NCBI RefSeq assembly: GCF_029887935.1
Contig: NZ_JARXRO010000018.1
Location: 332,330 to 396,329 of the forward strand
Origin: Luteimonas kalidii
GTDB lineage: Bacteria; Pseudomonadota; Gammaproteobacteria; Xanthomonadales; Xanthomonadaceae
Direction of reading: 5' to 3'
Length of the DNA stretch: 64,000 nt
The notes beneath the pieces are model-generated. The model was not told where the DNA came from and searched no databases. It was given only the letters and a program-made list of their open reading frames with translations. The position numbers were made by a program, and so were the translations under genes. Shown here piece by piece: positions 1 through 64,000 of this stretch (positions within the stretch are counted from its first letter, which is position 1; each line of letters starts with the position of its first letter).

Positions 1-26
1 CCGGAGATGCTCCGGCGACGGGGCGC

Positions 27-143
27 TCAGCCTCGGATGGAGTCCATCAGCGCGAACGCCACGGCCAGCAGCAGGGCCGCGCGCAGCAGCGCGATGCCGG
101 CGTGCTCGCCCAGCTTGCGGAAGTGGAAGTCGGATACGCGCAT
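27..143 (-). CDS. small hypothetical single-helix membrane protein (38 aa)
   Basis: A 38-residue reading frame, too short for most gene callers. Codons end in G or C almost throughout, as in the surrounding genes. It starts with a charged segment (MRVSDFHFRKLGEHAG) followed by one hydrophobic helix (IALLRAALLLAVAFAL) and a short DSIRG tail, the shape of a small inner-membrane protein. I prefer the ATG at 143 because codon bias collapses upstream of it; no clear Shine-Dalgarno precedes it. It could also be the 3' part of a longer frame that begins further upstream. I do not recognise a family and assign no function. Confidence 0.4.
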   Translation of the reverse strand: MRVSDFHFRKLGEHAGIALLRAALLLAVAFALMDSIRG

Positions 144-467
144 GTCGATGGGTGCCGTTTCGCCCGCCTGTCCCCGCGGGCCACCCGGATGACAAGCAGG
201 AAGCGTGCCCGGCCGAACCGCGATGCAGTGCGCACTCCTGCGGGCCGGAAGTGACGGAACCGGGCAGTCCGCGCGCGGGTGACGCGTCACATCCCGGCGC
301 GACGCACGCGCCGCATGCCACGCATCCGCCCGCGCCCTGGATGCATGCCACACGGGTGGAGCATCCCGATCCGGGCCCAGATGCGTGCACATTCCCGTCA
401 ACCGGGCTGGTCTAGCCTCGGGGGCCGATCAGGGCATCGCGCCAGGTGCCGTCCCGGAGAAGCATCC
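144..467. other. intergenic, no gene seen
   Basis: 324 bases between the small minus-strand ORF and the DUF2231 gene. No frame with native codon bias on either strand. A TAGCCT hexamer near 412-417 could be a -10 element for the DUF2231-dehydrogenase pair, but no convincing -35 is seen. Confidence 0.4.
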
Positions 468-893
468 ATGACAGCGATCATCGAGCGCCCGCGCGCTCAC
501 GTCTTCCATCCCGTCCACCTGCTGCTGCTCGGCGGCGCGCTCGCGCTGTTCCTCGGCGCACTGTCCGCCGACATCGCCTATGCGCGCAGCTACCAGATCC
601 AGTGGATCAATTTCGCGGCCTGGCTGAACGTCGGCGGCCTGGTGGTGTCGACAGCCGCGTTCGCCTGCGCGCTGTTCGGGCTGGCGCCGTCGCGGCGCAC
701 CCGCGACAGCCTGCTGCACGCAGCCCTGGTGCTGGCCGCCTGGATCGCCGCGCTGCTCGCCGCGCTGACCCACGCCCGCGATGCATGGGATGCCATGCCC
801 GCCAGCCTGGTGCTGTCGGTGGTGGTGGTCGTGCTGATGGTCGTGGCCATCTGGTTCGCTTGCCGCGCCGTGCGGCCGGGAGCACTGTCATGA
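468..893 (+). CDS. DUF2231-type integral membrane protein
   Basis: A 141-residue membrane protein with four hydrophobic segments (about residues 15-32, 48-68, 82-102 and 113-134). The N-terminal FHPVHLLLLGG segment fits the His-Pro start of the DUF2231 family, whose members are predicted four-helix membrane proteins and often sit beside sorbosone dehydrogenases. The start at 468 is chosen because a GGAGA lies eight bases upstream and the hydrophobic helix begins soon after. Its stop overlaps the next start as ATGA, so the two genes are translationally coupled. A role in passing electrons from, or anchoring, the periplasmic dehydrogenase is inference from the pairing only. Confidence 0.7.
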   Translation: MTAIIERPRAHVFHPVHLLLLGGALALFLGALSADIAYARSYQIQWINFAAWLNVGGLVVSTAAFACALFGLAPSRRTRDSLLHAALVLAAWIAALLAALTHARDAWDAMPASLVLSVVVVVLMVVAIWFACRAVRPGALS

Positions 894-2317
894 AGCGCCT
901 CGCCCTGCCCGCCGCACTTGTCCTGGCCGTCGTCCTGGGTGGCTGCAATCCCGAGCCCGCGTCGCCGCAGTACGGCGCCCAGCCGGAGTTGCCCGAGCCG
1001 CGTCGCGGCCTGCTGCCGGCGATGAAGATCGCCGATCCCGCCGGTTGGGGGGATCGCCTGCCCACCGTGCCGGACGGCTTCGAGGTGCGCGCCATCGCCA
1101 TCGATCTGCTGATCCCGCGCCAGACCCTGGTCCTGCCCAATGGCGACATCCTGGTCGCCGAGGGACGCGGCGGCAATGCGCCGCCGCTCAAGCCCAAGGA
1201 CGTGATCGCCGGGCCGATCAAGGCTGCGGGCACCACCCAGGTCGAGAGCGGCAACCGCCTGACCCTGCTGCGCGACGCCGATGGCGACGGCGATTACGAG
1301 GTGCAGACGGTGTTCGCCGAGAACCTCGACGCGCCCTATGGCCTGGCCCTGATCGGCAACGATCTCTACGTCGCCAACCAGGACGCGGTGGTGCGCTTCG
1401 ACTACCAGCCCGGCCAGACCCAGGCGCGCGCCGCCACGCCCGAGACGCTCACCGAGCTGCCGTCGGAGATCAACCACCACTGGACCAAGGCGATGACGGC
1501 CAGCGCCGACGGCCGCTTCCTGTACGTGGGGATCGGTTCGAACAGCAACATCACCGAGCGCGGCATGATGGCCGAGCAGGACCGCGCCATGGTCTGGGAG
1601 ATCGACGCGCAAAGCGGCCTGCATCGTCCCTACGCCACCGGCCTGCGCAACCCCACCGCGCTGGCGATCCAGCCGGGCAGCGGCCAGCTGTGGGCGGTGG
1701 TGAACGAGCGCGACGAGATCGGGCCCGACCTGGTGCCCGACTACCTCACCTCGGTGCGCGAGGGCGGTTTCTACGGTTGGCCCTGGGCGTACTGGGGCCA
1801 GCACGTGGACACCCGGGTGAAGCCGGAGAACCCGGAGAAGGTGGCGGCCTCGATCACGCCCGACTACAGCCTGGGGGCGCACGTGGCCGCCCTGGGCGTG
1901 GACTTCTCCAGCCAGGTGATGGGCCCGCAGTTCGCCGATGGTGCATTCGTCGGCATGCACGGCAGCTGGAACCGCTCCGAGCCGGTGGGCTACAAGGTCG
2001 TGTTCGTTCCGTTCCGCAACGGCCGGCCCGCGGGCGATCCGATCGACTTCGTCACCGGTTTTCGCGACGAGGACGGCACCACCCGCGGTCGCCCGGTGGG
2101 CGTGACGGTGGACCCGCGCGGCGCGCTGATCGTGGCCGATGACCTGTCGAACACGGTCTGGCGGGTGAGCCGGGTGGGCGCGGCGCCCGCGACGCCCGCG
2201 ACGCCCGCGCCTGCGGATCCGGCTGTGCCCGCCGCCGGAGAGGCGCCTCCGGCGGCTGCCGGCGACCCCGGGCAGACGCCACCGCCGCCTGCGCCACCGC
2301 CGTCCACGCAGCGGTAG
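890..2317 (+). CDS. sorbosone/glucose-dehydrogenase-type PQQ-dependent lipoprotein
   Basis: A 475-residue exported protein. A signal peptide ends in a lipobox (LVLAVVLGGC), so it should be lipid-anchored in the envelope. The body is a six-bladed propeller of the soluble glucose/sorbosone dehydrogenase superfamily. Family motifs are visible: NHHW near the active site, GLRNPTALA, NERDEIGPDLVPDYL and GGFYGWPWAYWGQH. Such enzymes oxidise aldoses or related sugars with pyrroloquinoline quinone; the substrate here is unknown. The last 45 residues are a Pro/Ala-rich low-complexity tail, probably a flexible linker. The start at 890 overlaps the upstream gene as ATGA. No pqq biosynthesis genes are in the window. 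Confidence 0.8.
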   Translation: MKRLALPAALVLAVVLGGCNPEPASPQYGAQPELPEPRRGLLPAMKIADPAGWGDRLPTVPDGFEVRAIAIDLLIPRQTLVLPNGDILVAEGRGGNAPPLKPKDVIAGPIKAAGTTQVESGNRLTLLRDADGDGDYEVQTVFAENLDAPYGLALIGNDLYVANQDAVVRFDYQPGQTQARAATPETLTELPSEINHHWTKAMTASADGRFLYVGIGSNSNITERGMMAEQDRAMVWEIDAQSGLHRPYATGLRNPTALAIQPGSGQLWAVVNERDEIGPDLVPDYLTSVREGGFYGWPWAYWGQHVDTRVKPENPEKVAASITPDYSLGAHVAALGVDFSSQVMGPQFADGAFVGMHGSWNRSEPVGYKVVFVPFRNGRPAGDPIDFVTGFRDEDGTTRGRPVGVTVDPRGALIVADDLSNTVWRVSRVGAAPATPATPAPADPAVPAAGEAPPAAAGDPGQTPPPPAPPPSTQR

Positions 2318-2544
2318 GCAAGCAGCGGCCGGTCGGCGGGAAGGCGACGCCGGGAGCGGTCAGGGGCGTCCTCCCGACACGCGCGGGAACGCGATTGCGA
2401 AACGCGACCGCCGCACATGCGCTGGCAGGAACCGGCAACTCCCTGCGGCGCCCGGGGGTGGCCAGCGGATGGCATGGCTGCCGCAGGATGTGATTGCGCG
2501 CCGGGATGTCGCGAGTCGCGCGCGGCCTGCAGGCGGCGGACAGC

Positions 2545-2564
2545 AAAAAGCCCCCGATGGGGGC
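2545..2564 (-). terminator. Rho-independent terminator of tRNA-Ser(CGA)
   Basis: Read on the minus strand, a six-pair stem GCCCCC/GGGGGC with a three-base loop is followed directly by five T residues. It lies 13 bases beyond the CCA end of the tRNA. Confidence 0.85.
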
Positions 2565-2577
2565 CGTTCGCTGACAC

Positions 2578-2668
2578 TGGCGGGGAGGGGGGGATTCGAA
2601 CCCCCGAGGCGCTATAAACGCCTGCCTGATTTCGAGTCAGGTACATTCAACCGCTCTGCCACCTCCCC
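2578..2668 (-). tRNA. tRNA-Ser(CGA)
   Basis: A 91-base class II tRNA on the minus strand. The acceptor stem GGGGAGG pairs with CCTCCCC, followed by discriminator G and an encoded CCA. The anticodon loop CTCGAAA gives anticodon CGA (reads UCG). A long variable arm is present, as expected for serine, and the T arm contains GTTCGAATC inside a five-pair stem of G and C. Confidence 0.97.
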
Positions 2669-2717
2669 GTGAATTCGCGGGTGTCGCGCGGTCCCGGCGC
2701 TGAACGCCGGGGGCGCA

Positions 2718-2746
2718 ATCATACGGGGCGGGGTGCCCCCAAACAA
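2718..2746 (-). promoter_or_regulatory. sigma-70 promoter of tRNA-Ser(CGA)
   Basis: On the minus strand a -35 TTGTTT (2746-2741) and a -10 TATGAT (2723-2718) are separated by exactly 17 bases. Transcription would start near 2711, about 43 bases before the mature tRNA 5' end. Confidence 0.75.
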
Positions 2747-2791
2747 GGCGCGGGCTAGACTGTGCGGCCCTGTTTCCGGCGGAAGGCCCCG

Positions 2792-3199
2792 ATGTCCGAG
2801 ATCTCCGTGCCCGTGTCGTTCGGCGAGCTGCTCGACAAGATCGCGATCCTGCAGATCAAGTCCGAGCGCATGACCGACGAGGCCAAGCTGGCCAATGTCC
2901 GCAACGAACTCGACGCGCTGGAGCGCACCTGGATGGCGCATCCGGCCGCCGGCCACGACATCGCCCGCCTGCGCGCCGACCTGAAGGCGGTCAACGAGCG
3001 GCTGTGGGTGATCGAGGACGACATCCGGCTCAAGGAGAAGGCGCAGGCCTTCGACGAGGACTTCGTGCGCCTGGCGCGCGCCGTGTACTTCGAGAACGAC
3101 ACCCGCGCCCGGATCAAGAAGGACATCAACCTCGCGCTGGGTTCGTCCTACGTCGAGGAAAAGTCCTACCAGGACTACGGCGCCGGCTCCGGCGCCTGA
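2792..3199 (+). CDS. DUF6165 family protein, LPS-cluster associated
   Basis: A 135-residue soluble protein with no signal peptide. It is rich in heptad-like charged helices (KIAILQIKSERM, LRADLKAVNERLWVIEDDIRLKEK), so it is probably mostly helical. The sequence matches what I know as DUF6165, a family usually found next to GT9 heptosyltransferases and Kdo kinase in xanthomonads, and both follow here. Function is not established; a role in LPS core assembly is inference from context. The start at 2792 is set by family length. A TAGACT hexamer at 2755-2760 may be its -10 element, back to back with the tRNA promoter. Confidence 0.75.
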   Translation: MSEISVPVSFGELLDKIAILQIKSERMTDEAKLANVRNELDALERTWMAHPAAGHDIARLRADLKAVNERLWVIEDDIRLKEKAQAFDEDFVRLARAVYFENDTRARIKKDINLALGSSYVEEKSYQDYGAGSGA

Positions 3200-3229
3200 A
3201 AGACGCGCGCGTGGGGCGCCCGCGTCGGC

Positions 3230-4282
3230 TCAGCCGTGGTCGGCGCGGTAGCGCTCGAACGCGGCGATCGCGTCGTCGACGGTCACCAGGTCCATTACCC
3301 CGTCGAACTCGATCTTGGTCCCCCAGGCGAGCTCGACCGCCGGCCTGCGCAGATGGCGGCGGGCCGCGTCGTCGTAGCGGTCGACGCAGTAGCGGCGGTC
3401 CGAATAGGGCCCGCTGCGGGCCGGGTTGCTGGCCGCGTGCAGGCCCAGCACTTTCGTGCCCATCGCGTTGGCGATGTGCATCGGGCCCGAATCCGGGGTG
3501 ACCACGAGCGCCGCGCGTTCGAGCAGGGCGGGCAGCTGCTGGAGCGTGTCCTTGCCGACGAGGTCGAGCGCCGGTGCGCGCATCGCCGCGAGGATGGCGT
3601 CGGCGGTCTCTCGCTCGAGCGCGCTGCGCCCACCGCACAGCACGACCCGCCAGCCCTGGCCCGCGGCGTGGTCGGCCAGCGCGGCATGGCGGTCGGGGAA
3701 CCAGTTGCGGCGCACGTGGCTGGAGCATGGCGAGACCAGCAGTGTCGGCGCGCCGTCGTCGGGCCACTGCGCCCGGGCCCAGGCGCGCGCGTCGTCGGGC
3801 ACCGGCAGGTCCCAGCGCACCGTGTCCTGGCGCAGTCCCAGCGGTTCGCTGAAGCTGCCGATGGCGTCGAGCACGTGGATGCCGGGGCGGTGGGGAATGC
3901 GTTCGTTGACGAACAGGCCGTGCAGGTCCTTCGAGCGCGCGCGGTCGTAGCCGATCCGGCGCCGCGCCGGCACGAAGGCCGACAGCAGGTTCGCGCGCGC
4001 GGCCACCTGCATCTGCAGCAGCGCGTCGAAGCGGCGACCCTCCAGCTCGCGGCGCAGGGCGCGCATGCCGGACAGGCCGCTGGCCTTGTCGTAGACCAGG
4101 AACTCCACCCCGGGCAGTCCGTCCAGCAGCCGCCGTTCGCCCTTCCCGATCACCCAGGTCAGCGCGACCTCCGGCCAGGCGGCGCGCAGCGTGTGCACGA
4201 GGGGCAGCACATGGGTCACGTCGCCCAGCGCCGACAGGCGCAGCAGGCAGATCGAACGGGGCGCTGCGGGAACGGGCGTCAC
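3230..4282 (-). CDS. glycosyltransferase family 9 (ADP-heptose:LPS heptosyltransferase-like)
   Basis: A 350-residue GT-B enzyme of family GT9, the heptosyltransferases that build the inner LPS core on the cytoplasmic face of the inner membrane. Evidence: an N-terminal ICLLRLSALGDVTHVLPLV segment (conserved Leu-Gly-Asp-near-start block), SPCSSHVRRNWFP in the middle, and the nucleotide-sugar site VVTPDSGPMHIANAMGTKV near residues 263-281. Length fits WaaC/WaaF (about 320-350). The start is a GTG only 19 bases from the divergent kdkA start, so the two share a very short control region. Which heptose transfer it makes cannot be told from sequence alone. Confidence 0.85.
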   Translation of the reverse strand: MTPVPAAPRSICLLRLSALGDVTHVLPLVHTLRAAWPEVALTWVIGKGERRLLDGLPGVEFLVYDKASGLSGMRALRRELEGRRFDALLQMQVAARANLLSAFVPARRRIGYDRARSKDLHGLFVNERIPHRPGIHVLDAIGSFSEPLGLRQDTVRWDLPVPDDARAWARAQWPDDGAPTLLVSPCSSHVRRNWFPDRHAALADHAAGQGWRVVLCGGRSALERETADAILAAMRAPALDLVGKDTLQQLPALLERAALVVTPDSGPMHIANAMGTKVLGLHAASNPARSGPYSDRRYCVDRYDDAARRHLRRPAVELAWGTKIEFDGVMDLVTVDDAIAAFERYRADHG

Positions 4283-4289
4283 GGCTTGT

Positions 4290-4295
4290 TAGACT
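4290..4295 (+). promoter_or_regulatory. -10-like TAGACT six bases before kdkA
   Basis: TAGACT followed by exactly six bases and the kdkA ATG, so transcription would start at or next to the start codon. The same hexamer serves as the -10 of the tRNA-Ser(GGA) promoter in this window. No recognisable -35. Confidence 0.4.
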
Positions 4296-4301
4296 CGCTG
4301 G

Positions 4302-5060
4302 ATGGCCGCGTTCGACGCCACTGAAAGCCTGACGCCCTTCCACGACGATCGTGGCAGCGGGGAGTATGGCGCGATTCTGTTCGACATGACGCAGCTGCGG
4401 CAAGTCGACCCGCGCTGGTTCGATCCACACGGATGGGGATCGCGCGCGCAGCAGGTCGGCGGCAGCGGGCGCGGCGGCGCCTGGTTCATCGACGCCAGCC
4501 ACGGGGCGCTGGTGCTGCGCCAGTATCTGCGCGGTGGACTGGCCGCGAAGTTCAGCCGCGAACGCTACCTGTGGCGCGGCGCCAACCACACCCGCAGCTT
4601 CGCCGAGTTCCGGCTGCTGCGCGAGCTGCTGCGGCGCAAGTGCCCGGTGCCGCAGCCGGTGGCGGCCTGCTACCTGCGCGGGCGCGTCAGCTACCGGGCG
4701 TGGATCATCGTCGAGCGGCTGGAGGGCGTGCGCTCGCTGGCTTCGCTGGTGGAGGCCGAGCCGGAGGAGGCGCCCTGGGAGGCGAGCGGGCGCCTGGTCG
4801 CACGCTTCCACCGGGAAGGCCTCGACCACGCCGACCTCAACGCCCACAACGTGCTGTTCGACCCGGCCGGCAAGGGCTGGATGATCGATTTCGACCGCAG
4901 CCGCCTGCACATTCCCGCCACCGCCTGGCGCGAACGCAACCTGCAGCGGCTGCTGCGTTCACTGCACAAGGTGGCCGGCGACGCGCGGCGCGAGGCGGTG
5001 GAGGCCGGCTTCGGCCGGCTGCGCGCGGCCTACGACGCGCGCTGGGCGAAGGGCAACTAG
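4302..5060 (+). CDS. kdkA: 3-deoxy-D-manno-octulosonic acid (Kdo) kinase
   Basis: A 252-residue kinase that phosphorylates Kdo of the LPS inner core, a step used by bacteria whose core has a single phosphorylated Kdo. It has the KdkA-type small eukaryotic-like kinase fold: a glycine-rich [10 protein letters not shown] loop (53-62), [10 protein letters not shown] (70-79), the catalytic loop HADLNAHN (176-183) and the metal-binding DFDRS (196-200). Length fits the family. It is divergent from the GT9 gene and precedes an MBL hydrolase on the same strand. There is no Shine-Dalgarno; see the -10-like element just upstream, which suggests a leaderless mRNA. Confidence 0.92.
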
Positions 5061-5122
5061 GCCGTGGCCGCGCGTGCACGCCTGTCGTCCCTCCCGGAGG
5101 CCGCCGCCGTGCGGGCGCCGCG

Positions 5123-5881
5123 ATGACGTGGGCGCTGCGTTTCCACGGCGTCGGCAATGCCTCGGCCACCGAACTGGGGTCGCCGATGGCCACGATCGAG
5201 CGCGACGGCGCGCCCTGGCTCACCATCGACTGCGGCAGCGAAGGTCTGACCGCCTGCCTGGCGCACTACGGCGCGCCGCCGCGCGCACTGTTCATCACCC
5301 ATACCCATCTCGACCACGTCGGCGGGCTGGAGCGCCTGTTCGTCTCCGAGTATTTCGATCCCGCGCGTCGCGGACGGATGCCGCTCTATGTGCCGGCTGC
5401 CGTCGTGCCGCTGCTGCACCGGCGGGTGGGCGACTATCCGAACGTGCTGGCCGAAGGCGGGGCGAACTTCTGGGACGCGTTCCGGGTGGTGCCGGTGGGC
5501 GACGCGTTCTGGCACGACGGCGTGCGCCTGGAGGTGTTCCCGGTGCGCCACCACTGGCCGGACACCGCCTTCGGCCTGCGCCTGCGCGGCAGCCTGGTGT
5601 TCACTGGCGATACCCGGCCGATTCCCGAACAGCTGCGCCAGCGGGCCGATGCCGGCGAACTGGTCGCGCACGACTGCGGCCTGCACGGGAACCCCTCGCA
5701 CAGCGGCATCGACGATCTCGAACGCGAGTATCCGCCGGAACTGCTGGCGCGCTGCGTGCTGTACCACTACGCCTCGGCCGCGGATGGCGATGCGCTGACC
5801 GCGCGCGGGCACCGGGTGGCGCGGCCGGGCGAGGCGTTCGCACTGCCACTGCCGCGCACGGAACAGGCGGGCGTCGCGTGA
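5123..5881 (+). CDS. MBL-fold metal-dependent hydrolase
   Basis: A 252-residue cytoplasmic metallo-beta-lactamase-fold protein of the RNase Z/phosphodiesterase-like kind. The zinc motif HTHLDH is at residues 60-65, with further ligands likely at RHHW, in FTGDTRP (near 155) and in the C-terminal LYHYAS. Substrate unknown. The ATG at 5123 gives a normal fold start (LRFHGVGNA, typical of the RNase Z group). Its stop overlaps the GTG of moaA as GTGA, so it heads the molybdopterin operon by position, although no Moco role is known for it. Confidence 0.75.
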   Translation: MTWALRFHGVGNASATELGSPMATIERDGAPWLTIDCGSEGLTACLAHYGAPPRALFITHTHLDHVGGLERLFVSEYFDPARRGRMPLYVPAAVVPLLHRRVGDYPNVLAEGGANFWDAFRVVPVGDAFWHDGVRLEVFPVRHHWPDTAFGLRLRGSLVFTGDTRPIPEQLRQRADAGELVAHDCGLHGNPSHSGIDDLEREYPPELLARCVLYHYASAADGDALTARGHRVARPGEAFALPLPRTEQAGVA

Positions 5882-6900
5882 GTGCGCAGCCGGACCCGGT
5901 GCTCTCGCCGCTGGACCGGCTCGGCCGGCCGCTGCGCGACCTGCGCCTGTCTGTCATCGAGGCCTGCAACTTCCGCTGCGGCTACTGCATGCCGGCCGAC
6001 CGGGTTCCCGACGACTACGGGCTGGACGCGGCCGGGCGTCTGTCGTTCGACGAGATCGAGGCGCTGGTGCGGGGCGCGGCGCGCCTGGGCGTGTCCAAGC
6101 TGCGCATCACCGGCGGCGAGCCGCTGCTGCGCAAGGGGCTGCCGGCACTGGTGGCGCGGCTGGCGCGCATCGACGGCATCGACGACCTGGCCATGACCAC
6201 CAACGGCGCCCTGCTCGCGCCGCACGCGCGTGCACTGCGCGAGGCGGGGCTGCGCCGGCTGACCGTGAGCCTGGATGCGCTCGACCCGGCGCTGTTCCGG
6301 ACGCTGTCCGGAGGCCGCGGCGAGGTGGCCGACGTGCTGGCGGGAATCGCCGCCGCCGAAGCCGTCGGTTTCGATGCGCTCAAGATCAACTGCGTCGTGC
6401 AGCGCGGCGTCAACGACGACCAGACGCTCGCACTGGTCGAGCGCTTCCGCGGCAGCGGCCACGTGGTGCGCTTCATCGAGTACATGGACGTGGGCACCTG
6501 CAACGGCTGGCAGCGCGAGCGCGTGGTGCCGTCGGCCGAACTGCGCGCGCGGGTCCATGCGCGCTGGCCGCTGCGCGCACTCGACGCGCAGTACCGGGGC
6601 GAGGTGGCCGAGCGGCATGCCTTCGTCGACGGCGGCGGTGAGGTCGGGTTCGTCAGTTCGGTCACCGCGCCGTTCTGCGGCGATTGCCATCGCGCCCGGG
6701 TGTCGGCCGACGGCCGGCTCTATACCTGCCTGTTCTCGGGCGAGGGCGTCGACCTGCGGCCCGCGCTCGCCCTGGGCGAACTGGCCGCCGCCGAACGTCT
6801 GGCCGACCTGTGGCGCGCCCGGTCCGACCGTTACAGCGAGGTGCGGGGTAGTGCGCAGGCCTCGCGCCGGCACGTCGAGATGTTCCTGATCGGCGGATGA
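5878..6900 (+). CDS. moaA: GTP 3',8-cyclase MoaA
   Basis: A 340-residue radical SAM enzyme that converts GTP to 3',8-cyclo-7,8-dihydro-GTP, the first step of molybdenum cofactor synthesis. The N-terminal [4Fe-4S] motif is CxxxCxxC at C30/C34/C37; the C-terminal cluster ligands are C267, C270 and C284. TGGEP (78-82) binds S-adenosylmethionine, and the chain ends in the conserved double glycine (MFLIGG). The GTG at 5878 is chosen because it overlaps the upstream stop and begins about 20 residues before the LGRPLRDLRLSV block, as in relatives. First of the moaA-X-moaC-moaD-moaE operon. Confidence 0.95.
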   Translation: MSAQPDPVLSPLDRLGRPLRDLRLSVIEACNFRCGYCMPADRVPDDYGLDAAGRLSFDEIEALVRGAARLGVSKLRITGGEPLLRKGLPALVARLARIDGIDDLAMTTNGALLAPHARALREAGLRRLTVSLDALDPALFRTLSGGRGEVADVLAGIAAAEAVGFDALKINCVVQRGVNDDQTLALVERFRGSGHVVRFIEYMDVGTCNGWQRERVVPSAELRARVHARWPLRALDAQYRGEVAERHAFVDGGGEVGFVSSVTAPFCGDCHRARVSADGRLYTCLFSGEGVDLRPALALGELAAAERLADLWRARSDRYSEVRGSAQASRRHVEMFLIGG

Positions 6901-6910
6901 GCGTGGTCAC

Positions 6911-7297
6911 GTGCTGACGGAAGCGGAATGCCGGCAGGTCGAAGCGCTGGAGCGCGCCCTGCTCGATCCGGTCGTGCGTGCAGATCGGGAGCGCGTCGAC
7001 GCGCTGCTGGCGGAGGAGTTCATGGAGATCGGTGCCTCGGGCGCGGTCTTCGGCAAACGGGGGGCGTTGGCTCGCGTGCCGGACGAGCGTGGTGTCGCGT
7101 TCTCGGCCCGGTCGATGCGGACGCGCCCGGTGACGGACGATGTGGTCTGTGTCACCTATCGGGCCACGCGGACGCAGGGCGCGGACGAACGCCATTCGCT
7201 GCGCAGCTCCTGGTGGCGGCGCAGCGCCGACGGCGGCTGGCGGATGGTCTTCCACCAGGGGACGCCGGACACCGGCATCGGTACCATGGACCCATGA
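6911..7297 (+). CDS. NTF2-like (DUF4440/SnoaL type) protein inside the moa operon
   Basis: A 128-residue soluble protein with the compact alpha+beta arrangement of NTF2-like/DUF4440 proteins: an N-terminal helix ([20 protein letters not shown]), [19 protein letters not shown], then strands ending in [19 protein letters not shown]. It starts with GTG ten bases after moaA and its stop overlaps the moaC start (ATGA), so it is fully embedded in the molybdopterin operon. These proteins range from enzymes to binding proteins; nothing in the sequence fixes a function. A role related to Moco synthesis is only suggested by position. Confidence 0.65.
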
Positions 7298-7782
7298 CGC
7301 CCGCGAAGACGCTCACCCACCTCGATGCCGCCGGGCGCCCGGCGATGGTCGACGTGTCGGGCAAGGCGGTGGGTCCGCGCCAGGCCCTCGCCGAGTGCCG
7401 GGTGCGGTTTCCCGCGGCGGTCGCGGCGCAGCTGCGCGCCTCCGGACTGCGCAGCGCCAAGGGCGGGATCGTCGAGACCGCGGTGATCGCCGGCACGATG
7501 GCGGTCAAGCGCACGCACGAACTGATCCCGTTCTGCCATCCGCTGCCGATCGACGGCGTGCGCATTGCCATCGACTGGCAGGGCGAGCGCGAGTTGCGCA
7601 TCGAATGCCTGGTCAAGACCGTGCATCGCACCGGCGTGGAGATGGAGGCATTGACCGGCGCCACCATCGCCGCGCTGACCATCTACGACATGTGCAAGGC
7701 ACTGTCGCACGCGATCGTGCTCGGCCCGGCGAAGCTGGTGGGCAAGCGCGGCGGCAAGCGCGACATCGGGAAGATCGGCTGA
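7294..7782 (+). CDS. moaC: cyclic pyranopterin monophosphate synthase MoaC
   Basis: A 162-residue enzyme that, after MoaA, forms cyclic pyranopterin monophosphate. The family signatures are visible: [20 protein letters not shown] near the start, [15 protein letters not shown] (70-84) holding active-site residues, [16 protein letters not shown], and YDMCKALSH. Length matches E. coli MoaC (161). Coupled to both neighbours: ATGA overlap upstream and a TGATG overlap with moaD downstream. A TACCAT hexamer lies six bases before the ATG, inside the upstream gene, and could give an internal transcript. Confidence 0.95.
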
Positions 7783-8024
7783 TGGCGCGGGTCACGCTGC
7801 TGTACTTCGCCAGCCTGCGCGACGCCGCGGGCACGGGCTCGGAAACCCTCGACACCGACGCGGCCGACTGCGCCGGCCTGTACGAGCAGGTGCGCGTCCG
7901 CCACGGTTTCGCATTGCCGCGCGAGCGCATGCGGGTCGCGGTCGATGGCGCCTTCGCCGGCTGGGACGCCGCGCCGCGCGACGGCGCCGAGATCGCGTTC
8001 ATTCCGCCGGTGTCGGGCGGATGA
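7782..8024 (+). CDS. moaD: molybdopterin synthase small subunit MoaD
   Basis: An 80-residue ubiquitin-fold sulfur carrier. It begins VTLLYFASLRDAAG and ends in the double glycine PPVSGG, which is adenylated and thiocarboxylated before sulfur transfer to cyclic pyranopterin monophosphate. The start overlaps the moaC stop by one base and its own stop overlaps moaE by four bases, matching the stoichiometric pairing of the two synthase subunits. Confidence 0.93.
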   Translation: MARVTLLYFASLRDAAGTGSETLDTDAADCAGLYEQVRVRHGFALPRERMRVAVDGAFAGWDAAPRDGAEIAFIPPVSGG

Positions 8025-8497
8025 GCGGCGCGCCGGCATCGGGCGAGGGCGACGCGCGACTGTTCGCGATCGCGCCGCAGCCGTTCGACATCGCCCCGCT
8101 GCGTGCACCCTTGCTGCACGAGCGCGCCGGCGCGTTCGCCGCGTTCGAGGGCTGGGTGCGCGACCACAACGACGGGCGTGCGGTGCTCGGCCTGCGCTAC
8201 GACGCCTACGTCGAACTGGCCGAGGCGGAAGGCCGGCGCATCGTGCGCGCTGCGCTGGACCGCTTCGGCGCGATCGACGCCTGCTGCGTGCATCGCGTGG
8301 GCGAACTGGCGATCGGCGAGCTCGCGGTCTGGGTCGGCGTCAGCGCCGCGCACCGGGACGCGGCCTTCGACGCCTGCCGCTGGATCATCGACGAGGTGAA
8401 GGCGCACGTGCCGATCTGGAAGCACGAGCGCTATGCCGACGGCGATGCCGACTGGCTGCATCCGCGCCCCGCCGATCCCACCGCTCCCGGCCGCTGA
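8021..8497 (+). CDS. moaE: molybdopterin synthase catalytic subunit MoaE
   Basis: A 158-residue large subunit of molybdopterin synthase. Recognisable features: GAFAAFEGWVRDHNDGRAV (38-56, with the conserved Gly-x-Val-Arg-x-x-Asn-like block), LRYDAYVELAEAEGRRI, HRVGELAIGE, and near the C-terminus the catalytic-lysine block VKAHVPIWKHE. It pairs with MoaD. Last gene of the operon; 96 bases separate it from the next gene. moaB/mog and moeA are not in the window. Confidence 0.94.
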   Translation: MSGAPASGEGDARLFAIAPQPFDIAPLRAPLLHERAGAFAAFEGWVRDHNDGRAVLGLRYDAYVELAEAEGRRIVRAALDRFGAIDACCVHRVGELAIGELAVWVGVSAAHRDAAFDACRWIIDEVKAHVPIWKHERYADGDADWLHPRPADPTAPGR

Positions 8498-8593
8498 CAC
8501 CGTCGCCACGGGCGACAAGCCCAAGCAGCCTGCTGGCGCACCCGGGCGTCTCGCGTATCCCGCACGCGCGGGCACGCCGCAAAGGAGATCACC

Positions 8594-9601
8594 ATGACCC
8601 GATTCGCTCCCGTGCTGTCCGGACTCGTCCTCATGCTGTCCTGCGCGGCCGCCTCCGCCCAGGGCACGCTGCTGGTCGGTAACAAGAGCGACGACTCCGT
8701 GTGGCGGCTGTCGCTGGAAGACGGTCGCCGCCTCGGCGAGATGCCCACCGGCGCCGGGCCGCACGAGATCGCCGTGTCCGCCGATGGGCGCCATGCGGTC
8801 GTGACCGATTACGGCCAGCAGCAGCCCGGCCGTTCGCTGACCGTGCTGGCGCTCCAGGCCGGGACCGGGCCGCGGTCGATCGACCTGGGCGAACACGGGC
8901 GCCCGCACGGCATCCGGCTGCTGCCCGATGGCGACGCGCTGGTGACCACCGAACACAGCCACGCATTGCTGCGGGTGGACCTCGACGCCGGCCGGGTGGA
9001 GCAGGCGATCGACGTCGGCGACGGCGTCGGCCACATGGTGGCGCTCTCGCGCGATGGCGCGGTCGCCTACGTGAGCAAGATCGCGTCCGGCACCGTGTCG
9101 CGGATCGACCTCGCACAGGGACGGAAGACCGGTGAGGTGCCGGCGGGGAAGGGCGCGGAGGGCATCGAGGTGGCGGCCGACGGCCGCCTCTGGGTGACCA
9201 ACCGCGATGACGACACGGTGACCGTGCACGATCCCGACACCCTCGCCACGCTCGCCACGCTGTCCAGCCCCGGGTTCCCGATCCGCGTGGTGTTCACGCC
9301 CGACGGCCGCCATGCGCTGGTGACCAACGCCAGGGCCGGCACCCTGGGCGTGTTCGACGCCGCCAGCCATCGCCAGGTCGCCACGGTCGCGTTGCGTCCG
9401 GAGGGCGCGGAGTCCGGCCAGAGCATGCTCGGCCAGGGACCGATGCCCATCGGCGTGATCGCCGATCCGGCGCGGCCGCGGGTCTATGTCGCGATCAGCG
9501 GCGCCGACCGCATCGCGGTGGTCGATGCGACCGACTGGCGCGTGCTGGACTACTGGACCACAGGCCGCCAGCCCGATGCGCTGGGCATCGTGCCCGAGTA
9601 G
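8594..9601 (+). CDS. secreted YncE-family beta-propeller protein
   Basis: A 335-residue exported protein. A signal peptide ends AAASAQ (about residue 23). The rest is a seven-bladed propeller built of repeats with a shared core: GPHEIAVSADGRHAVVTDYG, RPHGIRLLPDGDALVTTEH, GHMVALSRDGAVAYVSK, GAEGIEVAADGRLWVTNR, FPIRVVFTPDGRHALVTNA. This resembles YncE and other 40-residue YVTN/Lvivd-type propellers, which bind rather than catalyse. An AAGGAG sits nine bases before the ATG. The next gene follows after 31 bases and is probably co-transcribed. Function unknown. Confidence 0.75.
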   Translation: MTRFAPVLSGLVLMLSCAAASAQGTLLVGNKSDDSVWRLSLEDGRRLGEMPTGAGPHEIAVSADGRHAVVTDYGQQQPGRSLTVLALQAGTGPRSIDLGEHGRPHGIRLLPDGDALVTTEHSHALLRVDLDAGRVEQAIDVGDGVGHMVALSRDGAVAYVSKIASGTVSRIDLAQGRKTGEVPAGKGAEGIEVAADGRLWVTNRDDDTVTVHDPDTLATLATLSSPGFPIRVVFTPDGRHALVTNARAGTLGVFDAASHRQVATVALRPEGAESGQSMLGQGPMPIGVIADPARPRVYVAISGADRIAVVDATDWRVLDYWTTGRQPDALGIVPE

Positions 9602-9632
9602 GCTGACCCGCTCCCCAAGGATGGAGACACGC

Positions 9633-10193
9633 ATGCGTATCTGCCTGATGGTGTGCCTCGCCGCCGCCGGCACGACCGGCTGCCGGACGCCGCCGCCGAT
9701 CGATCGCCCCGCGCCGGTGGCGAACGTGGAAGCCGCACTCGTGCCTCCGCCCTCCGGCGCCGCGCGCATCCAGCTCGATCCAAGCCAGGCCTTCGTGTTC
9801 CCGCAGTTGCTGGAGTCGGCGCTGCCGGCGTATCCGCCCGACCTGCTCGCCTTGCGCCTGGCGCCGGCCGAGACCTGCGTGGCGGTCGACATCGGCGCCG
9901 ACGGGCGTGTCGGTGCCGTGTCCCCCCGCCGCGACGAGGCCTGTGCCGGCGCGGATGGACCGCACGTGGCGCGCTTCGCCGACGCGGTCGAGCAGGCGGT
10001 GCGCCTGTGGACGTACGACCCGGCCCTGGTCTGCCGCACGTCCGACGGCCGCGCCGTGGCGGATGCCTGCGCAGAACCGGATGCGATCGACACGCCGGTC
10101 GCGCTGCGCCTGTCGTATGCGTTCGTGTTCAGCCAGCAGGACGGCAAGCCGAGGGTGGAACTGGCCTCGGGAGCGCGACAGGGCGGGGAGTGA
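9633..10193 (+). CDS. hypothetical lipoprotein with TonB-C-like region
   Basis: A 186-residue protein with a lipoprotein signal (MRICLMVCLAAAGTTGC). The mature part contains LLESALPAYPPDLLALRLAPAETCVAVDIGADGRVGAV, which resembles the start of TonB C-terminal domains (Pro-x-Tyr-Pro, then a strand with Val-x-Gly-x-V). Four cysteines in the mature part could form disulfides. The ATG at 9633 is preferred over 9621 because GGAG lies six bases upstream. Follows the propeller gene closely. Function unknown. Confidence 0.6.
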   Translation: MRICLMVCLAAAGTTGCRTPPPIDRPAPVANVEAALVPPPSGAARIQLDPSQAFVFPQLLESALPAYPPDLLALRLAPAETCVAVDIGADGRVGAVSPRRDEACAGADGPHVARFADAVEQAVRLWTYDPALVCRTSDGRAVADACAEPDAIDTPVALRLSYAFVFSQQDGKPRVELASGARQGGE

Positions 10194-10311
10194 GCCAGTG
10201 CGCAAACCCGCCCATCCGGGCACTTTCACGCTGTGCGTCGGGTCCGCTGCTGCCGAGCCGCGCGGTCGCCACCGGACCGACCAGTCAGTCGCGGCGGTCC
10301 GACATGGCGAT

Positions 10312-10413
10312 GGCCCCGCCAGCTTGCCTCGGCACCCGCGTCGATCGATACCGTTGCTGCCTTCCGGCCCTGGCGGAGTTTTCGATCTAGCGTCGCGAGG
10401 GGCCGACGGGGCC
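10312..10413 (-). ncRNA. ffs: signal recognition particle RNA, small bacterial (4.5S) type
   Basis: Read on the minus strand, the hallmark domain IV is present: CAGG, then GCC-GGAA-GGC closed by a GNRA-type tetraloop, then AGCA. This is the Ffh-binding site. The ends pair over nine bases (GGCCCCGTC with GGCGGGGCC), giving a single long hairpin of about 102 bases as in E. coli 4.5S RNA (114). An inner helix GATCGA/TCGATC supports it. It lies beside dnaX, as ffs often does in gammaproteobacteria, but on the opposite strand, downstream of tRNA-Ser(GGA). Exact ends are inferred from the pairing. Confidence 0.9.
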
Positions 10414-10431
10414 ACCATGGAAACTTGCAGA

Positions 10432-10455
10432 GAAACGCCCCTTTCGGGGCGTTTC
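10432..10455 (-). terminator. hairpin between tRNA-Ser(GGA) and ffs
   Basis: A perfect ten-pair inverted repeat (GAAACGCCCC / GGGGCGTTTC) with a four-base loop, just beyond the CCA end of the tRNA. The minus-strand 3' arm ends GTTTC and runs into TCT, so it can act as a terminator for the tRNA. Confidence 0.65.
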
Positions 10456-10462
10456 ACGTATC

Positions 10463-10555
10463 TGGCGGAGAGAGGGGGATTCGAACCCCCGAAGCGCGGT
10501 TTAGACGCTTACACACTTTCCAGGCGTGCTCCTTCAACCACTCGGACACCTCTCC
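10463..10555 (-). tRNA. tRNA-Ser(GGA)
   Basis: A 93-base class II tRNA on the minus strand with acceptor stem GGAGAGG / CTCTCTCC region, encoded CCA, and a long variable arm. The anticodon loop CTGGAAA gives anticodon GGA (reads UCC/UCU). The T arm contains GTTCGAATC. Confidence 0.97.
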
Positions 10556-10598
10556 ACAGGTCCCGGCAGGCGGCGTCCGGCCGCACGCAGGGGCGCAA

Positions 10599-10627
10599 AG
10601 TCTAGCGGCGGGCGGCCTGTACCACAA
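10599..10627 (-). promoter_or_regulatory. sigma-70 promoter of tRNA-Ser(GGA)
   Basis: On the minus strand TTGTGG (10627-10622) and TAGACT (10604-10599) are separated by exactly 17 bases, about 44 bases upstream of the mature tRNA. This shows that TAGACT is a working -10 form in this genome. Confidence 0.7.
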
Positions 10628-10705
10628 CCGAACGCGACCGGGCCGGGGCACGGCGGAGCACCGTGGCGGCTGCGGGCAGGGCGGGCAAAACCGGGCGCGG
10701 CGCGG

Positions 10706-10711
10706 CACAAT
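10706..10711 (+). promoter_or_regulatory. -10-like CACAAT six bases before dnaX
   Basis: CACAAT followed by exactly six bases and the dnaX ATG. There is no Shine-Dalgarno in between, so a leaderless or near-leaderless dnaX mRNA is possible. -35 not recognisable. Confidence 0.35.
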
Positions 10712-10717
10712 GGACCC

Positions 10718-12520
10718 ATGTCGTATCTCGTTCTCGCCCGCAAGTGGCGCCCCAAGCGGTTCGCCGAGCTGGTGGGCCAGGAACACGTGGTCCGGGCGCT
10801 GTCCAACGCGCTCGATTCCGGCCGCGTGCACCACGCCTACCTGTTCACCGGCACCCGCGGGGTAGGCAAGACCACCATCGCGCGCATCTTCGCCAAGAGC
10901 CTGAACTGCGAGCAGGGTACCGGCGCCGATCCCTGCGGGGTCTGCGAGACCTGCCAGGCGATCGACGCCGGCCGCTACATCGACCTGCTGGAGATCGACG
11001 CCGCGTCCAACACCGGCGTCGACAACGTCCGCGACCTGATCGACAACGCGCAGTACATGCCCTCGCGCGGCCGCTACAAGGTCTACCTGATCGACGAAGT
11101 CCACATGCTGTCCAAGCCGGCGTTCAACGCGCTGCTCAAGACGCTGGAGGAACCGCCAGGGCACGTGAAGTTCCTGTTCGCGACCACCGACCCGGAGAAA
11201 CTCCTGGTCACGGTGCTGTCGCGCTGCCTGCAGTTCAACCTCAAGCGCCTGGACGAGGCCCAGATCGGCGGCCAGATCACGAAGATCCTCGGGGCCGAAG
11301 GGATCGCCGCCGAACCCGGCGCGATCACGCAGCTGGCCAGGGCCGCCGACGGCAGCCTGCGCGACGGCCTGTCGCTGCTCGACCAGGCGATCGCCTACAC
11401 CGGCGCGGCCGCCGGCGCGGGCACCCTGGCGGACGAGGCGGTGGCGCGGATGCTGGGTACCGTCGACCGCACCCGCATCGGTGCGCTGCTCGAGGCACTC
11501 GCCGCAGGCGACGGGGCGCGGCTGATGGCGGAGATCGACGCGCTCGCGGAGGTCTCGCCCGACTGGTCGGGCGTGCTCGACGCGATGGCCGCGGCCCTGC
11601 ACCGGATCCAGCTGCGGCAGCTGGTGCCGGGCATCGCCGAGGCGGACGACGCCCTGGACATCGCGCCGCTGGCCGCCGCGCTGCGCCCGGAACTGGTGCA
11701 ACTCTGGTACCAGATGGCGCTGGGCGGGCGCCGCGACCTGCCGCTGGCGCCGAGCCCCCGCGCCGGCTTCGAGATGAGCCTGCTGCGCATGCTGGCGTTC
11801 CGGCCGGTGGAAGGGGCGGGGCAGGCCGGTGGGCCCGAACCTTCGACAGCAAGGGCCCCGTCGTCCGCCGGGCGCGGCTCGGCCGCCGCCGCCGCGCGCG
11901 CGGCCCTGGACGCGGATATGGCCGGGCCTTCGCGCGCTGCCGCGCCCATACAGGCGAGCGCGCCCGAACGCCGGTCGCCCGCTCCGCCCGCCGACCTGCC
12001 GGCGCCGCGACGCGTACCGGCGCCGGACGCGGCCCCTGCGCCTGTCGTGGCTGCCGCGATGCCGGAGACCGGCGCGACCGGATTCCCGGCGGCGCCCGCC
12101 GCGCCAGCATCCACACTCGGCGCATCGCTCGATGCGGGCGGGTGGCTGGATCTGGTCGGGGGTCTCGCCCTGCGCGGACCGGTGCGCGAACTCGCCGCGC
12201 ACGCCGCATTCGTGAGTTGGCGCGAGGGCATCCTCCGGCTATCGCTGCCCGCCGCGGACGATCACCTCAAGGCGCCATTCCTGGTGTCCCAGCTGGCGCA
12301 GGCGCTGGCACCGACGCTCGGCGCCGAGCCGCAGATCCGCTTCGAGGATGCGGTCGCGTCCGCAGGCGAGACCCTGCATGCACGCAACGCACGGCAGCGC
12401 GACGCACGGCAGGCCGCGGCCGAGCAGGCGTTCCTGGCCGACCCGCAGGTGCAGCGGCTGATGCAGCAGCAGGGCGCCCGACTGGTTCCCGATTCCATCC
12501 GACCCTACGACGAGGGCTAG
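10718..12520 (+). CDS. dnaX: DNA polymerase III subunits gamma/tau
   Basis: A 600-residue AAA+ clamp-loader ATPase. Walker A GTRGVGKTT is at 45-53, the zinc module cysteines at C64, C73, C76 and C79, and Walker B YLIDEVHMLS near 123-132; LLKTLEEPP and the SRC motif (LLVTVLSRC) follow. The C-terminal third is a long Ala/Pro-rich linker, then a conserved tail that binds the polymerase alpha subunit and DnaB. I see no A-rich slippery sequence like that used in E. coli to make gamma, so only tau may be made. Followed after six bases by ybaB and then recR, the classic order. Confidence 0.96.
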   Translation: MSYLVLARKWRPKRFAELVGQEHVVRALSNALDSGRVHHAYLFTGTRGVGKTTIARIFAKSLNCEQGTGADPCGVCETCQAIDAGRYIDLLEIDAASNTGVDNVRDLIDNAQYMPSRGRYKVYLIDEVHMLSKPAFNALLKTLEEPPGHVKFLFATTDPEKLLVTVLSRCLQFNLKRLDEAQIGGQITKILGAEGIAAEPGAITQLARAADGSLRDGLSLLDQAIAYTGAAAGAGTLADEAVARMLGTVDRTRIGALLEALAAGDGARLMAEIDALAEVSPDWSGVLDAMAAALHRIQLRQLVPGIAEADDALDIAPLAAALRPELVQLWYQMALGGRRDLPLAPSPRAGFEMSLLRMLAFRPVEGAGQAGGPEPSTARAPSSAGRGSAAAAARAALDADMAGPSRAAAPIQASAPERRSPAPPADLPAPRRVPAPDAAPAPVVAAAMPETGATGFPAAPAAPASTLGASLDAGGWLDLVGGLALRGPVRELAAHAAFVSWREGILRLSLPAADDHLKAPFLVSQLAQALAPTLGAEPQIRFEDAVASAGETLHARNARQRDARQAAAEQAFLADPQVQRLMQQQGARLVPDSIRPYDEG

Positions 12521-12526
12521 ACGACC

Positions 12527-12847
12527 ATGCGTGGAAACATTGGCCAGCTGATGCAGCAGGCGCAGAAGATGCAGGAGAACATGCAGCGGGTGCAGGAGGA
12601 GATCGCCGCGCTCGAGGTCACCGGCACCGCCGGCGGCGGTATGGTGAACGTGACCCTGTCGGGCACCAAGGAGTGCCGCAAGGTGCGGATCGATCCGAGC
12701 GTGCTGGCCGATCCCGAAATGGCCGAGGACCTGATCGCGGCGGCGTTCAACGACGCCTCCAACAGGATCGACGCCGCCTCCCGCGAGAAGATGGCCGGTG
12801 CCACGGCGGGCATGCCGCTGCCGCCGGGGGTGAAGCTGCCGTTCTGA
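12527..12847 (+). CDS. ybaB: YbaB/EbfC nucleoid-associated protein
   Basis: A 106-residue DNA-binding protein of the YbaB/EbfC family, a dimer with a tweezer shape that coats DNA. Typical features: Met/Gln-rich first helix ([20 protein letters not shown]), the [16 protein letters not shown] block, VRIDPSVL, and [15 protein letters not shown]. Length fits (E. coli 109). It sits between dnaX and recR, the conserved arrangement, six bases after the dnaX stop. Confidence 0.93.
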
Positions 12848-12938
12848 GGGCCGTGCCTGACGCTCGGCGAGCCGTTGCCGCTCGTCGCGCCCGCGTCGCC
12901 CTCCGGACCGTCTTCACCCGCGCAGGAATCTGCCGCCG

Positions 12939-13532
12939 ATGTCATCGCTGCTCGAACAACTGATCGAGGCCTTCCGGATCCTGCCCGGCGTCGGCCAGAA
13001 GACCGCGCAGCGAATGGCCTACCACGTGCTCGAACGCGAACGCGAGGGCGGCCGGCGCCTGGCGACGGCGCTGGCGGACGCGGTCGAGCGCGTGGGCCAC
13101 TGCGCGCGCTGCCGCGATTTCAGCGAGACCGAGGTCTGCGCCACCTGCGCCAGTGCGGCGCGCGACGCACACCAGCTGTGCGTGGTCGAATCGCCCGCCG
13201 ATCGCCTCGCGATCGAGCAGGCCACCGGCTTTCGTGGGCTGTACTACGTGCTGCAGGGCAGGCTCAGTCCGCTCGACGGCATCGGACCGCGCGAGATCGG
13301 CCTCGACCGCCTGGCCGAGCGGCTCGGCGAGGGGGAGGTGCAGGAATTGATCATCGCCACCAATCCCACCGTGGAGGGCGAAGCGACGGCGCAATACCTC
13401 GCCCAGCTCGCGCGGCAACACGGGACGCGCCCGAGCCGGCTCGCCCACGGGGTGCCGCTCGGCGGCGAACTCGAGTACGTCGACCGCGGCACGCTCTCGC
13501 ACGCCTTCGGGTCGCGCAGCGAAATGATGTGA
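12939..13532 (+). CDS. recR: recombination mediator RecR
   Basis: A 197-residue protein of the RecFOR pathway that loads RecA at gaps. Order: helix-hairpin-helix [22 protein letters not shown] region (N-terminal), zinc finger [16 protein letters not shown] (near 57-72), Toprim domain starting [15 protein letters not shown], and the C-terminal Walker B-like [15 protein letters not shown]. Length matches E. coli RecR (201). Its partner recO lies at 46 kb in this window. Confidence 0.95.
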
Positions 13533-13668
13533 GGGCCGGGTGCGGCGCGTGGTGGGATGGGCCGGCCACGCCCCCCGCCCGGTGACGCAGGCCCGTCATC
13601 CGCGCGATACGCCGGTTCGCGATCGGTGGGGGCGGTATGCTCTCGGCACGCACCAGGGAAAGCACCTC

Positions 13669-14019
13669 ATGCCGACCATCTTCCACAAGATCATCCGCCG
13701 CGAAATCCCCGCCGACATCGTGTTCGAGGACGAGCACGTCATCGCCTTCCGCGACATCGCGCCGCAGGCGCCGGTACACGTACTCTTCGTGCCGAAGGAC
13801 ACCTACGCCACCCTCAACGACGTGCCCGCGGACCGCCCCGAGGTCGTCGGGCGCCTGGCGGTCGCCGCGGCGCGTTATGCGCGCGAACAGGGCTTCGGCG
13901 AGGACGGCTACCGCATCGTCGTGAACTGCAACGGCGATGGCGGCCAGACCGTGTTCCAGCTGCACCTGCACCTGCTTGCCGGCGCGCCGCTCGGACGCTT
14001 CGGCGTGGCGGCCGGCTGA
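13669..14019 (+). CDS. HIT-family (HINT-like) nucleotide-binding protein
   Basis: A 116-residue histidine triad protein of the HINT branch, usually purine nucleoside phosphoramidases. It opens with TIFHKIIRREIPADIVFED and AFRDIAPQAPVHVLFVPK, the standard HINT start. The triad reads Q97-L-H99-L-H101: the first histidine of the usual His-x-His-x-His is glutamine (codon CAG), while the nucleophile and the third histidine are kept. A TATGCT at about 13637 and AGGGAAAG before the ATG give a normal promoter and ribosome site. Confidence 0.88.
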   Translation: MPTIFHKIIRREIPADIVFEDEHVIAFRDIAPQAPVHVLFVPKDTYATLNDVPADRPEVVGRLAVAAARYAREQGFGEDGYRIVVNCNGDGGQTVFQLHLHLLAGAPLGRFGVAAG

Positions 14020-14070
14020 CCGTCGGGACGCCGCATGCGCGACGCGAACCGGTTCCACGCGCGCCACAGA

Positions 14071-14114
14071 AAACGCAAGGCGTCGCGTCGATAAACGCAA
14101 GGCGTCGCGTCGAT
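14071..14114. repeat. 22-bp tandem duplication
   Basis: Two exact head-to-tail copies of a 22-base unit (14071-14092 and 14093-14114, each beginning AAACGCAAGG and ending CGTCGAT) between the convergent HIT and slp genes. Non-coding; probably replication slippage. Confidence 0.9.
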
Positions 14115-14157
14115 GCTCTACGTACGGCTCAGCGCCTGGCCGGCGCCGAGCCAGCGC

Positions 14158-14643
14158 TCACCACCAGCCCCACCACGGCCATGGTTCGGGACGCGTGATC
14201 ACGTTGGCCGCTTCGCGGCGCGGCCACAGGTAGACCACGTCGGCATCGATGCGCGGAAAGCGGTAGTCGTACTCGCCGATGCGGCGCGTCTCGTAGCCGT
14301 CGATGCGCCCGGTGAAGGTCACTTCGCGATTGATCTCGAACACCGCCGGGTCGTAGAAGCCGGTGCGGCAGGCGATGAAGCGGCCGTTGCTGTCGTCGCT
14401 CGCCCAGTATGGCCGGCCGGTGGCGGTCAGGCGGGTGGAGATCATCTCGAAGCAGGTCTCGTCCGCGCGCGGCTCCACCTGCACGATGCGCCCGCCCCAG
14501 CGCACCGGGGTTCCGCTGGCGTCGGACTCCAGCACCGCGTGCGGCGGTGTTTCCACGAATGTCCCCTGCAGCGGCCTGGGCTGCGAGGCGCAGGCGGTCA
14601 GCAGCAGGCCGGCGGCGATGGAAGCGATGGCACGGGCGTTCAT
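14158..14643 (-). CDS. slp: Slp-family outer membrane lipoprotein
   Basis: A 161-residue lipoprotein with signal MNARAIASIAAGLLLTAC and mature start CASQPRPLQG. The mature region matches Slp, the starvation-inducible outer-membrane lipoprotein family: RWGGRIVQVEPRADETCFEMIS, then RFIACRTGFYDPAVFEINREVTFTGRIDGYETRRIGEYDYRFPR split across strands. It ends in a Trp-rich tail (PWPWWGWW). Its ATG overlaps the stop of the transglutaminase gene (ATGA), so it is translated as the last gene of the moxR-DUF58-tgpA cluster. Role of Slp is unclear. Confidence 0.88.
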   Translation of the reverse strand: MNARAIASIAAGLLLTACASQPRPLQGTFVETPPHAVLESDASGTPVRWGGRIVQVEPRADETCFEMISTRLTATGRPYWASDDSNGRFIACRTGFYDPAVFEINREVTFTGRIDGYETRRIGEYDYRFPRIDADVVYLWPRREAANVITRPEPWPWWGWW

Positions 14644-16613
14644 GGCGATGTGTCCGGTCGGTTGGGGCGTGCGGGGCGGTGCCTGCGCAGGTCCCGGATC
14701 AGGCGGCGCGGATCGCCCGCGCTGGAACCCGGAGCGTAGCGCCATCGTGCGAAACGCGCACTCAACGCGCGCAGGGCTTGCCCGTCGTGAGGTCGCGCAG
14801 CGGCCACCCGCGCCGCCCAGGCCAGCGCCGGCTCGTGCGCCTGGCGTGCGAGCCCCAGGCGCGCGTATCGCCGGCCTAGGCGGTGCCAGGCACGCAGCAC
14901 CGGATCGCCGCTGCGCTGTGCACGCGAGGTCAGCCACAGCATCCATGCCAGCGCCAGGCCGGCGCAGGCGGCGAACAGTGCGACCAGGCCGCGTGCGCCC
15001 GTGCCTTCCAGCCCGAGGGGGCGCAGCATCGCGAGCTGCCGAGCGGCGTCGAACCCGAGCACCAGATCGTTCCAGCCGCGCCGCAGCCAGTCGCCGAGGT
15101 CGAGCATCGGGGTCATGCCCGGCAACGCACCGAACCCACTGCCTGCGCGATCGTCGATGGTGTCGTAGATGCGTTCCGGCGCGACCGCCGCCGTCGGATC
15201 CACCCGCACCCATCCGCGCCCCTGCAGCCAGACCTCGGCCCAGGCATGCGCGTCCTCGTTGCGCACGATCCAGTAATCGCCGATCGGATTGCGTCGCCCG
15301 CCCGCGTAGCCCGTCACCACCCGCGAGGGGATGCCGGCGGCGCGCATCAGCACCACGAACGCGGAGCTGAAGTGTTCGCAGAACCCGCGCTTCCAGTCGA
15401 ACAGGAATTCGTCGGCCGCGTGACGCCCCGGCAAGGGCGTGGACAGGGTGTAGCCGAATTCGTCGCGCACCATCTGCAGGGCGCGCTCGACGATGGCCAC
15501 GTCGCCGTCCTGTCCGTGCTCGCGTCGCCACTGGCGGGCCAGGGCCAGCGTGCGCGGGTTGAAGCCTGCCGGCAGCGCGAGCGCACGTGTGCGCACCTCC
15601 GGCGCCAGTTGCGGTTCGAAGCCTCGTGGTGCGACCGCCGCCATGCGCCATCGGGTGACCGATGTGAGCGGCCGGTCGCTGTGGAGGGTGTAGTCCCAGT
15701 TCTGGCGCGTACCTGGAGGAACGACGCTCGTGAGCTCAAGCGCGACCAGCGTGCGGCGCTCGGTGGGTTCCACGTCCATCCGGTAGTCCCAGACGGTCGG
15801 TCCTGCGCTCGTATCCGGCACGGGGCGCCCGTCCATCGCGGGCGCGCGCCGCCACGTGCGGCCGTCGTAATCCATCAGGACCGGGCCGCGCCAGTACATC
15901 TGCGACGTCGGCGGCGCGGCGCCCAGGAAGGTGACGCGCAGGGCGGGACGTTCGTCGTTCATCATGTCCAGCCATTCGCCGGGCGCCATCTCGTCCGACA
16001 GACCGGGGCGCGACAGGATCCGGTCGGGCACCCCCCACAGCGGCGATGCGATCCGCGGGAACAGCCAGAACGCGACCAGCGCCAGCGGCAGTCCGATCGC
16101 GACCAGCCGCGCGACGGTGGCGATCCGCTGCCACGGCGTGGAGGCGGCACGATCGCCCGATTCCTGCGCCGACAGTTGCAGCAGGGCGACCAGGGCGCAG
16201 CTGGCGCCGGCCAGCCCGAGCAGCAGCGACAGCGGCCCCTGGTCGAGCAGGAAGGTGGAGAACGGTGCGAACAGGGCGAAGCCGATCAGGCTGCGGGCGT
16301 CGCGCAGGCTGGCCAGCTCGCCCGGCTTCAGGGCCAGCATCACGGCCAGCAGCGCGCAGGCCACGTCGCGGCCCAGCGCGAAGCGGTAGCTCCCCAGCAC
16401 GCCGCCGACCAGCGCGAGGGCCAGCACCACGCGCACCCAGTTGGGCAGCGGCCGACGTCGCGACAGCGCGGTCACCGCCAGCCCGGTGGCCACGGCCGTC
16501 GCCGCGATGGCGGGCGGCAACTGCGGCAGCAGCGGCAGCAGGCACGCCGCGCCCGCGGCCAGCGTCCATGCGCGGCTCGCAGCGGAGAGCCGCGGCGAAT
16601 CAGCGCGTGCCAT
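14640..16613 (-). CDS. TgpA-type membrane transglutaminase
   Basis: A 657-residue inner-membrane protein: six hydrophobic helices in the first 190 residues, a large periplasmic transglutaminase-like domain, one more helix near 560, and a C-terminal DUF4129-like cytoplasmic tail. The catalytic Cys is in GFCEHFSSAF (near 410), with His in DAHAWAEVW and Asp in WVRVDPTAAV. This is the TgpA architecture (DUF3488 plus transglutaminase), essential in Pseudomonas, where it works with DUF58 and MoxR partners, as here. It overlaps the DUF58 gene by 14 bases and slp by four. Confidence 0.9.
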   Translation of the reverse strand: MARADSPRLSAASRAWTLAAGAACLLPLLPQLPPAIAATAVATGLAVTALSRRRPLPNWVRVVLALALVGGVLGSYRFALGRDVACALLAVMLALKPGELASLRDARSLIGFALFAPFSTFLLDQGPLSLLLGLAGASCALVALLQLSAQESGDRAASTPWQRIATVARLVAIGLPLALVAFWLFPRIASPLWGVPDRILSRPGLSDEMAPGEWLDMMNDERPALRVTFLGAAPPTSQMYWRGPVLMDYDGRTWRRAPAMDGRPVPDTSAGPTVWDYRMDVEPTERRTLVALELTSVVPPGTRQNWDYTLHSDRPLTSVTRWRMAAVAPRGFEPQLAPEVRTRALALPAGFNPRTLALARQWRREHGQDGDVAIVERALQMVRDEFGYTLSTPLPGRHAADEFLFDWKRGFCEHFSSAFVVLMRAAGIPSRVVTGYAGGRRNPIGDYWIVRNEDAHAWAEVWLQGRGWVRVDPTAAVAPERIYDTIDDRAGSGFGALPGMTPMLDLGDWLRRGWNDLVLGFDAARQLAMLRPLGLEGTGARGLVALFAACAGLALAWMLWLTSRAQRSGDPVLRAWHRLGRRYARLGLARQAHEPALAWAARVAAARPHDGQALRALSARFARWRYAPGSSAGDPRRLIRDLRRHRPARPNRPDTSP

Positions 16614-17577
16614 CGCCGGTCCCCGGCAGCAGCGCCAGTGCGCGCAGGCAGGCGTGGCGATGCACGCTCCCGGCGCCCGGGCCGATCGCCGGCTGGCCCG
16701 GCAACCACAGGCTGTAGCGACGCGACTCGCGTTCGGCCTCGTCGACCCACCGTGCCAGCCGCCGGATGCGGTCCTCATGGCGCAGGCCGGCGAGCGCACG
16801 CCAGTCGAGTACGATCGCCGCCCCGAGCGGCTGCTCGAACTCGCGCACCAGCAGCGCATCGCGTCGCGCCGAGGCCTTCCAGGCGACCGCGCGCCGGCTG
16901 TCCCCGCGGCGCCAGTCGCGCAGGTGGTGAACGTCGTCGCCGGCCGGATGCAGGCGCGATTGCGGGCTCTCGCCGATGCCCTGCGGCAGCGGTGGGCCCG
17001 CGACTTCGGGCGCCGGATACACCAGCAGCGGCGCATCGGCCCAGGCATAGGCCCAGGCGCGTGCGAGCCCGAGGGGCCGCGTCGTGGACAGGCGGATGCG
17101 GCCGGGATCCATCCAGCCGCGACGTGCGGTGGGCACCACCAGCACCGCCTCTCCGGCGCCGTCCTGCAGCGACAGGGTCGTCGCTGCGCCCGCGCATTCC
17201 ACCCGCAGCCCGCGCCGGGCGCGCCCGGGTTCGGCGCGCACGTGCACGCGCAGGTGCAGCGGCATGCCTGCAGGAACGGGCTCGGCGCCGACGGCGTGCA
17301 CTTCCAGGCCGCCGAGCTGCAGCTGCGACTGGAGCAGGCTGGCCACCGCGGCCCCCGCCAGCATCAGGCACAGCAGCAGGGCCGGGTTGTTGTTGTAGTT
17401 CAGCGCGCCAATACCCATGGTGAGCAGCAGCACGGCGAAGAACATCCCGAACGCGGTGGGCAGCACATAGATGCGGTGGCGGTCGAACCGCACCGGGAGC
17501 GACGCGGGTGAGCGTCGCCGCACCCAGCGCTCGAAGCGCGCGTCCGCGCGTCGTCGCACACCGGCCACTCCGGTCAT
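16600..17577 (-). CDS. DUF58 membrane protein
   Basis: A 325-residue protein with a two-helix N-terminal membrane hairpin (about residues 37-82) and a von Willebrand A-like DUF58 domain. The family motif HHLRDWRRGDSRRAVAWKAS is seen near 228-247, followed by LLVREFEQP. DUF58 proteins pair with MoxR ATPases and TgpA-like transglutaminases, both adjacent. The MoxR ATPase is thought to act on them as a chaperone. The start at 17577 leaves 111 bases to the moxR stop. Confidence 0.88.
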   Translation of the reverse strand: MTGVAGVRRRADARFERWVRRRSPASLPVRFDRHRIYVLPTAFGMFFAVLLLTMGIGALNYNNNPALLLCLMLAGAAVASLLQSQLQLGGLEVHAVGAEPVPAGMPLHLRVHVRAEPGRARRGLRVECAGAATTLSLQDGAGEAVLVVPTARRGWMDPGRIRLSTTRPLGLARAWAYAWADAPLLVYPAPEVAGPPLPQGIGESPQSRLHPAGDDVHHLRDWRRGDSRRAVAWKASARRDALLVREFEQPLGAAIVLDWRALAGLRHEDRIRRLARWVDEAERESRRYSLWLPGQPAIGPGAGSVHRHACLRALALLPGTGDGTR

Positions 17578-17688
17578 CGCGCGAGCGCTGACGCCACTGG
17601 CGGATGCGGCGTGCCTGCCGCCGCCGGATCGCCCGCGTGCACGTCGGCGGTCATGGACATCGCTTCGGGACGTGGCCGCATCGCCGGC

Positions 17689-18642
17689 TTAATCGACGGG
17701 CACTGCACGCAGGATCGCGTCGGCGAGCGCGCCGCCGTCCCCCGCATCACTTTCGGGCACGAGACGATGCGCAGCGACCGGCGCGAACAGCGCCTGCACG
17801 TCGTCTGGCAGCACGTGGTCGCGGCCCTGCAGCATGGCGTAGGCGCGCGATGCCCGCAGCAGCGCGATGCCGGCGCGCGGCGAGAGCCCCACGCGCACGC
17901 CGGGTGCGTGCCGGCTGCGGCCGAGCAGCGCCTGCACGTACGACACCAGCGGCTCCCCGGCGTGGATCCCGGCCACGGCGCGCCGAAGCCGCTGCACGTC
18001 GTCCGTGCCCAGCGCGGGCATCGCCTGGGCGATCAGTTCGCGCCGGTCCTGTCCGGCGAGCAGGGCGCGCTCGGCGTCTTCGTGCGGATAGCCCAGGGTC
18101 AGGCGCAGCAGGAACCGGTCGAGTTGCGAATCGGGGAGCGGATAGGTGCCGGAGAGGTCGACCGGATTCTGCGTGGCGATCACGAAGAACGGCTCGGGCA
18201 GGCGGTGGGTGGTGCCGTCGACGGTGACCTGGTGTTCGGCCATCGCCTCGAGCAGCGCGCTCTGGGTGCGTGGGGGCGCGCGGTTGATCTCGTCGGCCAG
18301 CAGCACGTTGGCGAACACCGGCCCGGGATGGAACTCGAAACGGCGCGCCTGCGCGTCGAAGATCGAGACGCCGACGATGTCCGTCGGCAGCAGGTCGGAC
18401 GTGAACTGCACGCGCTGGAAGCCGAGCCCGAGCGTCGCGGCCAGCGCATGCGCCAGGGTCGTCTTGCCCAGTCCGGGCAGGTCCTCGATCAGCAGGTGGC
18501 CATCCGAGAGCAGGGCGACGAACGCCAGCCGCACCTCGTGCGCCTTGCCCAGCACCAGGCGGTTCACCTGCGCCTGGGCGACTGTCAACGCGTCTTGATC
18601 CCGCTCGGTTAGCATGGCCGGTTCCTGGGTGGCGACGGACAC
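17689..18642 (-). CDS. MoxR-family AAA+ ATPase
   Basis: A 317-residue AAA+ chaperone-type ATPase. Walker A GLGKTT at 57-62, Walker B VLLADEIN at 113-120, sensor 1 FFVIATQNP, and the MoxR C-terminal LSPRAGIALLRASRAYA block. It heads the moxR-DUF58-tgpA-slp cluster on the minus strand. The GTG at 18642 is preferred because GAGGAG lies seven bases upstream; a later ATG (residue 10) is possible. Transcribed divergently from the GT39 gene. Confidence 0.92.
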   Translation of the reverse strand: MSVATQEPAMLTERDQDALTVAQAQVNRLVLGKAHEVRLAFVALLSDGHLLIEDLPGLGKTTLAHALAATLGLGFQRVQFTSDLLPTDIVGVSIFDAQARRFEFHPGPVFANVLLADEINRAPPRTQSALLEAMAEHQVTVDGTTHRLPEPFFVIATQNPVDLSGTYPLPDSQLDRFLLRLTLGYPHEDAERALLAGQDRRELIAQAMPALGTDDVQRLRRAVAGIHAGEPLVSYVQALLGRSRHAPGVRVGLSPRAGIALLRASRAYAMLQGRDHVLPDDVQALFAPVAAHRLVPESDAGDGGALADAILRAVPVD

Positions 18643-18691
18643 GGCGCTCTCCTCATCGAATCGTCATCGAGTGTAGCGGGGTCGCGGCGCA

Positions 18692-20572
18692 ATGCGGGAA
18701 CACAATCGGGCGCGTGCGGCATTCGTCACGCTCTGGACGGTGACCGTGCTGGTCAAGCTGGCGGTGGCCGCGCGACTGCCGCTGTTCGTCGACGAGGCGT
18801 TCTACTGGCAGGAGGGCCGCCATCTGGCGTGGGCCTATTCCGACCTGCCCGGCCTGACCGCCTGGACCATCCGCCTGGGCGGCGAACTGTTCGGCGATGG
18901 CGTGCTCGCCGCGCGCGCGCTGTTCCTGCTGGTCTCGGTGATGCTGCCGTGGATCGTGGTCGCGCTCACCCGGCGTGAATGCGACGCGCACGCGGGCTGG
19001 GTCGCCGGCTGCGGGGCGCTCGTGCTGCCGCTGTTCGCGATGCTCGGGGTGATGGCGCTGCCGGACGTGCTGCTGGCGCTGGCGACGCTGCTGGCACTGG
19101 ATGCGCTGGCGAAGATGCTGCGACGAGTCTCTCATGCCAATGCGGCGCAGCTGGCGCTGGCGCTCGCGATCGGCGCACTGAGCCATTACCGCTTCATCGC
19201 CGCGCTGGGCGCCGGCTTCCTCGCACTGCTGCTGATGCCGCAGGGGCGCGCGCTGCTGCGCGATCCGCGCGTCATCATCGCGCTCACGTTCGGGGCCGCG
19301 GCCTGGATGCCGCTGCTGGCCTGGAACGTCGAGAACGCCGAAGCCGGACTCCGGTTCCAGCTGGTCGACCGCCATCCCTGGTCGCTGCACCTGGAAGGCA
19401 TCACCTTCCTCGGCATCCAGGCGGTGCTGGTGACGCCACTGTTGTTCGTGGCGCTGCTGGTCGCAGCGTGGCGATTCCGGCGCAACGAGCGCCCCGCGCT
19501 GCGCCTGCTCGCGCTCAGCGGCGGCATCGTCGTCGCGGGCTTCTTCGTGCTCGGTTTCTTCGCCGATACCGAACGGGTGAGTTTCCACTGGCCGCTGCCG
19601 GGGTATGTCGCGTTGCTGCCGTTGCTGCCGGCAGTGCTGGCGGGCTGGGCGCGCTGGCTCCGGATCGCGACCTGGGCGCTGGCCGGCTGCGGCCTGGTCG
19701 CGGTGCTGGGGTATTACGTCGCCGTGTCCACGCCGCAGGTGCGTGCGCAACTGGCGGAGTTCAAATGGTATCCGTCGAACTTCGCCGGCTGGGACCGGCT
19801 TGCGGGCGAAGTCGACCGACTGCGCGCCACCCTGCCGCCCGGTACCCGTCTGGTCGCCGACAACTTCAAGATCGGCGCGGAACTCGGCTTCGCACTCGGG
19901 GAAACCGATATTCCCGTGCTCGACCATCCGCTCAACCGCGCGCATGGACGCGCACCGCAGCTGAAGCTGTGGGGCCTGGAGGTCGTCTCGCGCGAAGCGC
20001 TCGCCGGGGCGCCGTTGCTGCTGGTGGTGGGCGCCAGCGACGTGCCGTACCGCGAACTGCTGCAGCGCTACCACGCGCTGTGCGAACTGCTGGGTCCGCT
20101 GCCGGCGCCACGGGTGCTCAACATCGACCATGGACGCCAGCGGTTCGTCCTGCTGGCGTGGCCGCAGGGAGTGGCGGCGGACCCGGGCGAGGACAGCTGC
20201 CGGACCCCGGCCATGGCCTGGATCGACACACCCGAAACCGGCGGCCGCGTCGCGGGCGGGTTCGAAGTCGCCGGGTGGGCGTTCAAGGATGGCGTCGGCC
20301 TGTCGCGGGTCGAGATCCTGGTCGACGGGCGCGTGGTCGGCGAGGCGCGCTACGGGCTGCCGAGTCCGGGGACGGCCCAGTTCTGGCGCATTTCCAACGA
20401 TCCCGGGCACCCGGACGTCGGCTTCCGGGCGCAGGTCGACGGCGCGGCACTTGCGCCGGGGCGTCGGTGGTTGGGGCTGCGCCTGCATGGGCGCGACGGC
20501 AGCGTCGAGGACTGGATCGAAACCCCGATCCGGGTGGCGCCCGCGCCGCGCACGGATGCGCTCAGGGAATGA
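18692..20572 (+). CDS. family 39 membrane glycosyltransferase with C-terminal Ig-like domain
   Basis: A 626-residue inner-membrane enzyme of the ArnT/GT39 type, which moves sugars from polyprenyl carriers on the periplasmic side. The catalytic acidic motif FVDEAFYWQEGRHLAW is at the first periplasmic loop (near 31-46), then PDVLLAL and about ten more helices to residue 350. After a soluble stretch (355-510) comes a separate domain of about 100 residues with GRVAGGFEVAGWAFKDGVG and VEILVDGRVVGEARYG, which reads as an immunoglobulin-like bacterial domain. Acceptor unknown. Its 3' end overlaps the convergent yceF stop by 11 bases. Confidence 0.82.
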   Translation: MREHNRARAAFVTLWTVTVLVKLAVAARLPLFVDEAFYWQEGRHLAWAYSDLPGLTAWTIRLGGELFGDGVLAARALFLLVSVMLPWIVVALTRRECDAHAGWVAGCGALVLPLFAMLGVMALPDVLLALATLLALDALAKMLRRVSHANAAQLALALAIGALSHYRFIAALGAGFLALLLMPQGRALLRDPRVIIALTFGAAAWMPLLAWNVENAEAGLRFQLVDRHPWSLHLEGITFLGIQAVLVTPLLFVALLVAAWRFRRNERPALRLLALSGGIVVAGFFVLGFFADTERVSFHWPLPGYVALLPLLPAVLAGWARWLRIATWALAGCGLVAVLGYYVAVSTPQVRAQLAEFKWYPSNFAGWDRLAGEVDRLRATLPPGTRLVADNFKIGAELGFALGETDIPVLDHPLNRAHGRAPQLKLWGLEVVSREALAGAPLLLVVGASDVPYRELLQRYHALCELLGPLPAPRVLNIDHGRQRFVLLAWPQGVAADPGEDSCRTPAMAWIDTPETGGRVAGGFEVAGWAFKDGVGLSRVEILVDGRVVGEARYGLPSPGTAQFWRISNDPGHPDVGFRAQVDGAALAPGRRWLGLRLHGRDGSVEDWIETPIRVAPAPRTDALRE

Positions 20573-21137
20573 CCAGGCCGCGCGCGCGCAGCAGCCGCGC
20601 GGTGGCGATCAGCGGCAGGCCGACCAGAGCCGTGGGATCGCGCGATTCGATCGCATCGAACAGCGCGATGCCGAGACCCTCGCACTTGAAGCTGCCGGCG
20701 CAGTCGAGCGGCGACTCGGCGTCCACGTAACGCGCGATCTCGTCGTCCGACAGGCTGCGGAAGCGGACCGTGGTGGTGTCGAGCGCCTGCTCGCCCGGAT
20801 CGTCGGCCTCGACCACCGCCAGCGCGGTCAGGAACACCACCTCGCGCCCGGACATCGCCTGCAGCTGGGCGATGGCGTTCGGGCGGGTGCCGGGCTTGCC
20901 CAGGATCCGGCCTTCGCAGCTGGCCACCTGGTCGGATCCCAGCACCAGCGCACCCGGGCGGGTGGCTGCGACGGCGGCGGCCTTGGCGGTCGCCAGCCGC
21001 AGCGCCAGCGACGCGGGCGATTCGCCGGAACGCGGCTGTTCGTCCACCTCCGGGCGCGCGGTCTCGAACGGCAGCCGCAGCCGCGCCAGCAGCTCGGCGC
21101 GGTAGCGCGAAGTCGAGGCCAGGATCAGCCGTGGCAC
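20562..21137 (-). CDS. yceF: 7-methyl-GTP pyrophosphatase, Maf family
   Basis: A 191-residue Maf/YceF nucleotide pyrophosphatase that clears modified nucleotides such as 7-methyl-GTP. The start LILASTSRYRAELL, VDEQPRSGESP, VLGSDQVASCEGRILGKP, LDCAGSFKCEGLGIALFD and DPTALVGLPLIA follow E. coli YceF closely and separate it from the dTTP/UTP Maf branch. Start is a GTG at 21137 (an adjacent GTG at 21143 adds two residues). It follows the small membrane protein gene by a few bases on the minus strand. In E. coli yceF also lies beside yceD-rpmF. Confidence 0.9.
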   Translation of the reverse strand: MPRLILASTSRYRAELLARLRLPFETARPEVDEQPRSGESPASLALRLATAKAAAVAATRPGALVLGSDQVASCEGRILGKPGTRPNAIAQLQAMSGREVVFLTALAVVEADDPGEQALDTTTVRFRSLSDDEIARYVDAESPLDCAGSFKCEGLGIALFDAIESRDPTALVGLPLIATARLLRARGLVIP

Positions 21138-21151
21138 GGGCACGCGCGCGC

Positions 21152-21511
21152 TCAATGCAGCGAGGCGCGGGCGCGCTCGATCTGCAGTAACTGGCGTTCG
21201 ATGTTGCCGCGGGCCGCGTCGATCGAGGCACGGACGGTGTCGAGCTGCTCCAGCGACGCCTCCTGGCCGTGCTGCTGCAGCCACAGTCGCTGGCGCAGCA
21301 TCTCCTGCATCGCCTCGCGTACGGGGTTCTGTTCATCGCCCGCGATCGCCTCGATCTCCGAGCGCGCGGTGCGCAGCCGGTCCTCCAGCGCGTCGGCCGA
21401 ATCCAGCAGCCGCGCCATCGCCCGGTGGCGGCGTTCGCCGCGGCGGCGCCACCAGAGCGACAGCGCGAACGCGGCGACGACCAGCAGCAGGCAAAGGGCA
21501 AACACGGTCAC
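21152..21511 (-). CDS. hypothetical membrane-anchored coiled-coil protein
   Basis: A 119-residue protein: one N-terminal transmembrane helix (VFALCLLLVVAAFALSLWW) followed by an RRRGERRHR stop-transfer patch and a long charged helix (ALEDRLRTARSEIEAIAG, LEQLDTVRASIDAARGN) likely to form a coiled coil in the cytoplasm. I start it at the GTG at 21511, just before the helix; the frame is open to 21613 but the added part lacks a signal or native-looking composition. It lies between the divergent yceD promoter and yceF. No family recognised. Confidence 0.6.
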   Translation of the reverse strand: MTVFALCLLLVVAAFALSLWWRRRGERRHRAMARLLDSADALEDRLRTARSEIEAIAGDEQNPVREAMQEMLRQRLWLQQHGQEASLEQLDTVRASIDAARGNIERQLLQIERARASLH

Positions 21512-21606
21512 AATGGCGCTTCCGGGGCGGGGCTGCAGTCTGACGGTGGTGGCTGCCCCCCGGCAAATTCCCTGTCGCGACAGCGGGTTGGCCCAAGCGA
21601 CCGGGT

Positions 21607-21635
21607 TTGACACGGGGGCACGGCATCCTTAATAT
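21607..21635 (+). promoter_or_regulatory. near-consensus sigma-70 promoter of yceD-rpmF-fab
   Basis: TTGACA (21607-21612), a 17-base spacer, then TAATAT (21630-21635). The -35 is perfect and the spacing ideal, the best-looking promoter in the window. The -10 ends only ten bases before the yceD ATG at 21646, so the 5' leader should be about 3-5 bases. Confidence 0.85.
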
Positions 21636-21645
21636 TCCGCCGCTT

Positions 21646-22155
21646 ATGTCCGCGGAATTGCCCGAAATCCTGGACGCCTGGCGCATGGTCACCGCGCGGC
21701 GGGAGTTCGCCGGGCGGGTCGCGTTGTCCGCGCTGCCACGGCTGCAGGGCGCGCTGGTCGATGCCGAGGGCGAGGTGGAGTTCGCGCTCGGATTCGATCG
21801 CGATGCCATGCGGGTCCCGTACCTGGAACTGAAGCTCGATGCGGAGCTGCCGCTGCAATGCCAGCGCACGCTGCAGCGGTTCCTGTTCCCGGTGCACACG
21901 GTGCAACGGCTCGGCCTGATCCGCGAGGAAGCGGACGAGGCCGGGCTGCCGCCGGGTTACGAGCCGCTGCTGGTGCCGGAGGACGGCGCGCTGCGGCTGC
22001 TGGACCTGGTGGAGGACGAGCTGATCCTGGCCGTTCCGGTGGTTCCGGTGAAGCCGGGTTCGGAGTCGGTGGAGCGCGACTGGCCGGTCTCGGCCGAGGA
22101 AGAGGTCCGCGCCAATCCCTTCGCCGGGCTGGCCGCGTTGAAGAAGCAGAACTGA
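21646..22155 (+). CDS. yceD: YceD/DUF177 family protein
   Basis: A 169-residue protein of the DUF177/YceD family, linked in bacteria and plants to 23S rRNA accumulation. Family features: VDAEGEVEFALGFDRD, then LPLQCQRTLQRFLFPV (the Cys-Gln-Arg-x-L block), a Glu/Asp-rich centre (LVEDELILAVPVVP), and the C-terminal NPFAGLAALKKQN, the usual ending. It is followed by rpmF, the conserved order. No Shine-Dalgarno is present and the strong promoter sits directly upstream, so it is likely translated from a leaderless or very short-leader mRNA. Confidence 0.9.
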   Translation: MSAELPEILDAWRMVTARREFAGRVALSALPRLQGALVDAEGEVEFALGFDRDAMRVPYLELKLDAELPLQCQRTLQRFLFPVHTVQRLGLIREEADEAGLPPGYEPLLVPEDGALRLLDLVEDELILAVPVVPVKPGSESVERDWPVSAEEEVRANPFAGLAALKKQN

Positions 22156-22231
22156 AGGTTTGAAGTGTCCCGCGCCGTCATGGCGTTCCCCGAAGTAGCC
22201 GCAACAACAGAATCGTTTCCGGAGCAATCCC

Positions 22232-22426
22232 ATGGCTGTGCAGAAGTCCCGCGTCACCCCGTCCCGTCGTGGCATGCGTCGTTCCCATGACGCGCTGACG
22301 GCGAAGCAGCTCGCCACCGACCCGACCTCGGGCGAGACCCACCTGCGCCACCACATCACCGCCGACGGCTACTACCGCGGCAAGCAGGTGATCCAGCCCA
22401 AGGTCAAGGTCGTCGAGGAAGACTGA
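22232..22426 (+). CDS. rpmF: 50S ribosomal protein L32
   Basis: A 64-residue ribosomal protein. The opening [20 protein letters not shown] is the standard L32 start, and [15 protein letters not shown] the middle. This is a zinc-free L32 (no CxxC pairs). CCGGAG precedes the ATG by eight bases. It sits after yceD and before the fatty-acid genes as in E. coli, except that plsX is not between rpmF and fabH. Confidence 0.96.
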
Positions 22427-22429
22427 CCC

Positions 22430-22456
22430 GTCGCGGTCCGCGCGCGGACCCGCGAC
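22430..22456 (+). other. hairpin after rpmF
   Basis: A nearly perfect inverted repeat of about 13 pairs with one bulged base (GTCGCGGTCCGCG against its complement), four bases after the rpmF stop, with no T run behind it. It may stabilise the rpmF message or slow transcription before fabH. Confidence 0.5.
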
Positions 22457-22539
22457 ACCGGCACGCCCATGGCGCCCGCGCCTGCGGCGTTTCCGCGGCG
22501 CGCACGTCGCCCGCAACGACCCGAGGGCGATCCCCAGCG

Positions 22540-23523
22540 ATGAGCAACGAGCGCATCTATTCCCGCATTGCCGGTACCGGCAGCTACCTGCCTTCCAAGG
22601 TGCTGACCAACGACGACCTGTCGAAGATCGTCGACACCAGCGACGAATGGATCGCTTCGCGCACCGGCATCCGTGAGCGCCACATCGCCGCCGAGGGCGA
22701 GACCACGGTCGACCTGGCGCTGCATGCTTCGCAGCGCGCGCTGGAGGCTGCCGGGGTGGCCGCCGACGAGATCGACCTGATCGTCTTCGGCACCACCACG
22801 CCGGACCTGATCTTCCCGTCCTCGGCGTGCCTGCTGCAGCAGCGCCTGGGCATCGCCGGCTGCGGTGCGTTCGACGTCAACGCCGCGTGCTCGGGGTTCC
22901 TGTACGCGCTGTCGGTGGCCGACAAGTTCGTCCGCTGTGGCGATGCGAAGACGGTGCTGGTGGTCGGCTCCGAGACCCTGACCCGCATGGTCGACTGGAC
23001 CGAGCGCGAGACCTGCGTGCTGTTCGGCGACGGCGCCGGCGCGGTGGTGCTCAGGGCCGATGCCGAGACCGGCATCCTCAGCACTCACCTGCACGCCGAC
23101 GGCGCCAAGAAGGAGCTGCTGTGGAACCCGGTCGGCGTTTCGGTCGGGTTCGACGAACACGCCAAGAACGCCGGCGTGCGCATCCGCATGTCCGGCAGCG
23201 ACGTGTTCAAGTACGCGGTCAAGGCACTCGATTCGGTGGTCGAGGAAACGCTCGAGGCCAACGGCCTGGATCGCCACGACATCGACTGGCTGATCCCGCA
23301 CCAGGCCAACCTGCGCATCATCGAGGCGACGGCGAAGCGGCTGGACATGCCGATGGCGCGCGTGGTCGTCACCGTCGACAAGCACGGCAATACCTCTTCG
23401 GGGTCGGTGCCGCTGGCGCTGGACGAGGCGGTGCGGTCGGGCCGCGTGCAGCGCGGCCAGTTGCTGCTGCTGGAAGCGTTCGGCGGCGGCTTCACCTGGG
23501 GCTCGGCGCTGCTGCGCTACTGA
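22540..23523 (+). CDS. fabH: beta-ketoacyl-ACP synthase III
   Basis: A 327-residue condensing enzyme that starts fatty acid synthesis from acyl-CoA and malonyl-ACP. The catalytic triad is Cys117 (NAACSGF), His254 (IPHQAN) and Asn284 (KHGNTSSGS). RTGIRERH and GDGAGAVV are also typical, and the chain ends [14 protein letters not shown]. Length is close to E. coli FabH (317). It begins the fabH-fabD-fabG-acpP-fabF run. Confidence 0.96.
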
Positions 23524-23638
23524 ACGATCGCGTGCGCGTGGGAAGCCGTCGCGCACGCATGCGCGCATACGCCCCGGTACAGACGCGCCCCGCCGTTTGC
23601 CCGTATCATCGCGCCCTGTTTTTCCCACGGATTCACGC

Positions 23639-24586
23639 GTGACCGATCCGCACCTCGCGTTCGTGTTCCCCGGTCAGGGCTCGCAGTCGGTGGCCATGCT
23701 CGCGGAACTGTCGGAACTACATCCGCAGATCCGCGCGACCTTCGACGAAGCGTCCGAAGGCGCCGGCGTCGACCTGTGGGCGCTGTCGCAGGGCGGGCCC
23801 GAAGAACAGCTCAACCGCACCGAGTACACGCAGCCCGCGCTGCTCGCCGCTGGCGTCGCCGTGTGGCGCGCCTGGCAGGCTGCCGGCGGGACGCAGCCGA
23901 CACGACTCGCGGGCCACAGTCTCGGCGAGTACGCCGCGCTGGTCGCCGCCGGCGCGCTGTCGCTCAGGGATGGCGCGCACCTGGTGCGCATCCGCGGGCA
24001 GCTGATGCAGGAAGCGGCCCCGGCCGGCACCGGCGCGATGGCGGCGGTGATCGGTGCCGACGACGCACTGGTGGAAGCGGTGTGCCGCGAGGCCTCGCAC
24101 AGCGGCGTGGTGGTGCCGGCGAACTACAATTCGCCCGGCCAGATCGTGATCGGCGGCGACGCCGCCGCCGTCGACCGCGCGCTCGCGCTGCTGCAGGACC
24201 GGGGCGTGCGCAAGGCGGTGAAGCTGGCCGTCAGCGTGCCTTCGCACACGCCGCTGATGCGCGAGGCGGCGAACCGCCTGTCCGAGACCATGGGCGGCCT
24301 GGACTGGCGCGAGCCCGCGCTTCCGGTGGTGCAGAACGTGGACGCGGAAGTGCACGCCGGCGTGCATGCGATCCGTGACGCTCTGGTGCGCCAGCTGTAC
24401 CTGCCCGTGCGCTGGACCGCTTGCGTGCAGGCGCTGGCCGCCGGGGGCGCGACGCGCATCGCCGAGTGCGGCCCGGGCAAGGTGCTCGCCGGCCTCGCCA
24501 GGCGCATCGACAAGGGGCTGGACGCGCGCGCCATCGGCGCCGTCGGCGACTTCGAGTCGGCGCGCGTCGACTGGTCCGCCGCCTGA
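23639..24586 (+). CDS. fabD: malonyl-CoA:ACP transacylase
   Basis: A 315-residue enzyme that loads malonyl groups onto ACP. FVFPGQGSQ lies at the start, the nucleophile is Ser94 in GHSLGEY, the catalytic His203 is in VPSHTPLM, and VPANYNSPGQIVI precedes it. The GTG at 23639 starts two residues before the conserved block and matches the family length (E. coli 309). A TATCAT about 30 bases upstream could give an internal promoter. Confidence 0.96.
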   Translation: MTDPHLAFVFPGQGSQSVAMLAELSELHPQIRATFDEASEGAGVDLWALSQGGPEEQLNRTEYTQPALLAAGVAVWRAWQAAGGTQPTRLAGHSLGEYAALVAAGALSLRDGAHLVRIRGQLMQEAAPAGTGAMAAVIGADDALVEAVCREASHSGVVVPANYNSPGQIVIGGDAAAVDRALALLQDRGVRKAVKLAVSVPSHTPLMREAANRLSETMGGLDWREPALPVVQNVDAEVHAGVHAIRDALVRQLYLPVRWTACVQALAAGGATRIAECGPGKVLAGLARRIDKGLDARAIGAVGDFESARVDWSAA

Positions 24587-24626
24587 GTGCCATGCCGCTT
24601 TTTCCTGTGAACACCTGGGAGACCAC

Positions 24627-25370
24627 ATGACCCGACCCCTCGACGGCGAGATCGCGCTCGTCACCGGCGCCAGCCGCGGTATCGGTGCCGCCATCGCCGA
24701 CCTGCTGGCCGCGCAGGGCGCGACCGTGGTGGGCACCGCGACCTCGGAAGCCGGCGCTGCCGCGATCGGCGAGTGGCTCGCGGCCCACGGCGGCCATGGC
24801 CGCGTGCTGGACGTGTCGCAACCGGGCGGGATCGAGGCGCTCGTGGACGCGATCGGCAAGGACGTGGGCGCGCTCTCGATCCTGGTCAACAACGCCGGCA
24901 TCACCCGCGACAACCTGCTGATGCGGATGAAGGACGAGGACTGGCAGGCCATCCTCGACACCAACCTGACCAGCGTCTACCGCGCGTCAAAGGCGGTGAT
25001 GCGCGGGATGATGAAGGCGCGCAAGGGCCGCATCATCAGCATCGCCTCGGTGATCGGCGTCACCGGCAACGCGGGCCAGACCAATTACGCCGCGGCCAAG
25101 GCCGGCATCATCGCCTTCAGCAAGTCGCTGGCCAAGGAGATCGGCTCGCGCGGCGTGACCGTGAACGTGGTCGCGCCGGGCTTCATCGAGACCGACATGA
25201 CCGCGGCGCTGCCGGAAGACGCGCGCACTGCGCTGCTCGGCCAGATCGCCCTCGGGCGGCTCGGCCAGGCCGCGGACATCGCCAACGCGGTCGCCTTCCT
25301 CGCCGGGCCCGGCGCGGGCTACATCACCGGCGAGACCCTGCACGTCAATGGCGGCATGTACATGCCGTGA
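24627..25370 (+). CDS. fabG: 3-oxoacyl-ACP reductase
   Basis: A 247-residue short-chain dehydrogenase that reduces 3-oxoacyl-ACP with NADPH. TGASRGIG (13-20) binds the cofactor, NNAG at 88-91, and the catalytic residues are Ser141, Tyr154 and Lys158 (YAAAK). FIETDMTAALP and ITGETLHVNGGMYM are typical of FabG proper. CTGGGAG precedes the ATG by eight bases. Confidence 0.96.
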   Translation: MTRPLDGEIALVTGASRGIGAAIADLLAAQGATVVGTATSEAGAAAIGEWLAAHGGHGRVLDVSQPGGIEALVDAIGKDVGALSILVNNAGITRDNLLMRMKDEDWQAILDTNLTSVYRASKAVMRGMMKARKGRIISIASVIGVTGNAGQTNYAAAKAGIIAFSKSLAKEIGSRGVTVNVVAPGFIETDMTAALPEDARTALLGQIALGRLGQAADIANAVAFLAGPGAGYITGETLHVNGGMYMP

Positions 25371-25382
25371 GGATCGCGTTCG

Positions 25383-25413
25383 GGCCCCTGCACGCTGTCC
25401 TCGCGCAGGGGCC
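25383..25413 (+). terminator. stem-loop between fabG and acpP
   Basis: A perfect nine-pair stem (GGCCCCTGC / GCAGGGGCC) with a 13-base loop, 12 bases after the fabG stop. There is no T run, so it is more likely an attenuator or mRNA-processing site than a full terminator. It would fit separate, higher expression of acpP. Confidence 0.5.
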
Positions 25414-25559
25414 TAAGTTGCCGATTTGAAAAGGATTGCGCGGCCGGGTTGTCCGGTTCGCGGATCCGCCCCGGGGCAGCGCCGCGGCAACGCGCTATCC
25501 TCGCCCCGGTCCAGCCCTTACACTTGCCACCGTAACAGCCTCCGCGGAGCCTACAGCCA

Positions 25560-25799
25560 ATGAGCAGCATCGAAGAACGCGTCAAGAAGATCGTGGTCGA
25601 ACAACTGGGCGTGAAGGAAGAGGAAGTCAGCGCAAGCGCGTCCTTCGTCGACGACCTCGGCGCGGATTCGCTCGATACCGTCGAGCTGGTCATGGCGCTC
25701 GAGGAAGAGTTCGAGTGCGAGATCCCGGACGAGGAAGCCGAGAAGATCACCTCGGTGCAGCAGGCGATCGACTACATCAAGGCCCACGTCAAGGCGTGA
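25560..25799 (+). CDS. acpP: acyl carrier protein
   Basis: A 79-residue, very acidic carrier protein. The phosphopantetheine attachment Ser37 lies in [12 protein letters not shown]. Sequence is near-standard ([21 protein letters not shown] split by family positions). The 189-base gap upstream, unusual in this tight operon, holds a hairpin and a TATCCT hexamer (about 25497-25502), suggesting its own promoter. Confidence 0.97.
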
Positions 25800-25978
25800 C
25801 GCCCGTCGGCGCCACGCCTGGCCAGCGGCCGGGCGTGGCCGTGCAGCCGATGCGATCCCCCCGGCCGCCGTGCGGCCGGGTCGAACACAACCCCGGGGCC
25901 GCATTGCGGCCTCGTGCGTTTTGCGGTGCGCCCTGCCGGCGCGCGCGACGCACACCGCAAGTCTGAGGAGAGCCGACC

Positions 25979-27217
25979 ATGTCCAAGCGCCGCGTCGCCA
26001 TTACCGGCATCGGCATTCTGTCGCCGCTCGGCAACGACCTCGCCTCGAGCTGGGACGGCATCGTCAACGGCCGGTCGGGCATCGGCCCGATCACCCATTT
26101 CGACGCCTCCGCGTTCGCCACCCGCATCGCCGGCGAAGTGAAGGGATTCGACGCCGCGCAGTGGATCCCGGCGAAGGACATCAAGAAGATGGATCCCTTC
26201 GTGCACTACGGCGTCGCCGCGGCGCTGATGTCGATCCGCGATGCAGGCCTGGAGATCTCCGGCGAGGCGGCCGAGCGCATCGGCGTGGCGATCGGCGCAG
26301 GGATCGGCGGCCTCAAGGGCATCGAGGAAACCTCGATCAAGTACCACGAAGGCGGCCCGCGCAAGATCTCGCCGTTCTACGTGCCCAGCACGATCATCAA
26401 CATGATCTCCGGCCAGGTTTCGATCATGACCGGTGCCAAGGGCCCGAACATCGCCGCAGTCACCGCGTGCACCACGGCCACCCACAACATCGGCCTGGCC
26501 GCGCGCATGATCCAGTACGGCGATGCCGACGCGATGATCGCCGGCGGCGCCGAGTTCGCCACCACGCCGACGTCGGTCGGCGGCTTCTGTTCGATGAAGG
26601 CGCTGTCCACCCGCAACGACGAGCCGCAGAAGGCCTCGCGTCCCTGGGACAGGGACCGCGACGGCTTCGTCATGGGTGACGGCGCCGGCGTGCTGGTGCT
26701 GGAGGAATACGAACGCGCGAAGGCGCGCGGCGCACGCATCTACGCCGAACTCGCCGGCTTCGGCATGAGCGGCGACGCGCACCACATGACCGCCCCGAGC
26801 GAGAACGGCGAGGGCGGCGCGCGCTGCATGGTGGCGGCGCTGCGCGATGCCGGGATCGATCCGTCCGCGGTCGGCTACGTCAACGCCCACGGCACCTCGA
26901 CCCCGCAGGGCGACCTGGCCGAGACGATGGGCATCAAGAGCGTGTTCGGTGCGCATGCGGCGAAGCTGATGGTCAGTTCGACCAAGTCGATGACCGGCCA
27001 TCTGCTCGGCGCCGCCGGCGGCGTGGAGGCGGTGTTCTCGGCGATGGCGCTGCATGCGGGCATCGTCCCGCCGACCATCAACCTCGACCATCCTTCCGAG
27101 GGCTGCGACCTGGACTATGTCGCGCACACCGCGCGCGAAGCGCGTGTGGATATCGCACTGTCGAACTCGTTCGGCTTTGGCGGTACCAACGGCACCCTGG
27201 TGTTCAAGCGGGTGTGA
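25979..27217 (+). CDS. fabF: beta-ketoacyl-ACP synthase II
   Basis: A 412-residue elongating condensing enzyme. Cys164 ([10 protein letters not shown]) is the nucleophile; the two histidines lie in [12 protein letters not shown] and [13 protein letters not shown]; the end [14 protein letters not shown] is conserved. Length equals E. coli FabF (413). GAGGAG precedes the ATG. It follows acpP, the usual pairing. Confidence 0.96.
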
Positions 27218-27415
27218 CCGCCCCGCCGCCGGCGTGGCCAGGGGCGCGGAGGTCGTGGCCCGGATCCGGGCGGCGCGCGGAGGTGGCGACGATGGAGTGT
27301 ATGGCGGCATGACCCGGTGGAAGCGAGGTGCGTGGACGCGTTCGCTGCGCAGCCCGGGCACGCGTGCCGCGGTGCGGTCTGTCGCACGCCCATCGACTGT
27401 GGCGGCGGGACCCCC

Positions 27416-28765
27416 GTGCTGATCAGCAGGCCGCTTGCGTCCGATACCGACCTGCTCGCGCTGCACCGGGTCGATCCGGCGCGCTACCCGGTGCTGCTGC
27501 AGTCGGTGGCGCACGGCACCGCGCAGTCGCGCTGGGACCTGCTGCTGGCGACCGATGGCGGGTCGCTGACGCTGGACGCGGACGGCATCACCCGCGACCA
27601 GGCAGGCAGGCAGGTCGAAGGCAGCTTCCTGGGCGCCCTCGACGCCGCGTGGCAGTCCTTGCGCCAGCCGCGCGAGGAGCCGCGCTGGCCCTTCCGCGGC
27701 GGCTGGGCGCTGCTGCTCGGCTACGAACTGGCCGCACAGGTGGAACCCGTGCTGCGGCTGCCGCGCGCGGCCGGTGGCCTGCCGGTCGCGCAGGCGCTGC
27801 GCTGCCCGGCTGCGCTGCTGCACGATCATGCCAGCGGCGAATGCATGGCCGTGTCCGAAGCCGGTGCCGCCGCACTGCTGGAGACCATCGAGCGCGACCT
27901 CGCCGCCGCGTCCACGCAGGCGGCACCGCCTCCATGGCGACCGCCCGCGCAGCTGGACGAGGATCCGCCGCAGGAGTTCCTCGATGGCGTGGCGCGCATC
28001 CTGCGCTATCTCGCGGCCGGCGACGTGTTCCAGGCCAACCTGTCGCGCGGGTGGCGCGCGCGATTCGACATGAAGCCCGATCCGGCCGCGCTGTACGCGC
28101 GCCTGCGCGAGGCGAACCCGGCCCCGTTCGCCGGCCTGTATGCCGGCGTGGACTGGGCGGTGGTGAGCGCTTCGCCCGAACGCCTGGTGACGGTGCGCGG
28201 CGACACGGTCGAGACCCGCCCGATCGCCGGGACCCGACCGCGCGTGCCGGGCGACGACGATGCGGCCCGCGTGCGCGAACTCGCCGGCCACCCCAAGGAA
28301 CGCGCCGAACACGTGATGCTGGTGGACCTGGAGCGCAACGACCTGGGCCGCGTCTGCGCGCCGGGCAGCGTGGAGGTCGACGAACTGATGACGATCGAAA
28401 GCTATGCCCACGTGCACCACATCGTCAGCAACGTGCGCGGCCGGCTGCGTGCCGGCACCACGCCGGGCGCGGTGATCGCCGCCACCTTCCCCGGCGGCAC
28501 GATCACCGGTTGCCCGAAGGTGCGCTGCATGCAGGTGATCGCCGAACTCGAACGCACCGGACGCGGCGCCTACACCGGTGCGATGGGCTGGCTCAACCGC
28601 GACGGCGACCTCGACCTGAACATCCTGATCCGCAGCGCGGAGCTGGAGGGAGACCTGGCGCGGTTCCGCACCGGTGCCGGGATCGTGGCCGACTCCGATC
28701 CGGCGCGGGAGCTGGACGAGACCCGGGCCAAGGCGCGCGGCATGCTGCGCGCGCTGGTGCCGTAG
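27416..28765 (+). CDS. pabB: aminodeoxychorismate synthase component I (PabB-like)
   Basis: A 449-residue chorismate-utilising enzyme. Order: N-terminal GGWALLLGYELAAQVEP, then the core DVFQANLSRGW, PAPFAGLYAG, SASPERLV, RPIAGTRPR, HPKERAEHVMLVDLERNDLGRV, TFPGGTITGCPK and GAYTGAMGW. Position after fabF and before mltG-tmk-holB favours PabB (4-amino-4-deoxychorismate for folate). The active-site block reads PIAGT, as in anthranilate synthases, not the PIKGT of E. coli PabB, so specificity is less certain. I use the GTG at 27416 (family length); the frame is open to 27317. Confidence 0.8.
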   Translation: MLISRPLASDTDLLALHRVDPARYPVLLQSVAHGTAQSRWDLLLATDGGSLTLDADGITRDQAGRQVEGSFLGALDAAWQSLRQPREEPRWPFRGGWALLLGYELAAQVEPVLRLPRAAGGLPVAQALRCPAALLHDHASGECMAVSEAGAAALLETIERDLAAASTQAAPPPWRPPAQLDEDPPQEFLDGVARILRYLAAGDVFQANLSRGWRARFDMKPDPAALYARLREANPAPFAGLYAGVDWAVVSASPERLVTVRGDTVETRPIAGTRPRVPGDDDAARVRELAGHPKERAEHVMLVDLERNDLGRVCAPGSVEVDELMTIESYAHVHHIVSNVRGRLRAGTTPGAVIAATFPGGTITGCPKVRCMQVIAELERTGRGAYTGAMGWLNRDGDLDLNILIRSAELEGDLARFRTGAGIVADSDPARELDETRAKARGMLRALVP

Positions 28766-28782
28766 TCATCCGCGCGCCAAGG

Positions 28783-28788
28783 TATCCT
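28783..28788 (+). promoter_or_regulatory. -10-like TATCCT six bases before a 14-codon ORF ahead of mltG
   Basis: TATCCT followed by six bases and an ATG at 28795. It lies in the short gap after pabB and may give mltG-tmk-holB-pilZ a promoter of its own. No clear -35. Confidence 0.3.
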
Positions 28789-28794
28789 GAGCCG

Positions 28795-28839
28795 ATGACG
28801 ATTCGATCCATCTCCGAGGCGCCGGCACGTGGCCGCTGA
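28795..28839 (+). CDS. possible 14-residue leader ORF overlapping the mltG start
   Basis: ATG followed by 13 codons (MTIRSISEAPARGR) and TGA at 28837-28839. It overlaps the GTG start of mltG (28829) in another frame, so its translation could be coupled to mltG. A -10-like hexamer lies six bases before the ATG. Its existence rests on this geometry alone. Confidence 0.25.
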   Translation: MTIRSISEAPARGR

Positions 28840-29884
28840 AGGCGGGCGCCGGCGCGGCCTGGGCCTGCTGTTCGTGGTCTCCGCGTTGCTGGCCGGCGCG
28901 GCCGCGGTCTGGCTGTACGACCGCTACACCGGGTTCGCCGATGCACCCCTGCAGGGCATCGAACAGGGCCAGACGCTGCGCGTGGAGCGCGGCGATTCGT
29001 TCGTACGCGTGCTCGGGCGGCTGCGCGAGGCCGGGATCGACGCCGGCCACGAGTTGGAATGGCGCCTGCTGGCACGCCAGCTGGGCGCGGATGCCCGCAT
29101 CCAGGTCGGCGAATACGCGCTCGATCCGGCGACCACGCCGCGCCGGCTGCTGGAGCAGATGCGCGACGGCCAGGTGGTGTCCTACCGCTTCACCATCGTC
29201 GAAGGCTGGAACATCCGCGAGCTGCGCGCGGCGCTGGCGAAGGCCATGCCGCTCGAACAGACGCTGGGCGCGATGGACGATGCGGCGCTGATGGCCGCGT
29301 TGGACCGGCCCGGCGTGCACCCGGAGGGCCGCTTCCTGCCGGAAACCTACGCCTATACCCGCGGCGACACGGACCTGGACCTGCTGCGCCGGGCCAACCG
29401 CGCGCTGGAGCAGGCGCTGCAGGGAGCGTGGGAATCGCGCGCACACGACCTGCCGCTGGAGGACGCCGACCAGGCACTGGTGCTGGCCTCGATCATCGAA
29501 AAGGAGACCGGGATCGCCTCGGAGCGCGCGCAGATCGGTGGCGTGTTCACGCGCCGCCTGCGCGCAGGGATGCGCCTGCAGACCGATCCCACCGTGATCT
29601 ACGGCATGGGCAGCACCTACGATGGCAACATCCGTCGCGCCGACCTGCTGGCCGACACGCCCTACAACACCTACACCCGCGACGGTCTGCCGCCGACGCC
29701 GATCGCGATGGCGGGGGTCGAGGCGATCCGCGCCGCGACGAACCCGGCGGACGGCGACGCGCTGTATTTCGTCGCCGTCGGAGACGGCAGCGGGCGGCAC
29801 GTGTTCTCGCGCACGCTCGACGAACACAACGCCGCGGTGCGCGAATACGTGCGCCGCTACCGCGAGCGGTTCTCGCCGCAATGA
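28829..29884 (+). CDS. mltG: endolytic murein transglycosylase MltG (YceG)
   Basis: A 351-residue inner-membrane enzyme that cuts nascent glycan strands in the periplasm and so ends their growth. One N-terminal helix (LGLLFVVSALLAGAAAVWLY), a LysM-like region with RVERGDSFVRVLGRL, then the catalytic block LASIIEKETG with Glu224. LQTDPTVIYGMG, PYNTYTRDGLPPTPIA and NPADGDALYFVAVGDGS are family hallmarks. The start is GTG. Its stop overlaps tmk (ATGA). Confidence 0.93.
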   Translation: MAAEGGRRRGLGLLFVVSALLAGAAAVWLYDRYTGFADAPLQGIEQGQTLRVERGDSFVRVLGRLREAGIDAGHELEWRLLARQLGADARIQVGEYALDPATTPRRLLEQMRDGQVVSYRFTIVEGWNIRELRAALAKAMPLEQTLGAMDDAALMAALDRPGVHPEGRFLPETYAYTRGDTDLDLLRRANRALEQALQGAWESRAHDLPLEDADQALVLASIIEKETGIASERAQIGGVFTRRLRAGMRLQTDPTVIYGMGSTYDGNIRRADLLADTPYNTYTRDGLPPTPIAMAGVEAIRAATNPADGDALYFVAVGDGSGRHVFSRTLDEHNAAVREYVRRYRERFSPQ

Positions 29885-30588
29885 GCGGTTCGCCCACGCG
29901 CCCGGGCGCGATCATCGATGCGGCTGACGAGGCGGCGCGCGGAAAGCGCGATGCCGTTCGCGGGCATCCGCGCTTCGTCTCGCTGGAAGGCGGCGAGGGC
30001 GCGGGCAAGACCACGGTGCTCAATGCCTTGCGAGAGGCGCTGCGCGAAGGCGGCGACGAGGTGGTGGCCACCCGGGAACCGGGCGGGACGCCGCTGGCCG
30101 AGCGCATCCGCGCGCTGCTGCTCGACCCCGCGCACGAATCGCCCTGCGCCAACGCCGAACTGCTGTTGATGTTCGCCGCCCGCGCACAGCATGTGCACGA
30201 GACGATCCGCCCCGCGCTGGACCGGGGCGGGTGGGTGCTGTGCGACCGCTTCACCGACTCCAGCTTCGCCTACCAGGGCGGCGGCCGTGGCATCGACGCG
30301 GACTGGATCGCCGAACTCGAGCGACGCGTGGTCGGGTTGCGCCCGGGCCTGACGCTGCTGCTCGACCTGGACGTCGCCCGGGGCCGCGAACGCACCCGCG
30401 GCCGCGACCTGGTGCCCGACCGGATCGAGTCGGAGCGCGACGAATTCTTCGAACGCGTGCGCGCCGCCTATCGTGCGCGCGCTACGGCCGATCCGGCGCG
30501 CATCCGTGTGATCGACGCCGCGCGGCCCGCCGGCGTGGTCGCGGCCGAGGCCGTCCGACTGCTGCGCGAATGGCGGGACGGCGCATGA
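29881..30588 (+). CDS. tmk: thymidylate kinase
   Basis: A 235-residue kinase converting dTMP to dTDP. The P-loop is EGGEGAGKTT (36-45), followed by TREPGGTPLAE, the DR motif LCDRFTDSSFAYQGGGRG and a lid region with RGRERTRGRDLVPDRIESE. The first 30 residues extend beyond the usual start. No alternative in-frame start between is obvious, and the ATG at 29881 overlaps the mltG stop, so the extension is probably real. Confidence 0.94.
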   Translation: MSGSPTRPGAIIDAADEAARGKRDAVRGHPRFVSLEGGEGAGKTTVLNALREALREGGDEVVATREPGGTPLAERIRALLLDPAHESPCANAELLLMFAARAQHVHETIRPALDRGGWVLCDRFTDSSFAYQGGGRGIDADWIAELERRVVGLRPGLTLLLDLDVARGRERTRGRDLVPDRIESERDEFFERVRAAYRARATADPARIRVIDAARPAGVVAAEAVRLLREWRDGA

Positions 30589-31535
30589 CGCCGCCGCTAG
30601 CACCCTGGCAGCAGCGCGCCTACGACCAGGCGGCGGCGAACCTGGCCGACGGGCGCCTGGGCCATGCGCTGCTGGTGTGCGGCCCTGCGCGACTGGGCAA
30701 GCGCGCGGTGGCCGAACGCCTGGCCACGCACCTGCTGGGCGCGCACGAGGCGCGCGCAGCGCACCTGATCGAGGCCGGGACGCATCCGGATTTCCACATC
30801 GTCACGCTGCAGCCCAACCGCGAAGGCACGCGGCTGCGTACCGAGATCGTGATCGAGCAGATCCGCGCATTGTCGGAGAAGCTCTCGCTGACGCCGCAGT
30901 ACGGGGCCGCCCAGGTGGCGATCGTCGATCCGGCCGATGCGATCAACGTCTCGGCCGCCAACGCACTGCTCAAGACGCTGGAGGAGCCGCAGCCCGGGCG
31001 CTATCTGTGGCTGCTGGCGTCGAATCCGGCGCGACTGCCGGCGACGATCCGCAGCCGCTGCCAGCGCCTGGAGCTGCGCCTGCCGCCGCGCGAAGAAGCG
31101 CTGGCCTGGCTGCTCGCCCAGGGCCACGATGCGGCCGCCGCGCACGAAGCGCTGGCGGCGGCGCGTGGCCATCCCGGCCTTGCCGACGCCTGGCTGCGCG
31201 ATGGCGGGCTGCAGCTGCGTCGCGAGGTGGCCGACGACCTCGCGCGGCTCGCGCGCGGCGACGCGGCACCGATCGAGACCGCGCAGCGCTGGGTCGCCGA
31301 CGATCACGGCAGGCTGCGACTGAGCCACGCCGCCGACCTGGCCGTGGCCGAAGCCACGGGGTTGACCGATCCGGCGCGAATCCGGAAGCTGGCGCGGTGG
31401 TTCGACGCGGCCAACCGCACCCGCGACCTGCTGCGCACCACGGTGCGCGCGGACCTCGCGGTCGCGGAACTGCTGCTGGCATGGCGCGGCGCCGACGCGC
31501 CGCGCACCGGGACAGGATCGAGGACACACCGATGA
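30585..31535 (+). CDS. holB: DNA polymerase III subunit delta'
   Basis: A 316-residue AAA+ clamp-loader subunit. It starts PPLAPWQQRAYDQA with HALLVCGPARLGK (a degenerate P-loop, as usual for delta', which does not hydrolyse ATP), then VAIVDPADAINVSAANALLKTLEEPQP and the SRC-type motif IRSRCQRLELR. No zinc cysteines remain. It overlaps tmk (ATGA) and pilZ (ATGA). In the same window dnaX encodes its clamp-loader partner. Confidence 0.93.
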   Translation: MTPPLAPWQQRAYDQAAANLADGRLGHALLVCGPARLGKRAVAERLATHLLGAHEARAAHLIEAGTHPDFHIVTLQPNREGTRLRTEIVIEQIRALSEKLSLTPQYGAAQVAIVDPADAINVSAANALLKTLEEPQPGRYLWLLASNPARLPATIRSRCQRLELRLPPREEALAWLLAQGHDAAAAHEALAAARGHPGLADAWLRDGGLQLRREVADDLARLARGDAAPIETAQRWVADDHGRLRLSHAADLAVAEATGLTDPARIRKLARWFDAANRTRDLLRTTVRADLAVAELLLAWRGADAPRTGTGSRTHR

Positions 31536-31891
31536 GCAGCACCGCGGGCGGCGCACGGCAGGGCATCCTGTCGCTGGCACTGAAGGACAAGGCGACGCTC
31601 TACGGCGCGTACATGCCGTACCTCAAGTACGGCGGCATCTTCGTCCCGACGCCCAAGCGCTATTTCCTCGGTGACGAGGTGTTCCTGCTGCTGACCCTGC
31701 CCGAGTCCAGCGACCGCCTGCCGGTGGCGGGCAAGGTGGTCTGGGTGACGCCGACCGGCGCCCAGGGCGCACGGGTGGCGGGCGTGGGCGTGCAGTTCGC
31801 CGATACGCCCGAGGGCGAGACGGTGAAGAACCGGATCGAGACCCTGCTCGCCGGATCGCTGTCCGCCGAGAAGCCGACGAACACGATGTGA
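31532..31891 (+). CDS. pilZ: type IV pilus PilZ protein
   Basis: A 119-residue PilZ-domain protein. It has the founding-type PilZ sequence (LKDKATLYGAYMPYLKYGGIFVPT split by blocks, VFLLLTLPESSDRLPVAGKVVWVTP, GVGVQF) and lacks the RxxxR and D/NxSxxG motifs that bind cyclic-di-GMP. In xanthomonads this PilZ controls pilus extension through FimX and the PilB ATPase. The position after holB is conserved with Pseudomonas and Xanthomonas. Overlaps holB by four bases. Confidence 0.9.
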   Translation: MSSTAGGARQGILSLALKDKATLYGAYMPYLKYGGIFVPTPKRYFLGDEVFLLLTLPESSDRLPVAGKVVWVTPTGAQGARVAGVGVQFADTPEGETVKNRIETLLAGSLSAEKPTNTM

Positions 31892-32955
31892 TGGTCCGCA
31901 TCGTGCTGGGCCGCATGATGCGCCGGTTCCGTCGGCTGTGCGCACTGTCCGCGGTCACGCTGCTGGCGCTGCCCGCGGTCCATGCCACCGAACGCGTGCG
32001 CCTGGACGATGGCCACCTGCAGGTCGAGATCGCACCCGGGCTGGGCGGGCGCATCGTCCACCTGTCGCTGCCGGGCAGGTCGAACCTGCTCAAGGTCGGC
32101 GACGCGGTCGCGAACATACCGCCGCCTGTGCCCTCGGCCGACGGCGAGAACATTCCCTACATGGGCCACGAGCTGTGGACCGGCGCCCAGTCGCGCTGGT
32201 GGCTCGACCAGGACGTGAACGCGGAGCGCCGCGCCGCCGCCGCGGTGTGGCCGCCCGATCCGTTCCTGGCCTACGGCCGCAACCGGATCGTCGAGCGCTC
32301 GCCCCTGGCGCTGGTGCTCGAAGGCGTGGACAGCCCCGTCAGTGGCCTGCGCGCGAGCCAGTCGTTCCGGCTCTCCGGCCAGACCCCGGCCACGCTCGCG
32401 CTGGGCGCGGAAGCGGTCAACATCCGCGAGCGCGAGGTGCGCCGCAACCTGTGGTTCAACACCCGGCTGCCGGCCGGCAGCCGGGTGTTCGTGCCGGTCG
32501 CCCGCGAGGCCGACGCGCGCCTGCGTGCCGACGAGGACGCGTCGTTCGCCGGGCCGGTGGCCTGGTGGCGGGACGGGCTGTATTCGCTGCAGCTCGCGCC
32601 GCCGCCACCCGGCAAGGACGGGCGCCGCGGCAAGATCTTCATCGCGCCGTCCGCCGGCTGGATCGCGGGCTTCAATGCCGGCCAACTGCTGCTGATCCGC
32701 TTCGAGCGGCAGCCGGACACGGCGATCGATCCCGAGCACGGGCAGGTCGAGCTGTACCAGCAGTGGCACGCCGACGATCCCGACGCGGGCCTGCTGGAAC
32801 TCGAGGTCCACGCCCCGATGCGCAGCCTGGCGCCCGGCGAGACGATGCGGTCGGGCGAGACCTGGACGGTGTTCCCCTACGACGGGCCGGACACCCTGGA
32901 AGCCCAGCGCGATGCCTTGGTCGCCGCTTTGCGCGCCCTGGGTCTGGGGCACTGA
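31891..32955 (+). CDS. exported DUF4380-type protein
   Basis: A 354-residue exported protein. A signal peptide runs to ALPAVHA (about residue 32), and the mature part begins ERVRLDDGHLQVEIAPGLGGRIVHLSLPGR, which fits DUF4380, a beta-rich fold related to galactose mutarotases. Other blocks: GENIPYMGHELWTGAQSRWW and RRNLWFNTRLP. The ATG at 31891 shares its A with the pilZ stop; internal ATGs at residues 9 and 10 are also possible. Sugar binding is inference from fold; function unknown. Confidence 0.65.
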   Translation: MVRIVLGRMMRRFRRLCALSAVTLLALPAVHATERVRLDDGHLQVEIAPGLGGRIVHLSLPGRSNLLKVGDAVANIPPPVPSADGENIPYMGHELWTGAQSRWWLDQDVNAERRAAAAVWPPDPFLAYGRNRIVERSPLALVLEGVDSPVSGLRASQSFRLSGQTPATLALGAEAVNIREREVRRNLWFNTRLPAGSRVFVPVAREADARLRADEDASFAGPVAWWRDGLYSLQLAPPPPGKDGRRGKIFIAPSAGWIAGFNAGQLLLIRFERQPDTAIDPEHGQVELYQQWHADDPDAGLLELEVHAPMRSLAPGETMRSGETWTVFPYDGPDTLEAQRDALVAALRALGLGH

Positions 32956-33291
32956 CGCTCCCGCCGGCGCCGGCGCCGGATCCCGCTGCAGGTGTGCCGG
33001 CCCCCGTCCGCACGGTGGCCGATTCCTGCGCCATCCCGCGTCGTGAAGTGAATCGGAGCCCGATACGCGCTCGCTGAGGCCCTCCCGACCGGAACGCGGG
33101 TCGGCCCGGACCTGCGATCGGGCCTGCCGATGGACGGCCGCCAGCCGGCGGCCCGACCCATTCTCCCGTGCCGGTGGTTCCCGTGCCGCCGGCGAAGGCG
33201 CGGGATGTCATCCAGGCGCGGCACGGGGCGGGCGGCTTCGCCGAACCAGGCGGGCCCGCGCGATGCGCCTGCACCTGCCGTGGAGGTTCCC
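32956..33291. other. intergenic, no gene seen
   Basis: 336 bases between the DUF4380 gene and the TPR lipoprotein. No frame with native codon bias on either strand, no hairpin with a T run, and no clear promoter. The last bases hold GGAGG, the ribosome site of the next gene. Confidence 0.4.
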
Positions 33292-34992
33292 ATGCAACTG
33301 CGTCCCCTGGTCCTGGCCTGCGCGCTGGGCGCGCTCTCGTTCGCCGCGTGCGATCACCGCGGCGCCGTGACGGCCGCCGAAGCGGCGCCCGCGGTCTCGC
33401 CTCCGGAACTTGCGATGGTCGGCGCGCACCTGCTCGACGGCCTGGGCGACTACCACTTCGAGGTGACCAGTTCCCATCCCGAGGTCCAGCGCTGGTTCGA
33501 CCAGGGCTTGATGCTGACTTACGGCTTCAACCACGACGCCGCCGAGCGCTCGTTCCTCAAGGCGACCGAACTCGATCCTGACTGCGCCATGTGCTGGTGG
33601 GGCGCGGCGCTGGTGCTGGGCCCGCATGTGAACGCCGCGATGGATCCGGCCGACAACGCCGACGCGTGGGCCCGCCTGCAGCGCGCGCGCGAACTCGCAC
33701 CCCGCGCCGGCGTGCGCGAGCGGGCCTTCATCGAGGCGCTGTCCGCCCGCTATGCCGCGCAACCACCGGACGACCGCCGCCCGCTCGACGAGGCCTATGC
33801 CGAGGCCATGCGCGCGCTGGTGCGGGACCGCCCCGACGACCTCGACGCGGCAGTCATGCTGGCCGAGGCGATGATGGACCTGCAGCCCTGGGACTACTAC
33901 GACGCGCAACTGCAGCCCAAGGGCCACACGGCCGAGGTCGTACGCACGCTGGAATCGGTGATGGCGCGCGACCCGGACCATGCCGGCGCGCTGCACCTGT
34001 ACGTGCATGCGGTCGAGGCCTCGGCCGATCCGCAGCGCGGCGCCGCCGCCGCCGACCGGCTGCGGGATCTGGTGCCGGGCTCCGGGCACCTCGTGCACAT
34101 GCCGGCGCACATCTACGCACGCGTGGGTCGCTGGCACGATGCGGTGATCGCCAACCAGCGCGCGATCGAGGCCGACGATGCCTACCTCGCGCTGTGCCGC
34201 GGCAACACGCAGGGGGTGTATCCGCTGGGTTACGTGCCGCACAACCACCATTTCCTGTGGTTCGCCGCGAGCATGGAGGGCAACGCCGCAGTGGCGCGGG
34301 CGGCGGCGCTGGCGACCGCGGAACGCACCCATCTGCCCGAACTGATGCGCACGCCCGGTTTCGAGGGACTGCAGCATTACTGGATGACGCCCTGGTTCGA
34401 CCGCGTGCGGTTCGGGCGCTGGGACGAGATCGCCGGGGTCGAGAATCCGGCGCCCGACCTGCCGTACGTCACCGCGATCTGGCATTACGCGCAGGCGATG
34501 GCGGCGATCCGCCAGGGACGCCTGGACGCGGCGGACACGCACCTCGCCGCACTGGGCACGCTCGCCGCCGATCCGGCGATGGCGCAACGGATGGTGTGGG
34601 ACCGCTACCCGCTGTCGTTCGCCACGCGCATCGCGGAACGCACGGTCACGGCCGAACTCGCGACCGCGCGCGGCGACGTCGATGCGGCCGTGGCGGCGCT
34701 GCGCGAGGCGGTGGCGATCGAGGACGGCATTCCCTATGACGAACCGCCGGGCTGGCACGCGCCGGTGCGGCAGACGCTCGGGGCGATCCTGATCGAGGAC
34801 GGCCGCGCCGCGGAGGCGGAAGCCACCTATCGCGAGGAGCTGCAGCGTAATCCGGGCAACGGCTGGTCGCTGCTTGGCCTGGCTCGCAGCCTGGAGGCGC
34901 AGGGCAAACGATCGGAGGCGGCGGAGACGTCGCGCGCCTTCGAGGTCGCGTGGCGCGAGTCCGACATCGCGCTGACCGCGTCGCGCCTGTAG
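33292..34992 (+). CDS. tetratricopeptide-repeat lipoprotein
   Basis: A 566-residue envelope protein. The lipoprotein signal is MQLRPLVLACALGALSFAAC. Then about ten helical repeat units of TPR/Sel1 kind: WFDQGLMLTYGFNHDAAERSF, KATELDPDCAMCWWGAALVLG, ADAWARLQRARELAP, AEVVRTLESVMARDPDHAGA and, at the C-terminus, AEATYREELQRNPGNGWSLL. It is a well-known type of large TPR lipoprotein in xanthomonads; partners unknown. GGAGG six bases before the ATG fixes the start. Confidence 0.82.
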   Translation: MQLRPLVLACALGALSFAACDHRGAVTAAEAAPAVSPPELAMVGAHLLDGLGDYHFEVTSSHPEVQRWFDQGLMLTYGFNHDAAERSFLKATELDPDCAMCWWGAALVLGPHVNAAMDPADNADAWARLQRARELAPRAGVRERAFIEALSARYAAQPPDDRRPLDEAYAEAMRALVRDRPDDLDAAVMLAEAMMDLQPWDYYDAQLQPKGHTAEVVRTLESVMARDPDHAGALHLYVHAVEASADPQRGAAAADRLRDLVPGSGHLVHMPAHIYARVGRWHDAVIANQRAIEADDAYLALCRGNTQGVYPLGYVPHNHHFLWFAASMEGNAAVARAAALATAERTHLPELMRTPGFEGLQHYWMTPWFDRVRFGRWDEIAGVENPAPDLPYVTAIWHYAQAMAAIRQGRLDAADTHLAALGTLAADPAMAQRMVWDRYPLSFATRIAERTVTAELATARGDVDAAVAALREAVAIEDGIPYDEPPGWHAPVRQTLGAILIEDGRAAEAEATYREELQRNPGNGWSLLGLARSLEAQGKRSEAAETSRAFEVAWRESDIALTASRL

Positions 34993-35044
34993 GGATCCGC
35001 CGCGGGTGGCGCGCCGGGCGCCAGGCCCGACGCGCCGCGACCGC

Positions 35045-37120
35045 TTACTGCGGCACGTCGGCCGACTGCCGCAGCAGCGGGCTGTCCCAGCCCGCACGCG
35101 GCGCGAAGCGATCGCCGTAGCGCGCCTGCAGCGCCCTGAGGCGCTCGAGCAATGCGTCGGCACCGGTTTCGCGGATGGTCTGGATCGGGCCGCCGCGGAA
35201 CGGCGCGTAGCCGGTGCCGAAGATCACGCCGGCATCGAGCAGGTCCGGATCCTCGACCACGCCGTCGTGGAGCGCCGCCACCGCTTCGTTGAGCAGCGGC
35301 AGGATCAGGCGGTCCTCCAGGTCTTCCGGCGCGGCGTAGTCCTTCGGCACCTCGGGCTTCTTCGCCTTGCCGTCCTCCCACGCATAGAGTCCCTGGCCGT
35401 CTTTCTTGCCGCGCTTGCCGCTTTCCGGCGGCTGCGACAGCGCCGGCGGGATCTGCAGACCGAGGAACGGCGCCAGTTCCTGGCCCACGCCATAGGCGAC
35501 GTCCAGGCCCACGGTATCGATCAGTTCGATCGGTCCCATCGGCATGCCGTACTTCACCGCCGCCTTGTCGATCACCGCGCCCGGGATGCCTTCGGAATAG
35601 GCCAGCGCGGCCTCGAGCATGTACGGGAACAGCAGGCGGTTGACCAGGAAGCCGGGCGTCCCGGCGACCGACACCGGCAGCTTGTCGATCGCCTTGCAGA
35701 AGGCGGCGAGGCGCTGCTCCGTGGCCGGGTCCATCGCGGCGTGGCGCACGATCTCCACCAGCGGCATCAGCGCCACCGGATTGAAGTAGTGCAGGCCGCC
35801 GAACTGCGCCGGCCGCGCGAGCTGCCCGCGCAGTTCGTCGAGCGGAATCGACGAGGTGTTGGTGGCCAGCAGCGCGCCCGGCTTCAGGCGCGGCTCGACG
35901 CCGACGTACAGGTCGCGCTTGGCATCGGCATCCTCGATGATCGCCTCGATCACCAGGTCGGCATCGGCCACGCCCTCGCCAGCGAGGTCGGAAAGCAGGC
36001 GCGCCGCGACCTCGGGCCGCTTCGCCTCGTCCTTGACCTTCTTCGCGAACAGCTCCTGCGCGCGCAAGACCGCCTTGTCGATGTAGGGTTGCTCGCGGTC
36101 CTGCAGGGTGACCTGGAACCCCTTGTATGCCGACCACGCGGCGATGTCGCCACCCATCACGCCGGCACCGACCACGTGCACGTGCCCGATCCCGTGCGGC
36201 GCTTTCCCGCCCAGCCCTTTGAGCCGTTCCTGCAGGAAGAACACGCGCATCAGGTTGCGCGCGGTCGGCGTGCCGGCCAGCTTGACCACCGACTTGCGTT
36301 CGGCCGCCAGCCGCGCCTGGATCCCGCCGCCACTGCGGCGCCAGGTTTCGATCAACGCATACGGCGCGGGGTAGTGCTCCTTGCGCGCCTTGCGCGTGAC
36401 CTGCTTGACCAGCATCGGTGCCAGCACCTGGCGCGCCGGCCAGGTGTTGGTGATCCAGCCCAGGAAGCGCTGCCTGAACGGGCGTTCGCGGCCCTCGAGC
36501 GCGAGCTTCGCGGCCTCGTCGACCAGCAGCGCCGGCTCGACCACCTTGTCGACCAGCCCCATCGCGCGCGCGGACGAGGCCGAGAGCGTGCGCCCGGTGA
36601 GCATCACGTCCATCGCTGCCGGCGCACCGACCAGGCGCGGCAGGCGCACGCTGCCGCCCCAGCCGGGATAGATGCCCAGCTTCACCTCGGGCAGGCCGAT
36701 CCGGGTCGACGGGTCGCTGCTGGCCACGCGGTAGTCGCAGGCCAGCGAGATCTCGGTGCCGCCGCCCATGCAGAAGCCGTGGATCGCCGAGACCGTGGGG
36801 CAGGGCAGCTCGGCCAGGCGCTGGAACGCCTGCTGTCCGCGCCGGATCGAATCGCCGATCGTGCCCTTGCGGTCGAACTCGGCGAATTCGCGGATGTCGG
36901 CGCCGGCGATGAACCCCTTCTGCTTGGCCGAGCGCAGCACCAGCGCCTTGGGTGGATCCAGCGCAAGGCGCTCCAGCAGCGCCTCGAGTTCGATCAGCAC
37001 GTCCTGGCCGAAGGTGTTGACCGACTCGCCTGCGCGGTCGAAGGACAGCACCAGCACGCCGTCCGGGCGCAGCTCGACCTGCCAGTGGCTGAAGCGCAGT
37101 CCATCGAGGCCAGCGATCAT
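35045..37120 (-). CDS. FadB/FadJ-type fatty-acid oxidation multienzyme
   Basis: A 691-residue fusion enzyme of beta-oxidation: N-terminal enoyl-CoA hydratase and C-terminal 3-hydroxyacyl-CoA dehydrogenase. Catalytic glutamates Glu123 (GGGTEISLACDYR) and Glu145 (GLPEVKLGIYPGWGGS) are in place. The NAD-binding loop GAGVMGGDIA is at 318-327, and the dehydrogenase block GGLHYFNPVALMPLVEIV follows, then GFLVNRLLFPYMLEA and GYAPFRGGP. No thiolase (fadA/fadI) lies next to it, so it may be a FadJ-like second copy or pair in trans. Convergent with the TPR gene and divergent from rpoE. Confidence 0.9.
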   Translation of the reverse strand: MIAGLDGLRFSHWQVELRPDGVLVLSFDRAGESVNTFGQDVLIELEALLERLALDPPKALVLRSAKQKGFIAGADIREFAEFDRKGTIGDSIRRGQQAFQRLAELPCPTVSAIHGFCMGGGTEISLACDYRVASSDPSTRIGLPEVKLGIYPGWGGSVRLPRLVGAPAAMDVMLTGRTLSASSARAMGLVDKVVEPALLVDEAAKLALEGRERPFRQRFLGWITNTWPARQVLAPMLVKQVTRKARKEHYPAPYALIETWRRSGGGIQARLAAERKSVVKLAGTPTARNLMRVFFLQERLKGLGGKAPHGIGHVHVVGAGVMGGDIAAWSAYKGFQVTLQDREQPYIDKAVLRAQELFAKKVKDEAKRPEVAARLLSDLAGEGVADADLVIEAIIEDADAKRDLYVGVEPRLKPGALLATNTSSIPLDELRGQLARPAQFGGLHYFNPVALMPLVEIVRHAAMDPATEQRLAAFCKAIDKLPVSVAGTPGFLVNRLLFPYMLEAALAYSEGIPGAVIDKAAVKYGMPMGPIELIDTVGLDVAYGVGQELAPFLGLQIPPALSQPPESGKRGKKDGQGLYAWEDGKAKKPEVPKDYAAPEDLEDRLILPLLNEAVAALHDGVVEDPDLLDAGVIFGTGYAPFRGGPIQTIRETGADALLERLRALQARYGDRFAPRAGWDSPLLRQSADVPQ

Positions 37121-37276
37121 GCGGGACCATCCGTTAGGGTATGGGAAGTCCCCTTATGATCCAGAGGATGTTTCGCCGCAGTCAAATCGGCGCCGCGCGG
37201 GCCCGGGACGCGGGGGTTCGCGGTCGTCGCTTGCGCGCGGCGGCGGGCATCCCCAGATCCCGTGGAATCCGGGGGC

Positions 37277-37304
37277 GGAACTTCCGCTCCTGCCCGAGGT
37301 CACA
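37277..37304 (+). promoter_or_regulatory. sigma-E (RpoE-type) promoter of rpoE
   Basis: GGAACTT (37277-37283), 16 bases, then TCACA (37300-37304), matching the extracytoplasmic sigma-E layout (GGAACTT, 15-17 bases, TCnnA). It lies 43 bases before the rpoE ATG, so RpoE probably activates its own operon. Confidence 0.75.
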
Positions 37305-37347
37305 GCTGCCGGTCGGAAGGCCGGGCGAGTCAGGAGCGCCAGGCCCG

Positions 37348-37962
37348 ATGGCCGAGATCGACACCCAACAACTGGACCTCGAACTGGTCAGGCGCGTGCA
37401 GCGCGGCGACAGCGCGGCCTTCGACCTGCTGGTGCGCAAGTACCAGCACCGGATCGCGGCGCTGATCGGGCGCTACGTGCACGACTGGAGCGAGGTGCAG
37501 GACGTCGCCCAGGAGACCTTCATCCGTGCCTATCGCGCGATCGGGAATTTCCGCGGCGACGCCCAGTTCTACACCTGGCTGCACCGGATCGCCGTGAACA
37601 CCGCCAAGAATCATCTCGTTGCCGGCAATCGGCGCCCGCCTGGCGCGGACATCGACGTCGACGACGCCGAACAGTTCGACGCCGGCATCCGCCTGCGCGA
37701 CGGCGATACCCCGGAACGTGAACTGATGCGGCAGCAGCTGGAACAAACCGTCATGCGCGCGGTCGAAGCCCTGCCCGAGGAATTGCGGCTGGCGATCACG
37801 CTGCGCGAGGTCGACGGCCTGAGCTACGAAGAGATCGCCCAGCGCATGGATTGCCCGATCGGAACGGTGCGCTCGCGCATCTTCCGGGCGCGCGAGGCGA
37901 TCGATCAAGAGATGAAACCCCTGTTGGACAGCGACACCAGAGCGGAGCGCGCGGCACGATGA
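37348..37962 (+). CDS. rpoE: RNA polymerase sigma factor RpoE (sigma-24)
   Basis: A 204-residue group IV sigma factor. Region 2 runs AFDLLVRKYQHRIAALIGRYVHD and DVAQETFIRAYRAIGNFRGDAQFYTWLHRIAVN in blocks; region 4 has LPEELRLAITLREVDGLSYEE, IAQRMDCPIGTVRSRIFRAR. This is the AlgU/RpoE type that controls envelope stress genes. The ATG at 37348 (MAEIDTQQLD) gives the normal length (E. coli 191). Its stop overlaps rseA (ATGA), and a sigma-E promoter lies upstream. Confidence 0.95.
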   Translation: MAEIDTQQLDLELVRRVQRGDSAAFDLLVRKYQHRIAALIGRYVHDWSEVQDVAQETFIRAYRAIGNFRGDAQFYTWLHRIAVNTAKNHLVAGNRRPPGADIDVDDAEQFDAGIRLRDGDTPERELMRQQLEQTVMRAVEALPEELRLAITLREVDGLSYEEIAQRMDCPIGTVRSRIFRAREAIDQEMKPLLDSDTRAERAAR

Positions 37963-38939
37963 CCCACGTCGACGACAACGAGCCCCTGCAGATCGGACCG
38001 GACCCGGACAAGCTGTTCGTGTATCACCGCCAGCAACTGTCGGCGATGCTCGACGGCGAGCTGTCGCCGGACGAGGCCCGCTTCATGCTGCGGCGCCTGC
38101 AGCACGACACCACGCTGGCCTCCTGCTGGGAGCGCTGGCAGGTGTGCGGAGACGTCATGCGCGGCCAGCACAACGACCTGCTGCCGCGGGATTTCGCCGA
38201 GCGCATCGCGCTGTCGCTGGCGGGTGGGTCCGTGTCCGGCACTGAACCCGGCACCCCGGCGCGCAGCAGCCGTCCGCGCATCGCGCGCTGGGGTGGTGGT
38301 GCGGCGCTTGCGGCCTCGGTCGCGCTGCTCGCGGTCTTCGCCAGTCGCCAGCTGCCCGAGCCCGGCGCCGTTCCGCAGCCGGCAGACCGTGCGCCGCTGG
38401 TGGCGGAAGCCGGCTCCACGCCCGCGGCGCCGCTCGCGTCGGTCCCCAACGTGTCGGCCAGCAACGAAGCGCGCGTGGCGCAGGCGGAGGAGCGCGGCGG
38501 TGCGCCCGAAGCTGCGACCGCGCTCGCGGCGGCTGCGTTGGCGGTGGCGGAGACGCCCCGCCGGGCCGCCGAGCGGCGCACCCGCGCGCAGTCCCCTGCG
38601 GTGGCACGCGTGCGGCAGGCGCGGCCCCAGGCAGCGCCTGCGCTTGTCGCCGATGCGCCACCGGCGGTGGCCGTGAATGCATCTCCCATCGTGCTCGAGC
38701 GGCCCGATGCGGTGGCGGTCGACCGCGACCCGTTCGCGATGCCGCCAGCCGCCACGGCGCGGCCCTGGCCCCGCTCGCTGCTGCCGGCTGCCGGTGCCTA
38801 TACCGTGGCGGGCGGTGGACTGGCGCCGCGCGAGCCTGCGTTCGAACCGTTCCGGCCTGCCTCCGCCGCGGCCTCGCCGTGGCCGGTGTCCGAGGTCGCC
38901 AGCCAGGCGCCGGACGCGGCGCCGCCACCGCAACCCTGA
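37959..38939 (+). CDS. rseA: sigma-E anti-sigma factor RseA/MucA-type
   Basis: A 326-residue single-pass membrane protein. The N-terminal cytoplasmic domain has the RseA signature QLSAMLDGELSPDEARFMLR (about 24-43) and CWERWQVCGDVMRG, followed by one helix (AALAASVALLAVFA, near 109-122). The periplasmic part is unusually long (about 200 residues) and Ala/Pro-rich, unlike the short RseA/MucA tails of E. coli and Pseudomonas; site-1 cleavage by a DegS-like protease would act there. No rseB/mucB follows; mucD comes next. Confidence 0.87.
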   Translation: MTHVDDNEPLQIGPDPDKLFVYHRQQLSAMLDGELSPDEARFMLRRLQHDTTLASCWERWQVCGDVMRGQHNDLLPRDFAERIALSLAGGSVSGTEPGTPARSSRPRIARWGGGAALAASVALLAVFASRQLPEPGAVPQPADRAPLVAEAGSTPAAPLASVPNVSASNEARVAQAEERGGAPEAATALAAAALAVAETPRRAAERRTRAQSPAVARVRQARPQAAPALVADAPPAVAVNASPIVLERPDAVAVDRDPFAMPPAATARPWPRSLLPAAGAYTVAGGGLAPREPAFEPFRPASAAASPWPVSEVASQAPDAAPPPQP

Positions 38940-39045
38940 TCCATCCGCCTCGGGCCATCGTGCCGCTGCGCTGGCGATGCGCGGGGGCCCGTGGCGCCGC
39001 CGCGCAGGCCCGCCTTCCTGTCGATCGAGTCGAGAGTCCGTCCCG

Positions 39046-40605
39046 ATGAAAACCCCGGTGTCCGCCTTCGTCCTCATCCTGCTCGCGTCCGCCGCCACCA
39101 CAGCGGTGGTGCTGCCCATCGCGACCGCGCGACCCGCGGGCGACGGCGTGGCCGCCACGCCGCTCGCCGGCCAGGCGACCGCGGTGCCGGCGCAGCCGCT
39201 GGTCAGCGGACTGCCCGATTTCACCCGCCTGGTCGAACAGGTGGGTCCGGCGGTGGTCAAGATCGACACCACGATGGGCGCCCGCCGGGCCGCGCGTGGC
39301 GCGCAGTCGCCCGACGATGCCTTCCCCGGCGATGATCAGATTCCCGAGATCTTCCGCCGCTTCTTCGGTCCCGGCTTCCAGATGCCCGGGCCGGGCGGAC
39401 AGGGCCCGGTACCGCGCGGTCGCGCGATGGGCACCGGCTTCCTGATCTCCGACGACGGGTATGTCCTGACCAACCATCACGTGATCGACAGCGCCGACGA
39501 GGTGAAGGTCACGCTCAGCGACCTGCGCGAGTTCACCGCGAAGGTGGTCGGGAGCGACGAGCGCTCGGACGTGGCGCTGCTGAAGATCGAGGGCAAGGGC
39601 CTGCCGGTGCTGCGTACGGCCAACGGTTCGGCGGTCAAGCCCGGGCAGTGGGCGGTGGCGATCGGGTCGCCGTTCGGGCTGGAGCAGTCCGTGACCGCGG
39701 GCATCGTGAGTGCGGTCGGCCGCAGCAATCCGTACGCGAACCAGCAGTACGTGCCCTTCATCCAGACCGACGTCGCGATCAACCAGGGCAATTCCGGCGG
39801 TCCGCTGCTCAACACCGCCGGCGAGGTGATCGGAATCAATTCGCAGATCTTCAGCAACTCCGGCGGCTACATGGGCGTGAGCTTCGCGATCCCGATCGAC
39901 GTGGCCATGAACGTGGTCGGGCAGCTGAAGGACACCGGACGCGTGCAGCGCGGACAGCTCGGCGTGCAGTTCCAGGCCACCGGCATCACCTCCGAGCAGG
40001 CGCGTGGCTTCGGCCTGCCCGACACGCTCGGGGCGCTGGTCAGCGAGGTCGTGCCGGGCAGCCCGGCGGAAAAGGCCGGCATCGAGCCGGGCGACGTGAT
40101 CCGCAGCGCCGACGGCGTCGCGATCCGCCAGCCGAGCGACCTGCCGCCGATCGTCGGCAACAAGGTGCCCGGCACGAAGATGACGATCGGCGTGTTCCGC
40201 GAAGGCCGCGAGCGCACGTTCGACGTGACCCTGAGCGAGCTCGACGACAGCACGGTGGCCGGTGGCCCTGCACCGCGTCCCGGCGCACCGGCCCCCGACG
40301 GCGGCGCGGGCGCCAACGTCTTGGGTCTGGTGACCCAGGACCTGACCGAGGCCCAGCGCCGCCAGCTGGGGCTGGATGCGCGGGAAGGCGTCGGCATCGC
40401 ACGGGTGGAGGGCCTGGCCGCGCGCGAGGCCGGCCTGGCGCCGGGTGACGTGGTGCTGCGCGTCGGTCGCACGCCCGTGGGCAGTGCCGCCGCGCTCGAG
40501 CGCGAACTGCGTGGCGTGGAGGCCGGCGAGACGGTGATGCTGCTGGTGCGCAGCCGCGCCGGCGGCAGCCGCTTCGTCGCCATCACCCCCGGCGGGGACG
40601 AGTAA
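39046..40605 (+). CDS. mucD: periplasmic Do-family serine protease (MucD/DegP)
   Basis: A 519-residue trypsin-like protease/chaperone with two PDZ domains. A signal or anchor helix (SAFVLILLASAATTAVVLP) leads into a loop and the protease domain with catalytic His145 (TNHHVI), Asp175 (RSDVALLK) and Ser250 (INQGNSGGP). PDZ1 starts QLGVQFQATGITSEQARGFG; PDZ2 contains LGLDAREGVGIARVEG. As last gene of rpoE-rseA-mucD it belongs to the envelope-stress response, degrading misfolded periplasmic proteins and damping the signal. Confidence 0.93.
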   Translation: MKTPVSAFVLILLASAATTAVVLPIATARPAGDGVAATPLAGQATAVPAQPLVSGLPDFTRLVEQVGPAVVKIDTTMGARRAARGAQSPDDAFPGDDQIPEIFRRFFGPGFQMPGPGGQGPVPRGRAMGTGFLISDDGYVLTNHHVIDSADEVKVTLSDLREFTAKVVGSDERSDVALLKIEGKGLPVLRTANGSAVKPGQWAVAIGSPFGLEQSVTAGIVSAVGRSNPYANQQYVPFIQTDVAINQGNSGGPLLNTAGEVIGINSQIFSNSGGYMGVSFAIPIDVAMNVVGQLKDTGRVQRGQLGVQFQATGITSEQARGFGLPDTLGALVSEVVPGSPAEKAGIEPGDVIRSADGVAIRQPSDLPPIVGNKVPGTKMTIGVFREGRERTFDVTLSELDDSTVAGGPAPRPGAPAPDGGAGANVLGLVTQDLTEAQRRQLGLDAREGVGIARVEGLAAREAGLAPGDVVLRVGRTPVGSAAALERELRGVEAGETVMLLVRSRAGGSRFVAITPGGDE

Positions 40606-40624
40606 CCTCCGATTTCGCCGTCCG

Positions 40625-40649
40625 GCGGCCGCGCTTCCCGCGCGGCCGC
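40625..40649 (+). terminator. stem-loop after mucD
   Basis: A perfect ten-pair GC stem (GCGGCCGCGC / GCGCGGCCGC) with a five-base loop, 20 bases after the mucD stop, followed by TTCAA. The T run is short, so termination may be partial. Confidence 0.55.
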
Positions 40650-40805
40650 TTCAAGGCCGCATGCCCGGCGCTTCGGACAGCCGCGTGGCGGACAGCGTCC
40701 GAACCGGCGTTCGGCCCTGATCGGGGCGGCGGCGGTCGCGGGAGCGACGGCGCGCTATGCGATAATCCCGCGTTGTCCTGCTGACGGCGTGGCCGCCGCC
40801 TCCCC

Positions 40806-42611
40806 ATGTCCGACCCGATGCGGCTGATCCGCAACTTCTCCATCATCGCCCACGTCGACCACGGCAAGTCGACCCTGGCCGACCGCATCATCCAGATCTG
40901 CGGCGGGCTCCAGGCGCGCGAGATGGAGGCGCAGGTGCTCGATTCGAATCCGATCGAGCGCGAGCGCGGAATCACGATCAAGGCGCAGTCGGTGTCGTTG
41001 CCGTACACGGCCGCCGACGGCCAGACCTACCAGCTCAACTTCATCGACACGCCCGGGCACGTCGACTTCAGTTACGAGGTCTCGCGCTCGCTGGCCGCGT
41101 GCGAGGGCGCGCTGCTGGTGGTCGATGCCGCCCAGGGCGTCGAGGCGCAGTCGGTCGCCAACTGCTACACCGCGGTCGAGCAGGGCCTGGAAGTGGTGCC
41201 GGTGCTCAACAAGATCGACCTGCCCACCGCGGACATCGACAAGGCCAAGGCCGAGATCGAGGCGGTGATCGGCATCGATGCCGAGGACGCCATCGCGGTC
41301 AGCGCCAAGACCGGCCTCAACGTCGAGCAGGTGCTGGAGGCGATCGTGCATCGCATCCCGCCGCCCCGGCCGCGCGACACCGACAAGCTGCAGGCCCTGA
41401 TCATCGATTCGTGGTTCGACAACTACCTGGGCGTGGTGTCGCTGGTGCGCGTGATGCAGGGCGAGATCGGGCCCAAGACCAAGATCCTGGTGATGTCGAC
41501 CGGGCGCACCCACGAGGTCGACAAGGTCGGCGTGTTCACGCCCAAGCGCAAGGAGCTGAAGAAGCTCGGCGCGGGCGAGGTGGGCTGGATCACCGCCTCG
41601 ATCAAGGACGTGCACGGCGCCCCGGTGGGCGACACGCTGACCCTGGCTGCAGACCCCGCGGCGAAACCGCTTCCGGGCTTCCAGGAGATGCAGCCGCGCG
41701 TGTTCGCGGGGCTGTTCCCGGTCAATGCCGAGGACTATCCCGACCTGCGCGAGGCGCTGGACAAGCTGCGTCTCAACGATGCCGCGCTGCGCTTCGAGCC
41801 GGAGAGCTCCGAGGCGATGGGCTTCGGCTTCCGCTGCGGCTTCCTCGGCATGCTGCACATGGAGATCGTGCAGGAGCGGTTGGAGCGCGAGTACGACCTC
41901 GACCTGATCTCCACGGCGCCGACCGTGGTGTACGAGGTGCTGCGCACCGACGGCGAGGTGATGCCGCTGGACAACCCGGCCAAGCTGCCCCCGGCGAACC
42001 AGATCCAGGAAGTGCGCGAGCCAATCATCCGCGCCAACATCCTCACGCCCGAGGCCTACATCGGCGCGATCATCAAGCTGTGCGAGGACAAGCGCGGCGT
42101 GCAGATCGGCATCCAGTACCTCGCCAGCCAGGTGCAGATCAGCTACGAGCTGCCGATGGCCGAGGTGGTGCTGGACTTCTTCGACAAGCTCAAGTCCGTC
42201 AGCCGCGGCTACGCCTCGCTCGACTACCAGTTCCTGCGCTTCGACGCCGGTCCGTTCGTGCGCGTGGACACGCTGATCAACGGCGACAAGGTCGACGCAC
42301 TGTCGATCATCGTGCACCGCAGCCACGCCGACCGCCGCGGCCGCGAGCTGACCGAGAAAATGAAGGAGCTGATCCCGCGCCAGCAGTTCGACGTCGCGAT
42401 CCAGGCCGCCATCGGTTCCCAGGTCATCGCCCGCACCACGGTCAAGGCGCTGCGCAAGAACGTGCTGGCCAAGTGCTACGGCGGCGACATCAGCCGCAAG
42501 AAGAAGCTCCTGGAAAAGCAGAAGGAAGGCAAGAAGCGGATGAAGCAGGTCGGCCGGGTGGAGATCCCGCAGGAAGCGTTCCTGGCGGTGCTGCAGGTGG
42601 ACAACAAGTAG
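40806..42611 (+). CDS. lepA: elongation factor 4 (LepA)
   Basis: A 601-residue translational GTPase that acts on stalled or initiating ribosomes. G1 [13 protein letters not shown] (15-27), [13 protein letters not shown] switch I region, [16 protein letters not shown] (G3), NKIDLP (G4) and SAKTG (G5). LepA-specific C-terminal block [20 protein letters not shown] and [15 protein letters not shown]. Length matches E. coli (599). It precedes lepB as usual. An extended -10 (TGCGATAAT near 40759-40766) lies about 40 bases before the ATG. Confidence 0.97.
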
Positions 42612-42624
42612 GGGATGGCGTGAC

Positions 42625-43422
42625 ATGATGAAATGGTTCGAGGTCGCGCTGGTCGTCCTGACCTTCGCCACGGGCATCACCTGGCTGCTCGACAGGCTGC
42701 TGTTCGCCAGGCGCCGCGCCGCACGCGCCGGACTGATCGACGAGAAGGAGCCGGTAGTCGTCGACTACGCGCGCGCCTTCTTCCCGGTGCTGTTCTTCGT
42801 GCTGATCCTGCGCAGCTTCATCGCCGAGCCGTTCCGGATCCCGTCCAGCTCGATGATGCCGACCCTGCTGATCGGCGACTTCATCCTGGTCAACAAGTTC
42901 ACCTACGGCATCCGCCTGCCGATCAACAACCGCAAGGTGATCGCGCTGGGCGAGCCCGAGCGGGGCGACGTGGTGGTGTTCCGGCCGCCGCACCATCCCG
43001 ACCAGGACTGGATCAAGCGCGTGGTCGGCCTGCCCGGTGACGTGGTCGCCTATCGGGACAACACCGTCTACGTCAATGGCGAGCCGTTCGAGTACGGCCG
43101 TGCCATTGCCTACGAGGGCGCCGGCCGCGGCCGCGACATGACCGGCGCGGAGCTGGTCCAGGAAACGATGCCGGGCCGAAGCCACCTCGTCCTGGAGACG
43201 GTGCGGCCGGGCGGGTTCGACCCGGGCGAAGGCGAATGGCGCGTGCCCGAGGGCGAGTATTTCGTGATGGGCGACAACCGCGATCGCAGCGACGACAGCC
43301 GGTTTTGGGGTACGCTGCCGGAGAGCCAGCTGCGGGGCAAGGCGTTCCTGGTCTGGATGAACCTCGACTCGAGCGCGCCTGGCTGGGTCGACTGGAGCCG
43401 GATCGGCGGCAGCATTCCGTAG
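42625..43422 (+). CDS. lepB: signal peptidase I
   Basis: A 265-residue inner-membrane protease that removes signal peptides. One N-terminal helix, a charged loop, then a second helix FFPVLFFVLILRSFIAEPF. The catalytic dyad is Ser76 (IPSSSMMPT) and Lys131 (DWIKRVVGLPGD). Box E is GDNRDRSDDSRFWG. The start has two consecutive ATGs (42625 and 42628). It follows lepA by 13 bases and precedes rnc-era, the conserved order. Confidence 0.96.
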   Translation: MMKWFEVALVVLTFATGITWLLDRLLFARRRAARAGLIDEKEPVVVDYARAFFPVLFFVLILRSFIAEPFRIPSSSMMPTLLIGDFILVNKFTYGIRLPINNRKVIALGEPERGDVVVFRPPHHPDQDWIKRVVGLPGDVVAYRDNTVYVNGEPFEYGRAIAYEGAGRGRDMTGAELVQETMPGRSHLVLETVRPGGFDPGEGEWRVPEGEYFVMGDNRDRSDDSRFWGTLPESQLRGKAFLVWMNLDSSAPGWVDWSRIGGSIP

Positions 43423-43485
43423 GCCGGTCAGAATTGGGGCGCCGGCGCGACCGGCGGCAACGGGATCAACCGGGGGAATCGAGGC

Positions 43486-43875
43486 ATGAACACGCGTCGC
43501 AAGCAGGGCGGCATCACGCTGCTGGGGTTCATCATCGTCGCAGGCGTGGCCGGGTTTTTCGTCTTCATCGGCATCAAGCTGTTTCCGATGTATTCCGAGT
43601 ACTACTCGGTGAAATCCGCGCTCAAGGGTCTGGCGGCCGAGCCGGGCGTGGGCAATTACCCGCCGGGGCGGATCCAGGAACTGTTTTTTCGCCGCCTCAA
43701 CATCAGCTACTCGTCCCATGTGAAGAAGGAACACGTCAAGATCCAGCGCGTGGGCGAGGCATGGCAGATGGACGTGACGTACGAGGTGCGTGAGCCGCTG
43801 GTCGCGAACCTCGATGCGGTCGGCCGGTTCCACGCCACCCAGCTGCTGTCCGGTAGCGGTGCAGACCCGAACTGA
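43486..43875 (+). CDS. DUF4845 membrane protein
   Basis: A 129-residue protein with one N-terminal helix ([27 protein letters not shown] region, residues 6-32), starting with a pilin-like [15 protein letters not shown]. This is DUF4845, typically found between lepB and rnc in beta- and gammaproteobacteria, exactly as here. Its end overlaps the rnc start by 17 bases. The Gly-Ile-Thr-Leu-Leu-Gly-Phe segment resembles a type IV pilin start, but no downstream pilin features follow. Function unknown. Confidence 0.85.
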
Positions 43876-44536
43876 TCAGGCGACCGCCTTCGCGGGCCAC
43901 GCCTTCGCCACGCCCGCGCTGCTCGCCCAAGCGCTGACCCATCGTAGCGCCGGGGCGCCGCACAACGAACGGCTGGAGTTCCTCGGCGACGCCGTGCTCG
44001 GCATGATCGTGGCCGAGGCGCTGTACGCGCGCTGGCCGAAGGCCGACGAAGGATCCCTGACCCGCGCGCGCGCCGAACTCGTGCGCGAATCCGCGTTGGC
44101 CGCCGTGGCGCGCCGGCTGGAGATCGGACCTCGCCTGGTGCTGGGCCCGGGCGAGATGAAGTCCGGCGGCCACCGGCGCGATTCGATCCTGTCGGATGCG
44201 CTGGAGGCGATCATCGGCGCGATCTACCTCGATGCCGGTTTCGAGGCCTGCCGGCGGGTCGTGCTGCCCTGGTTCGAGGCCGCCGTGTCCGCGGTGCCGG
44301 CGAGCAAGGTCGGCAAGGACGCCAAGACCCGTCTCCAGGAGTGGCTGCAGGGGCGCCAGAAGCCGCTGCCGCAGTACGTGCTGCAGCAGGAGTCGGGCGA
44401 GGAGCACGCCCGGATCTTCGTGGTCCGCTGCGTGCTGTCCGACCCGCCACTCGCCGGCGAAGGCGAGGGCGGCTCGCGGCGTGCGGCCGAGCAGGTCGCG
44501 GCCGAGGCCGTCCTCGGGCAGCTGCCCGGGGCCTGA
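43859..44536 (+). CDS. rnc: ribonuclease III
   Basis: A 225-residue double-strand-specific endonuclease for rRNA and mRNA processing. Signature [14 protein letters not shown] with Glu40 and Asp44; second metal residues Asp113 and Glu116 in [14 protein letters not shown] dsRNA-binding domain follows ([20 protein letters not shown], then the C-terminal [18 protein letters not shown]). The GTG at 43859, inside the upstream gene, gives the standard length (E. coli 226). Followed by era. Confidence 0.95.
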
Positions 44537-44571
44537 CGGCCCGCGATTTGCCCTCGGCCCGTCCGCGCGCG

Positions 44572-44577
44572 GACAAT
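44572..44577 (+). promoter_or_regulatory. -10-like GACAAT six bases before era
   Basis: GACAAT followed by exactly six bases and the era ATG. A TTGCCC at 44548-44553, 18 bases upstream, is a fair -35. This would give era a separate leaderless transcript. Confidence 0.4.
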
Positions 44578-44583
44578 CAGCGC

Positions 44584-45507
44584 ATGAATCCCCACACCCA
44601 CCACGCCGGCCACGTGGCCGTCATCGGCCGGCCCAACGTCGGCAAGTCCACCCTGGTCAACGCGCTGGTGGGGGCCAAGCTGAGCATCGTCTCCAACCGG
44701 CCGCAGACCACCCGCCATCGTCTGCTCGGCATCGCCACCGTGCCGGGCGGCCAGCTGGTGCTGGTGGACACGCCGGGGCTGCATCGCGAAGGCGGGAAGC
44801 GCGCCTCGACCGCGCTCAACCGCGTGCTCAACCGTGCGGCACGCGGCGCACTGGAGGGCGTGGACGCGGCCGCGCTGGTGGTCGAGGCCGGCCGCTGGGA
44901 CGACGAGGACACCCTGGCCTACGACGCCCTGCGCGAGAGCGGGTTGCCGGTGGTGCTGGTGGTGAATCAGGTCGACCGCATCGCCGACAAGGCCAGCCTG
45001 CTGCCGTACCTGCAGCGGGCCAGCGAGGGCCGCACGTTCGCGGCCGTGCATCCGGTCTCGGCGCTCAAGCGCCAGGGGCTGGAGCCGCTGGTGGCCTCGC
45101 TGCTCGCGCTGCTGCCCGTGCAGCCGCCGCTGTATGGCGAGGACGAACTGACCGACCGCAGCCAGCGTTTCCTCGCCGGGGAACTGGTGCGCGAGCAGCT
45201 GATGCGCCAGCTCGGCGCGGAACTGCCGTATGCGACCACGGTCGAGATCGAATCCTTCAGCGAGGAGCCCTCGCCCAAGGCCGGGGTGATGTACCGGATC
45301 GGCGCCGTGATCTGGGTCGAACGCGAGGGCCAGAAGGCGATCGTCATCGGCAAGGGCGGCACCCGCCTGCGCGACATCGGCAAGCGCGCGCGCGAGCGCA
45401 TGGAGCAGCTGTTCGACGCCAAGGTGTTCCTGCAGACCTGGGTGCGCGTGCGCGAGGGCTGGTCCGACGACGAGTCGGCGCTGCGCACCCTGGGCTACGG
45501 CGACTGA
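44584..45507 (+). CDS. era: GTPase Era
   Basis: A 307-residue GTPase that binds 16S rRNA and helps 30S maturation. G1 GRPNVGKST (near 15-23), RPQTTRHR switch region, DTPGL (G3), NQVDR (G4). The KH RNA-binding domain is at the end ([19 protein letters not shown]). Length fits (E. coli 301). It follows rnc after 47 bases; no Shine-Dalgarno is seen. Confidence 0.96.
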
Positions 45508-45532
45508 CCCTGCCACCAACGGAGCGCTGTCC

Positions 45533-45964
45533 ATGCACGATGACGCGAATACGACCCTGCACGGCCACTGCCTGTGCGGCAAGGTGCGGCTGCAGGTGCA
45601 GCCCGAGGCGCTGCATGCCGACGCCTGCCACTGCGGCATGTGCCGGCGCTGGGGCGGGGGGGCCTTCCTGTCGCTGGGCTGCGGCACGCAGCTGCACTTC
45701 GAACGAGGCGAGGACGCGGTCGCGCTGTTCGATTCCTCCGAATGGGGCCAGCGCGGTTTCTGCGCGCACTGCGGCAGCCACCTGTTCTACCGGCTGCGTG
45801 CACAGGGCACGTATTACGTGTCGGCCGGCCTGTTCGGCGAAGTCGAAGGACTCCGTCTGGAGAGCGAGATCTTCATCGACCGCAAGCCGGGCTGGTACGC
45901 CTTCGCCAACCAGACCCGGAAGATGACCGAGGCCGAGGTCATCGCCGCGTTCTCGACCGGCTGA
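45533..45964 (+). CDS. GFA/CENP-V family zinc protein
   Basis: A 143-residue protein of the glutathione-dependent formaldehyde-activating (GFA)-like fold. Zinc ligands are in HCLCGKVRL (near 12-20), CHCGMCRRWGG (33-43) and CAHCGSHLFYR (near 79-89). Most members are not proven to act on formaldehyde. It sits between era and recO, where many gammaproteobacteria have no gene; 25 and one base separate it from its neighbours, so it is in the operon. Confidence 0.85.
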   Translation: MHDDANTTLHGHCLCGKVRLQVQPEALHADACHCGMCRRWGGGAFLSLGCGTQLHFERGEDAVALFDSSEWGQRGFCAHCGSHLFYRLRAQGTYYVSAGLFGEVEGLRLESEIFIDRKPGWYAFANQTRKMTEAEVIAAFSTG

Positions 45965-45965
45965 C

Positions 45966-46724
45966 ATGCGCCATGCGGGGGAGGCGGGCTACGTGCTGCA
46001 CGCGCGCCCGTGGCGAGAGACCGGCCTGCTGGTCGACCTGCTGAGCGAGTCCCACGGCCGTCTCGGGGTGATCGCGCGTGGCGTGCGCGGGCCGCGCAAG
46101 CAGGCGCAGTTCGCCGCCCTGCAGCCGCTGCAGCACGTGCGCATCGACGCGGTGCAGCGCGGGGAACTGGCCTACCTGTCCTCGGTGGAGGCGCTCGATG
46201 CGCCGCCGCTGCTCACCGGGCGCGCCAGCCTCGCGGCGTTCTACATCAACGAACTGCTGTTGCGCCTGGCGCCGCGGCAGGATCCGCATTCCGGGCTGTA
46301 CGCGCTGTACGGCCAGGTGCGCGCGCGGCTGGGCGACGCAGCCGGGCTGGCGTGGGCGCTGCGCCGCTTCGAACGCGACCTGCTCGACGCGCTGGGCGTG
46401 GGCTTCGATCTGCGCGTCGATGGCGACGGTGTCGCCATCGATCCGGCGGCGCGCTACCGGCTCGAGGCCGAGCACGGGCCGCGACGTGTCCGCGGCGAAC
46501 GCGTGGGCGAGTCGCGCGGTCGCTACGCGACCGGCCGCGCACTGCTGGCGCTGGGCCAGGACACGCGTCCCGAACCTGCGGACCTGGAGAGCCTGCGCCA
46601 TGCGATGCGCGACGTGATCGCGCAGCACCTGGGGTCGCGCGGGCTCAAGAGTTGGCAGCTGGCGGCCGACCTGGGCCGCCTGTCGGGCCGGGCGCCGGCT
46701 CAGGGCGACGACAGCGTCGCCTGA
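45966..46724 (+). CDS. recO: DNA repair protein RecO
   Basis: A 252-residue recombination mediator. The N-terminal OB fold reads AGYVLHARPWRETGLLVDLL, then SHGRLGVIARGVRGPRKQ, and the helical part has FYINELLLRLAPRQDPHSGLY (blocks). The zinc cysteines of Gram-positive RecO are absent, as in many gammaproteobacteria. Partner of RecR (13 kb). Its 3' end overlaps the convergent receiver-Hpt gene by 25 bases. pdxJ, the usual next gene in E. coli, is not present. Confidence 0.9.
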   Translation: MRHAGEAGYVLHARPWRETGLLVDLLSESHGRLGVIARGVRGPRKQAQFAALQPLQHVRIDAVQRGELAYLSSVEALDAPPLLTGRASLAAFYINELLLRLAPRQDPHSGLYALYGQVRARLGDAAGLAWALRRFERDLLDALGVGFDLRVDGDGVAIDPAARYRLEAEHGPRRVRGERVGESRGRYATGRALLALGQDTRPEPADLESLRHAMRDVIAQHLGSRGLKSWQLAADLGRLSGRAPAQGDDSVA

Positions 46725-47416
46725 GCGGCGGCCAGGAAGGTGCGCAGCGCCGCGCCCGATCCAGGTTCGGCATGCAGACGCCCGGACGCTTCCAGCAGCC
46801 GCGTCGCGCCCACGAAGCCGCAGCTCGCGCGCAGCCGATGCAGGGCGGCGCGCAGGGTGTCCCCGTCGCCGCGGGCGGCCGCCTGTGCGATGGCATCGCG
46901 GCTTGCCGGCAGTTCGTCGATGAACAGGCCACGCAGTGCGGCGACGTTGGCCGCATTGCCGCCGAGTGCCGCCAGCGCCTGCGCCTCGTTCCACACCGGT
47001 GGTGCGGAATCGTCGTAGACGGCGACCTCTTCCGCGGTGCCGCTCGGGCCTTCGCTGACGCCCAGTGCCTTGCGCAGGGCCGTGGCCCAGGACACGGCGG
47101 GCAGCGGCTTGGCCAGGGTCACCACGAACCCGGCCGCGCGCAGCGCCGCATGTTCGCCCGGATCGTGGGACGCGGTGTGCGCCACGGCCGGCGTCGCCAG
47201 CCCGCGCGCGCGCAACGATTGCAGCAGGGCGCTGCCGCTGCCGTCGGGCAGGTTGGCATCGAACAGCCACAGCGCGTGGCGGTGCGTGGTGGCCAGCGCG
47301 ATCGCCTGCGCCATGTCCGACGCCACGTCGACCTCGGCCGGCAGCGCCCGGGTGGCCGCGAGCAGGAACGCGCGGCTGGTGGGATCGTCCTCGACCAGCA
47401 GGATCCTCGGGTTCAT
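46700..47416 (-). CDS. response regulator with C-terminal Hpt domain
   Basis: A 238-residue two-domain signalling protein. The receiver domain has acidic residues Glu9, Asp10 and Asp11, phosphoacceptor Asp53 (LWLFDANLPDGSG), the switch Thr81 and Lys103 (LAKPLP). The C-terminal four-helix Hpt domain carries His193 (LHRLRASCGFVGA). There is no output domain, so it is a phosphorelay intermediate. No histidine kinase is in the window. AAGGAGG lies five bases before the ATG. Divergent from the YdbH-like gene. Confidence 0.85.
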   Translation of the reverse strand: MNPRILLVEDDPTSRAFLLAATRALPAEVDVASDMAQAIALATTHRHALWLFDANLPDGSGSALLQSLRARGLATPAVAHTASHDPGEHAALRAAGFVVTLAKPLPAVSWATALRKALGVSEGPSGTAEEVAVYDDSAPPVWNEAQALAALGGNAANVAALRGLFIDELPASRDAIAQAAARGDGDTLRAALHRLRASCGFVGATRLLEASGRLHAEPGSGAALRTFLAAAQATLSSP

Positions 47417-47438
47417 CGTCGCCTCCTTGCGGACCGGA

Positions 47439-47444
47439 TATGCT
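47439..47444 (+). promoter_or_regulatory. -10-like TATGCT six bases before the YdbH-like gene
   Basis: TATGCT followed by exactly six bases and the ATG at 47451. No Shine-Dalgarno in between and no recognisable -35. Confidence 0.4.
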
Positions 47445-47450
47445 CGGCCG

Positions 47451-49466
47451 ATGCCTGCGCGCATCTTAACGCTGTTGCTGCTGATGCTCTGCGCATGGCC
47501 GGCCCAGGCACGCACCGCCACCGCGCGCATCGACACCATCCGCGCTTCGGGCGCGGAGCTGCACGGCGTCACCGTGCACCTGGACTGGCCCGCCGGGGCC
47601 GCGCGGGGGACGCTGCGGATCGAGGCGGCACGCATCGAGGCGGATGCGTTGGGGTACCGGTTCCGCGACGTCCGCTGGACCTGTCCCTTGGCCTCCGCCG
47701 AGTCGGCGCGCTGGAGCTGCAGCGGTCCATTGCGCGCCGCCGGTGCCGGCGACATGCAGCTGGCGGTGGACCTGTCGAGTGTACGGACGGACGGCACGCT
47801 CGCGAGAGGCGACGCGCGCATCTCGCTGCAACGCACCGCGGCCTCGCCCGATGCCACGCGCCTGCAGCTGACCCGGGTGCCGGTGGCGTGGGCGCAGGCG
47901 CTGCTCTCGAGCGCCTGGTCCGGCGGTCGCCTGGGAACGGGCGAGGCCGATGGCCGGGTGACCTTGCACACGCCGCGCGACCGCCCCGTGCGCGTGGACG
48001 GCGATCTCGCCATCCGCGCGATGTCGCTGGAGTCGGCCGATGCCAGCATCGCCGTCGGCGATCTCGACGGCCGCATCGGCTTCGCTGCGCAGGTGCCGGA
48101 CACCGGCGCCACGCAGGTGTCCGTCGACGGCGAACTGCGCGATGGCGAGATCCTGTTCGGCAGCACCTATCTCGCGCTCGAGGGCCGGCCGCTGCAGTTC
48201 GCGCTGGACGCCCGCCAGGCGGAAGGCGGAGGCTGGGCCATTCCGCGCCTGCAGTGGCGCGACGGCCCCACATTGGCCATGGATGGCAGCGCAGCGCTGG
48301 CCGCCGATGGCGGAGTGCGCGAGCTCGCGCTGGAGGCGCGCAGCACCATGCTGGATGCGCTGCCGGCCCGCTATCTCTCGGGATGGCTCGGCCTGGCCGG
48401 CCTGGGCGAGCTGGCGCTGTCCGGGGCCGCGACGGTCCGGGTCGAGTTCGCGCAGGGAGCGCTGCACACGCTCGATGCAGCGCTGGATGGGGTCGATCTT
48501 GTCGACGCAGCCGGGCGCTTCCGCATCGATGGGCTCGCCGGCGACCTGCGCCTGGCCACCGATGGCGTGGCGGACAGCGAGTTGCGCTGGCGTGGCGGCG
48601 CCCTGTACGACCTGGCGTTCGGTGCGATCCGCCTGCCCATGCGCAGTGCGGATGCCGCACTGCGGCTGCGCGAGCCCGCGTCGCTGGCGATGCTGGGTGG
48701 CCAGGTACGGCTGCCGGAGTTCACCCTGCAGCCACCCGCGCCGGACGCGGGCATGCGCGTGGACTTCGGGCTGGAGCTCGACGCGCTGGACCTGGGCCAG
48801 CTGACCACGGCACTGGGCTGGCCGGCGTTCGCAGGCACGCTCTCGGGCCGTATCCCGAGCGCACGCTACGCCGACGAGCGGCTGGACTTCGAGGGCGGCC
48901 TGGCGGTGGAGGTCTTCGGAGGCCGGGTCGACGTCGGTGCGCTGTCGATGGAGCGCCCGTTCGGCGTCGCGCCCACGCTGTCGGCCGACCTCGCACTGCG
49001 CGATCTCGACCTGCTCGGCATCACCGGCGCGTTCGATTTCGGCAGCATCACCGGCCGCCTGCACGGGCGCGTCGACGGACTTCGGCTGGTGGACTGGACC
49101 GCCACCGCGTTCGACGCCGAACTGCACACCGAACCGGCGCGCGGCGTGCGCCAGCGCATCAGCCAGCGTGCGGTGCAGGACATCTCCAGCGTCGGCGATG
49201 CCTCGCTCGTGAGCAGCCTGCAGGGGCGCCTGATCGCACTGTTCGACGACTTCGGCTACCGCCGCATCGGCATCGGCTGCCGTCTGGCGAACGAGGTGTG
49301 CCGGATGTCGGGCCTGCATTCAGCGGGCGATGGCTTTACTATCGTCGAAGGCGCTGGCGTGCCGAAGCTGCAGGTGGTCGGGTTCAATCGCAACGTCGAC
49401 TGGCCCACGCTGGTGGAACGCCTGGCCGCCGTGGCCGCCGGGGATGTCGCGCCGGTGGTTGAGTGA
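47451..49466 (+). CDS. YdbH-like AsmA-superfamily intermembrane protein
   Basis: A 671-residue exported protein. An N-terminal hydrophobic segment (ILTLLLLMLCAWPAQA) leads into a long series of amphipathic beta strands, with repeated units of the kind GDLDGRIGF, LDALDLGQLTTALG and GTLSGRIPSARYADERLDFEG. The last 120 residues (RGVRQRISQRAVQDISSVG, LFDDFGYRRIGIGCRL, GFNRNVDWPTLVERL) match the YdbH/DctA-YdbH C-terminal region as I recall it. AsmA-like proteins such as YhdP, TamB and YdbH form hydrophobic grooves carrying phospholipids between membranes. The next gene is a DUF1318 lipoprotein, as in the E. coli ydbH-ynbE-ydbL locus. Confidence 0.7.
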   Translation: MPARILTLLLLMLCAWPAQARTATARIDTIRASGAELHGVTVHLDWPAGAARGTLRIEAARIEADALGYRFRDVRWTCPLASAESARWSCSGPLRAAGAGDMQLAVDLSSVRTDGTLARGDARISLQRTAASPDATRLQLTRVPVAWAQALLSSAWSGGRLGTGEADGRVTLHTPRDRPVRVDGDLAIRAMSLESADASIAVGDLDGRIGFAAQVPDTGATQVSVDGELRDGEILFGSTYLALEGRPLQFALDARQAEGGGWAIPRLQWRDGPTLAMDGSAALAADGGVRELALEARSTMLDALPARYLSGWLGLAGLGELALSGAATVRVEFAQGALHTLDAALDGVDLVDAAGRFRIDGLAGDLRLATDGVADSELRWRGGALYDLAFGAIRLPMRSADAALRLREPASLAMLGGQVRLPEFTLQPPAPDAGMRVDFGLELDALDLGQLTTALGWPAFAGTLSGRIPSARYADERLDFEGGLAVEVFGGRVDVGALSMERPFGVAPTLSADLALRDLDLLGITGAFDFGSITGRLHGRVDGLRLVDWTATAFDAELHTEPARGVRQRISQRAVQDISSVGDASLVSSLQGRLIALFDDFGYRRIGIGCRLANEVCRMSGLHSAGDGFTIVEGAGVPKLQVVGFNRNVDWPTLVERLAAVAAGDVAPVVE

Positions 49467-49522
49467 TCGCGTGTTTCAACCGGCCCCGCGCACGCGCGGC
49501 CGCAACGCAACGGGAGCCTGAC

Positions 49523-50128
49523 ATGCGTCGCCTGCTCGGAATGCCGATCCTGCTCGCGCTCGCGCTGTGCGCGTGCGTCACCATCAATGTCTACTTCCCG
49601 GCCGCCGAAGCGCGCGAGGCGGCGCGCGAATTCGTCGAGAACGTGATCGGCGAGGAGGGCCAGACGCCGCCGCCGGTCTCCGAGACCCCGCCTCCGGACG
49701 GCGGCATGGCCCTGCGCATGCCGCGTTTCGATCCCTGGGTCCTGGTCGGTATCGGCAGCGCGCAGGCGCAGTCCTCGCCCGATATCACGATCCGCACCCC
49801 GGCGATCCAGGCGATCCGCTCGCGCATGGAGTCGCGCTTCAGCAGCGCCCTGCGCCCGCATTTCGATTCGGGCGCGCTGGGTTTCGGCGGCGACGGCACG
49901 ATCGTGGTGCGCGATGCCTCGAAGCTCGCGATCAAGGACCGGGTCGCGGTCAATGCCGCGGTCGCCGACGACAACCGCGACCGCAATGCGGTCTATCGCG
50001 AGATCGCCGTCGCCAACGGTCATCCCGAGTGGGAATCGCAGATCCGCGACGTGTTCGCCCGGCAGTGGATCTCCAGTGCGCGTCCGGGCTGGTGGTACCA
50101 GCAGGGCGGTACCTGGAAGCAGAAGTAG
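49523..50128 (+). CDS. DUF1318 (YdbL-type) lipoprotein with YnbE-like N-terminus
   Basis: A 201-residue lipoprotein. The signal MRRLLGMPILLALALCAC gives a lipidated Cys18, followed directly by VTINVYFPAAEAREAAREFV, a strand-helix start similar to the lipoprotein YnbE (TIN-x-N-type strand). After a Pro-rich linker comes a DUF1318 domain as in YdbL: AIQAIRSRMESRFSSALRPHF, DNRDRNAVYREIAVANGH and the ending SARPGWWYQQGGTWKQK. It starts 57 bases after the YdbH-like gene. One protein thus seems to carry both small-partner roles of the E. coli locus; that reading is inference. Confidence 0.75.
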   Translation: MRRLLGMPILLALALCACVTINVYFPAAEAREAAREFVENVIGEEGQTPPPVSETPPPDGGMALRMPRFDPWVLVGIGSAQAQSSPDITIRTPAIQAIRSRMESRFSSALRPHFDSGALGFGGDGTIVVRDASKLAIKDRVAVNAAVADDNRDRNAVYREIAVANGHPEWESQIRDVFARQWISSARPGWWYQQGGTWKQK

Positions 50129-50274
50129 CGCCTGACCGCGGCGGGCCACTTGGCCGCCGTGTCGCGGCGCGGAGCCGGCGGCGCCCGCGCCGGCAGGCTG
50201 GAGACTGGAACATGACGCGTCCGCCGCCCTCGCAGCGACGGGTGCATCCCGCGGGCGCACGGCTGGCGGCGTGC

Positions 50275-50325
50275 GTGCAGGGCGTGCAGGGCGTGCAGGG
50301 CGTGCAGGGCGTGCAGGGCGTGCGA
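50275..50325. repeat. 9-bp tandem repeat
   Basis: Five perfect head-to-tail copies of GTGCAGGGC followed by a partial sixth (GTGCGA), in the non-coding gap before rlmD. Multiple of three, but no convincing reading frame crosses it. Prone to slippage. Confidence 0.9.
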
Positions 50326-50378
50326 CCCGCGGCGCGGGTCTGCGACAATGCGCGGCCATGCATGCCGCCTGATGCCAC

Positions 50379-51710
50379 GTGGCCCGGATCGACCAGACCC
50401 CGTTCGAACTCGACATCCTCGACCTGAGCCACGACGGCCGCGGCGTCGCCCGCCGTGAGGGCGGCAAGACCGTATTCGTCGCCGGCGCCTTGCCCGGTGA
50501 GCGGGTGCTGGCGCGCCAGACGTCGCGCTCGCGCCATTTCGACGAAGCGATGGCGCTGGACGTGCTGCGCGCCTCGCCCGACCGGGTCGCGCCGCGTTGC
50601 CCGCACTTCGGCACCTGCGGCGGCTGCGCGCTGCAGCACCTCGACGAAGCGGTGCAGATCCTCGCCAAGCAGCGCGTGCTGCTGGAGAACTTCGAGCGCA
50701 TCGGCCACGTCTCGCCGGACGCGGTGCTGCCGCCGCTCACCGGCGGCGCCTGGCATTACCGGCGCAAGGGCCGCTTCTCGGTGCGGCGGGTGGAGAAGAA
50801 GGACCGCACCCTGGTCGGTTTCCGCGAGCGCGACCCGCGCTTCGTCGCCGAATTGCATGAGTGCCACACCGTGGTGCCGGCGGTCGGCGCCCTGATTCCG
50901 GTGCTGTCGCAGCTGGTGGACGGGCTGGAGGCGCGGCGGGAGATTCCGCAGATCGAGTTCATCGTCGGCGACGCGACGCCGACGTTCGACGGCGTCGCGC
51001 TGGTGTTCCGGCACCTGCAGCCGCTGGGCGAACGCGATCTCGAGGCGCTGCGCGCCTTTGCACCACGCCACCGGGTGGCGGTGTTCCTGCAGCCCGGCGG
51101 CGTGGATTCCGTGCATCCGCTGACGCCCGCGGCGCCCTCGCTGTCGTTCCGGCTCGAGGACGGGGACGTGTCGCTCGCCTTCCGGCCGCTCGATTTCATC
51201 CAGGTCAACGCGCCGATCAATGCGCTGATGATCGCGCGCGCGTTCGAGCTGCTCGACCTGCGCAGTGAGGACCGCGTGCTCGACCTGTTCTGCGGCCTGG
51301 GCAACTTCACCCTGCCGATGGCGCGTCGCGTGGCCGCGGTGGTCGGGGTGGAGGGCGATGCCGGGCTGGTGGCACGGGCAAGGGAGAACGCCGCGCGCAA
51401 CGGTCTGTCGAACGCCACCTTCCACGCCGCCGACCTGACCCAGGACCAGCGCGGCGCCGCATGGATGCGACAGGGCTTCGACAAGCTGCTGCTCGACCCG
51501 CCGCGCTCGGGCGCGATCGACGTGCTGCGACAGCTGCCGCTGGACGCCTTCGGCCGCATCGTCTACGTGAGCTGCCACCCGGCATCGCTGGCGCGCGATG
51601 CGGGATATCTGGTCAACGAGCGCGGGTGGCGATTGGTGAGCGCTGGGGTGATGGACATGTTCCCGCAGACGGCGCACGTCGAGAGCATCGCGCTGTTCGA
51701 GCGCGGATAG
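50379..51710 (+). CDS. rlmD: 23S rRNA (uracil-1939-C5)-methyltransferase RlmD
   Basis: A 443-residue SAM-dependent enzyme. An N-terminal TRAM domain (ELDILDLSHDGRGVARREGGKTVFV in blocks) is followed by a [4Fe-4S] site with Cys74, Cys80, Cys83 (CPHFGTCGGC) and Cys162 (LHECHTV). The methyltransferase has DLFCGLGNFTLPMA, LLDPPRSGA and the nucleophile cysteine in YVSCHPASLARD. The start is GTG at 50379; upstream ATGs are out of frame or stopped. The last 51 bases of the coding region are repeated exactly 139 bases downstream. Confidence 0.94.
   Translation: MARIDQTPFELDILDLSHDGRGVARREGGKTVFVAGALPGERVLARQTSRSRHFDEAMALDVLRASPDRVAPRCPHFGTCGGCALQHLDEAVQILAKQRVLLENFERIGHVSPDAVLPPLTGGAWHYRRKGRFSVRRVEKKDRTLVGFRERDPRFVAELHECHTVVPAVGALIPVLSQLVDGLEARREIPQIEFIVGDATPTFDGVALVFRHLQPLGERDLEALRAFAPRHRVAVFLQPGGVDSVHPLTPAAPSLSFRLEDGDVSLAFRPLDFIQVNAPINALMIARAFELLDLRSEDRVLDLFCGLGNFTLPMARRVAAVVGVEGDAGLVARARENAARNGLSNATFHAADLTQDQRGAAWMRQGFDKLLLDPPRSGAIDVLRQLPLDAFGRIVYVSCHPASLARDAGYLVNERGWRLVSAGVMDMFPQTAHVESIALFERG
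51653..51703 (+). repeat. 51-bp direct repeat, copy 1 (3' end of rlmD)
   Basis: Perfect 51-base match to 51792-51842. Copy 1 encodes the C-terminal residues DMFPQTAHVESIALFER of RlmD, followed by Gly and stop. Confidence 0.95.
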
Positions 51711-51791
51711 CGCGGGGACGCGCAACTGCGTTCGGTCCGGGGCGCGTGGCGACGCGTCCGGCTGCACGGCGCCCTTGTGTCGCGGCGGCGC

Positions 51792-51842
51792 GGACATGTT
51801 CCCGCAGACGGCGCACGTCGAGAGCATCGCGCTGTTCGAGCG
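51792..51842 (+). pseudogene. 51-bp direct repeat, copy 2: orphan rlmD 3' end
   Basis: Exact copy of the rlmD 3' end, 88 bases beyond copy 1. In the same phase it reads DMFPQTAHVESIALFERR and then stops. It has no start codon of its own. Either a partial duplication or the original rlmD end displaced by an insertion. Confidence 0.85.
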
Positions 51843-51908
51843 TCGCTGATCGCCCGCCACGCGGTCTGCGGCTAACATTCGCATCCCCAGACCTGCGAGC
51901 GCGGCGCG

Positions 51909-52412
51909 ATGGCCATCGAGATCGAACGCAAGTTCCTGGTGAGCGGCTCCGGCTGGCGCGAGGCGGGGCATGCGGTGGTGCCGATGGCGCAGGGCTACCT
52001 CAACGATCTCGCCGCACTCGACGCGGGCGCGCAGAAGGCGTCGGTGCGGGTGCGCATCCAGGACGAGGCGGCGTTCCTCAACCTCAAGTCGGGCGAACGC
52101 GGCCACAGCCGGCAGGAGTTCGAGTATCCGGTCCCGGTCGAGGACGCGCGTGCGCTGCTGGCGCTGTGCGTCGGCGGTGTGATCGACAAGCGTCGCCACC
52201 TCGTGCACCACGCCGGCAAGCTGTGGGAGGTGGACGAGTTCCTTGGGAACAACGCCGGCCTGGTGGTCGCGGAGATCGAGCTCGGCCATCCCGACGAGTC
52301 CTTCGTGCTGCCGCCGTGGGCGGGTCGGGAAGTCACCGACGACGTGCGCTACTACAACCTCGCCCTGGCCTCGCGCCCCTATTCCGCGTGGACCGAGGCG
52401 GAACGGAGCTGA
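51909..52412 (+). CDS. CYTH-domain protein
   Basis: A 167-residue protein of the CYTH (CyaB/thiamine-triphosphatase) fold. It starts with the signature AIEIERKFLV (the EXEXK motif), then VRVRIQDEAAFLNLKSGE, RQEFEYPVP, IDKRRHLVHHAGKLWEVDEF and VVAEIELGHPDE, ending with the family's VTDDVRYYN. Small bacterial members often hydrolyse inorganic triphosphate (short-chain polyphosphate) rather than making cAMP; the substrate here is not shown. TAACAT near 51872 may be its -10. Confidence 0.88.
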   Translation: MAIEIERKFLVSGSGWREAGHAVVPMAQGYLNDLAALDAGAQKASVRVRIQDEAAFLNLKSGERGHSRQEFEYPVPVEDARALLALCVGGVIDKRRHLVHHAGKLWEVDEFLGNNAGLVVAEIELGHPDESFVLPPWAGREVTDDVRYYNLALASRPYSAWTEAERS

Positions 52413-52611
52413 GACCGCAGGTTCGCGCAATCGCGAGGCCGCGCGGCCGGCGCCCGACCGGCAGGAGGTGGAGGCGCGCCCGGCGCGGCCCGGGCGTGCC
52501 GCATGAACGCCTCTGAGTCCGGCCCCGCGGGCACGGTTCCGCCGCTGGCCCGCGCGCCGTGCCCTCTGCGACAATGCCCGCCGCGCATCCGCGCATACAG
52601 GAGCCCACGGG

Positions 52612-53619
52612 ATGCTGGTGATCGGCGTTGCCGGAACACAACTCGCCGCGCAGGAGCGCGACTGGCTGCAGAACGACGCCTGTGCCGGCGTGATCCTGTT
52701 CAAGCGCAACTTCACCTCGCGGGCGCAGGTGATGGAGCTGTGCGCCGAGATCCGCGACGCCACGCCGCGGCCGGTGCTGATCTGCGTCGACCAGGAAGGC
52801 GGGCGCGTCCAGCGGTTCCGCGACGGCTTCACCGAACTGCCTTCGCTCGACGGCTTCGGGCGGCTGTACGCGCGTGATCCACAGGCCGCGCTGGAACTGG
52901 CCGAGGCCCACGCCTGGCTGATGGCCAGCGAGATCCGCGCCACCGGCGTGGACCTGAGCTTCGCGCCGGTGGTCGACGTCGGCCACGACAATCTCGCGAT
53001 CGGCGACCGCGCGTTTTCCGACGAGCCGGCGATCGTGGCGGAGTTCACGCGCGCCTACGTGCGCGGCATGCACGCTGTGGGCATGGCCGCCACGCTCAAG
53101 CATTTCCCGGGGCACGGCACCGTGCGCGAGGACACGCACTTCGACAACGCGGTCGACGACCGCCCGCTGGACGCGATCCGCGACCACGACCTGGTGCCCT
53201 TCGTCGCCGGCATCGAGGCGGGGGCCGACGCGGTCATGCTCGCGCACGTGGTCTATCCGCAGGTCGCTCCTGAACCGGCCGGCTATTCTCCGATATGGAT
53301 CAACGACATCCTGCGTGGAGAGATGGACTTCCGCGGGGTCGTCTTCTCCGACGACATCGGCATGGCCGCGGCGTTCTCCGCCGGCGGCATCAAGGCGCGC
53401 GTCGACGCCCACCTGGACGCCGGCTGCGACGTGGTGCTGGTCTGTCATCCGGAACTGGTCGAGGAATCGCTGGCCGCGGTGAAGCACCGCGCGCTCAACA
53501 CCATGGCCCTGGTCGGCCTGCTCGGGCGCGGCGGACTGGGCTGGGACGGGCTGCTCGCGGATGCCCGCTACGACGGCACGCGCGATCAGCTGGCCGCGCG
53601 CCTGGGGCAGACGGCATGA
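52612..53619 (+). CDS. nagZ: beta-N-acetylhexosaminidase NagZ
   Basis: A 335-residue family 3 glycoside hydrolase of the cytosol that recycles peptidoglycan by removing GlcNAc from anhydro-muropeptides. KHFPGHGTVREDTH holds the catalytic His (and Asp on the mobile loop), and the nucleophile Asp is in FSDDIGMAA. CVDQEGGRVQRF binds sugar. Length matches E. coli NagZ (341). GGAG sits eight bases before the ATG, and the stop overlaps the next gene (ATGA). Confidence 0.95.
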   Translation: MLVIGVAGTQLAAQERDWLQNDACAGVILFKRNFTSRAQVMELCAEIRDATPRPVLICVDQEGGRVQRFRDGFTELPSLDGFGRLYARDPQAALELAEAHAWLMASEIRATGVDLSFAPVVDVGHDNLAIGDRAFSDEPAIVAEFTRAYVRGMHAVGMAATLKHFPGHGTVREDTHFDNAVDDRPLDAIRDHDLVPFVAGIEAGADAVMLAHVVYPQVAPEPAGYSPIWINDILRGEMDFRGVVFSDDIGMAAAFSAGGIKARVDAHLDAGCDVVLVCHPELVEESLAAVKHRALNTMALVGLLGRGGLGWDGLLADARYDGTRDQLAARLGQTA

Positions 53620-54176
53620 ACGCGCCACGCCTGGCCGACGTGCTCGACAGCGCCGAGCTGATCCACGATCGCGACGTGCTGGAGGATGCGATCGAGGAGA
53701 TGGCCGATGCCATCTGTCCGGAATATGCGGACGACGAGCTGCCGCCGCTGTTCATCACCGTGCTGCATGGCGGCCTGCCGTTCGCCGCGCAGCTCGCGTT
53801 CGCCCTGGGCGAGCGCGGACTCGATCTCGAGTTCGACTACCTGCACGCGACCCGCTACCGCGGCAACACCACCGGTTCCGGCCTGGCGTGGCTGCACCGG
53901 CCGGCGACGCCGATGCGCGGCCGGCGCGTACTGCTCGCCGACGACATCCTCGATGAAGGGCACACCCTGAAGGCGGTGAAGTACTGGTGCGAGGACCAGG
54001 GCGCGATCGACGTACGCGTGGCGGTGCTGGCGACCAAGGACCACGACCGCTGCGTCGACGGCATCTGCGCCGACTACGTGGGCGTGCAGGTGCCCGACCG
54101 CTACGTGTTCGGCTACGGCATGGATTTCCACGAGCAGGGCCGCAACCTGCCCGGCATCTACGCGCTGGGCGAGTAG
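53616..54176 (+). CDS. hpt: hypoxanthine-guanine phosphoribosyltransferase
   Basis: A 186-residue purine-salvage enzyme joining hypoxanthine or guanine to PRPP. The PPi loop is [11 protein letters not shown], and the PRPP-binding motif [13 protein letters not shown] lies near residues 106-118. The C-terminal half has the purine-contact [19 protein letters not shown]. It overlaps nagZ by four bases and is followed by the thioinosine/thioadenosine phosphorylase, so purine salvage genes cluster here. Confidence 0.9.
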
Positions 54177-54239
54177 TCCCGCGCAGCGCCGCTGCGTGCG
54201 GCGCTATGCTTGCCGGCCACGCCCCGTGCCGCGATCCGC

Positions 54240-54998
54240 ATGATTTCCGATTCCATCGACCTCGCCGTCATCGGCGGTACCGGCCTGTATGCGCTGGCCG
54301 AACTGCAGGACATCCAGGCCCACCAGCCGGACACGCCCTACGGCGCACCGTCCGGCCCCGTGCGTGTCGGCACGCTCGACGGCCGCCGCGTCGCCTTCCT
54401 CGCGCGCCATGGCGAGGGCCATTCGGTCCCGCCGCACAAGGTGAACTACCGGGCCAACCTGGCTGCGCTCGCGTCGCTGGGCGTGCGCCGCGTGCTCGCG
54501 CTCAATACCGTCGGCGGCATCGGCGCGCGGTTCGGCCCGCGCGTGCTCGCATGCCCGGACCAGCTGATCGACTACACCTGGGGGCGCATCTCCACCCTGT
54601 GCGAGGAACCGGGCACCGAGGTACTGCACGTGGACTTCGGCGATCCGTATGCGCCCGCATTGCGCAGGCGGGTGCTGGCCGCGGCGGCCGCGCGCGGCAT
54701 CGACCTCGTCGACGGCGGCTGCTACGGGGCCACCCAGGGGCCGCGGCTCGAAACGAAGGCCGAGATCGTGCGCATGCGCCGCGACGGCTGCGACCTGGTC
54801 GGCATGACCGGCATGCCCGAGGCCGGGCTCGCGCGCGAGCTCGGGCTGGAGTACGCCTGCCTGGCGATCGTCGCCAACTGGGCTGCCGGCGCCGGGCCCG
54901 ATCCGGACGAACAGATCACGCTCGACGACGTGCTGGCCAACGTCGCCGCGGCGTCGTCGGGGATCCCGGCGCTGGTGTCGGCGCTGCTGGACGGGTGA
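54240..54998 (+). CDS. S-methyl-5'-thioinosine/thioadenosine phosphorylase
   Basis: A 252-residue trimeric nucleoside phosphorylase. The start [17 protein letters not shown], phosphate-binding [28 protein letters not shown] and [18 protein letters not shown] are MTAP-family motifs; the purine/ribose block is [21 protein letters not shown]. In the Pseudomonas homologue the substrate is methylthioinosine. Next to hpt this would feed hypoxanthine straight into salvage, which favours the inosine-type activity. That preference is inference. Confidence 0.88.
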
Positions 54999-55096
54999 TT
55001 GCATCGGTTCGGCGGGCTTTGCATACTCGGCCTGTCCGGCCTGGCGCCTTGCACGGCCGGCCGGGCGCCACCAGCCATCATGAGGTTCGACGAGTC

Positions 55097-55303
55097 ATGC
55101 AATACGGCACAGTGAAGTGGTTCAACGACGCCAAGGGGTTCGGGTTCATCGCGCCGGAAGACGGCAGCGCCGATGTGTTCGTCCATTACTCGGCCATCGA
55201 CGCCAAGGGCTTCCGCAGCCTGCAGGAAGGCCAGCGTGTCCAGTACGAAGTCACCCAGGGTCCGAAGGGTGCGCAGGCGGCAGGGGTTCAGCCGGTCGTC
55301 TGA
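55097..55303 (+). CDS. cold-shock domain protein
   Basis: A 68-residue CspA-family RNA chaperone. RNP1 KGFGFI (13-18) and RNP2 DVFVHY (26-31) are intact; the start [17 protein letters not shown] is standard. An extended -10-like TGCATACT near 55020 suggests a 5' leader of about 70 bases, long as usual for csp genes. A strong terminator follows. Confidence 0.95.
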
Positions 55304-55326
55304 GATGACGGCGACGAGATTTTGTG

Positions 55327-55350
55327 GCCCCGCCCCGGCGGGGCTTTTTT
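55327..55350 (+). terminator. Rho-independent terminator after csp
   Basis: Seven-pair stem GCCCCGC / GCGGGGC with a four-base loop, followed by six T residues, 24 bases after the csp stop. Confidence 0.95.
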
Positions 55351-55372
55351 CTGCGCGGCGCCGGTGTTCGTG

Positions 55373-56626
55373 ATGCGCAGGCGCATCGCCATCGTCGGCT
55401 ACGGCAGCGCGGGCCAGTGCGCGGCGGTGCTGCTGGCGCGCGACGGGCACGCGGTGGAGGTGTTCGAACGCGTGTCGCGGCCCGGGCCGGTCGGCGCCGG
55501 TTTCCTGCTCCAGCCAAGCGGGCTGCAGGTGCTGTGGCGGATGGGCCTGCTCGATGCGGTGCTGCAGCATGGTGCGCCGGTCGGGCGACTGTTCGGCGAC
55601 ACGCCCTGCGGCCGCGCGGTGATGGACATGCGCTATGCCGGGCTCGATCCACGCCTGACCGGAATCGGCCTGCAGCGTGGTGCGCTGTTCTCGATCCTGG
55701 CCTCGGCGTTCGATGGCCACGCGGACGTGCGCGCCGGGGCCTGCATCGCGGGAATCGAGGACGCGGGACGCACGCTCGTCGATGCGGACGGCACGCGTCA
55801 CGGCGGCTTCGACCTGGTGGTGGTGGCCGACGGCGCGGGCTCGCTGCTGCGCGAGCAGGTGGGGCGCGTGCGGTTGGACCAGCCCTACCCGTGGGGCGCG
55901 CTGTGGTGCCTGTTGCCCGCCCGGGACTGGCCGCACCTGCGCGAACTGCGCCAGCGCTACGTGTCGGCGCGCAAGATGATCGGCCTGCTGCCGGTCGGCA
56001 CCCGTCCGGACGACGACATTCCGCGGCTGAGTTTTTTCTGGAGCCTGCCGACCACGTCCTTCGACGCGTGGCAGACCGCAGGCCTGCCGCCGTGGAAGGA
56101 GGAGCTGCATGCGCTGTGGCCGGAGATCGTGCCGTTGCTCGACGCGGTCTCCGATCCGGCGCACCTGGCCCGCGCGCGCTATCGCGACAGCGTGGTGGCA
56201 CACTGGCATCGCGGCCACGCGGTGCTGATCGGCGACGCCGCGCACGCGATGAGCCCGCAGCTCGGGCAAGGCGTGAACATGGCACTGATGGATGCACTGG
56301 CGCTGTGCGAGGCGCTGCGCACCGGGGGCGCGATCGAGGCGGCGCTGGACCGCTACCAGCGCGAGCGCCGCCGGCACGTGGCGATCTACCAGCAGTGGAG
56401 CCGCTGGCTGACGCCGATGTTCCAGTCCGAACGCGACCTCGTCGCACGCCTGCGCGATCTTGCCCTGCTGCCGGCTGGCCGGCTGCCGCCGGGTAGAACG
56501 CATATGCTGCGGGTGCTGAGCGGCACCCAGCAGGGCCTGTTCGGCCGGATCGCGCTCGAAGAGGCCTTCGTCGACGCGCTGGCCGCTGGCCTGCAGCGCC
56601 GCGTCGACACCAGGAGCGCGCCGTGA
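55373..56626 (+). CDS. FAD-dependent aromatic-ring-type monooxygenase
   Basis: A 417-residue flavoprotein of the p-hydroxybenzoate hydroxylase (PHBH) fold. FAD is bound by IAIVGYGSAGQCAAVLLARD (a GxGxxG variant, residues 5-24), the mid-chain DG motif FDLVVVADGAGSLLRE and the second FAD block VLIGDAAHAMSPQLGQGVN. A single-component NAD(P)H hydroxylase is likely; substrate unknown. Its stop overlaps the acyl-CoA dehydrogenase GTG (GTGA), so the two are one transcription unit. Confidence 0.85.
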   Translation: MRRRIAIVGYGSAGQCAAVLLARDGHAVEVFERVSRPGPVGAGFLLQPSGLQVLWRMGLLDAVLQHGAPVGRLFGDTPCGRAVMDMRYAGLDPRLTGIGLQRGALFSILASAFDGHADVRAGACIAGIEDAGRTLVDADGTRHGGFDLVVVADGAGSLLREQVGRVRLDQPYPWGALWCLLPARDWPHLRELRQRYVSARKMIGLLPVGTRPDDDIPRLSFFWSLPTTSFDAWQTAGLPPWKEELHALWPEIVPLLDAVSDPAHLARARYRDSVVAHWHRGHAVLIGDAAHAMSPQLGQGVNMALMDALALCEALRTGGAIEAALDRYQRERRRHVAIYQQWSRWLTPMFQSERDLVARLRDLALLPAGRLPPGRTHMLRVLSGTQQGLFGRIALEEAFVDALAAGLQRRVDTRSAP

Positions 56627-58248
56627 CCGGATCCGACACCCATCCCGTCGACAACCAGCCGCCCGCGTTCGGCGCACACGACCTGTGGCGCGACGATCCG
56701 GCACTGCGCGAAGCGGTGGCGCGCGAAGGCGGGGCGCACGCACAAGCGCGTCTCGCTGCGTATGGCGGCCTCGCCGGGGGCGAGCTGCTGGCGTTGTCGC
56801 ACGACGCGCATCGCGACCGGCCCCGCCTGCGCACGCACGATCCGGGCGGGTACCGGATCGATACGGTGGAGTTCCACCCGCACTATCACCGGATCATGGA
56901 CGCGGCCGTCGCCGGCGGCGTGGCGGGCCTGTCCTGGGCCGATCCTGCCCCCGGTGCGCACGTCGCCCGCGCTGCGCTGAGTTACCTGCACTACCAGGCC
57001 GAACCCGGCAGCAGCTGTCCGCTGACGATGACCCACGCCGCGGTGCCCGTGCTGGCGCGCGAGCCGGCGCTGCACGACTGGGTCGGGAAGGTGGCCGCCT
57101 GCCGCTACGACGCGCGCGACGTGCCGATGGCGGACAAGGTCGGCGTCACCCTCGGCATGGGCATGACCGAGAAGCAGGGTGGCAGCGACGTGCGCGCCAA
57201 CACCACGACCGCGACGCCGTTGCCCGGCGGCGACGCCTACCTGCTGCGCGGCCACAAGTGGTTCTTCTCCGCGCCGATGAGCGACGGTTTCCTGGTGCTG
57301 GCGCAGGCGCCGGGCGGGCTGACCTGCTTCCTGCTGCCGCGGCGCCTGCCGGGCGGGGAGCTCAACGGCTTCCGCCTGATGCGGCTCAAGGACAAGCTCG
57401 GCGACTGGAGCAATGCCTCGTCCGAGATCGAGTTCGATGCCGCGCGCACGCAACGCGTCGGCGACGAGGGGCGCGGCGTGGCCACCATCCTCGAGATGGT
57501 GATGCTGACCCGGCTCGACTGCATGCTCGGCTCGGCCGGGCTGATGCGGATGGCGCTGGCGCAGGCACTGCACCACTGCCGCCACCGACGGGCCTTCGGC
57601 AAGGCATTGATCGACCAGCCGTTGATGCGCAACGTGCTGGCCGACCTCGCGATCGAGTCCGAGGCCGCGACCGCGCTCGCACTGCACGTGGCGCGCGCGG
57701 TGGACGAGGCGCCACGCGATCCGGCGCAGGCCGCGTTCGCACGCATCGCCACCGCGATCGGCAAGTTCTGGATCTGCAAGCGCGCGCCGGCCTTCGTCAA
57801 CGAGGCGCAGGAATGCCTGGGCGGTGCCGGCTATGTCGAGGAATCGTTGCTGCCGCGCCTGTACCGGCAGGCGCCGCTGAACTCGATCTGGGAAGGCAGC
57901 GGCAACATCCAGTGCCTGGACGTGCTGCGTGCGCTTGCGCGCGAGCCGGCGACGGGCGAGGCGCTGCTGGCCCGCCTGGACCTGGCGTCGGGCATGGACC
58001 CGGGCTTCGACGCTTCGCTCGCCGCGGTGCGCGCGGACCTGGCGACGCCGCCCGCCGAGGCGGATGCGCGCCGGCGGGTGGCGGACATCGCGCTGCTGCT
58101 GCAGGCGGCGGTGCTGCTGCGCGCAGGCTCGCCGGCGGCGGCCCCGTTCTGCCGCAGCCGGCTCGACGGCGGGCGCGCCTGGGTATTCGGCATGCTGCCG
58201 GGCGACGTGCCGACCGCGGACCTGATCGCCCGCGCCTGGCCGGGCTGA
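56623..58248 (+). CDS. AidB-like acyl-CoA dehydrogenase
   Basis: A 541-residue flavoenzyme of the AidB subgroup of acyl-CoA dehydrogenases. FAD-contact block GMGMTEKQGGSDVRANTT (near 180-197), WFFSAPMSDGFLVLAQ, and the C-terminal QECLGGAGYVEESLLPRLYR and NSIWEGSGNIQCLDVLR, which are AidB hallmarks. Length and extended C-terminus fit AidB (541) rather than normal acyl-CoA dehydrogenases (about 380). AidB is linked to protection from alkylation damage; here the partner is a monooxygenase, not the ada operon. Start GTG. Confidence 0.88.
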   Translation: MTGSDTHPVDNQPPAFGAHDLWRDDPALREAVAREGGAHAQARLAAYGGLAGGELLALSHDAHRDRPRLRTHDPGGYRIDTVEFHPHYHRIMDAAVAGGVAGLSWADPAPGAHVARAALSYLHYQAEPGSSCPLTMTHAAVPVLAREPALHDWVGKVAACRYDARDVPMADKVGVTLGMGMTEKQGGSDVRANTTTATPLPGGDAYLLRGHKWFFSAPMSDGFLVLAQAPGGLTCFLLPRRLPGGELNGFRLMRLKDKLGDWSNASSEIEFDAARTQRVGDEGRGVATILEMVMLTRLDCMLGSAGLMRMALAQALHHCRHRRAFGKALIDQPLMRNVLADLAIESEAATALALHVARAVDEAPRDPAQAAFARIATAIGKFWICKRAPAFVNEAQECLGGAGYVEESLLPRLYRQAPLNSIWEGSGNIQCLDVLRALAREPATGEALLARLDLASGMDPGFDASLAAVRADLATPPAEADARRRVADIALLLQAAVLLRAGSPAAAPFCRSRLDGGRAWVFGMLPGDVPTADLIARAWPG

Positions 58249-58272
58249 ATCGCGACCCGGCCATCGCGACGC

Positions 58273-58422
58273 TCACGCCTCGAAGCGCAGCTCTTCCAGG
58301 GCCTGTACCAGCATCACGTGGCCCAGCAAGCCTCCTTCGCCGGTTGCCGCCTCGCCGCGCTCGATGGCGTGGGCGAAGACCACCGCGGGATCGGCCTGCA
58401 GCCTGTCGAGCAGGCGCTGCAC
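58273..58422 (-). pseudogene. short minus-strand ORF, probable 3' gene remnant
   Basis: 49 codons from a GTG at 58422, with strong native codon bias (RLLDRLQADPAVVFAHAIER, then GEGGLLGHVMLVQALEELRF and stop). Upstream of it the bias is lost. It looks like the end of a real gene whose start is gone, or a very small gene. Family not recognised. Confidence 0.35.
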
Positions 58423-58538
58423 GCGCGGTAATCGCGGCGGTCGAGTCGCACGAGGGCGTGCTGGTCGGCGCCCATGCGCGGTAATGGACACGGGGCGACG
58501 GCAGGGGTCGCTGTGCACGGGTCGCGCCGCAACCGAGG

Positions 58539-58775
58539 ATGACGGCGAACGAGTCGGTGGTCGTGTTGTCCGCTGCCTCACGTGGATCGGGCATCGCGCC
58601 CCTGCCGGGTTCGATGTGCCGCGAGGCGATCGCGTCCGGTGCCTTGCGGCGCGTGCTGCACGACTGGCAGGCGGGCGAAGTGACCACCACCGTGGTGATG
58701 CCCCACCGGCGCGGGATGCTGCCGGCGGTACGTGCGGTACTCGACCACCTGGTGGCGCACGCGGGCGGTGATTGA
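58539..58775 (+). pseudogene. remnant of a LysR-family regulator (C-terminal end)
   Basis: 78 codons reading MTANESVVVLSAASRGSGIA, PLPGSMCREAIASGALRRVL, HDWQAGEVTTTVVMPHRRGM and LPAVRAVLDHLVAHAGGD. This matches the last 80 residues of LysR substrate-binding domains (Gly-x-Gly-Ile-Ala-x-Leu-Pro, then a C-terminal PAVRAFIDFL-like helix). The helix-turn-helix and most of the effector domain are missing and no frame upstream restores them. A deletion scar; probably not functional. Confidence 0.65.
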
Positions 58776-58779
58776 GCCC

Positions 58780-59556
58780 TCAGGGCTCGATCGCCATCGC
58801 CTGCATGGTGGCCTGCCTCAGATCGCGCATGGCAGCGAGATACGGACCGGGGCCATGGCTGACGCGTGCCACCCCCAGCGCCGCCAGGCGTTGCAGCGAT
58901 GGCGCGCCGGGCCCCACCATGACGTTGACCGGCAATGGCGAGCCGCGCACCAGCGTCGCGATCAGGGCCTCGTCGGCCAGCCCGGGGACGAACAGGCCAT
59001 CGGCGCCCGCCGCCGCGTACGCGCGGCCGCGTTCGAGCGCGAGTTCGACCAGCGCCGCGTCGTGCGCCTGCGGCGGCGACTGCAGGAACACGTCGGTGCG
59101 CGCATTGACGAACAGCGGGACGCCTGCGGCCGTGGCTGCCGCGCGCGCCTGCACCAGGCGCGCGGCCTGGTCGGCGATCGCACGCAGGCCGCCGGCGGCG
59201 GGCTCGCTGTCCTCGAGGTTGCAGCCCACCGCGCCGGCTTCGATCGCGCCGGCGACGGTAGCGCCCACCTCCGCGGCCGTTGCGCCATAGCCGCCCTCGA
59301 GGTCGACCGTGACCGGCAGCGGGGTCGCCACGACCATCCGCGCGAGGTTGTCGAGCGCCAGCGCCAGCGGCATCCGCTCGCCGTCGGCGTAGCCGTGGGC
59401 CGCGGCCACCGACCAGCTGCCGGTGGCGATCGCGCGCGCGCCTGCCTCCGCGACGGCGCGCGCGCTGCCCGGATCCCAGGCGTTGTACAGCACCAGTGGC
59501 TGCGCGCCCGCGTGCAGCGAACGGAACAGACCGGCCTTGTCGACTTGCGTGCCCAT
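58780..59556 (-). CDS. isocitrate lyase/PEP mutase-family protein
   Basis: A 258-residue TIM-barrel enzyme of the PEP mutase/isocitrate lyase superfamily. LYNAWDPGSARAVAEAGARA, VTVDLEGGYG, GAVGCNLEDSE (metal-binding Glu-Asp) and NARTDVFL are the family blocks. The catalytic Lys-Lys-Cys of true isocitrate lyases is absent, so C-C or C-P bond cleavage on another acid is likely; substrate unknown. I use the ATG at 59556 because GGAG lies eight bases upstream; the frame continues to 59619. Confidence 0.8.
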   Translation of the reverse strand: MGTQVDKAGLFRSLHAGAQPLVLYNAWDPGSARAVAEAGARAIATGSWSVAAAHGYADGERMPLALALDNLARMVVATPLPVTVDLEGGYGATAAEVGATVAGAIEAGAVGCNLEDSEPAAGGLRAIADQAARLVQARAAATAAGVPLFVNARTDVFLQSPPQAHDAALVELALERGRAYAAAGADGLFVPGLADEALIATLVRGSPLPVNVMVGPGAPSLQRLAALGVARVSHGPGPYLAAMRDLRQATMQAMAIEP

Positions 59557-59681
59557 GGAGGGCTCCCGGGGAAGTGGAGGTCGGACGCAAGCCTGTTCGA
59601 TCGACGCGCATGACGGCAATGACGCGCACGGTCATGCCGGCATGACCCCACAGGTCATGGCGTAGCGGAAGACCTGCGGCT

Positions 59682-59687
59682 TATCCT
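59682..59687 (+). promoter_or_regulatory. -10-like TATCCT six bases before the HTH regulator
   Basis: TATCCT followed by exactly six bases and the GTG start at 59694. No Shine-Dalgarno and no clear -35. Confidence 0.35.
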
Positions 59688-59693
59688 CGGCGC

Positions 59694-60524
59694 GTGGAAA
59701 GCACCCGCGCGCGCCGTTCCGATCCCGCAGCCGTCGCGCCGGTGGGCGCGCTGCTGCGCGAATGGCGCGCCGCGCGCCGCGCCAGCCAGCTCGACCTCGC
59801 GCTGTCCGCGGGCATCTCCACCCGCCACCTGAGCTGCATCGAGACCGGCAAGGCGCAGCCGCGCCGCGAGCTGCTGTCGCGCCTGGCCGACGCGCTGGAC
59901 ATGCCGCTGCGCGAACGCAACGCCCTGCTGCTGGCCGCGGGCTACGCACCGGCGTATCCGGAGAGCGCCTTGCAGGCGGATTCGCTGGCACGGATCGACC
60001 AGGCGATCGACGCGATCCTCGCGCAACAGGAACCGTACCCCGCGTTCCTGATCAACCGGCAGTGGGACGTGCTGCGCCAGAACGCCGCCGCCACGCGCGT
60101 GAACCGCGCCGTGCTCGGTGGCCGCGACAGCGCCCACCGCAACATCATGCGGCAGTTCTTCGACCCGGCCGACCTGCGCTCGGCGATCGCCAACTGGGAG
60201 GAGGTGGCCGGTGAACTGGTGCATCACCTGCACGATCGCGTCGCCGCCGCGCCCACCGATGGCGCCGCGCGTGCGCTGCTCGACGAGATGCTGGCCTATC
60301 CGGGCGTCCCGGCGCGCTGGCGCCTGCGCGACCTGTCGCGTGCGCCGTCGCCGCTGCTGACCACGCAGTTGCGTTGCGGCGACGGCATGTTGCGCTTCTT
60401 TTCCACCATCACCACGTTCGCGATGCCGCGCGACGTCACCCTCGACGAACTGCACATCGAGTGCTGCTTCCCGGTGGACGAGGACACCGCCGCGCATTGC
60501 CGGGCGCTGGCGCGCGCGGGCTGA
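59694..60524 (+). CDS. XRE/MmyB-like transcriptional regulator
   Basis: A 276-residue regulator. The helix-turn-helix is SQLDLALSAGISTRHLSCIE with TGKAQPRRELLSRLADALD after it (residues 30-70). The rest is a MmyB-like ligand-binding domain (PAFLINRQWDVLRQNAAA, NIMRQFFDPADLR, MLRFFSTITTFAMPRDVTLD). Such regulators often bind fatty acids or small hydrophobic ligands and control a neighbouring enzyme; the lyase-family gene is divergent from it. Start GTG with a -10-like hexamer six bases upstream. Confidence 0.85.
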   Translation: MESTRARRSDPAAVAPVGALLREWRAARRASQLDLALSAGISTRHLSCIETGKAQPRRELLSRLADALDMPLRERNALLLAAGYAPAYPESALQADSLARIDQAIDAILAQQEPYPAFLINRQWDVLRQNAAATRVNRAVLGGRDSAHRNIMRQFFDPADLRSAIANWEEVAGELVHHLHDRVAAAPTDGAARALLDEMLAYPGVPARWRLRDLSRAPSPLLTTQLRCGDGMLRFFSTITTFAMPRDVTLDELHIECCFPVDEDTAAHCRALARAG

Positions 60525-60552
60525 GCATCCGCGGCGTTGCGTGGCTGGAAAA

Positions 60553-60585
60553 GGACAGGACGCATGCGGGGCATGCGTCCTGTCC
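60553..60585 (-). terminator. terminator between convergent regulator and hydrolase
   Basis: A perfect 15-pair inverted repeat (GGACAGGACGCATGC and its complement) with a three-base loop. On the minus strand it is followed by TTTTCC, so it ends the hydrolase transcript; it may also stop the plus-strand regulator transcript. Confidence 0.85.
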
Positions 60586-60613
60586 GGTGGCCTGCCGCTT
60601 GCCGGCGGGCGCT

Positions 60614-61570
60614 TCACTCGCGCACGAAGTCCAGCAGGTCCTGGTTGAGGCGGTCCTTGTGGGTGTCGGTGATGCCGTGCGGCGCGCCGGGGTAGATGAT
60701 CACCTGCGCATGCTCCACGTAGCGCGGCACCGCCTGGGCCGACAGCGCGACCGGCACGATCTGGTCGTCGGCGCCGTGGATCACCAGGGTCGGCACGTCG
60801 AACTTCGCCAGGTCGGGGCGGAAGTCGGATGCGGAGAACGCGGCGATCGAATCGAACGTGTTCTTGTGGCCGGCCTGCATGCCCGCGGCCCAGAAGCCCT
60901 GGATCAGACCCTGACTGGCGGTCGCACCGGGACGGTTGAAGCCGAAGAACGGACCCGAGGCGATGTCCAGGTACTGCTGCGAGCGGTTGTCCTGCGCGGC
61001 CTTGCGGAAGCCGTCGAACACCTCGAGCGGAATGCCCTCGGGGTTGTCGTCGGTGCGCAGCATGAAGGGCGTGACCGCGCTCACCAGGGCCGCCTTCTTC
61101 ACCCGCGCGGTGCCGTGGCGGCCGATGTAGCGCGCCACTTCGCCGCCGCCGGTGGAAAAGCCGACCACGGTGACGTCGCGCAGGTCGAGCGCCTCGATCA
61201 CCGCGGCCAGGTCGTCGGCGTAGTGATCCATGTCGTTGCCGTCCCAGGGCTGGCTGGAGCGGCCATGGCCGCGGCGGTCGTGCGCGACCACGCGGTAGCC
61301 GTTCTCTGCCAGGAACAGCATCTGCGCCTCCCAGCTGTCGGAGTTGAGCGGCCAGCCGTGGCTGAAGGTGACGACCGGGCCGTCCTTCGGGCCCCAGTCC
61401 TTGACGTACAGGCGCACGCCATCGGCGGTGACGACATGGCTGCCGTCCACGGTGGCGGCTGCAGCGCTCGCTTGTGGCGTGTTGTCGGCGCGCGGTGCGG
61501 CCTGCGCGGTGCCGGCGGCGAGGGAGGCGGCCAGCACGCTGGTGCCGAGGGTGCGGGTGAGGGTGTTCAT
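60614..61570 (-). CDS. exported alpha/beta hydrolase (non-haem haloperoxidase-like)
   Basis: A 318-residue hydrolase with a signal peptide ([24 protein letters not shown]). [20 protein letters not shown] forms the oxyanion block, the nucleophile Ser is in [18 protein letters not shown], and the acid and His are in [11 protein letters not shown] and PHGITDTH. The pattern is that of bacterial chloroperoxidase-like esterases, though an exported form is less common. The ATG at 61570 starts the signal. Divergent from an AraC regulator that likely controls it. Confidence 0.88.
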
Positions 61571-61686
61571 GAGCGGTCTCCGGGTCGGAAGGGGAACCGG
61601 GGCGCCGCCCCGGCGACGCTCAATGTGCGCCTCCGACGGGGACATTTGATGACATATAGTGCGGAAAACTTGATCCGGAGTATTCG

Positions 61687-62520
61687 ATGGCCGATCGGCT
61701 GGCCGCGCTCATGGCGCATTTCCCGGTCACGGCGCAGGTGTTCAACGCCGGTGCGCTGTGCGGGCTCAACCACGTGGACGACGACGCCGGCCGCGGTCAG
61801 CTGCACCTGGTGCGCGAGGGCACGCTCGAAGTGCGCCACGGCCGCGAGTCGGTGCAGGTGGCCGAGCCGAGCCTGCTGCTGTTTCCGCGCCCGCTGGCGC
61901 ACAGCTTCGTCACCGATCCCGTGCGCGGGGCCGACATGGTCTGCGCCCATGTCGCGTTCGAGGGCGGCGCCGGCAATCCGCTCGCGGCGTCGCTGCCACC
62001 GCTGGTGTGCCTGCCGCTGAGCGCGGTGGGCGGCGCTGCCCCGGTGCTGGCGCTGCTGTTCGAGGAGGCGTTCGAACAGCGCTGCGGGCGGGTGGCGCTG
62101 GTGGAGCGGCTGTTCGAAGTGGTGATGATCCAGGTCCTGCGCCAGCTGATGGAGAGCGGCGGGATCCGTGGCGGCATGCTGTCCGGGCTGTCGCACCCGC
62201 ACGTGCGCGAAGCCCTCGTGGCGATGCACGAGTCGCCGGCGCGCGACTGGACCCTGGATGCACTGGCGGGCGAGGCGGGCATGTCGCGCAGCGTGTTCGC
62301 CGCCGCGTTCCGCGAGACGGTCGGCAGCACCCCGGGTCAGTACCTGCAGGCCTGGCGGATCGGCCTTGCGCAGCAGGCGCTGCGGCGTGGGCGGCCGCTG
62401 AAGGTGATCGCAACCGAAGTCGGCTATGGCAGCGAGGCGGCGCTGTCGCGCGCGTTCAAGGCCCAGACCGGTCGTTCGCCGCGCGAGTGGCGCAAGCACG
62501 CGGAGGCTGCGGCCGCCTGA
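61687..62520 (+). CDS. AraC-family transcriptional regulator
   Basis: A 277-residue regulator: an N-terminal cupin-type effector domain ([32 protein letters not shown]) and a C-terminal AraC double helix-turn-helix ([20 protein letters not shown], then [20 protein letters not shown]). CCGGAG precedes the ATG by seven bases. The 116-base gap to the divergent hydrolase is unusually AT-rich around 61640-61690, fitting a shared operator. It probably senses a small organic compound. Confidence 0.9.
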
Positions 62521-62529
62521 GCGGGGGCG

Positions 62530-64000
62530 TCAGTCGATGAACTGCAGCCGCGCCAGTTCGGCGTAGAGGCCGTCCTGCGCCAGCAGTTGCGCGTGGGTGC
62601 CCTGGGCGACGATGCGCCCGCGGTCCATCACCACGATCCGGTCGGCCTTGAGGATCGTGGCGAGGCGGTGTGCGATCACCAGGGTGGTGCGCCCGTGCAT
62701 GAGGTGTTCGAGTGCGGTCTGCACCGCGCGTTCGCTCTGCGCGTCGAGCGCGGAGGTGGCTTCGTCGAGCAGCAGGATCGGTGCGTCGCGCAGCAGCGCG
62801 CGCGCGATCGCGATGCGCTGCTGCTGTCCGCCAGACAGGCGGGCGCCGCGTTCGCCCAGCTGCTCGTCGTAGCCGTGGGGCAGGGCGGCGATGAACTCGT
62901 GCGCCTCGGCCGAGGCGGCCGCCGCCTCGATCGCCGCATCGTCGGCCTCGAGCCGGCCGTAGCGGATGTTCTCGCGCGCGCTGGCGGCAAAGATGTTCGG
63001 CTGCTGCGGCACCAGCGCGATCTCGCCGCGCAGCGCGGCGGGGTCGAGCGTGGCGATGTCCAGCCCGTCGACCAGGATCCGTCCCGACTGCGGGTCGTGG
63101 AAGCGCAGCAGCATCGCGAACACGGTGCTCTTGCCTGCACCCGACGGGCCCACCAGCGCCACCGTCTCGCCCGGTGCCACCTGCAGGCTGAAGCCTTCGA
63201 GCGCGGGCGCGTCGTCGCGGCCGGGATAGTGGAAGTGCACGTCGTCGAAGCGCAGTTCGCCGCACACCCGTGCCGGCAGCGGGGCCGGCTTCGCCGGTGC
63301 GGCGATCCCGGGCCGCTGCTCGAGCAGCTCGCTGATCCGGCCCATGCCGCCGGCGGCCTTCTGCAGCTCGTTCCAGACTTCGGCCAGCGCGCCCACCGAG
63401 CCGCCGCCGAACAGCGCGTACAGCACGAACTGGCCCAGCGTGCCGGCACTCATCTCGCCCCCGATCACGTCGTGCGCACCCGACCACAGCACCAGCACGA
63501 TCGCGCCGAACACCAGAGAGATCGCGACCGCGGTCACCAGCGCCTGCAGGCCGATGCGGCGGCGCGCAGTGGCCACGGTCTGCGCCACCGCATCGCCGAA
63601 GCGGCCGCGCTCGTAGGGCTCGCGCGCATGGGCCTGCACGGTGCGGATCGCACCGAGGGTCTCGGCCGCGAGCATGTTGGCGTCCGCCACCCGGTCCTGG
63701 CTGGCGCGCGAGACGGTCTGCAGCCGCCGCCCGCCCACCACCAGCGGCAGCACGAACAGCGGGATGCCCACCAGCGTCCAGGCCGCCAGCGTCGGACTGG
63801 TCACCACCAGCATCACCACGCTGCCGAGCACCATCACCACGCTGCGCAGCGCGACCGAGATGGTCGAACCGACCACGCTGCGCAGCAGTTCGGTATCCGC
63901 GCTCAGGCGCGAGACCAGTTCGCCGCTGCGGCTGCGTTCGAAGAACGCCTGGTCGAGTCCCACCAGGTGGCCGTACAGGCGCGTGCGCAGGTCGGCGACC
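62530..64000 (-). CDS. ABC transporter, fused permease-ATPase (partial, runs off the right edge)
   Basis: The visible 490 residues are the C-terminal part of an exporter half-transporter. Helices of the transmembrane domain (SVALRSVVMVLGSVVMLVV, ALVTAVAISLVFGAIVLVLW) are followed by the ATPase: Walker A GPSGAGKST, Q-loop PQQPNIF, signature LSGGQQQRIAIARAL, Walker B ILLLDEATSALD and the H-loop VIAHRL. Type IV exporter (MsbA/BmrA-like), lipid, drug or peptide. The N-terminal start lies beyond 64000. It is convergent with the AraC gene, ten bases away. Confidence 0.9.
   Translation of the reverse strand, partial: VADLRTRLYGHLVGLDQAFFERSRSGELVSRLSADTELLRSVVGSTISVALRSVVMVLGSVVMLVVTSPTLAAWTLVGIPLFVLPLVVGGRRLQTVSRASQDRVADANMLAAETLGAIRTVQAHAREPYERGRFGDAVAQTVATARRRIGLQALVTAVAISLVFGAIVLVLWSGAHDVIGGEMSAGTLGQFVLYALFGGGSVGALAEVWNELQKAAGGMGRISELLEQRPGIAAPAKPAPLPARVCGELRFDDVHFHYPGRDDAPALEGFSLQVAPGETVALVGPSGAGKSTVFAMLLRFHDPQSGRILVDGLDIATLDPAALRGEIALVPQQPNIFAASARENIRYGRLEADDAAIEAAAASAEAHEFIAALPHGYDEQLGERGARLSGGQQQRIAIARALLRDAPILLLDEATSALDAQSERAVQTALEHLMHGRTTLVIAHRLATILKADRIVVMDRGRIVAQGTHAQLLAQDGLYAELARLQFID

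Follow-up and report, generated by a model that had tools for sequence, protein, structure and literature searches.

A YdbH-like gene followed by a single two-part lipoprotein: a probable second form of the ydbH-ynbE-ydbL lipid system

Introduction

What accompanies a YdbH-like protein when its gene is followed by one lipoprotein gene in place of the two small genes found in E. coli? The E. coli system, ydbH-ynbE-ydbL, is responsible for intermembrane phospholipid transport; most work on the phospholipid route to the outer membrane, at present an active question, has been done in this organism. The locus considered here lies in a stretch of 64,000 nucleotides from Luteimonas kalidii (contig NZ_JARXRO010000018.1, positions 332,330 to 396,329), referred to as the window; all features discussed below are on its plus strand. 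An earlier note on this DNA had described a YdbH-like gene followed by a single lipoprotein gene, and the reading frames bear this out: a predicted AsmA-type beta-groove protein of 671 residues (47,451-49,466, from the ATG to the end of the stop codon) is followed after 56 bp by a two-part lipoprotein of 201 residues (49,523-50,128), which has GGGAG six bases upstream of its ATG. The first recognisable gene thereafter begins at 50,379 and encodes, judged by eye, an RNA methyltransferase. Neither the YdbH-like protein nor the lipoprotein has a match in NCBIfam.

It is probable (roughly 60%) that this locus represents a second form of the E. coli system, with both accessory parts united in a single lipoprotein; YdbH-like gene, lipoprotein strand and DUF1318 domain follow one another as in E. 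coli. To our knowledge, no experiment on this merged form exists, and a literature search, with most subscription journals outside its coverage, found nothing on it among the titles and abstract openings listed. The parts would cooperate in the following manner: The YdbH-like protein would be an exported beta-groove lipid carrier, its fold being modelled on a relative and its transport function extrapolated from E. coli. The lipoprotein would be held in the outer membrane through Cys18, and the strand that follows this residue would partner the YdbH-like protein, with strand pairing assumed as in E. coli. The YdbL-fold domain would be supplied one-to-one with the strand, at a fixed ratio, and would keep it from runaway aggregation, a role that Kumar, Davis and Ruiz reportedly proposed for E. 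coli YdbL (PNAS, 2024). The two halves would then either remain joined or be separated at an invariant internal A-x-A.

Distribution and evolution of the merged form

The merged arrangement is common in the class and not peculiar to this genome. Among 369 Gammaproteobacterial genomes, it occurs in 70, none of which has a YnbE or Pfam YdbH match (E up to 0.001); the 104 genomes with DUF1318 comprise 70 with the merged form and 30 with YnbE, and none has both (hypergeometric P = 0.001, kinship ignored). YnbE is found in 31 of the 369 genomes overall. At the level of loci, the YdbH-like gene adjoins the lipoprotein gene in 133 of 148, in addition to the window; in further genomes without an adjacent YdbH-like gene, it is located elsewhere in eight of ten and was not found in two. 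At least 593 stretches in genome contigs matched the search pattern, 564 of those listed encode a relative, and 79 of the 80 loci kept from this contig scan read as the window-like merged form. Together with the Cys18 shared by all aligned proteins (see below), these counts rule out a chance occurrence.

In the order of genome G323, 29 of the best-scoring 30 loci encode both halves as separate genes. These split loci share a CVTINIYFPAAAAEKAAD-type segment and the type of DUF1318 with the window, but their strand lipoprotein and DUF1318 protein are distinct gene products, the latter with its own N-terminal signal peptide. For 27 of the 29, the fetched flank includes a same-strand YdbH-like reading frame, and in one split locus (L059) the YdbH-like gene lies upstream. 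The DUF1318 profile used for finding split genes has 1 of its 149 rows wrong, and the strand profile segment starts two residues early there. As the halves exist as separate genes in another order, reading the window lipoprotein as two proteins in one is sound.

With E. coli-type YdbL as the root, a DUF1318 tree of 131 rows puts the split clade, which has a support of 97, among merged rows; an approximately unbiased (AU) test does not reject a single merged clade (p = 0.746), and that tree is even better. A tree of the joined YdbH, strand and DUF1318 parts (96 rows, two lacking YdbH) places the class merged forms (support 77), the split forms (96) and four merged forms from outside the class (100) on three separate sides. 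Since merged forms occur both in and outside the class, one fission is cheaper than two fusions, the root not being fixed; fission would thus be the more parsimonious direction.

The YdbH-like protein

The label "YdbH-like" rests on profile comparison, and the homology to E. coli YdbH that it suggests is distant. Comparison with the E. coli-type YdbH profile gave E = 6.6e-7 and a probability of 92% over 251 columns (reversed control, E = 0.011), and with another alignment E = 2.5e-4 and a probability of 43%. The Pfam YdbH model (PF11739) has no match above its curated cut-off in the 671-residue protein or in the genome, and among 49 aligned sequences, the protein and relatives of it, it matches one, at E = 0.0025 only; this blindness weighs against the main reading. 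In an AlphaFold model of a relative that is 66% identical (from locus L134), the protein is mostly beta. A Foldseek search matched this model to ApoB100 with E = 2e-5, the TM-score being only 0.18, and a 49-member profile found nothing up to E = 1 among the sequences of solved structures. TamB, YhdP and other AsmA-like chains are absent from the 50 matches listed for either fold comparison, which is not evidence of a different fold.

At its N-terminus, the protein has a short hydrophobic stretch followed by A-Q-A, a possible cleavable signal peptide of 20 residues (47,451-47,510) according to the sequence and the pattern in relatives. The hydropathy of the best 19 residues averages 1.78 in 39 of 48 relatives and 1.79 in a set of 73 that includes the window, compared with 2.95 for E. 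coli YdbH; a value of 1.6 is attained by 28 of the 39 and 53 of the 73. The YdbH-like form may have a cleavable signal peptide in place of a membrane anchor; cleavage would take away the inner-membrane anchor. The placement of this protein in the inner membrane, which the earlier note states for the E. coli protein, is doubtful on this mixed evidence: the share of N-termini reaching 1.6 speaks for it, the low means and the A-Q-A against. A cleavable N-terminus would also be a difference from E. coli YdbH, which with 879 residues is the longer protein, and it counts against the main reading.

Two halves of one lipoprotein

The lipoprotein has the composition that had been read from its sequence, with Cys18, the segment VTINVYFP directly behind it and a C-terminal DUF1318 domain. 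The domain (PF07027, residues 106-201, 49,838-50,125) is matched with E = 1.3e-17 and 64.6 bits against a curated cut-off of 27. In the AlphaFold model of L134, the DUF1318 stretch superimposes on the E. coli YdbL crystal structure 28oj with Z 9.8 and an rmsd of 1.9 Å over 85 of 87 residues at 26% identity; a sequence-only PDB search also ranks 28oj first, not significantly (E = 0.53). As modelled on this relative, the C-terminal domain has the fold of E. coli YdbL.

The N-terminus comprises a predicted lipoprotein signal peptide ending with the lipidated cysteine (49,523-49,576); Cys18 is invariant in all 149 aligned proteins. With Val19 at +2, the lipobox is without an inner-membrane retention residue, from which we infer an outer-membrane anchor at Cys18. 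The putative strand (VTINVYFP, 49,577-49,600), at the position of YnbE, conforms to CVT[IV]N[VI]YFP in 145 of the 149 and is followed by a predicted helix of residues 27-42 (49,601-49,648), for which the AlphaFold block means are 90 and 85 in the homologous chain of L134.

Does this segment work with the YdbH-like protein? Of 146 lipoproteins from genomes with a YdbH-like gene, 144 retain an intact CVTINVYFP; the motif is eroded in all three from genomes in which no such gene was detected. In L099 and L104, the YdbH-like gene was not found and the motif is eroded; the same holds for G532, while another genome of its family, G561, retains gene and motif. This joint erosion ties the strand to YdbH and supports the view that the segment right after Cys18 works with the YdbH-like protein. 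Against this stand the altered motifs of L107 and L098, whose genomes do have a YdbH-like gene, and the small number of lineages, only two, to which the genomes without one belong.

The kinship of the strand with YnbE is a different matter. The YnbE model (PF13617) has no Pfam match in the lipoprotein, and its best hit in the genome has E = 2.8, with none near the locus; the absence of a separate ynbE, on which the merged reading had been staked, is thereby supported. Comparison of the strand-segment profile with the YnbE profile is not significant (E = 0.077, score 10.9), and of 100 column-shuffled controls, ten or more score better, leaving homology to YnbE unsupported. The term "YnbE-like" thus holds for the position of the strand but not for its sequence, a difference from the E. 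coli system and a point against the main reading. A further point against it comes from two single-chain read-through AlphaFold models of L134 (884 and 304 residues), in neither of which VTINVYFP is a strand: it falls in low-confidence stretches and is partly drawn as helix in the shorter model. The pairing of lipoprotein and YdbH strands, which the earlier note had set as a test, receives no support from these models. They are a weak test, since the modelled chain included the signal peptide and pairing covered just 12 of 90 and 12 of 62 rows, and they are not counted as a refutation. The lipoprotein could instead be unrelated to YnbE, namely a DUF1318 lipoprotein of another function that happens to lie beside an AsmA-like gene; the lacking profile similarity and the eight of ten tested genomes with a distant YdbH-like gene would fit, but the joint erosion, the split form and the mutually exclusive distribution with YnbE make this explanation unlikely.

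The internal A-x-A element: cut or uncut?

The new feature of this locus, as judged from aligned sequences, is a signal-peptide-like stretch in the linker (49,718-49,768) that ends with an invariant A-x-A, here A80-Q-A82 (49,760-49,768); E. coli offers no counterpart. Ala82 is present in 149 of 149 proteins, as conserved as Cys18 and the tryptophans of the domain, and Ala80 in 146 (Val in two, Thr in one; both are tolerated at position -3 of signal-peptidase sites). The element is hydrophobic and the remaining linker hydrophilic. In the model of L134, it has a pLDDT under 50, so the modelled fold does not account for its conservation. The surroundings often have Pro, Gly, Ser or Ala at -5/-4, His, Gln or Tyr at -2 and Gln or Ala at +1; Pro never occurs at +1 (0/149), although it makes up 15.6% of the linker. 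Small residues at -3 and -1, a hydrophobic stretch before them and the missing Pro at +1 are what a signal peptidase I site has, although the stretch is weaker than in the signal peptides of the split proteins and usually charged. The element lies where separate DUF1318 proteins carry their signal peptide.

The lipoprotein may hence be a precursor that is cut in two. In this tentative reading, the precursor would be cleaved at its internal A-x-A, with signal peptidase I as the probable enzyme; the products, a short lipoprotein resembling YnbE and YdbL in free form, would restore the two-gene state post-translationally. Besides the conservation, flanking residues and position of the element and the model's failure to explain it, the retention of the element in L099 and L104 despite their eroded strand motif points in this direction, as does [AV]-x-A, read by eye, in four of four motif-intact merged proteins outside the class. 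Several observations are less favourable: the best 12 residues have a mean hydropathy of 1.46 in the 149 internal elements versus 2.46 in 29 signal peptides of split proteins; a charged residue stands at -15 to -5 in 128 of 149; L280 has lost the element; and all 29 separate DUF1318 proteins likewise allow an [AV]-x-A to be placed ahead of the domain, with Ala runs leaving the exact site uncertain. The topology is also awkward, as the preceding part would already be periplasmic. The Bradyrhizobium fbcH cytochrome b/c1 polyprotein is a bacterial fusion for which cleavage at an internal signal-peptidase site has been reported, but there the internal signal comes after a segment ending in the cytoplasm, whereas the window element follows a periplasmic lipoprotein segment; cutting here is a proposal drawn from sequence.

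The other way to read the element leaves the lipoprotein uncut, with the YdbL domain acting in cis on its own strand and the element kept for another purpose, e.g. docking to a membrane or partner. To this we give slightly less than even odds: both halves occupy one reading frame in all 149 aligned proteins, and the Asp that half of the class-sample rows (35 of 70) have at -9, a burden for the cleavage model, is unlike an ordinary signal peptide; yet no partner or fold is known for the element, which is modelled with low confidence, and its strict A-x-A is hard to account for otherwise. Of the cis-regulated bridge proposed earlier, the single gene for both parts stands, but the word "cis-regulated" has become doubtful, since a signal-peptidase-like A-x-A that is invariant between the halves means that the chain may not remain intact.

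An internal start codon could also give rise to a separate YdbL that carries a signal peptide of its own. In the window, two in-frame ATG codons precede Ala82 by 20 and 16 codons, and both lack a Shine-Dalgarno-like site; 59 of 149 genes, mostly from the window's own group, have an ATG 11-32 codons before Ala82. In the class sample, however, only 13 of 69 genes have an ATG there; 2 of 69 combine an ATG with a Shine-Dalgarno-like site, and 5 of 69 do so if GTG and TTG are counted too; among all 149 genes, ATG and site coincide in seven. The count of 2 in 69 rules out an internal start as the general mechanism, and as an explanation for the window it is highly improbable.

Conclusions

The even class sample of 369 genomes contains YnbE in 31 and the merged form in 70, which makes the E. 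coli form the less frequent of the two. Merging sets bridge strand and chaperone at a constant ratio and indicates which residues are important; the three genomes in which no YdbH-like gene was detected resemble natural knock-outs. The invariant A-x-A provides a simple yes/no handle on mid-chain processing of a secreted bacterial lipoprotein. A more speculative extension is that the lipoprotein is a polyprotein joining a lipid-bridge subunit to its chaperone, both being exported together and then separated by a cut at the internal signal-peptidase site, and that in one order the gene was split at this very point, the element becoming a true signal peptide. If so, the aggregation-prone strand would always be born with its chaperone.

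The merged lipoprotein and its genomic setting

The YdbH-like gene (47451-49466; 671 aa) is followed on the same strand, after a gap of 56 bp, by the lipoprotein gene (49523-50128; 201 aa). In the lipoprotein, Cys18 directly precedes VTINVYFP, after which the chain runs through an Ala/Glu-rich stretch and a Pro-rich linker into a DUF1318 domain (residues 106-201; Pfam, E=1.3e-17); the earlier note had correctly spotted such a two-part lipoprotein beside a YdbH-like gene. Its claim of only one accessory gene, without a separate ynbE, agrees with a search of the host genome (20 contigs, listed as 100% complete), in which the best YnbE hit has E=2.8. Pfam YdbH likewise finds no match in this genome, which encodes TamB (E=1.3e-53) and YhdP (E=4.7e-204). 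The proposed homology of the strand to YnbE was not borne out: comparing the profile of the strand segment to that of YnbE gave no significant similarity. In AlphaFold models of YdbH-to-lipoprotein read-through chains no strand forms at the motif, either in the full (884 aa, pLDDT 86.9) or in a shortened chain (304 aa, pLDDT 80.8), which says little either way about pairing because the chain includes the lipoprotein signal peptide and only 12 rows were paired. Among the matches listed, the named relatives nearest to the window locus belong to Luteimonas, Thermomonas and Lysobacter. A perfect 9-bp tandem repeat, GCGTGCAGG (5.7 copies), lies at 50273-50323, between the lipoprotein gene and the next gene.

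The merged lipoprotein is a real, widespread variant of the known system. In an even sample of 369 gammaproteobacterial genomes, DUF1318 is present in 104; reading the loci and comparing the lists assigns 70 of these to the merged form (69 loci and the window), 30 to YnbE and four to neither. These four are G264, a draft assembly whose merged copy is frameshifted; G317, whose locus is unreadable (Ns); G286, with another lipoprotein type; and G323, in which strand lipoprotein and DUF1318 protein are split. At E up to 0.001, YnbE is found in 31 and Pfam YdbH in 33 of the 369 genomes, and neither in any of the 70 merged-form genomes. A scan of genome contigs turned up at least 564 relatives, among the 593 pattern-matched stretches listed; 80 loci were kept and 79 read as merged lipoproteins, which with the class sample and the window make up an aligned set of 149 proteins (L180 failed the motif filter and was excluded). 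At locus L079 the merged gene is frameshifted between strand segment and internal element in a draft assembly, possibly an assembly error. Genome G079 holds a merged lipoprotein together with a short YdbL-like DUF1318 gene (L041, L046), the latter without a recognised YnbE. In the window's own family DUF1318 is patchy across the genomes sampled, with no match in three (G012, G165, G274) and presence in two others (G000, G772).

A different DUF1318 lipoprotein occurs at loci L119, L282-L286 and L294; it carries a VDERTA.ENQ.LG stretch a short way behind its Cys, and no internal signal-like element was seen in it. A stop-to-stop ORF of >1100 aa lies at the same locus and on the same strand in L119, L282, L283, L284, L286 and L294, and that of L119 matches AsmA (E=2.8e-7). 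This type is possibly an independent merger.

Two parts in one reading frame

Sequence comparison indicates that the merged lipoprotein really unites two parts. In the order to which G323 belongs, DUF1318 occurs in 46 of 150 genomes, and 29 of the 30 best-scoring loci read there, G323 included, have the split form: a small strand-and-helix lipoprotein and a separately encoded DUF1318 protein that bears a signal peptide of its own. The one exception, L215, is of the short E. coli-like type. A YdbH-like ORF lies on the same strand in the examined flank of 27 of the 29; in G323 (locus L059) it spans 674 aa upstream of both split genes. For L134, a relative of the window locus, the DUF1318 part of the predicted structure superimposes on the E. 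coli YdbL crystal structure 28oj (Z 9.8, rmsd 1.9, 85 of 87 residues, 26% identity), which is also the top match by sequence alone, at a non-significant E=0.53.

The strand can be tied to YdbH by the erosion of its motif where no YdbH-like gene was found. Of the 149 aligned lipoproteins, 145 have CVT[IV]N[VI]YFP intact, and a YdbH-like gene adjoins the lipoprotein gene in 133 of 148 loci and in the window. Of the remaining 15 loci, five on cut-off contigs (L062, L065, L157, L165, L183) were left out; searches of the other ten genomes located the gene elsewhere in eight. In the other two, G042 and G183 (listed as 96% and 87% complete), none was found, nor in a repeat search at E up to 1, and the four motif deviants include their lipoproteins, L099 and L104; G290, of the same genus, has kept both gene and motif. 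Outside the class, L277, L278, L279 and L281 have the motif intact and a YdbH-like gene in their genomes; in L280 (G532, 99% complete) the motif is ruined and the genome search found no YdbH-like gene, which is present in G561 of the same family. Overall, 146 lipoproteins have a YdbH-like gene in their genome (next to them for 134, elsewhere for 8, plus the 4 from outside the class), and all but two of them, L098 (by one residue) and L107, keep the motif intact (144 of 146). It is intact in none of the three without such a gene found, which represent two lineages only since G042 and G183 are close relatives. L099, L104 and L280 retain the merged lipoprotein with an eroded strand motif, which may reflect another job or decay.

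An invariant internal element

The linker between the halves varies in length and letters. All 149 proteins nevertheless carry, just N-terminal to the DUF1318 part, a mostly hydrophobic run ending x-Ala (A80-Q-A82 in the window): Ala fills the last position in all 149 (class sample and window, 70/70), and two positions before stand Ala in 146 (67/70), Val in two and Thr in one. The same invariance is otherwise limited to Cys18, Phe25 and six Gly/Trp/Tyr positions of the domain. Preferred residues are Pro, Gly, Ser and Ala at -5/-4, His, Gln and Tyr at -2, and Gln and Ala at +1, where Pro never occurs (0/149) in a linker with 15.6% Pro. The element occupies the signal-peptide position of the split DUF1318 proteins, is kept in all four motif-intact merged proteins outside the class as well as in L099 and L104, where YdbH is missing, and is lost in L280. 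Its best-12 hydropathy averages 1.46 (n=149, lowest 0.20). Signal peptides average 2.14 in the lipoproteins (n=149) and 2.46 in the split proteins (n=29), and the remaining linker averages -0.80 (in the 134 where it has enough residues); a charged residue stands at -15 to -5 in 128 of 149, and pLDDT is below 50 in the L134 model. By its sequence the element resembles a signal-peptidase I site whose hydrophobic core is weakened. Cutting at A82 would produce from one gene what other bacteria encode in two, and would account for a strict conservation for which another explanation is hard to find. The weak core and the topology, however, speak for a chain that stays whole, whose YdbL domain would act in cis as the earlier note proposed, and for these two reasons the whole chain is slightly preferred.

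The YdbH-like protein

The 671-aa protein of the window has no Pfam match; in its 49-member family alignment, four members match YhdP (best E 0.0012) and one YdbH (E 0.0025), and the family profile matches that of E. coli-type YdbH at E=6.6e-7 over 251 columns (reversed control 0.011). The structure predicted for the relative from L134 (66% identical) is largely beta and of high confidence. In Foldseek it best matches the lipid-carrying ApoB100 (E=2e-5), a resemblance limited to local build given a TM-score of 0.18 and a large rmsd.

At the N-terminus, a short hydrophobic stretch ends A-Q-A, and [AVTS]-x-A follows such a stretch in 65 of 73 relatives (window included, four rows with unsafe starts left out) and in 29 of 39 examined among the 48 relatives in the alignment. 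The best-19 hydropathy averages 1.79 and 1.78 in these two sets, versus 2.95 in E. coli YdbH; among 13 E. coli-type proteins it is at least 2.25 in ten and 0.21-0.76 in three with unsafe starts. The usual mark for a membrane span, 1.6, is still reached by 53 of 73 and 28 of 39, which counts against a cleaved signal. L278 and L281, outside the class, have a longer hydrophobic stretch, as read by eye. The YdbH-like protein of the class may thus have lost its inner-membrane anchor.

How the system may work

The sequences show two parts in one frame, a DUF1318/YdbL domain, erosion of the strand along with absence of YdbH, no overlap with YnbE in the sample and an invariant internal element. By analogy with E. 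coli, the strand would dock where the YdbH groove ends and the YdbL part would prevent strand self-assembly; a single gene for both, as proposed here, would fix their ratio. Loss of the inner-membrane anchor, if true, would weaken the model of a bridge with an anchor in each membrane, and the merged form raises a new, sharper question, that of a possible internal processing of the lipoprotein.
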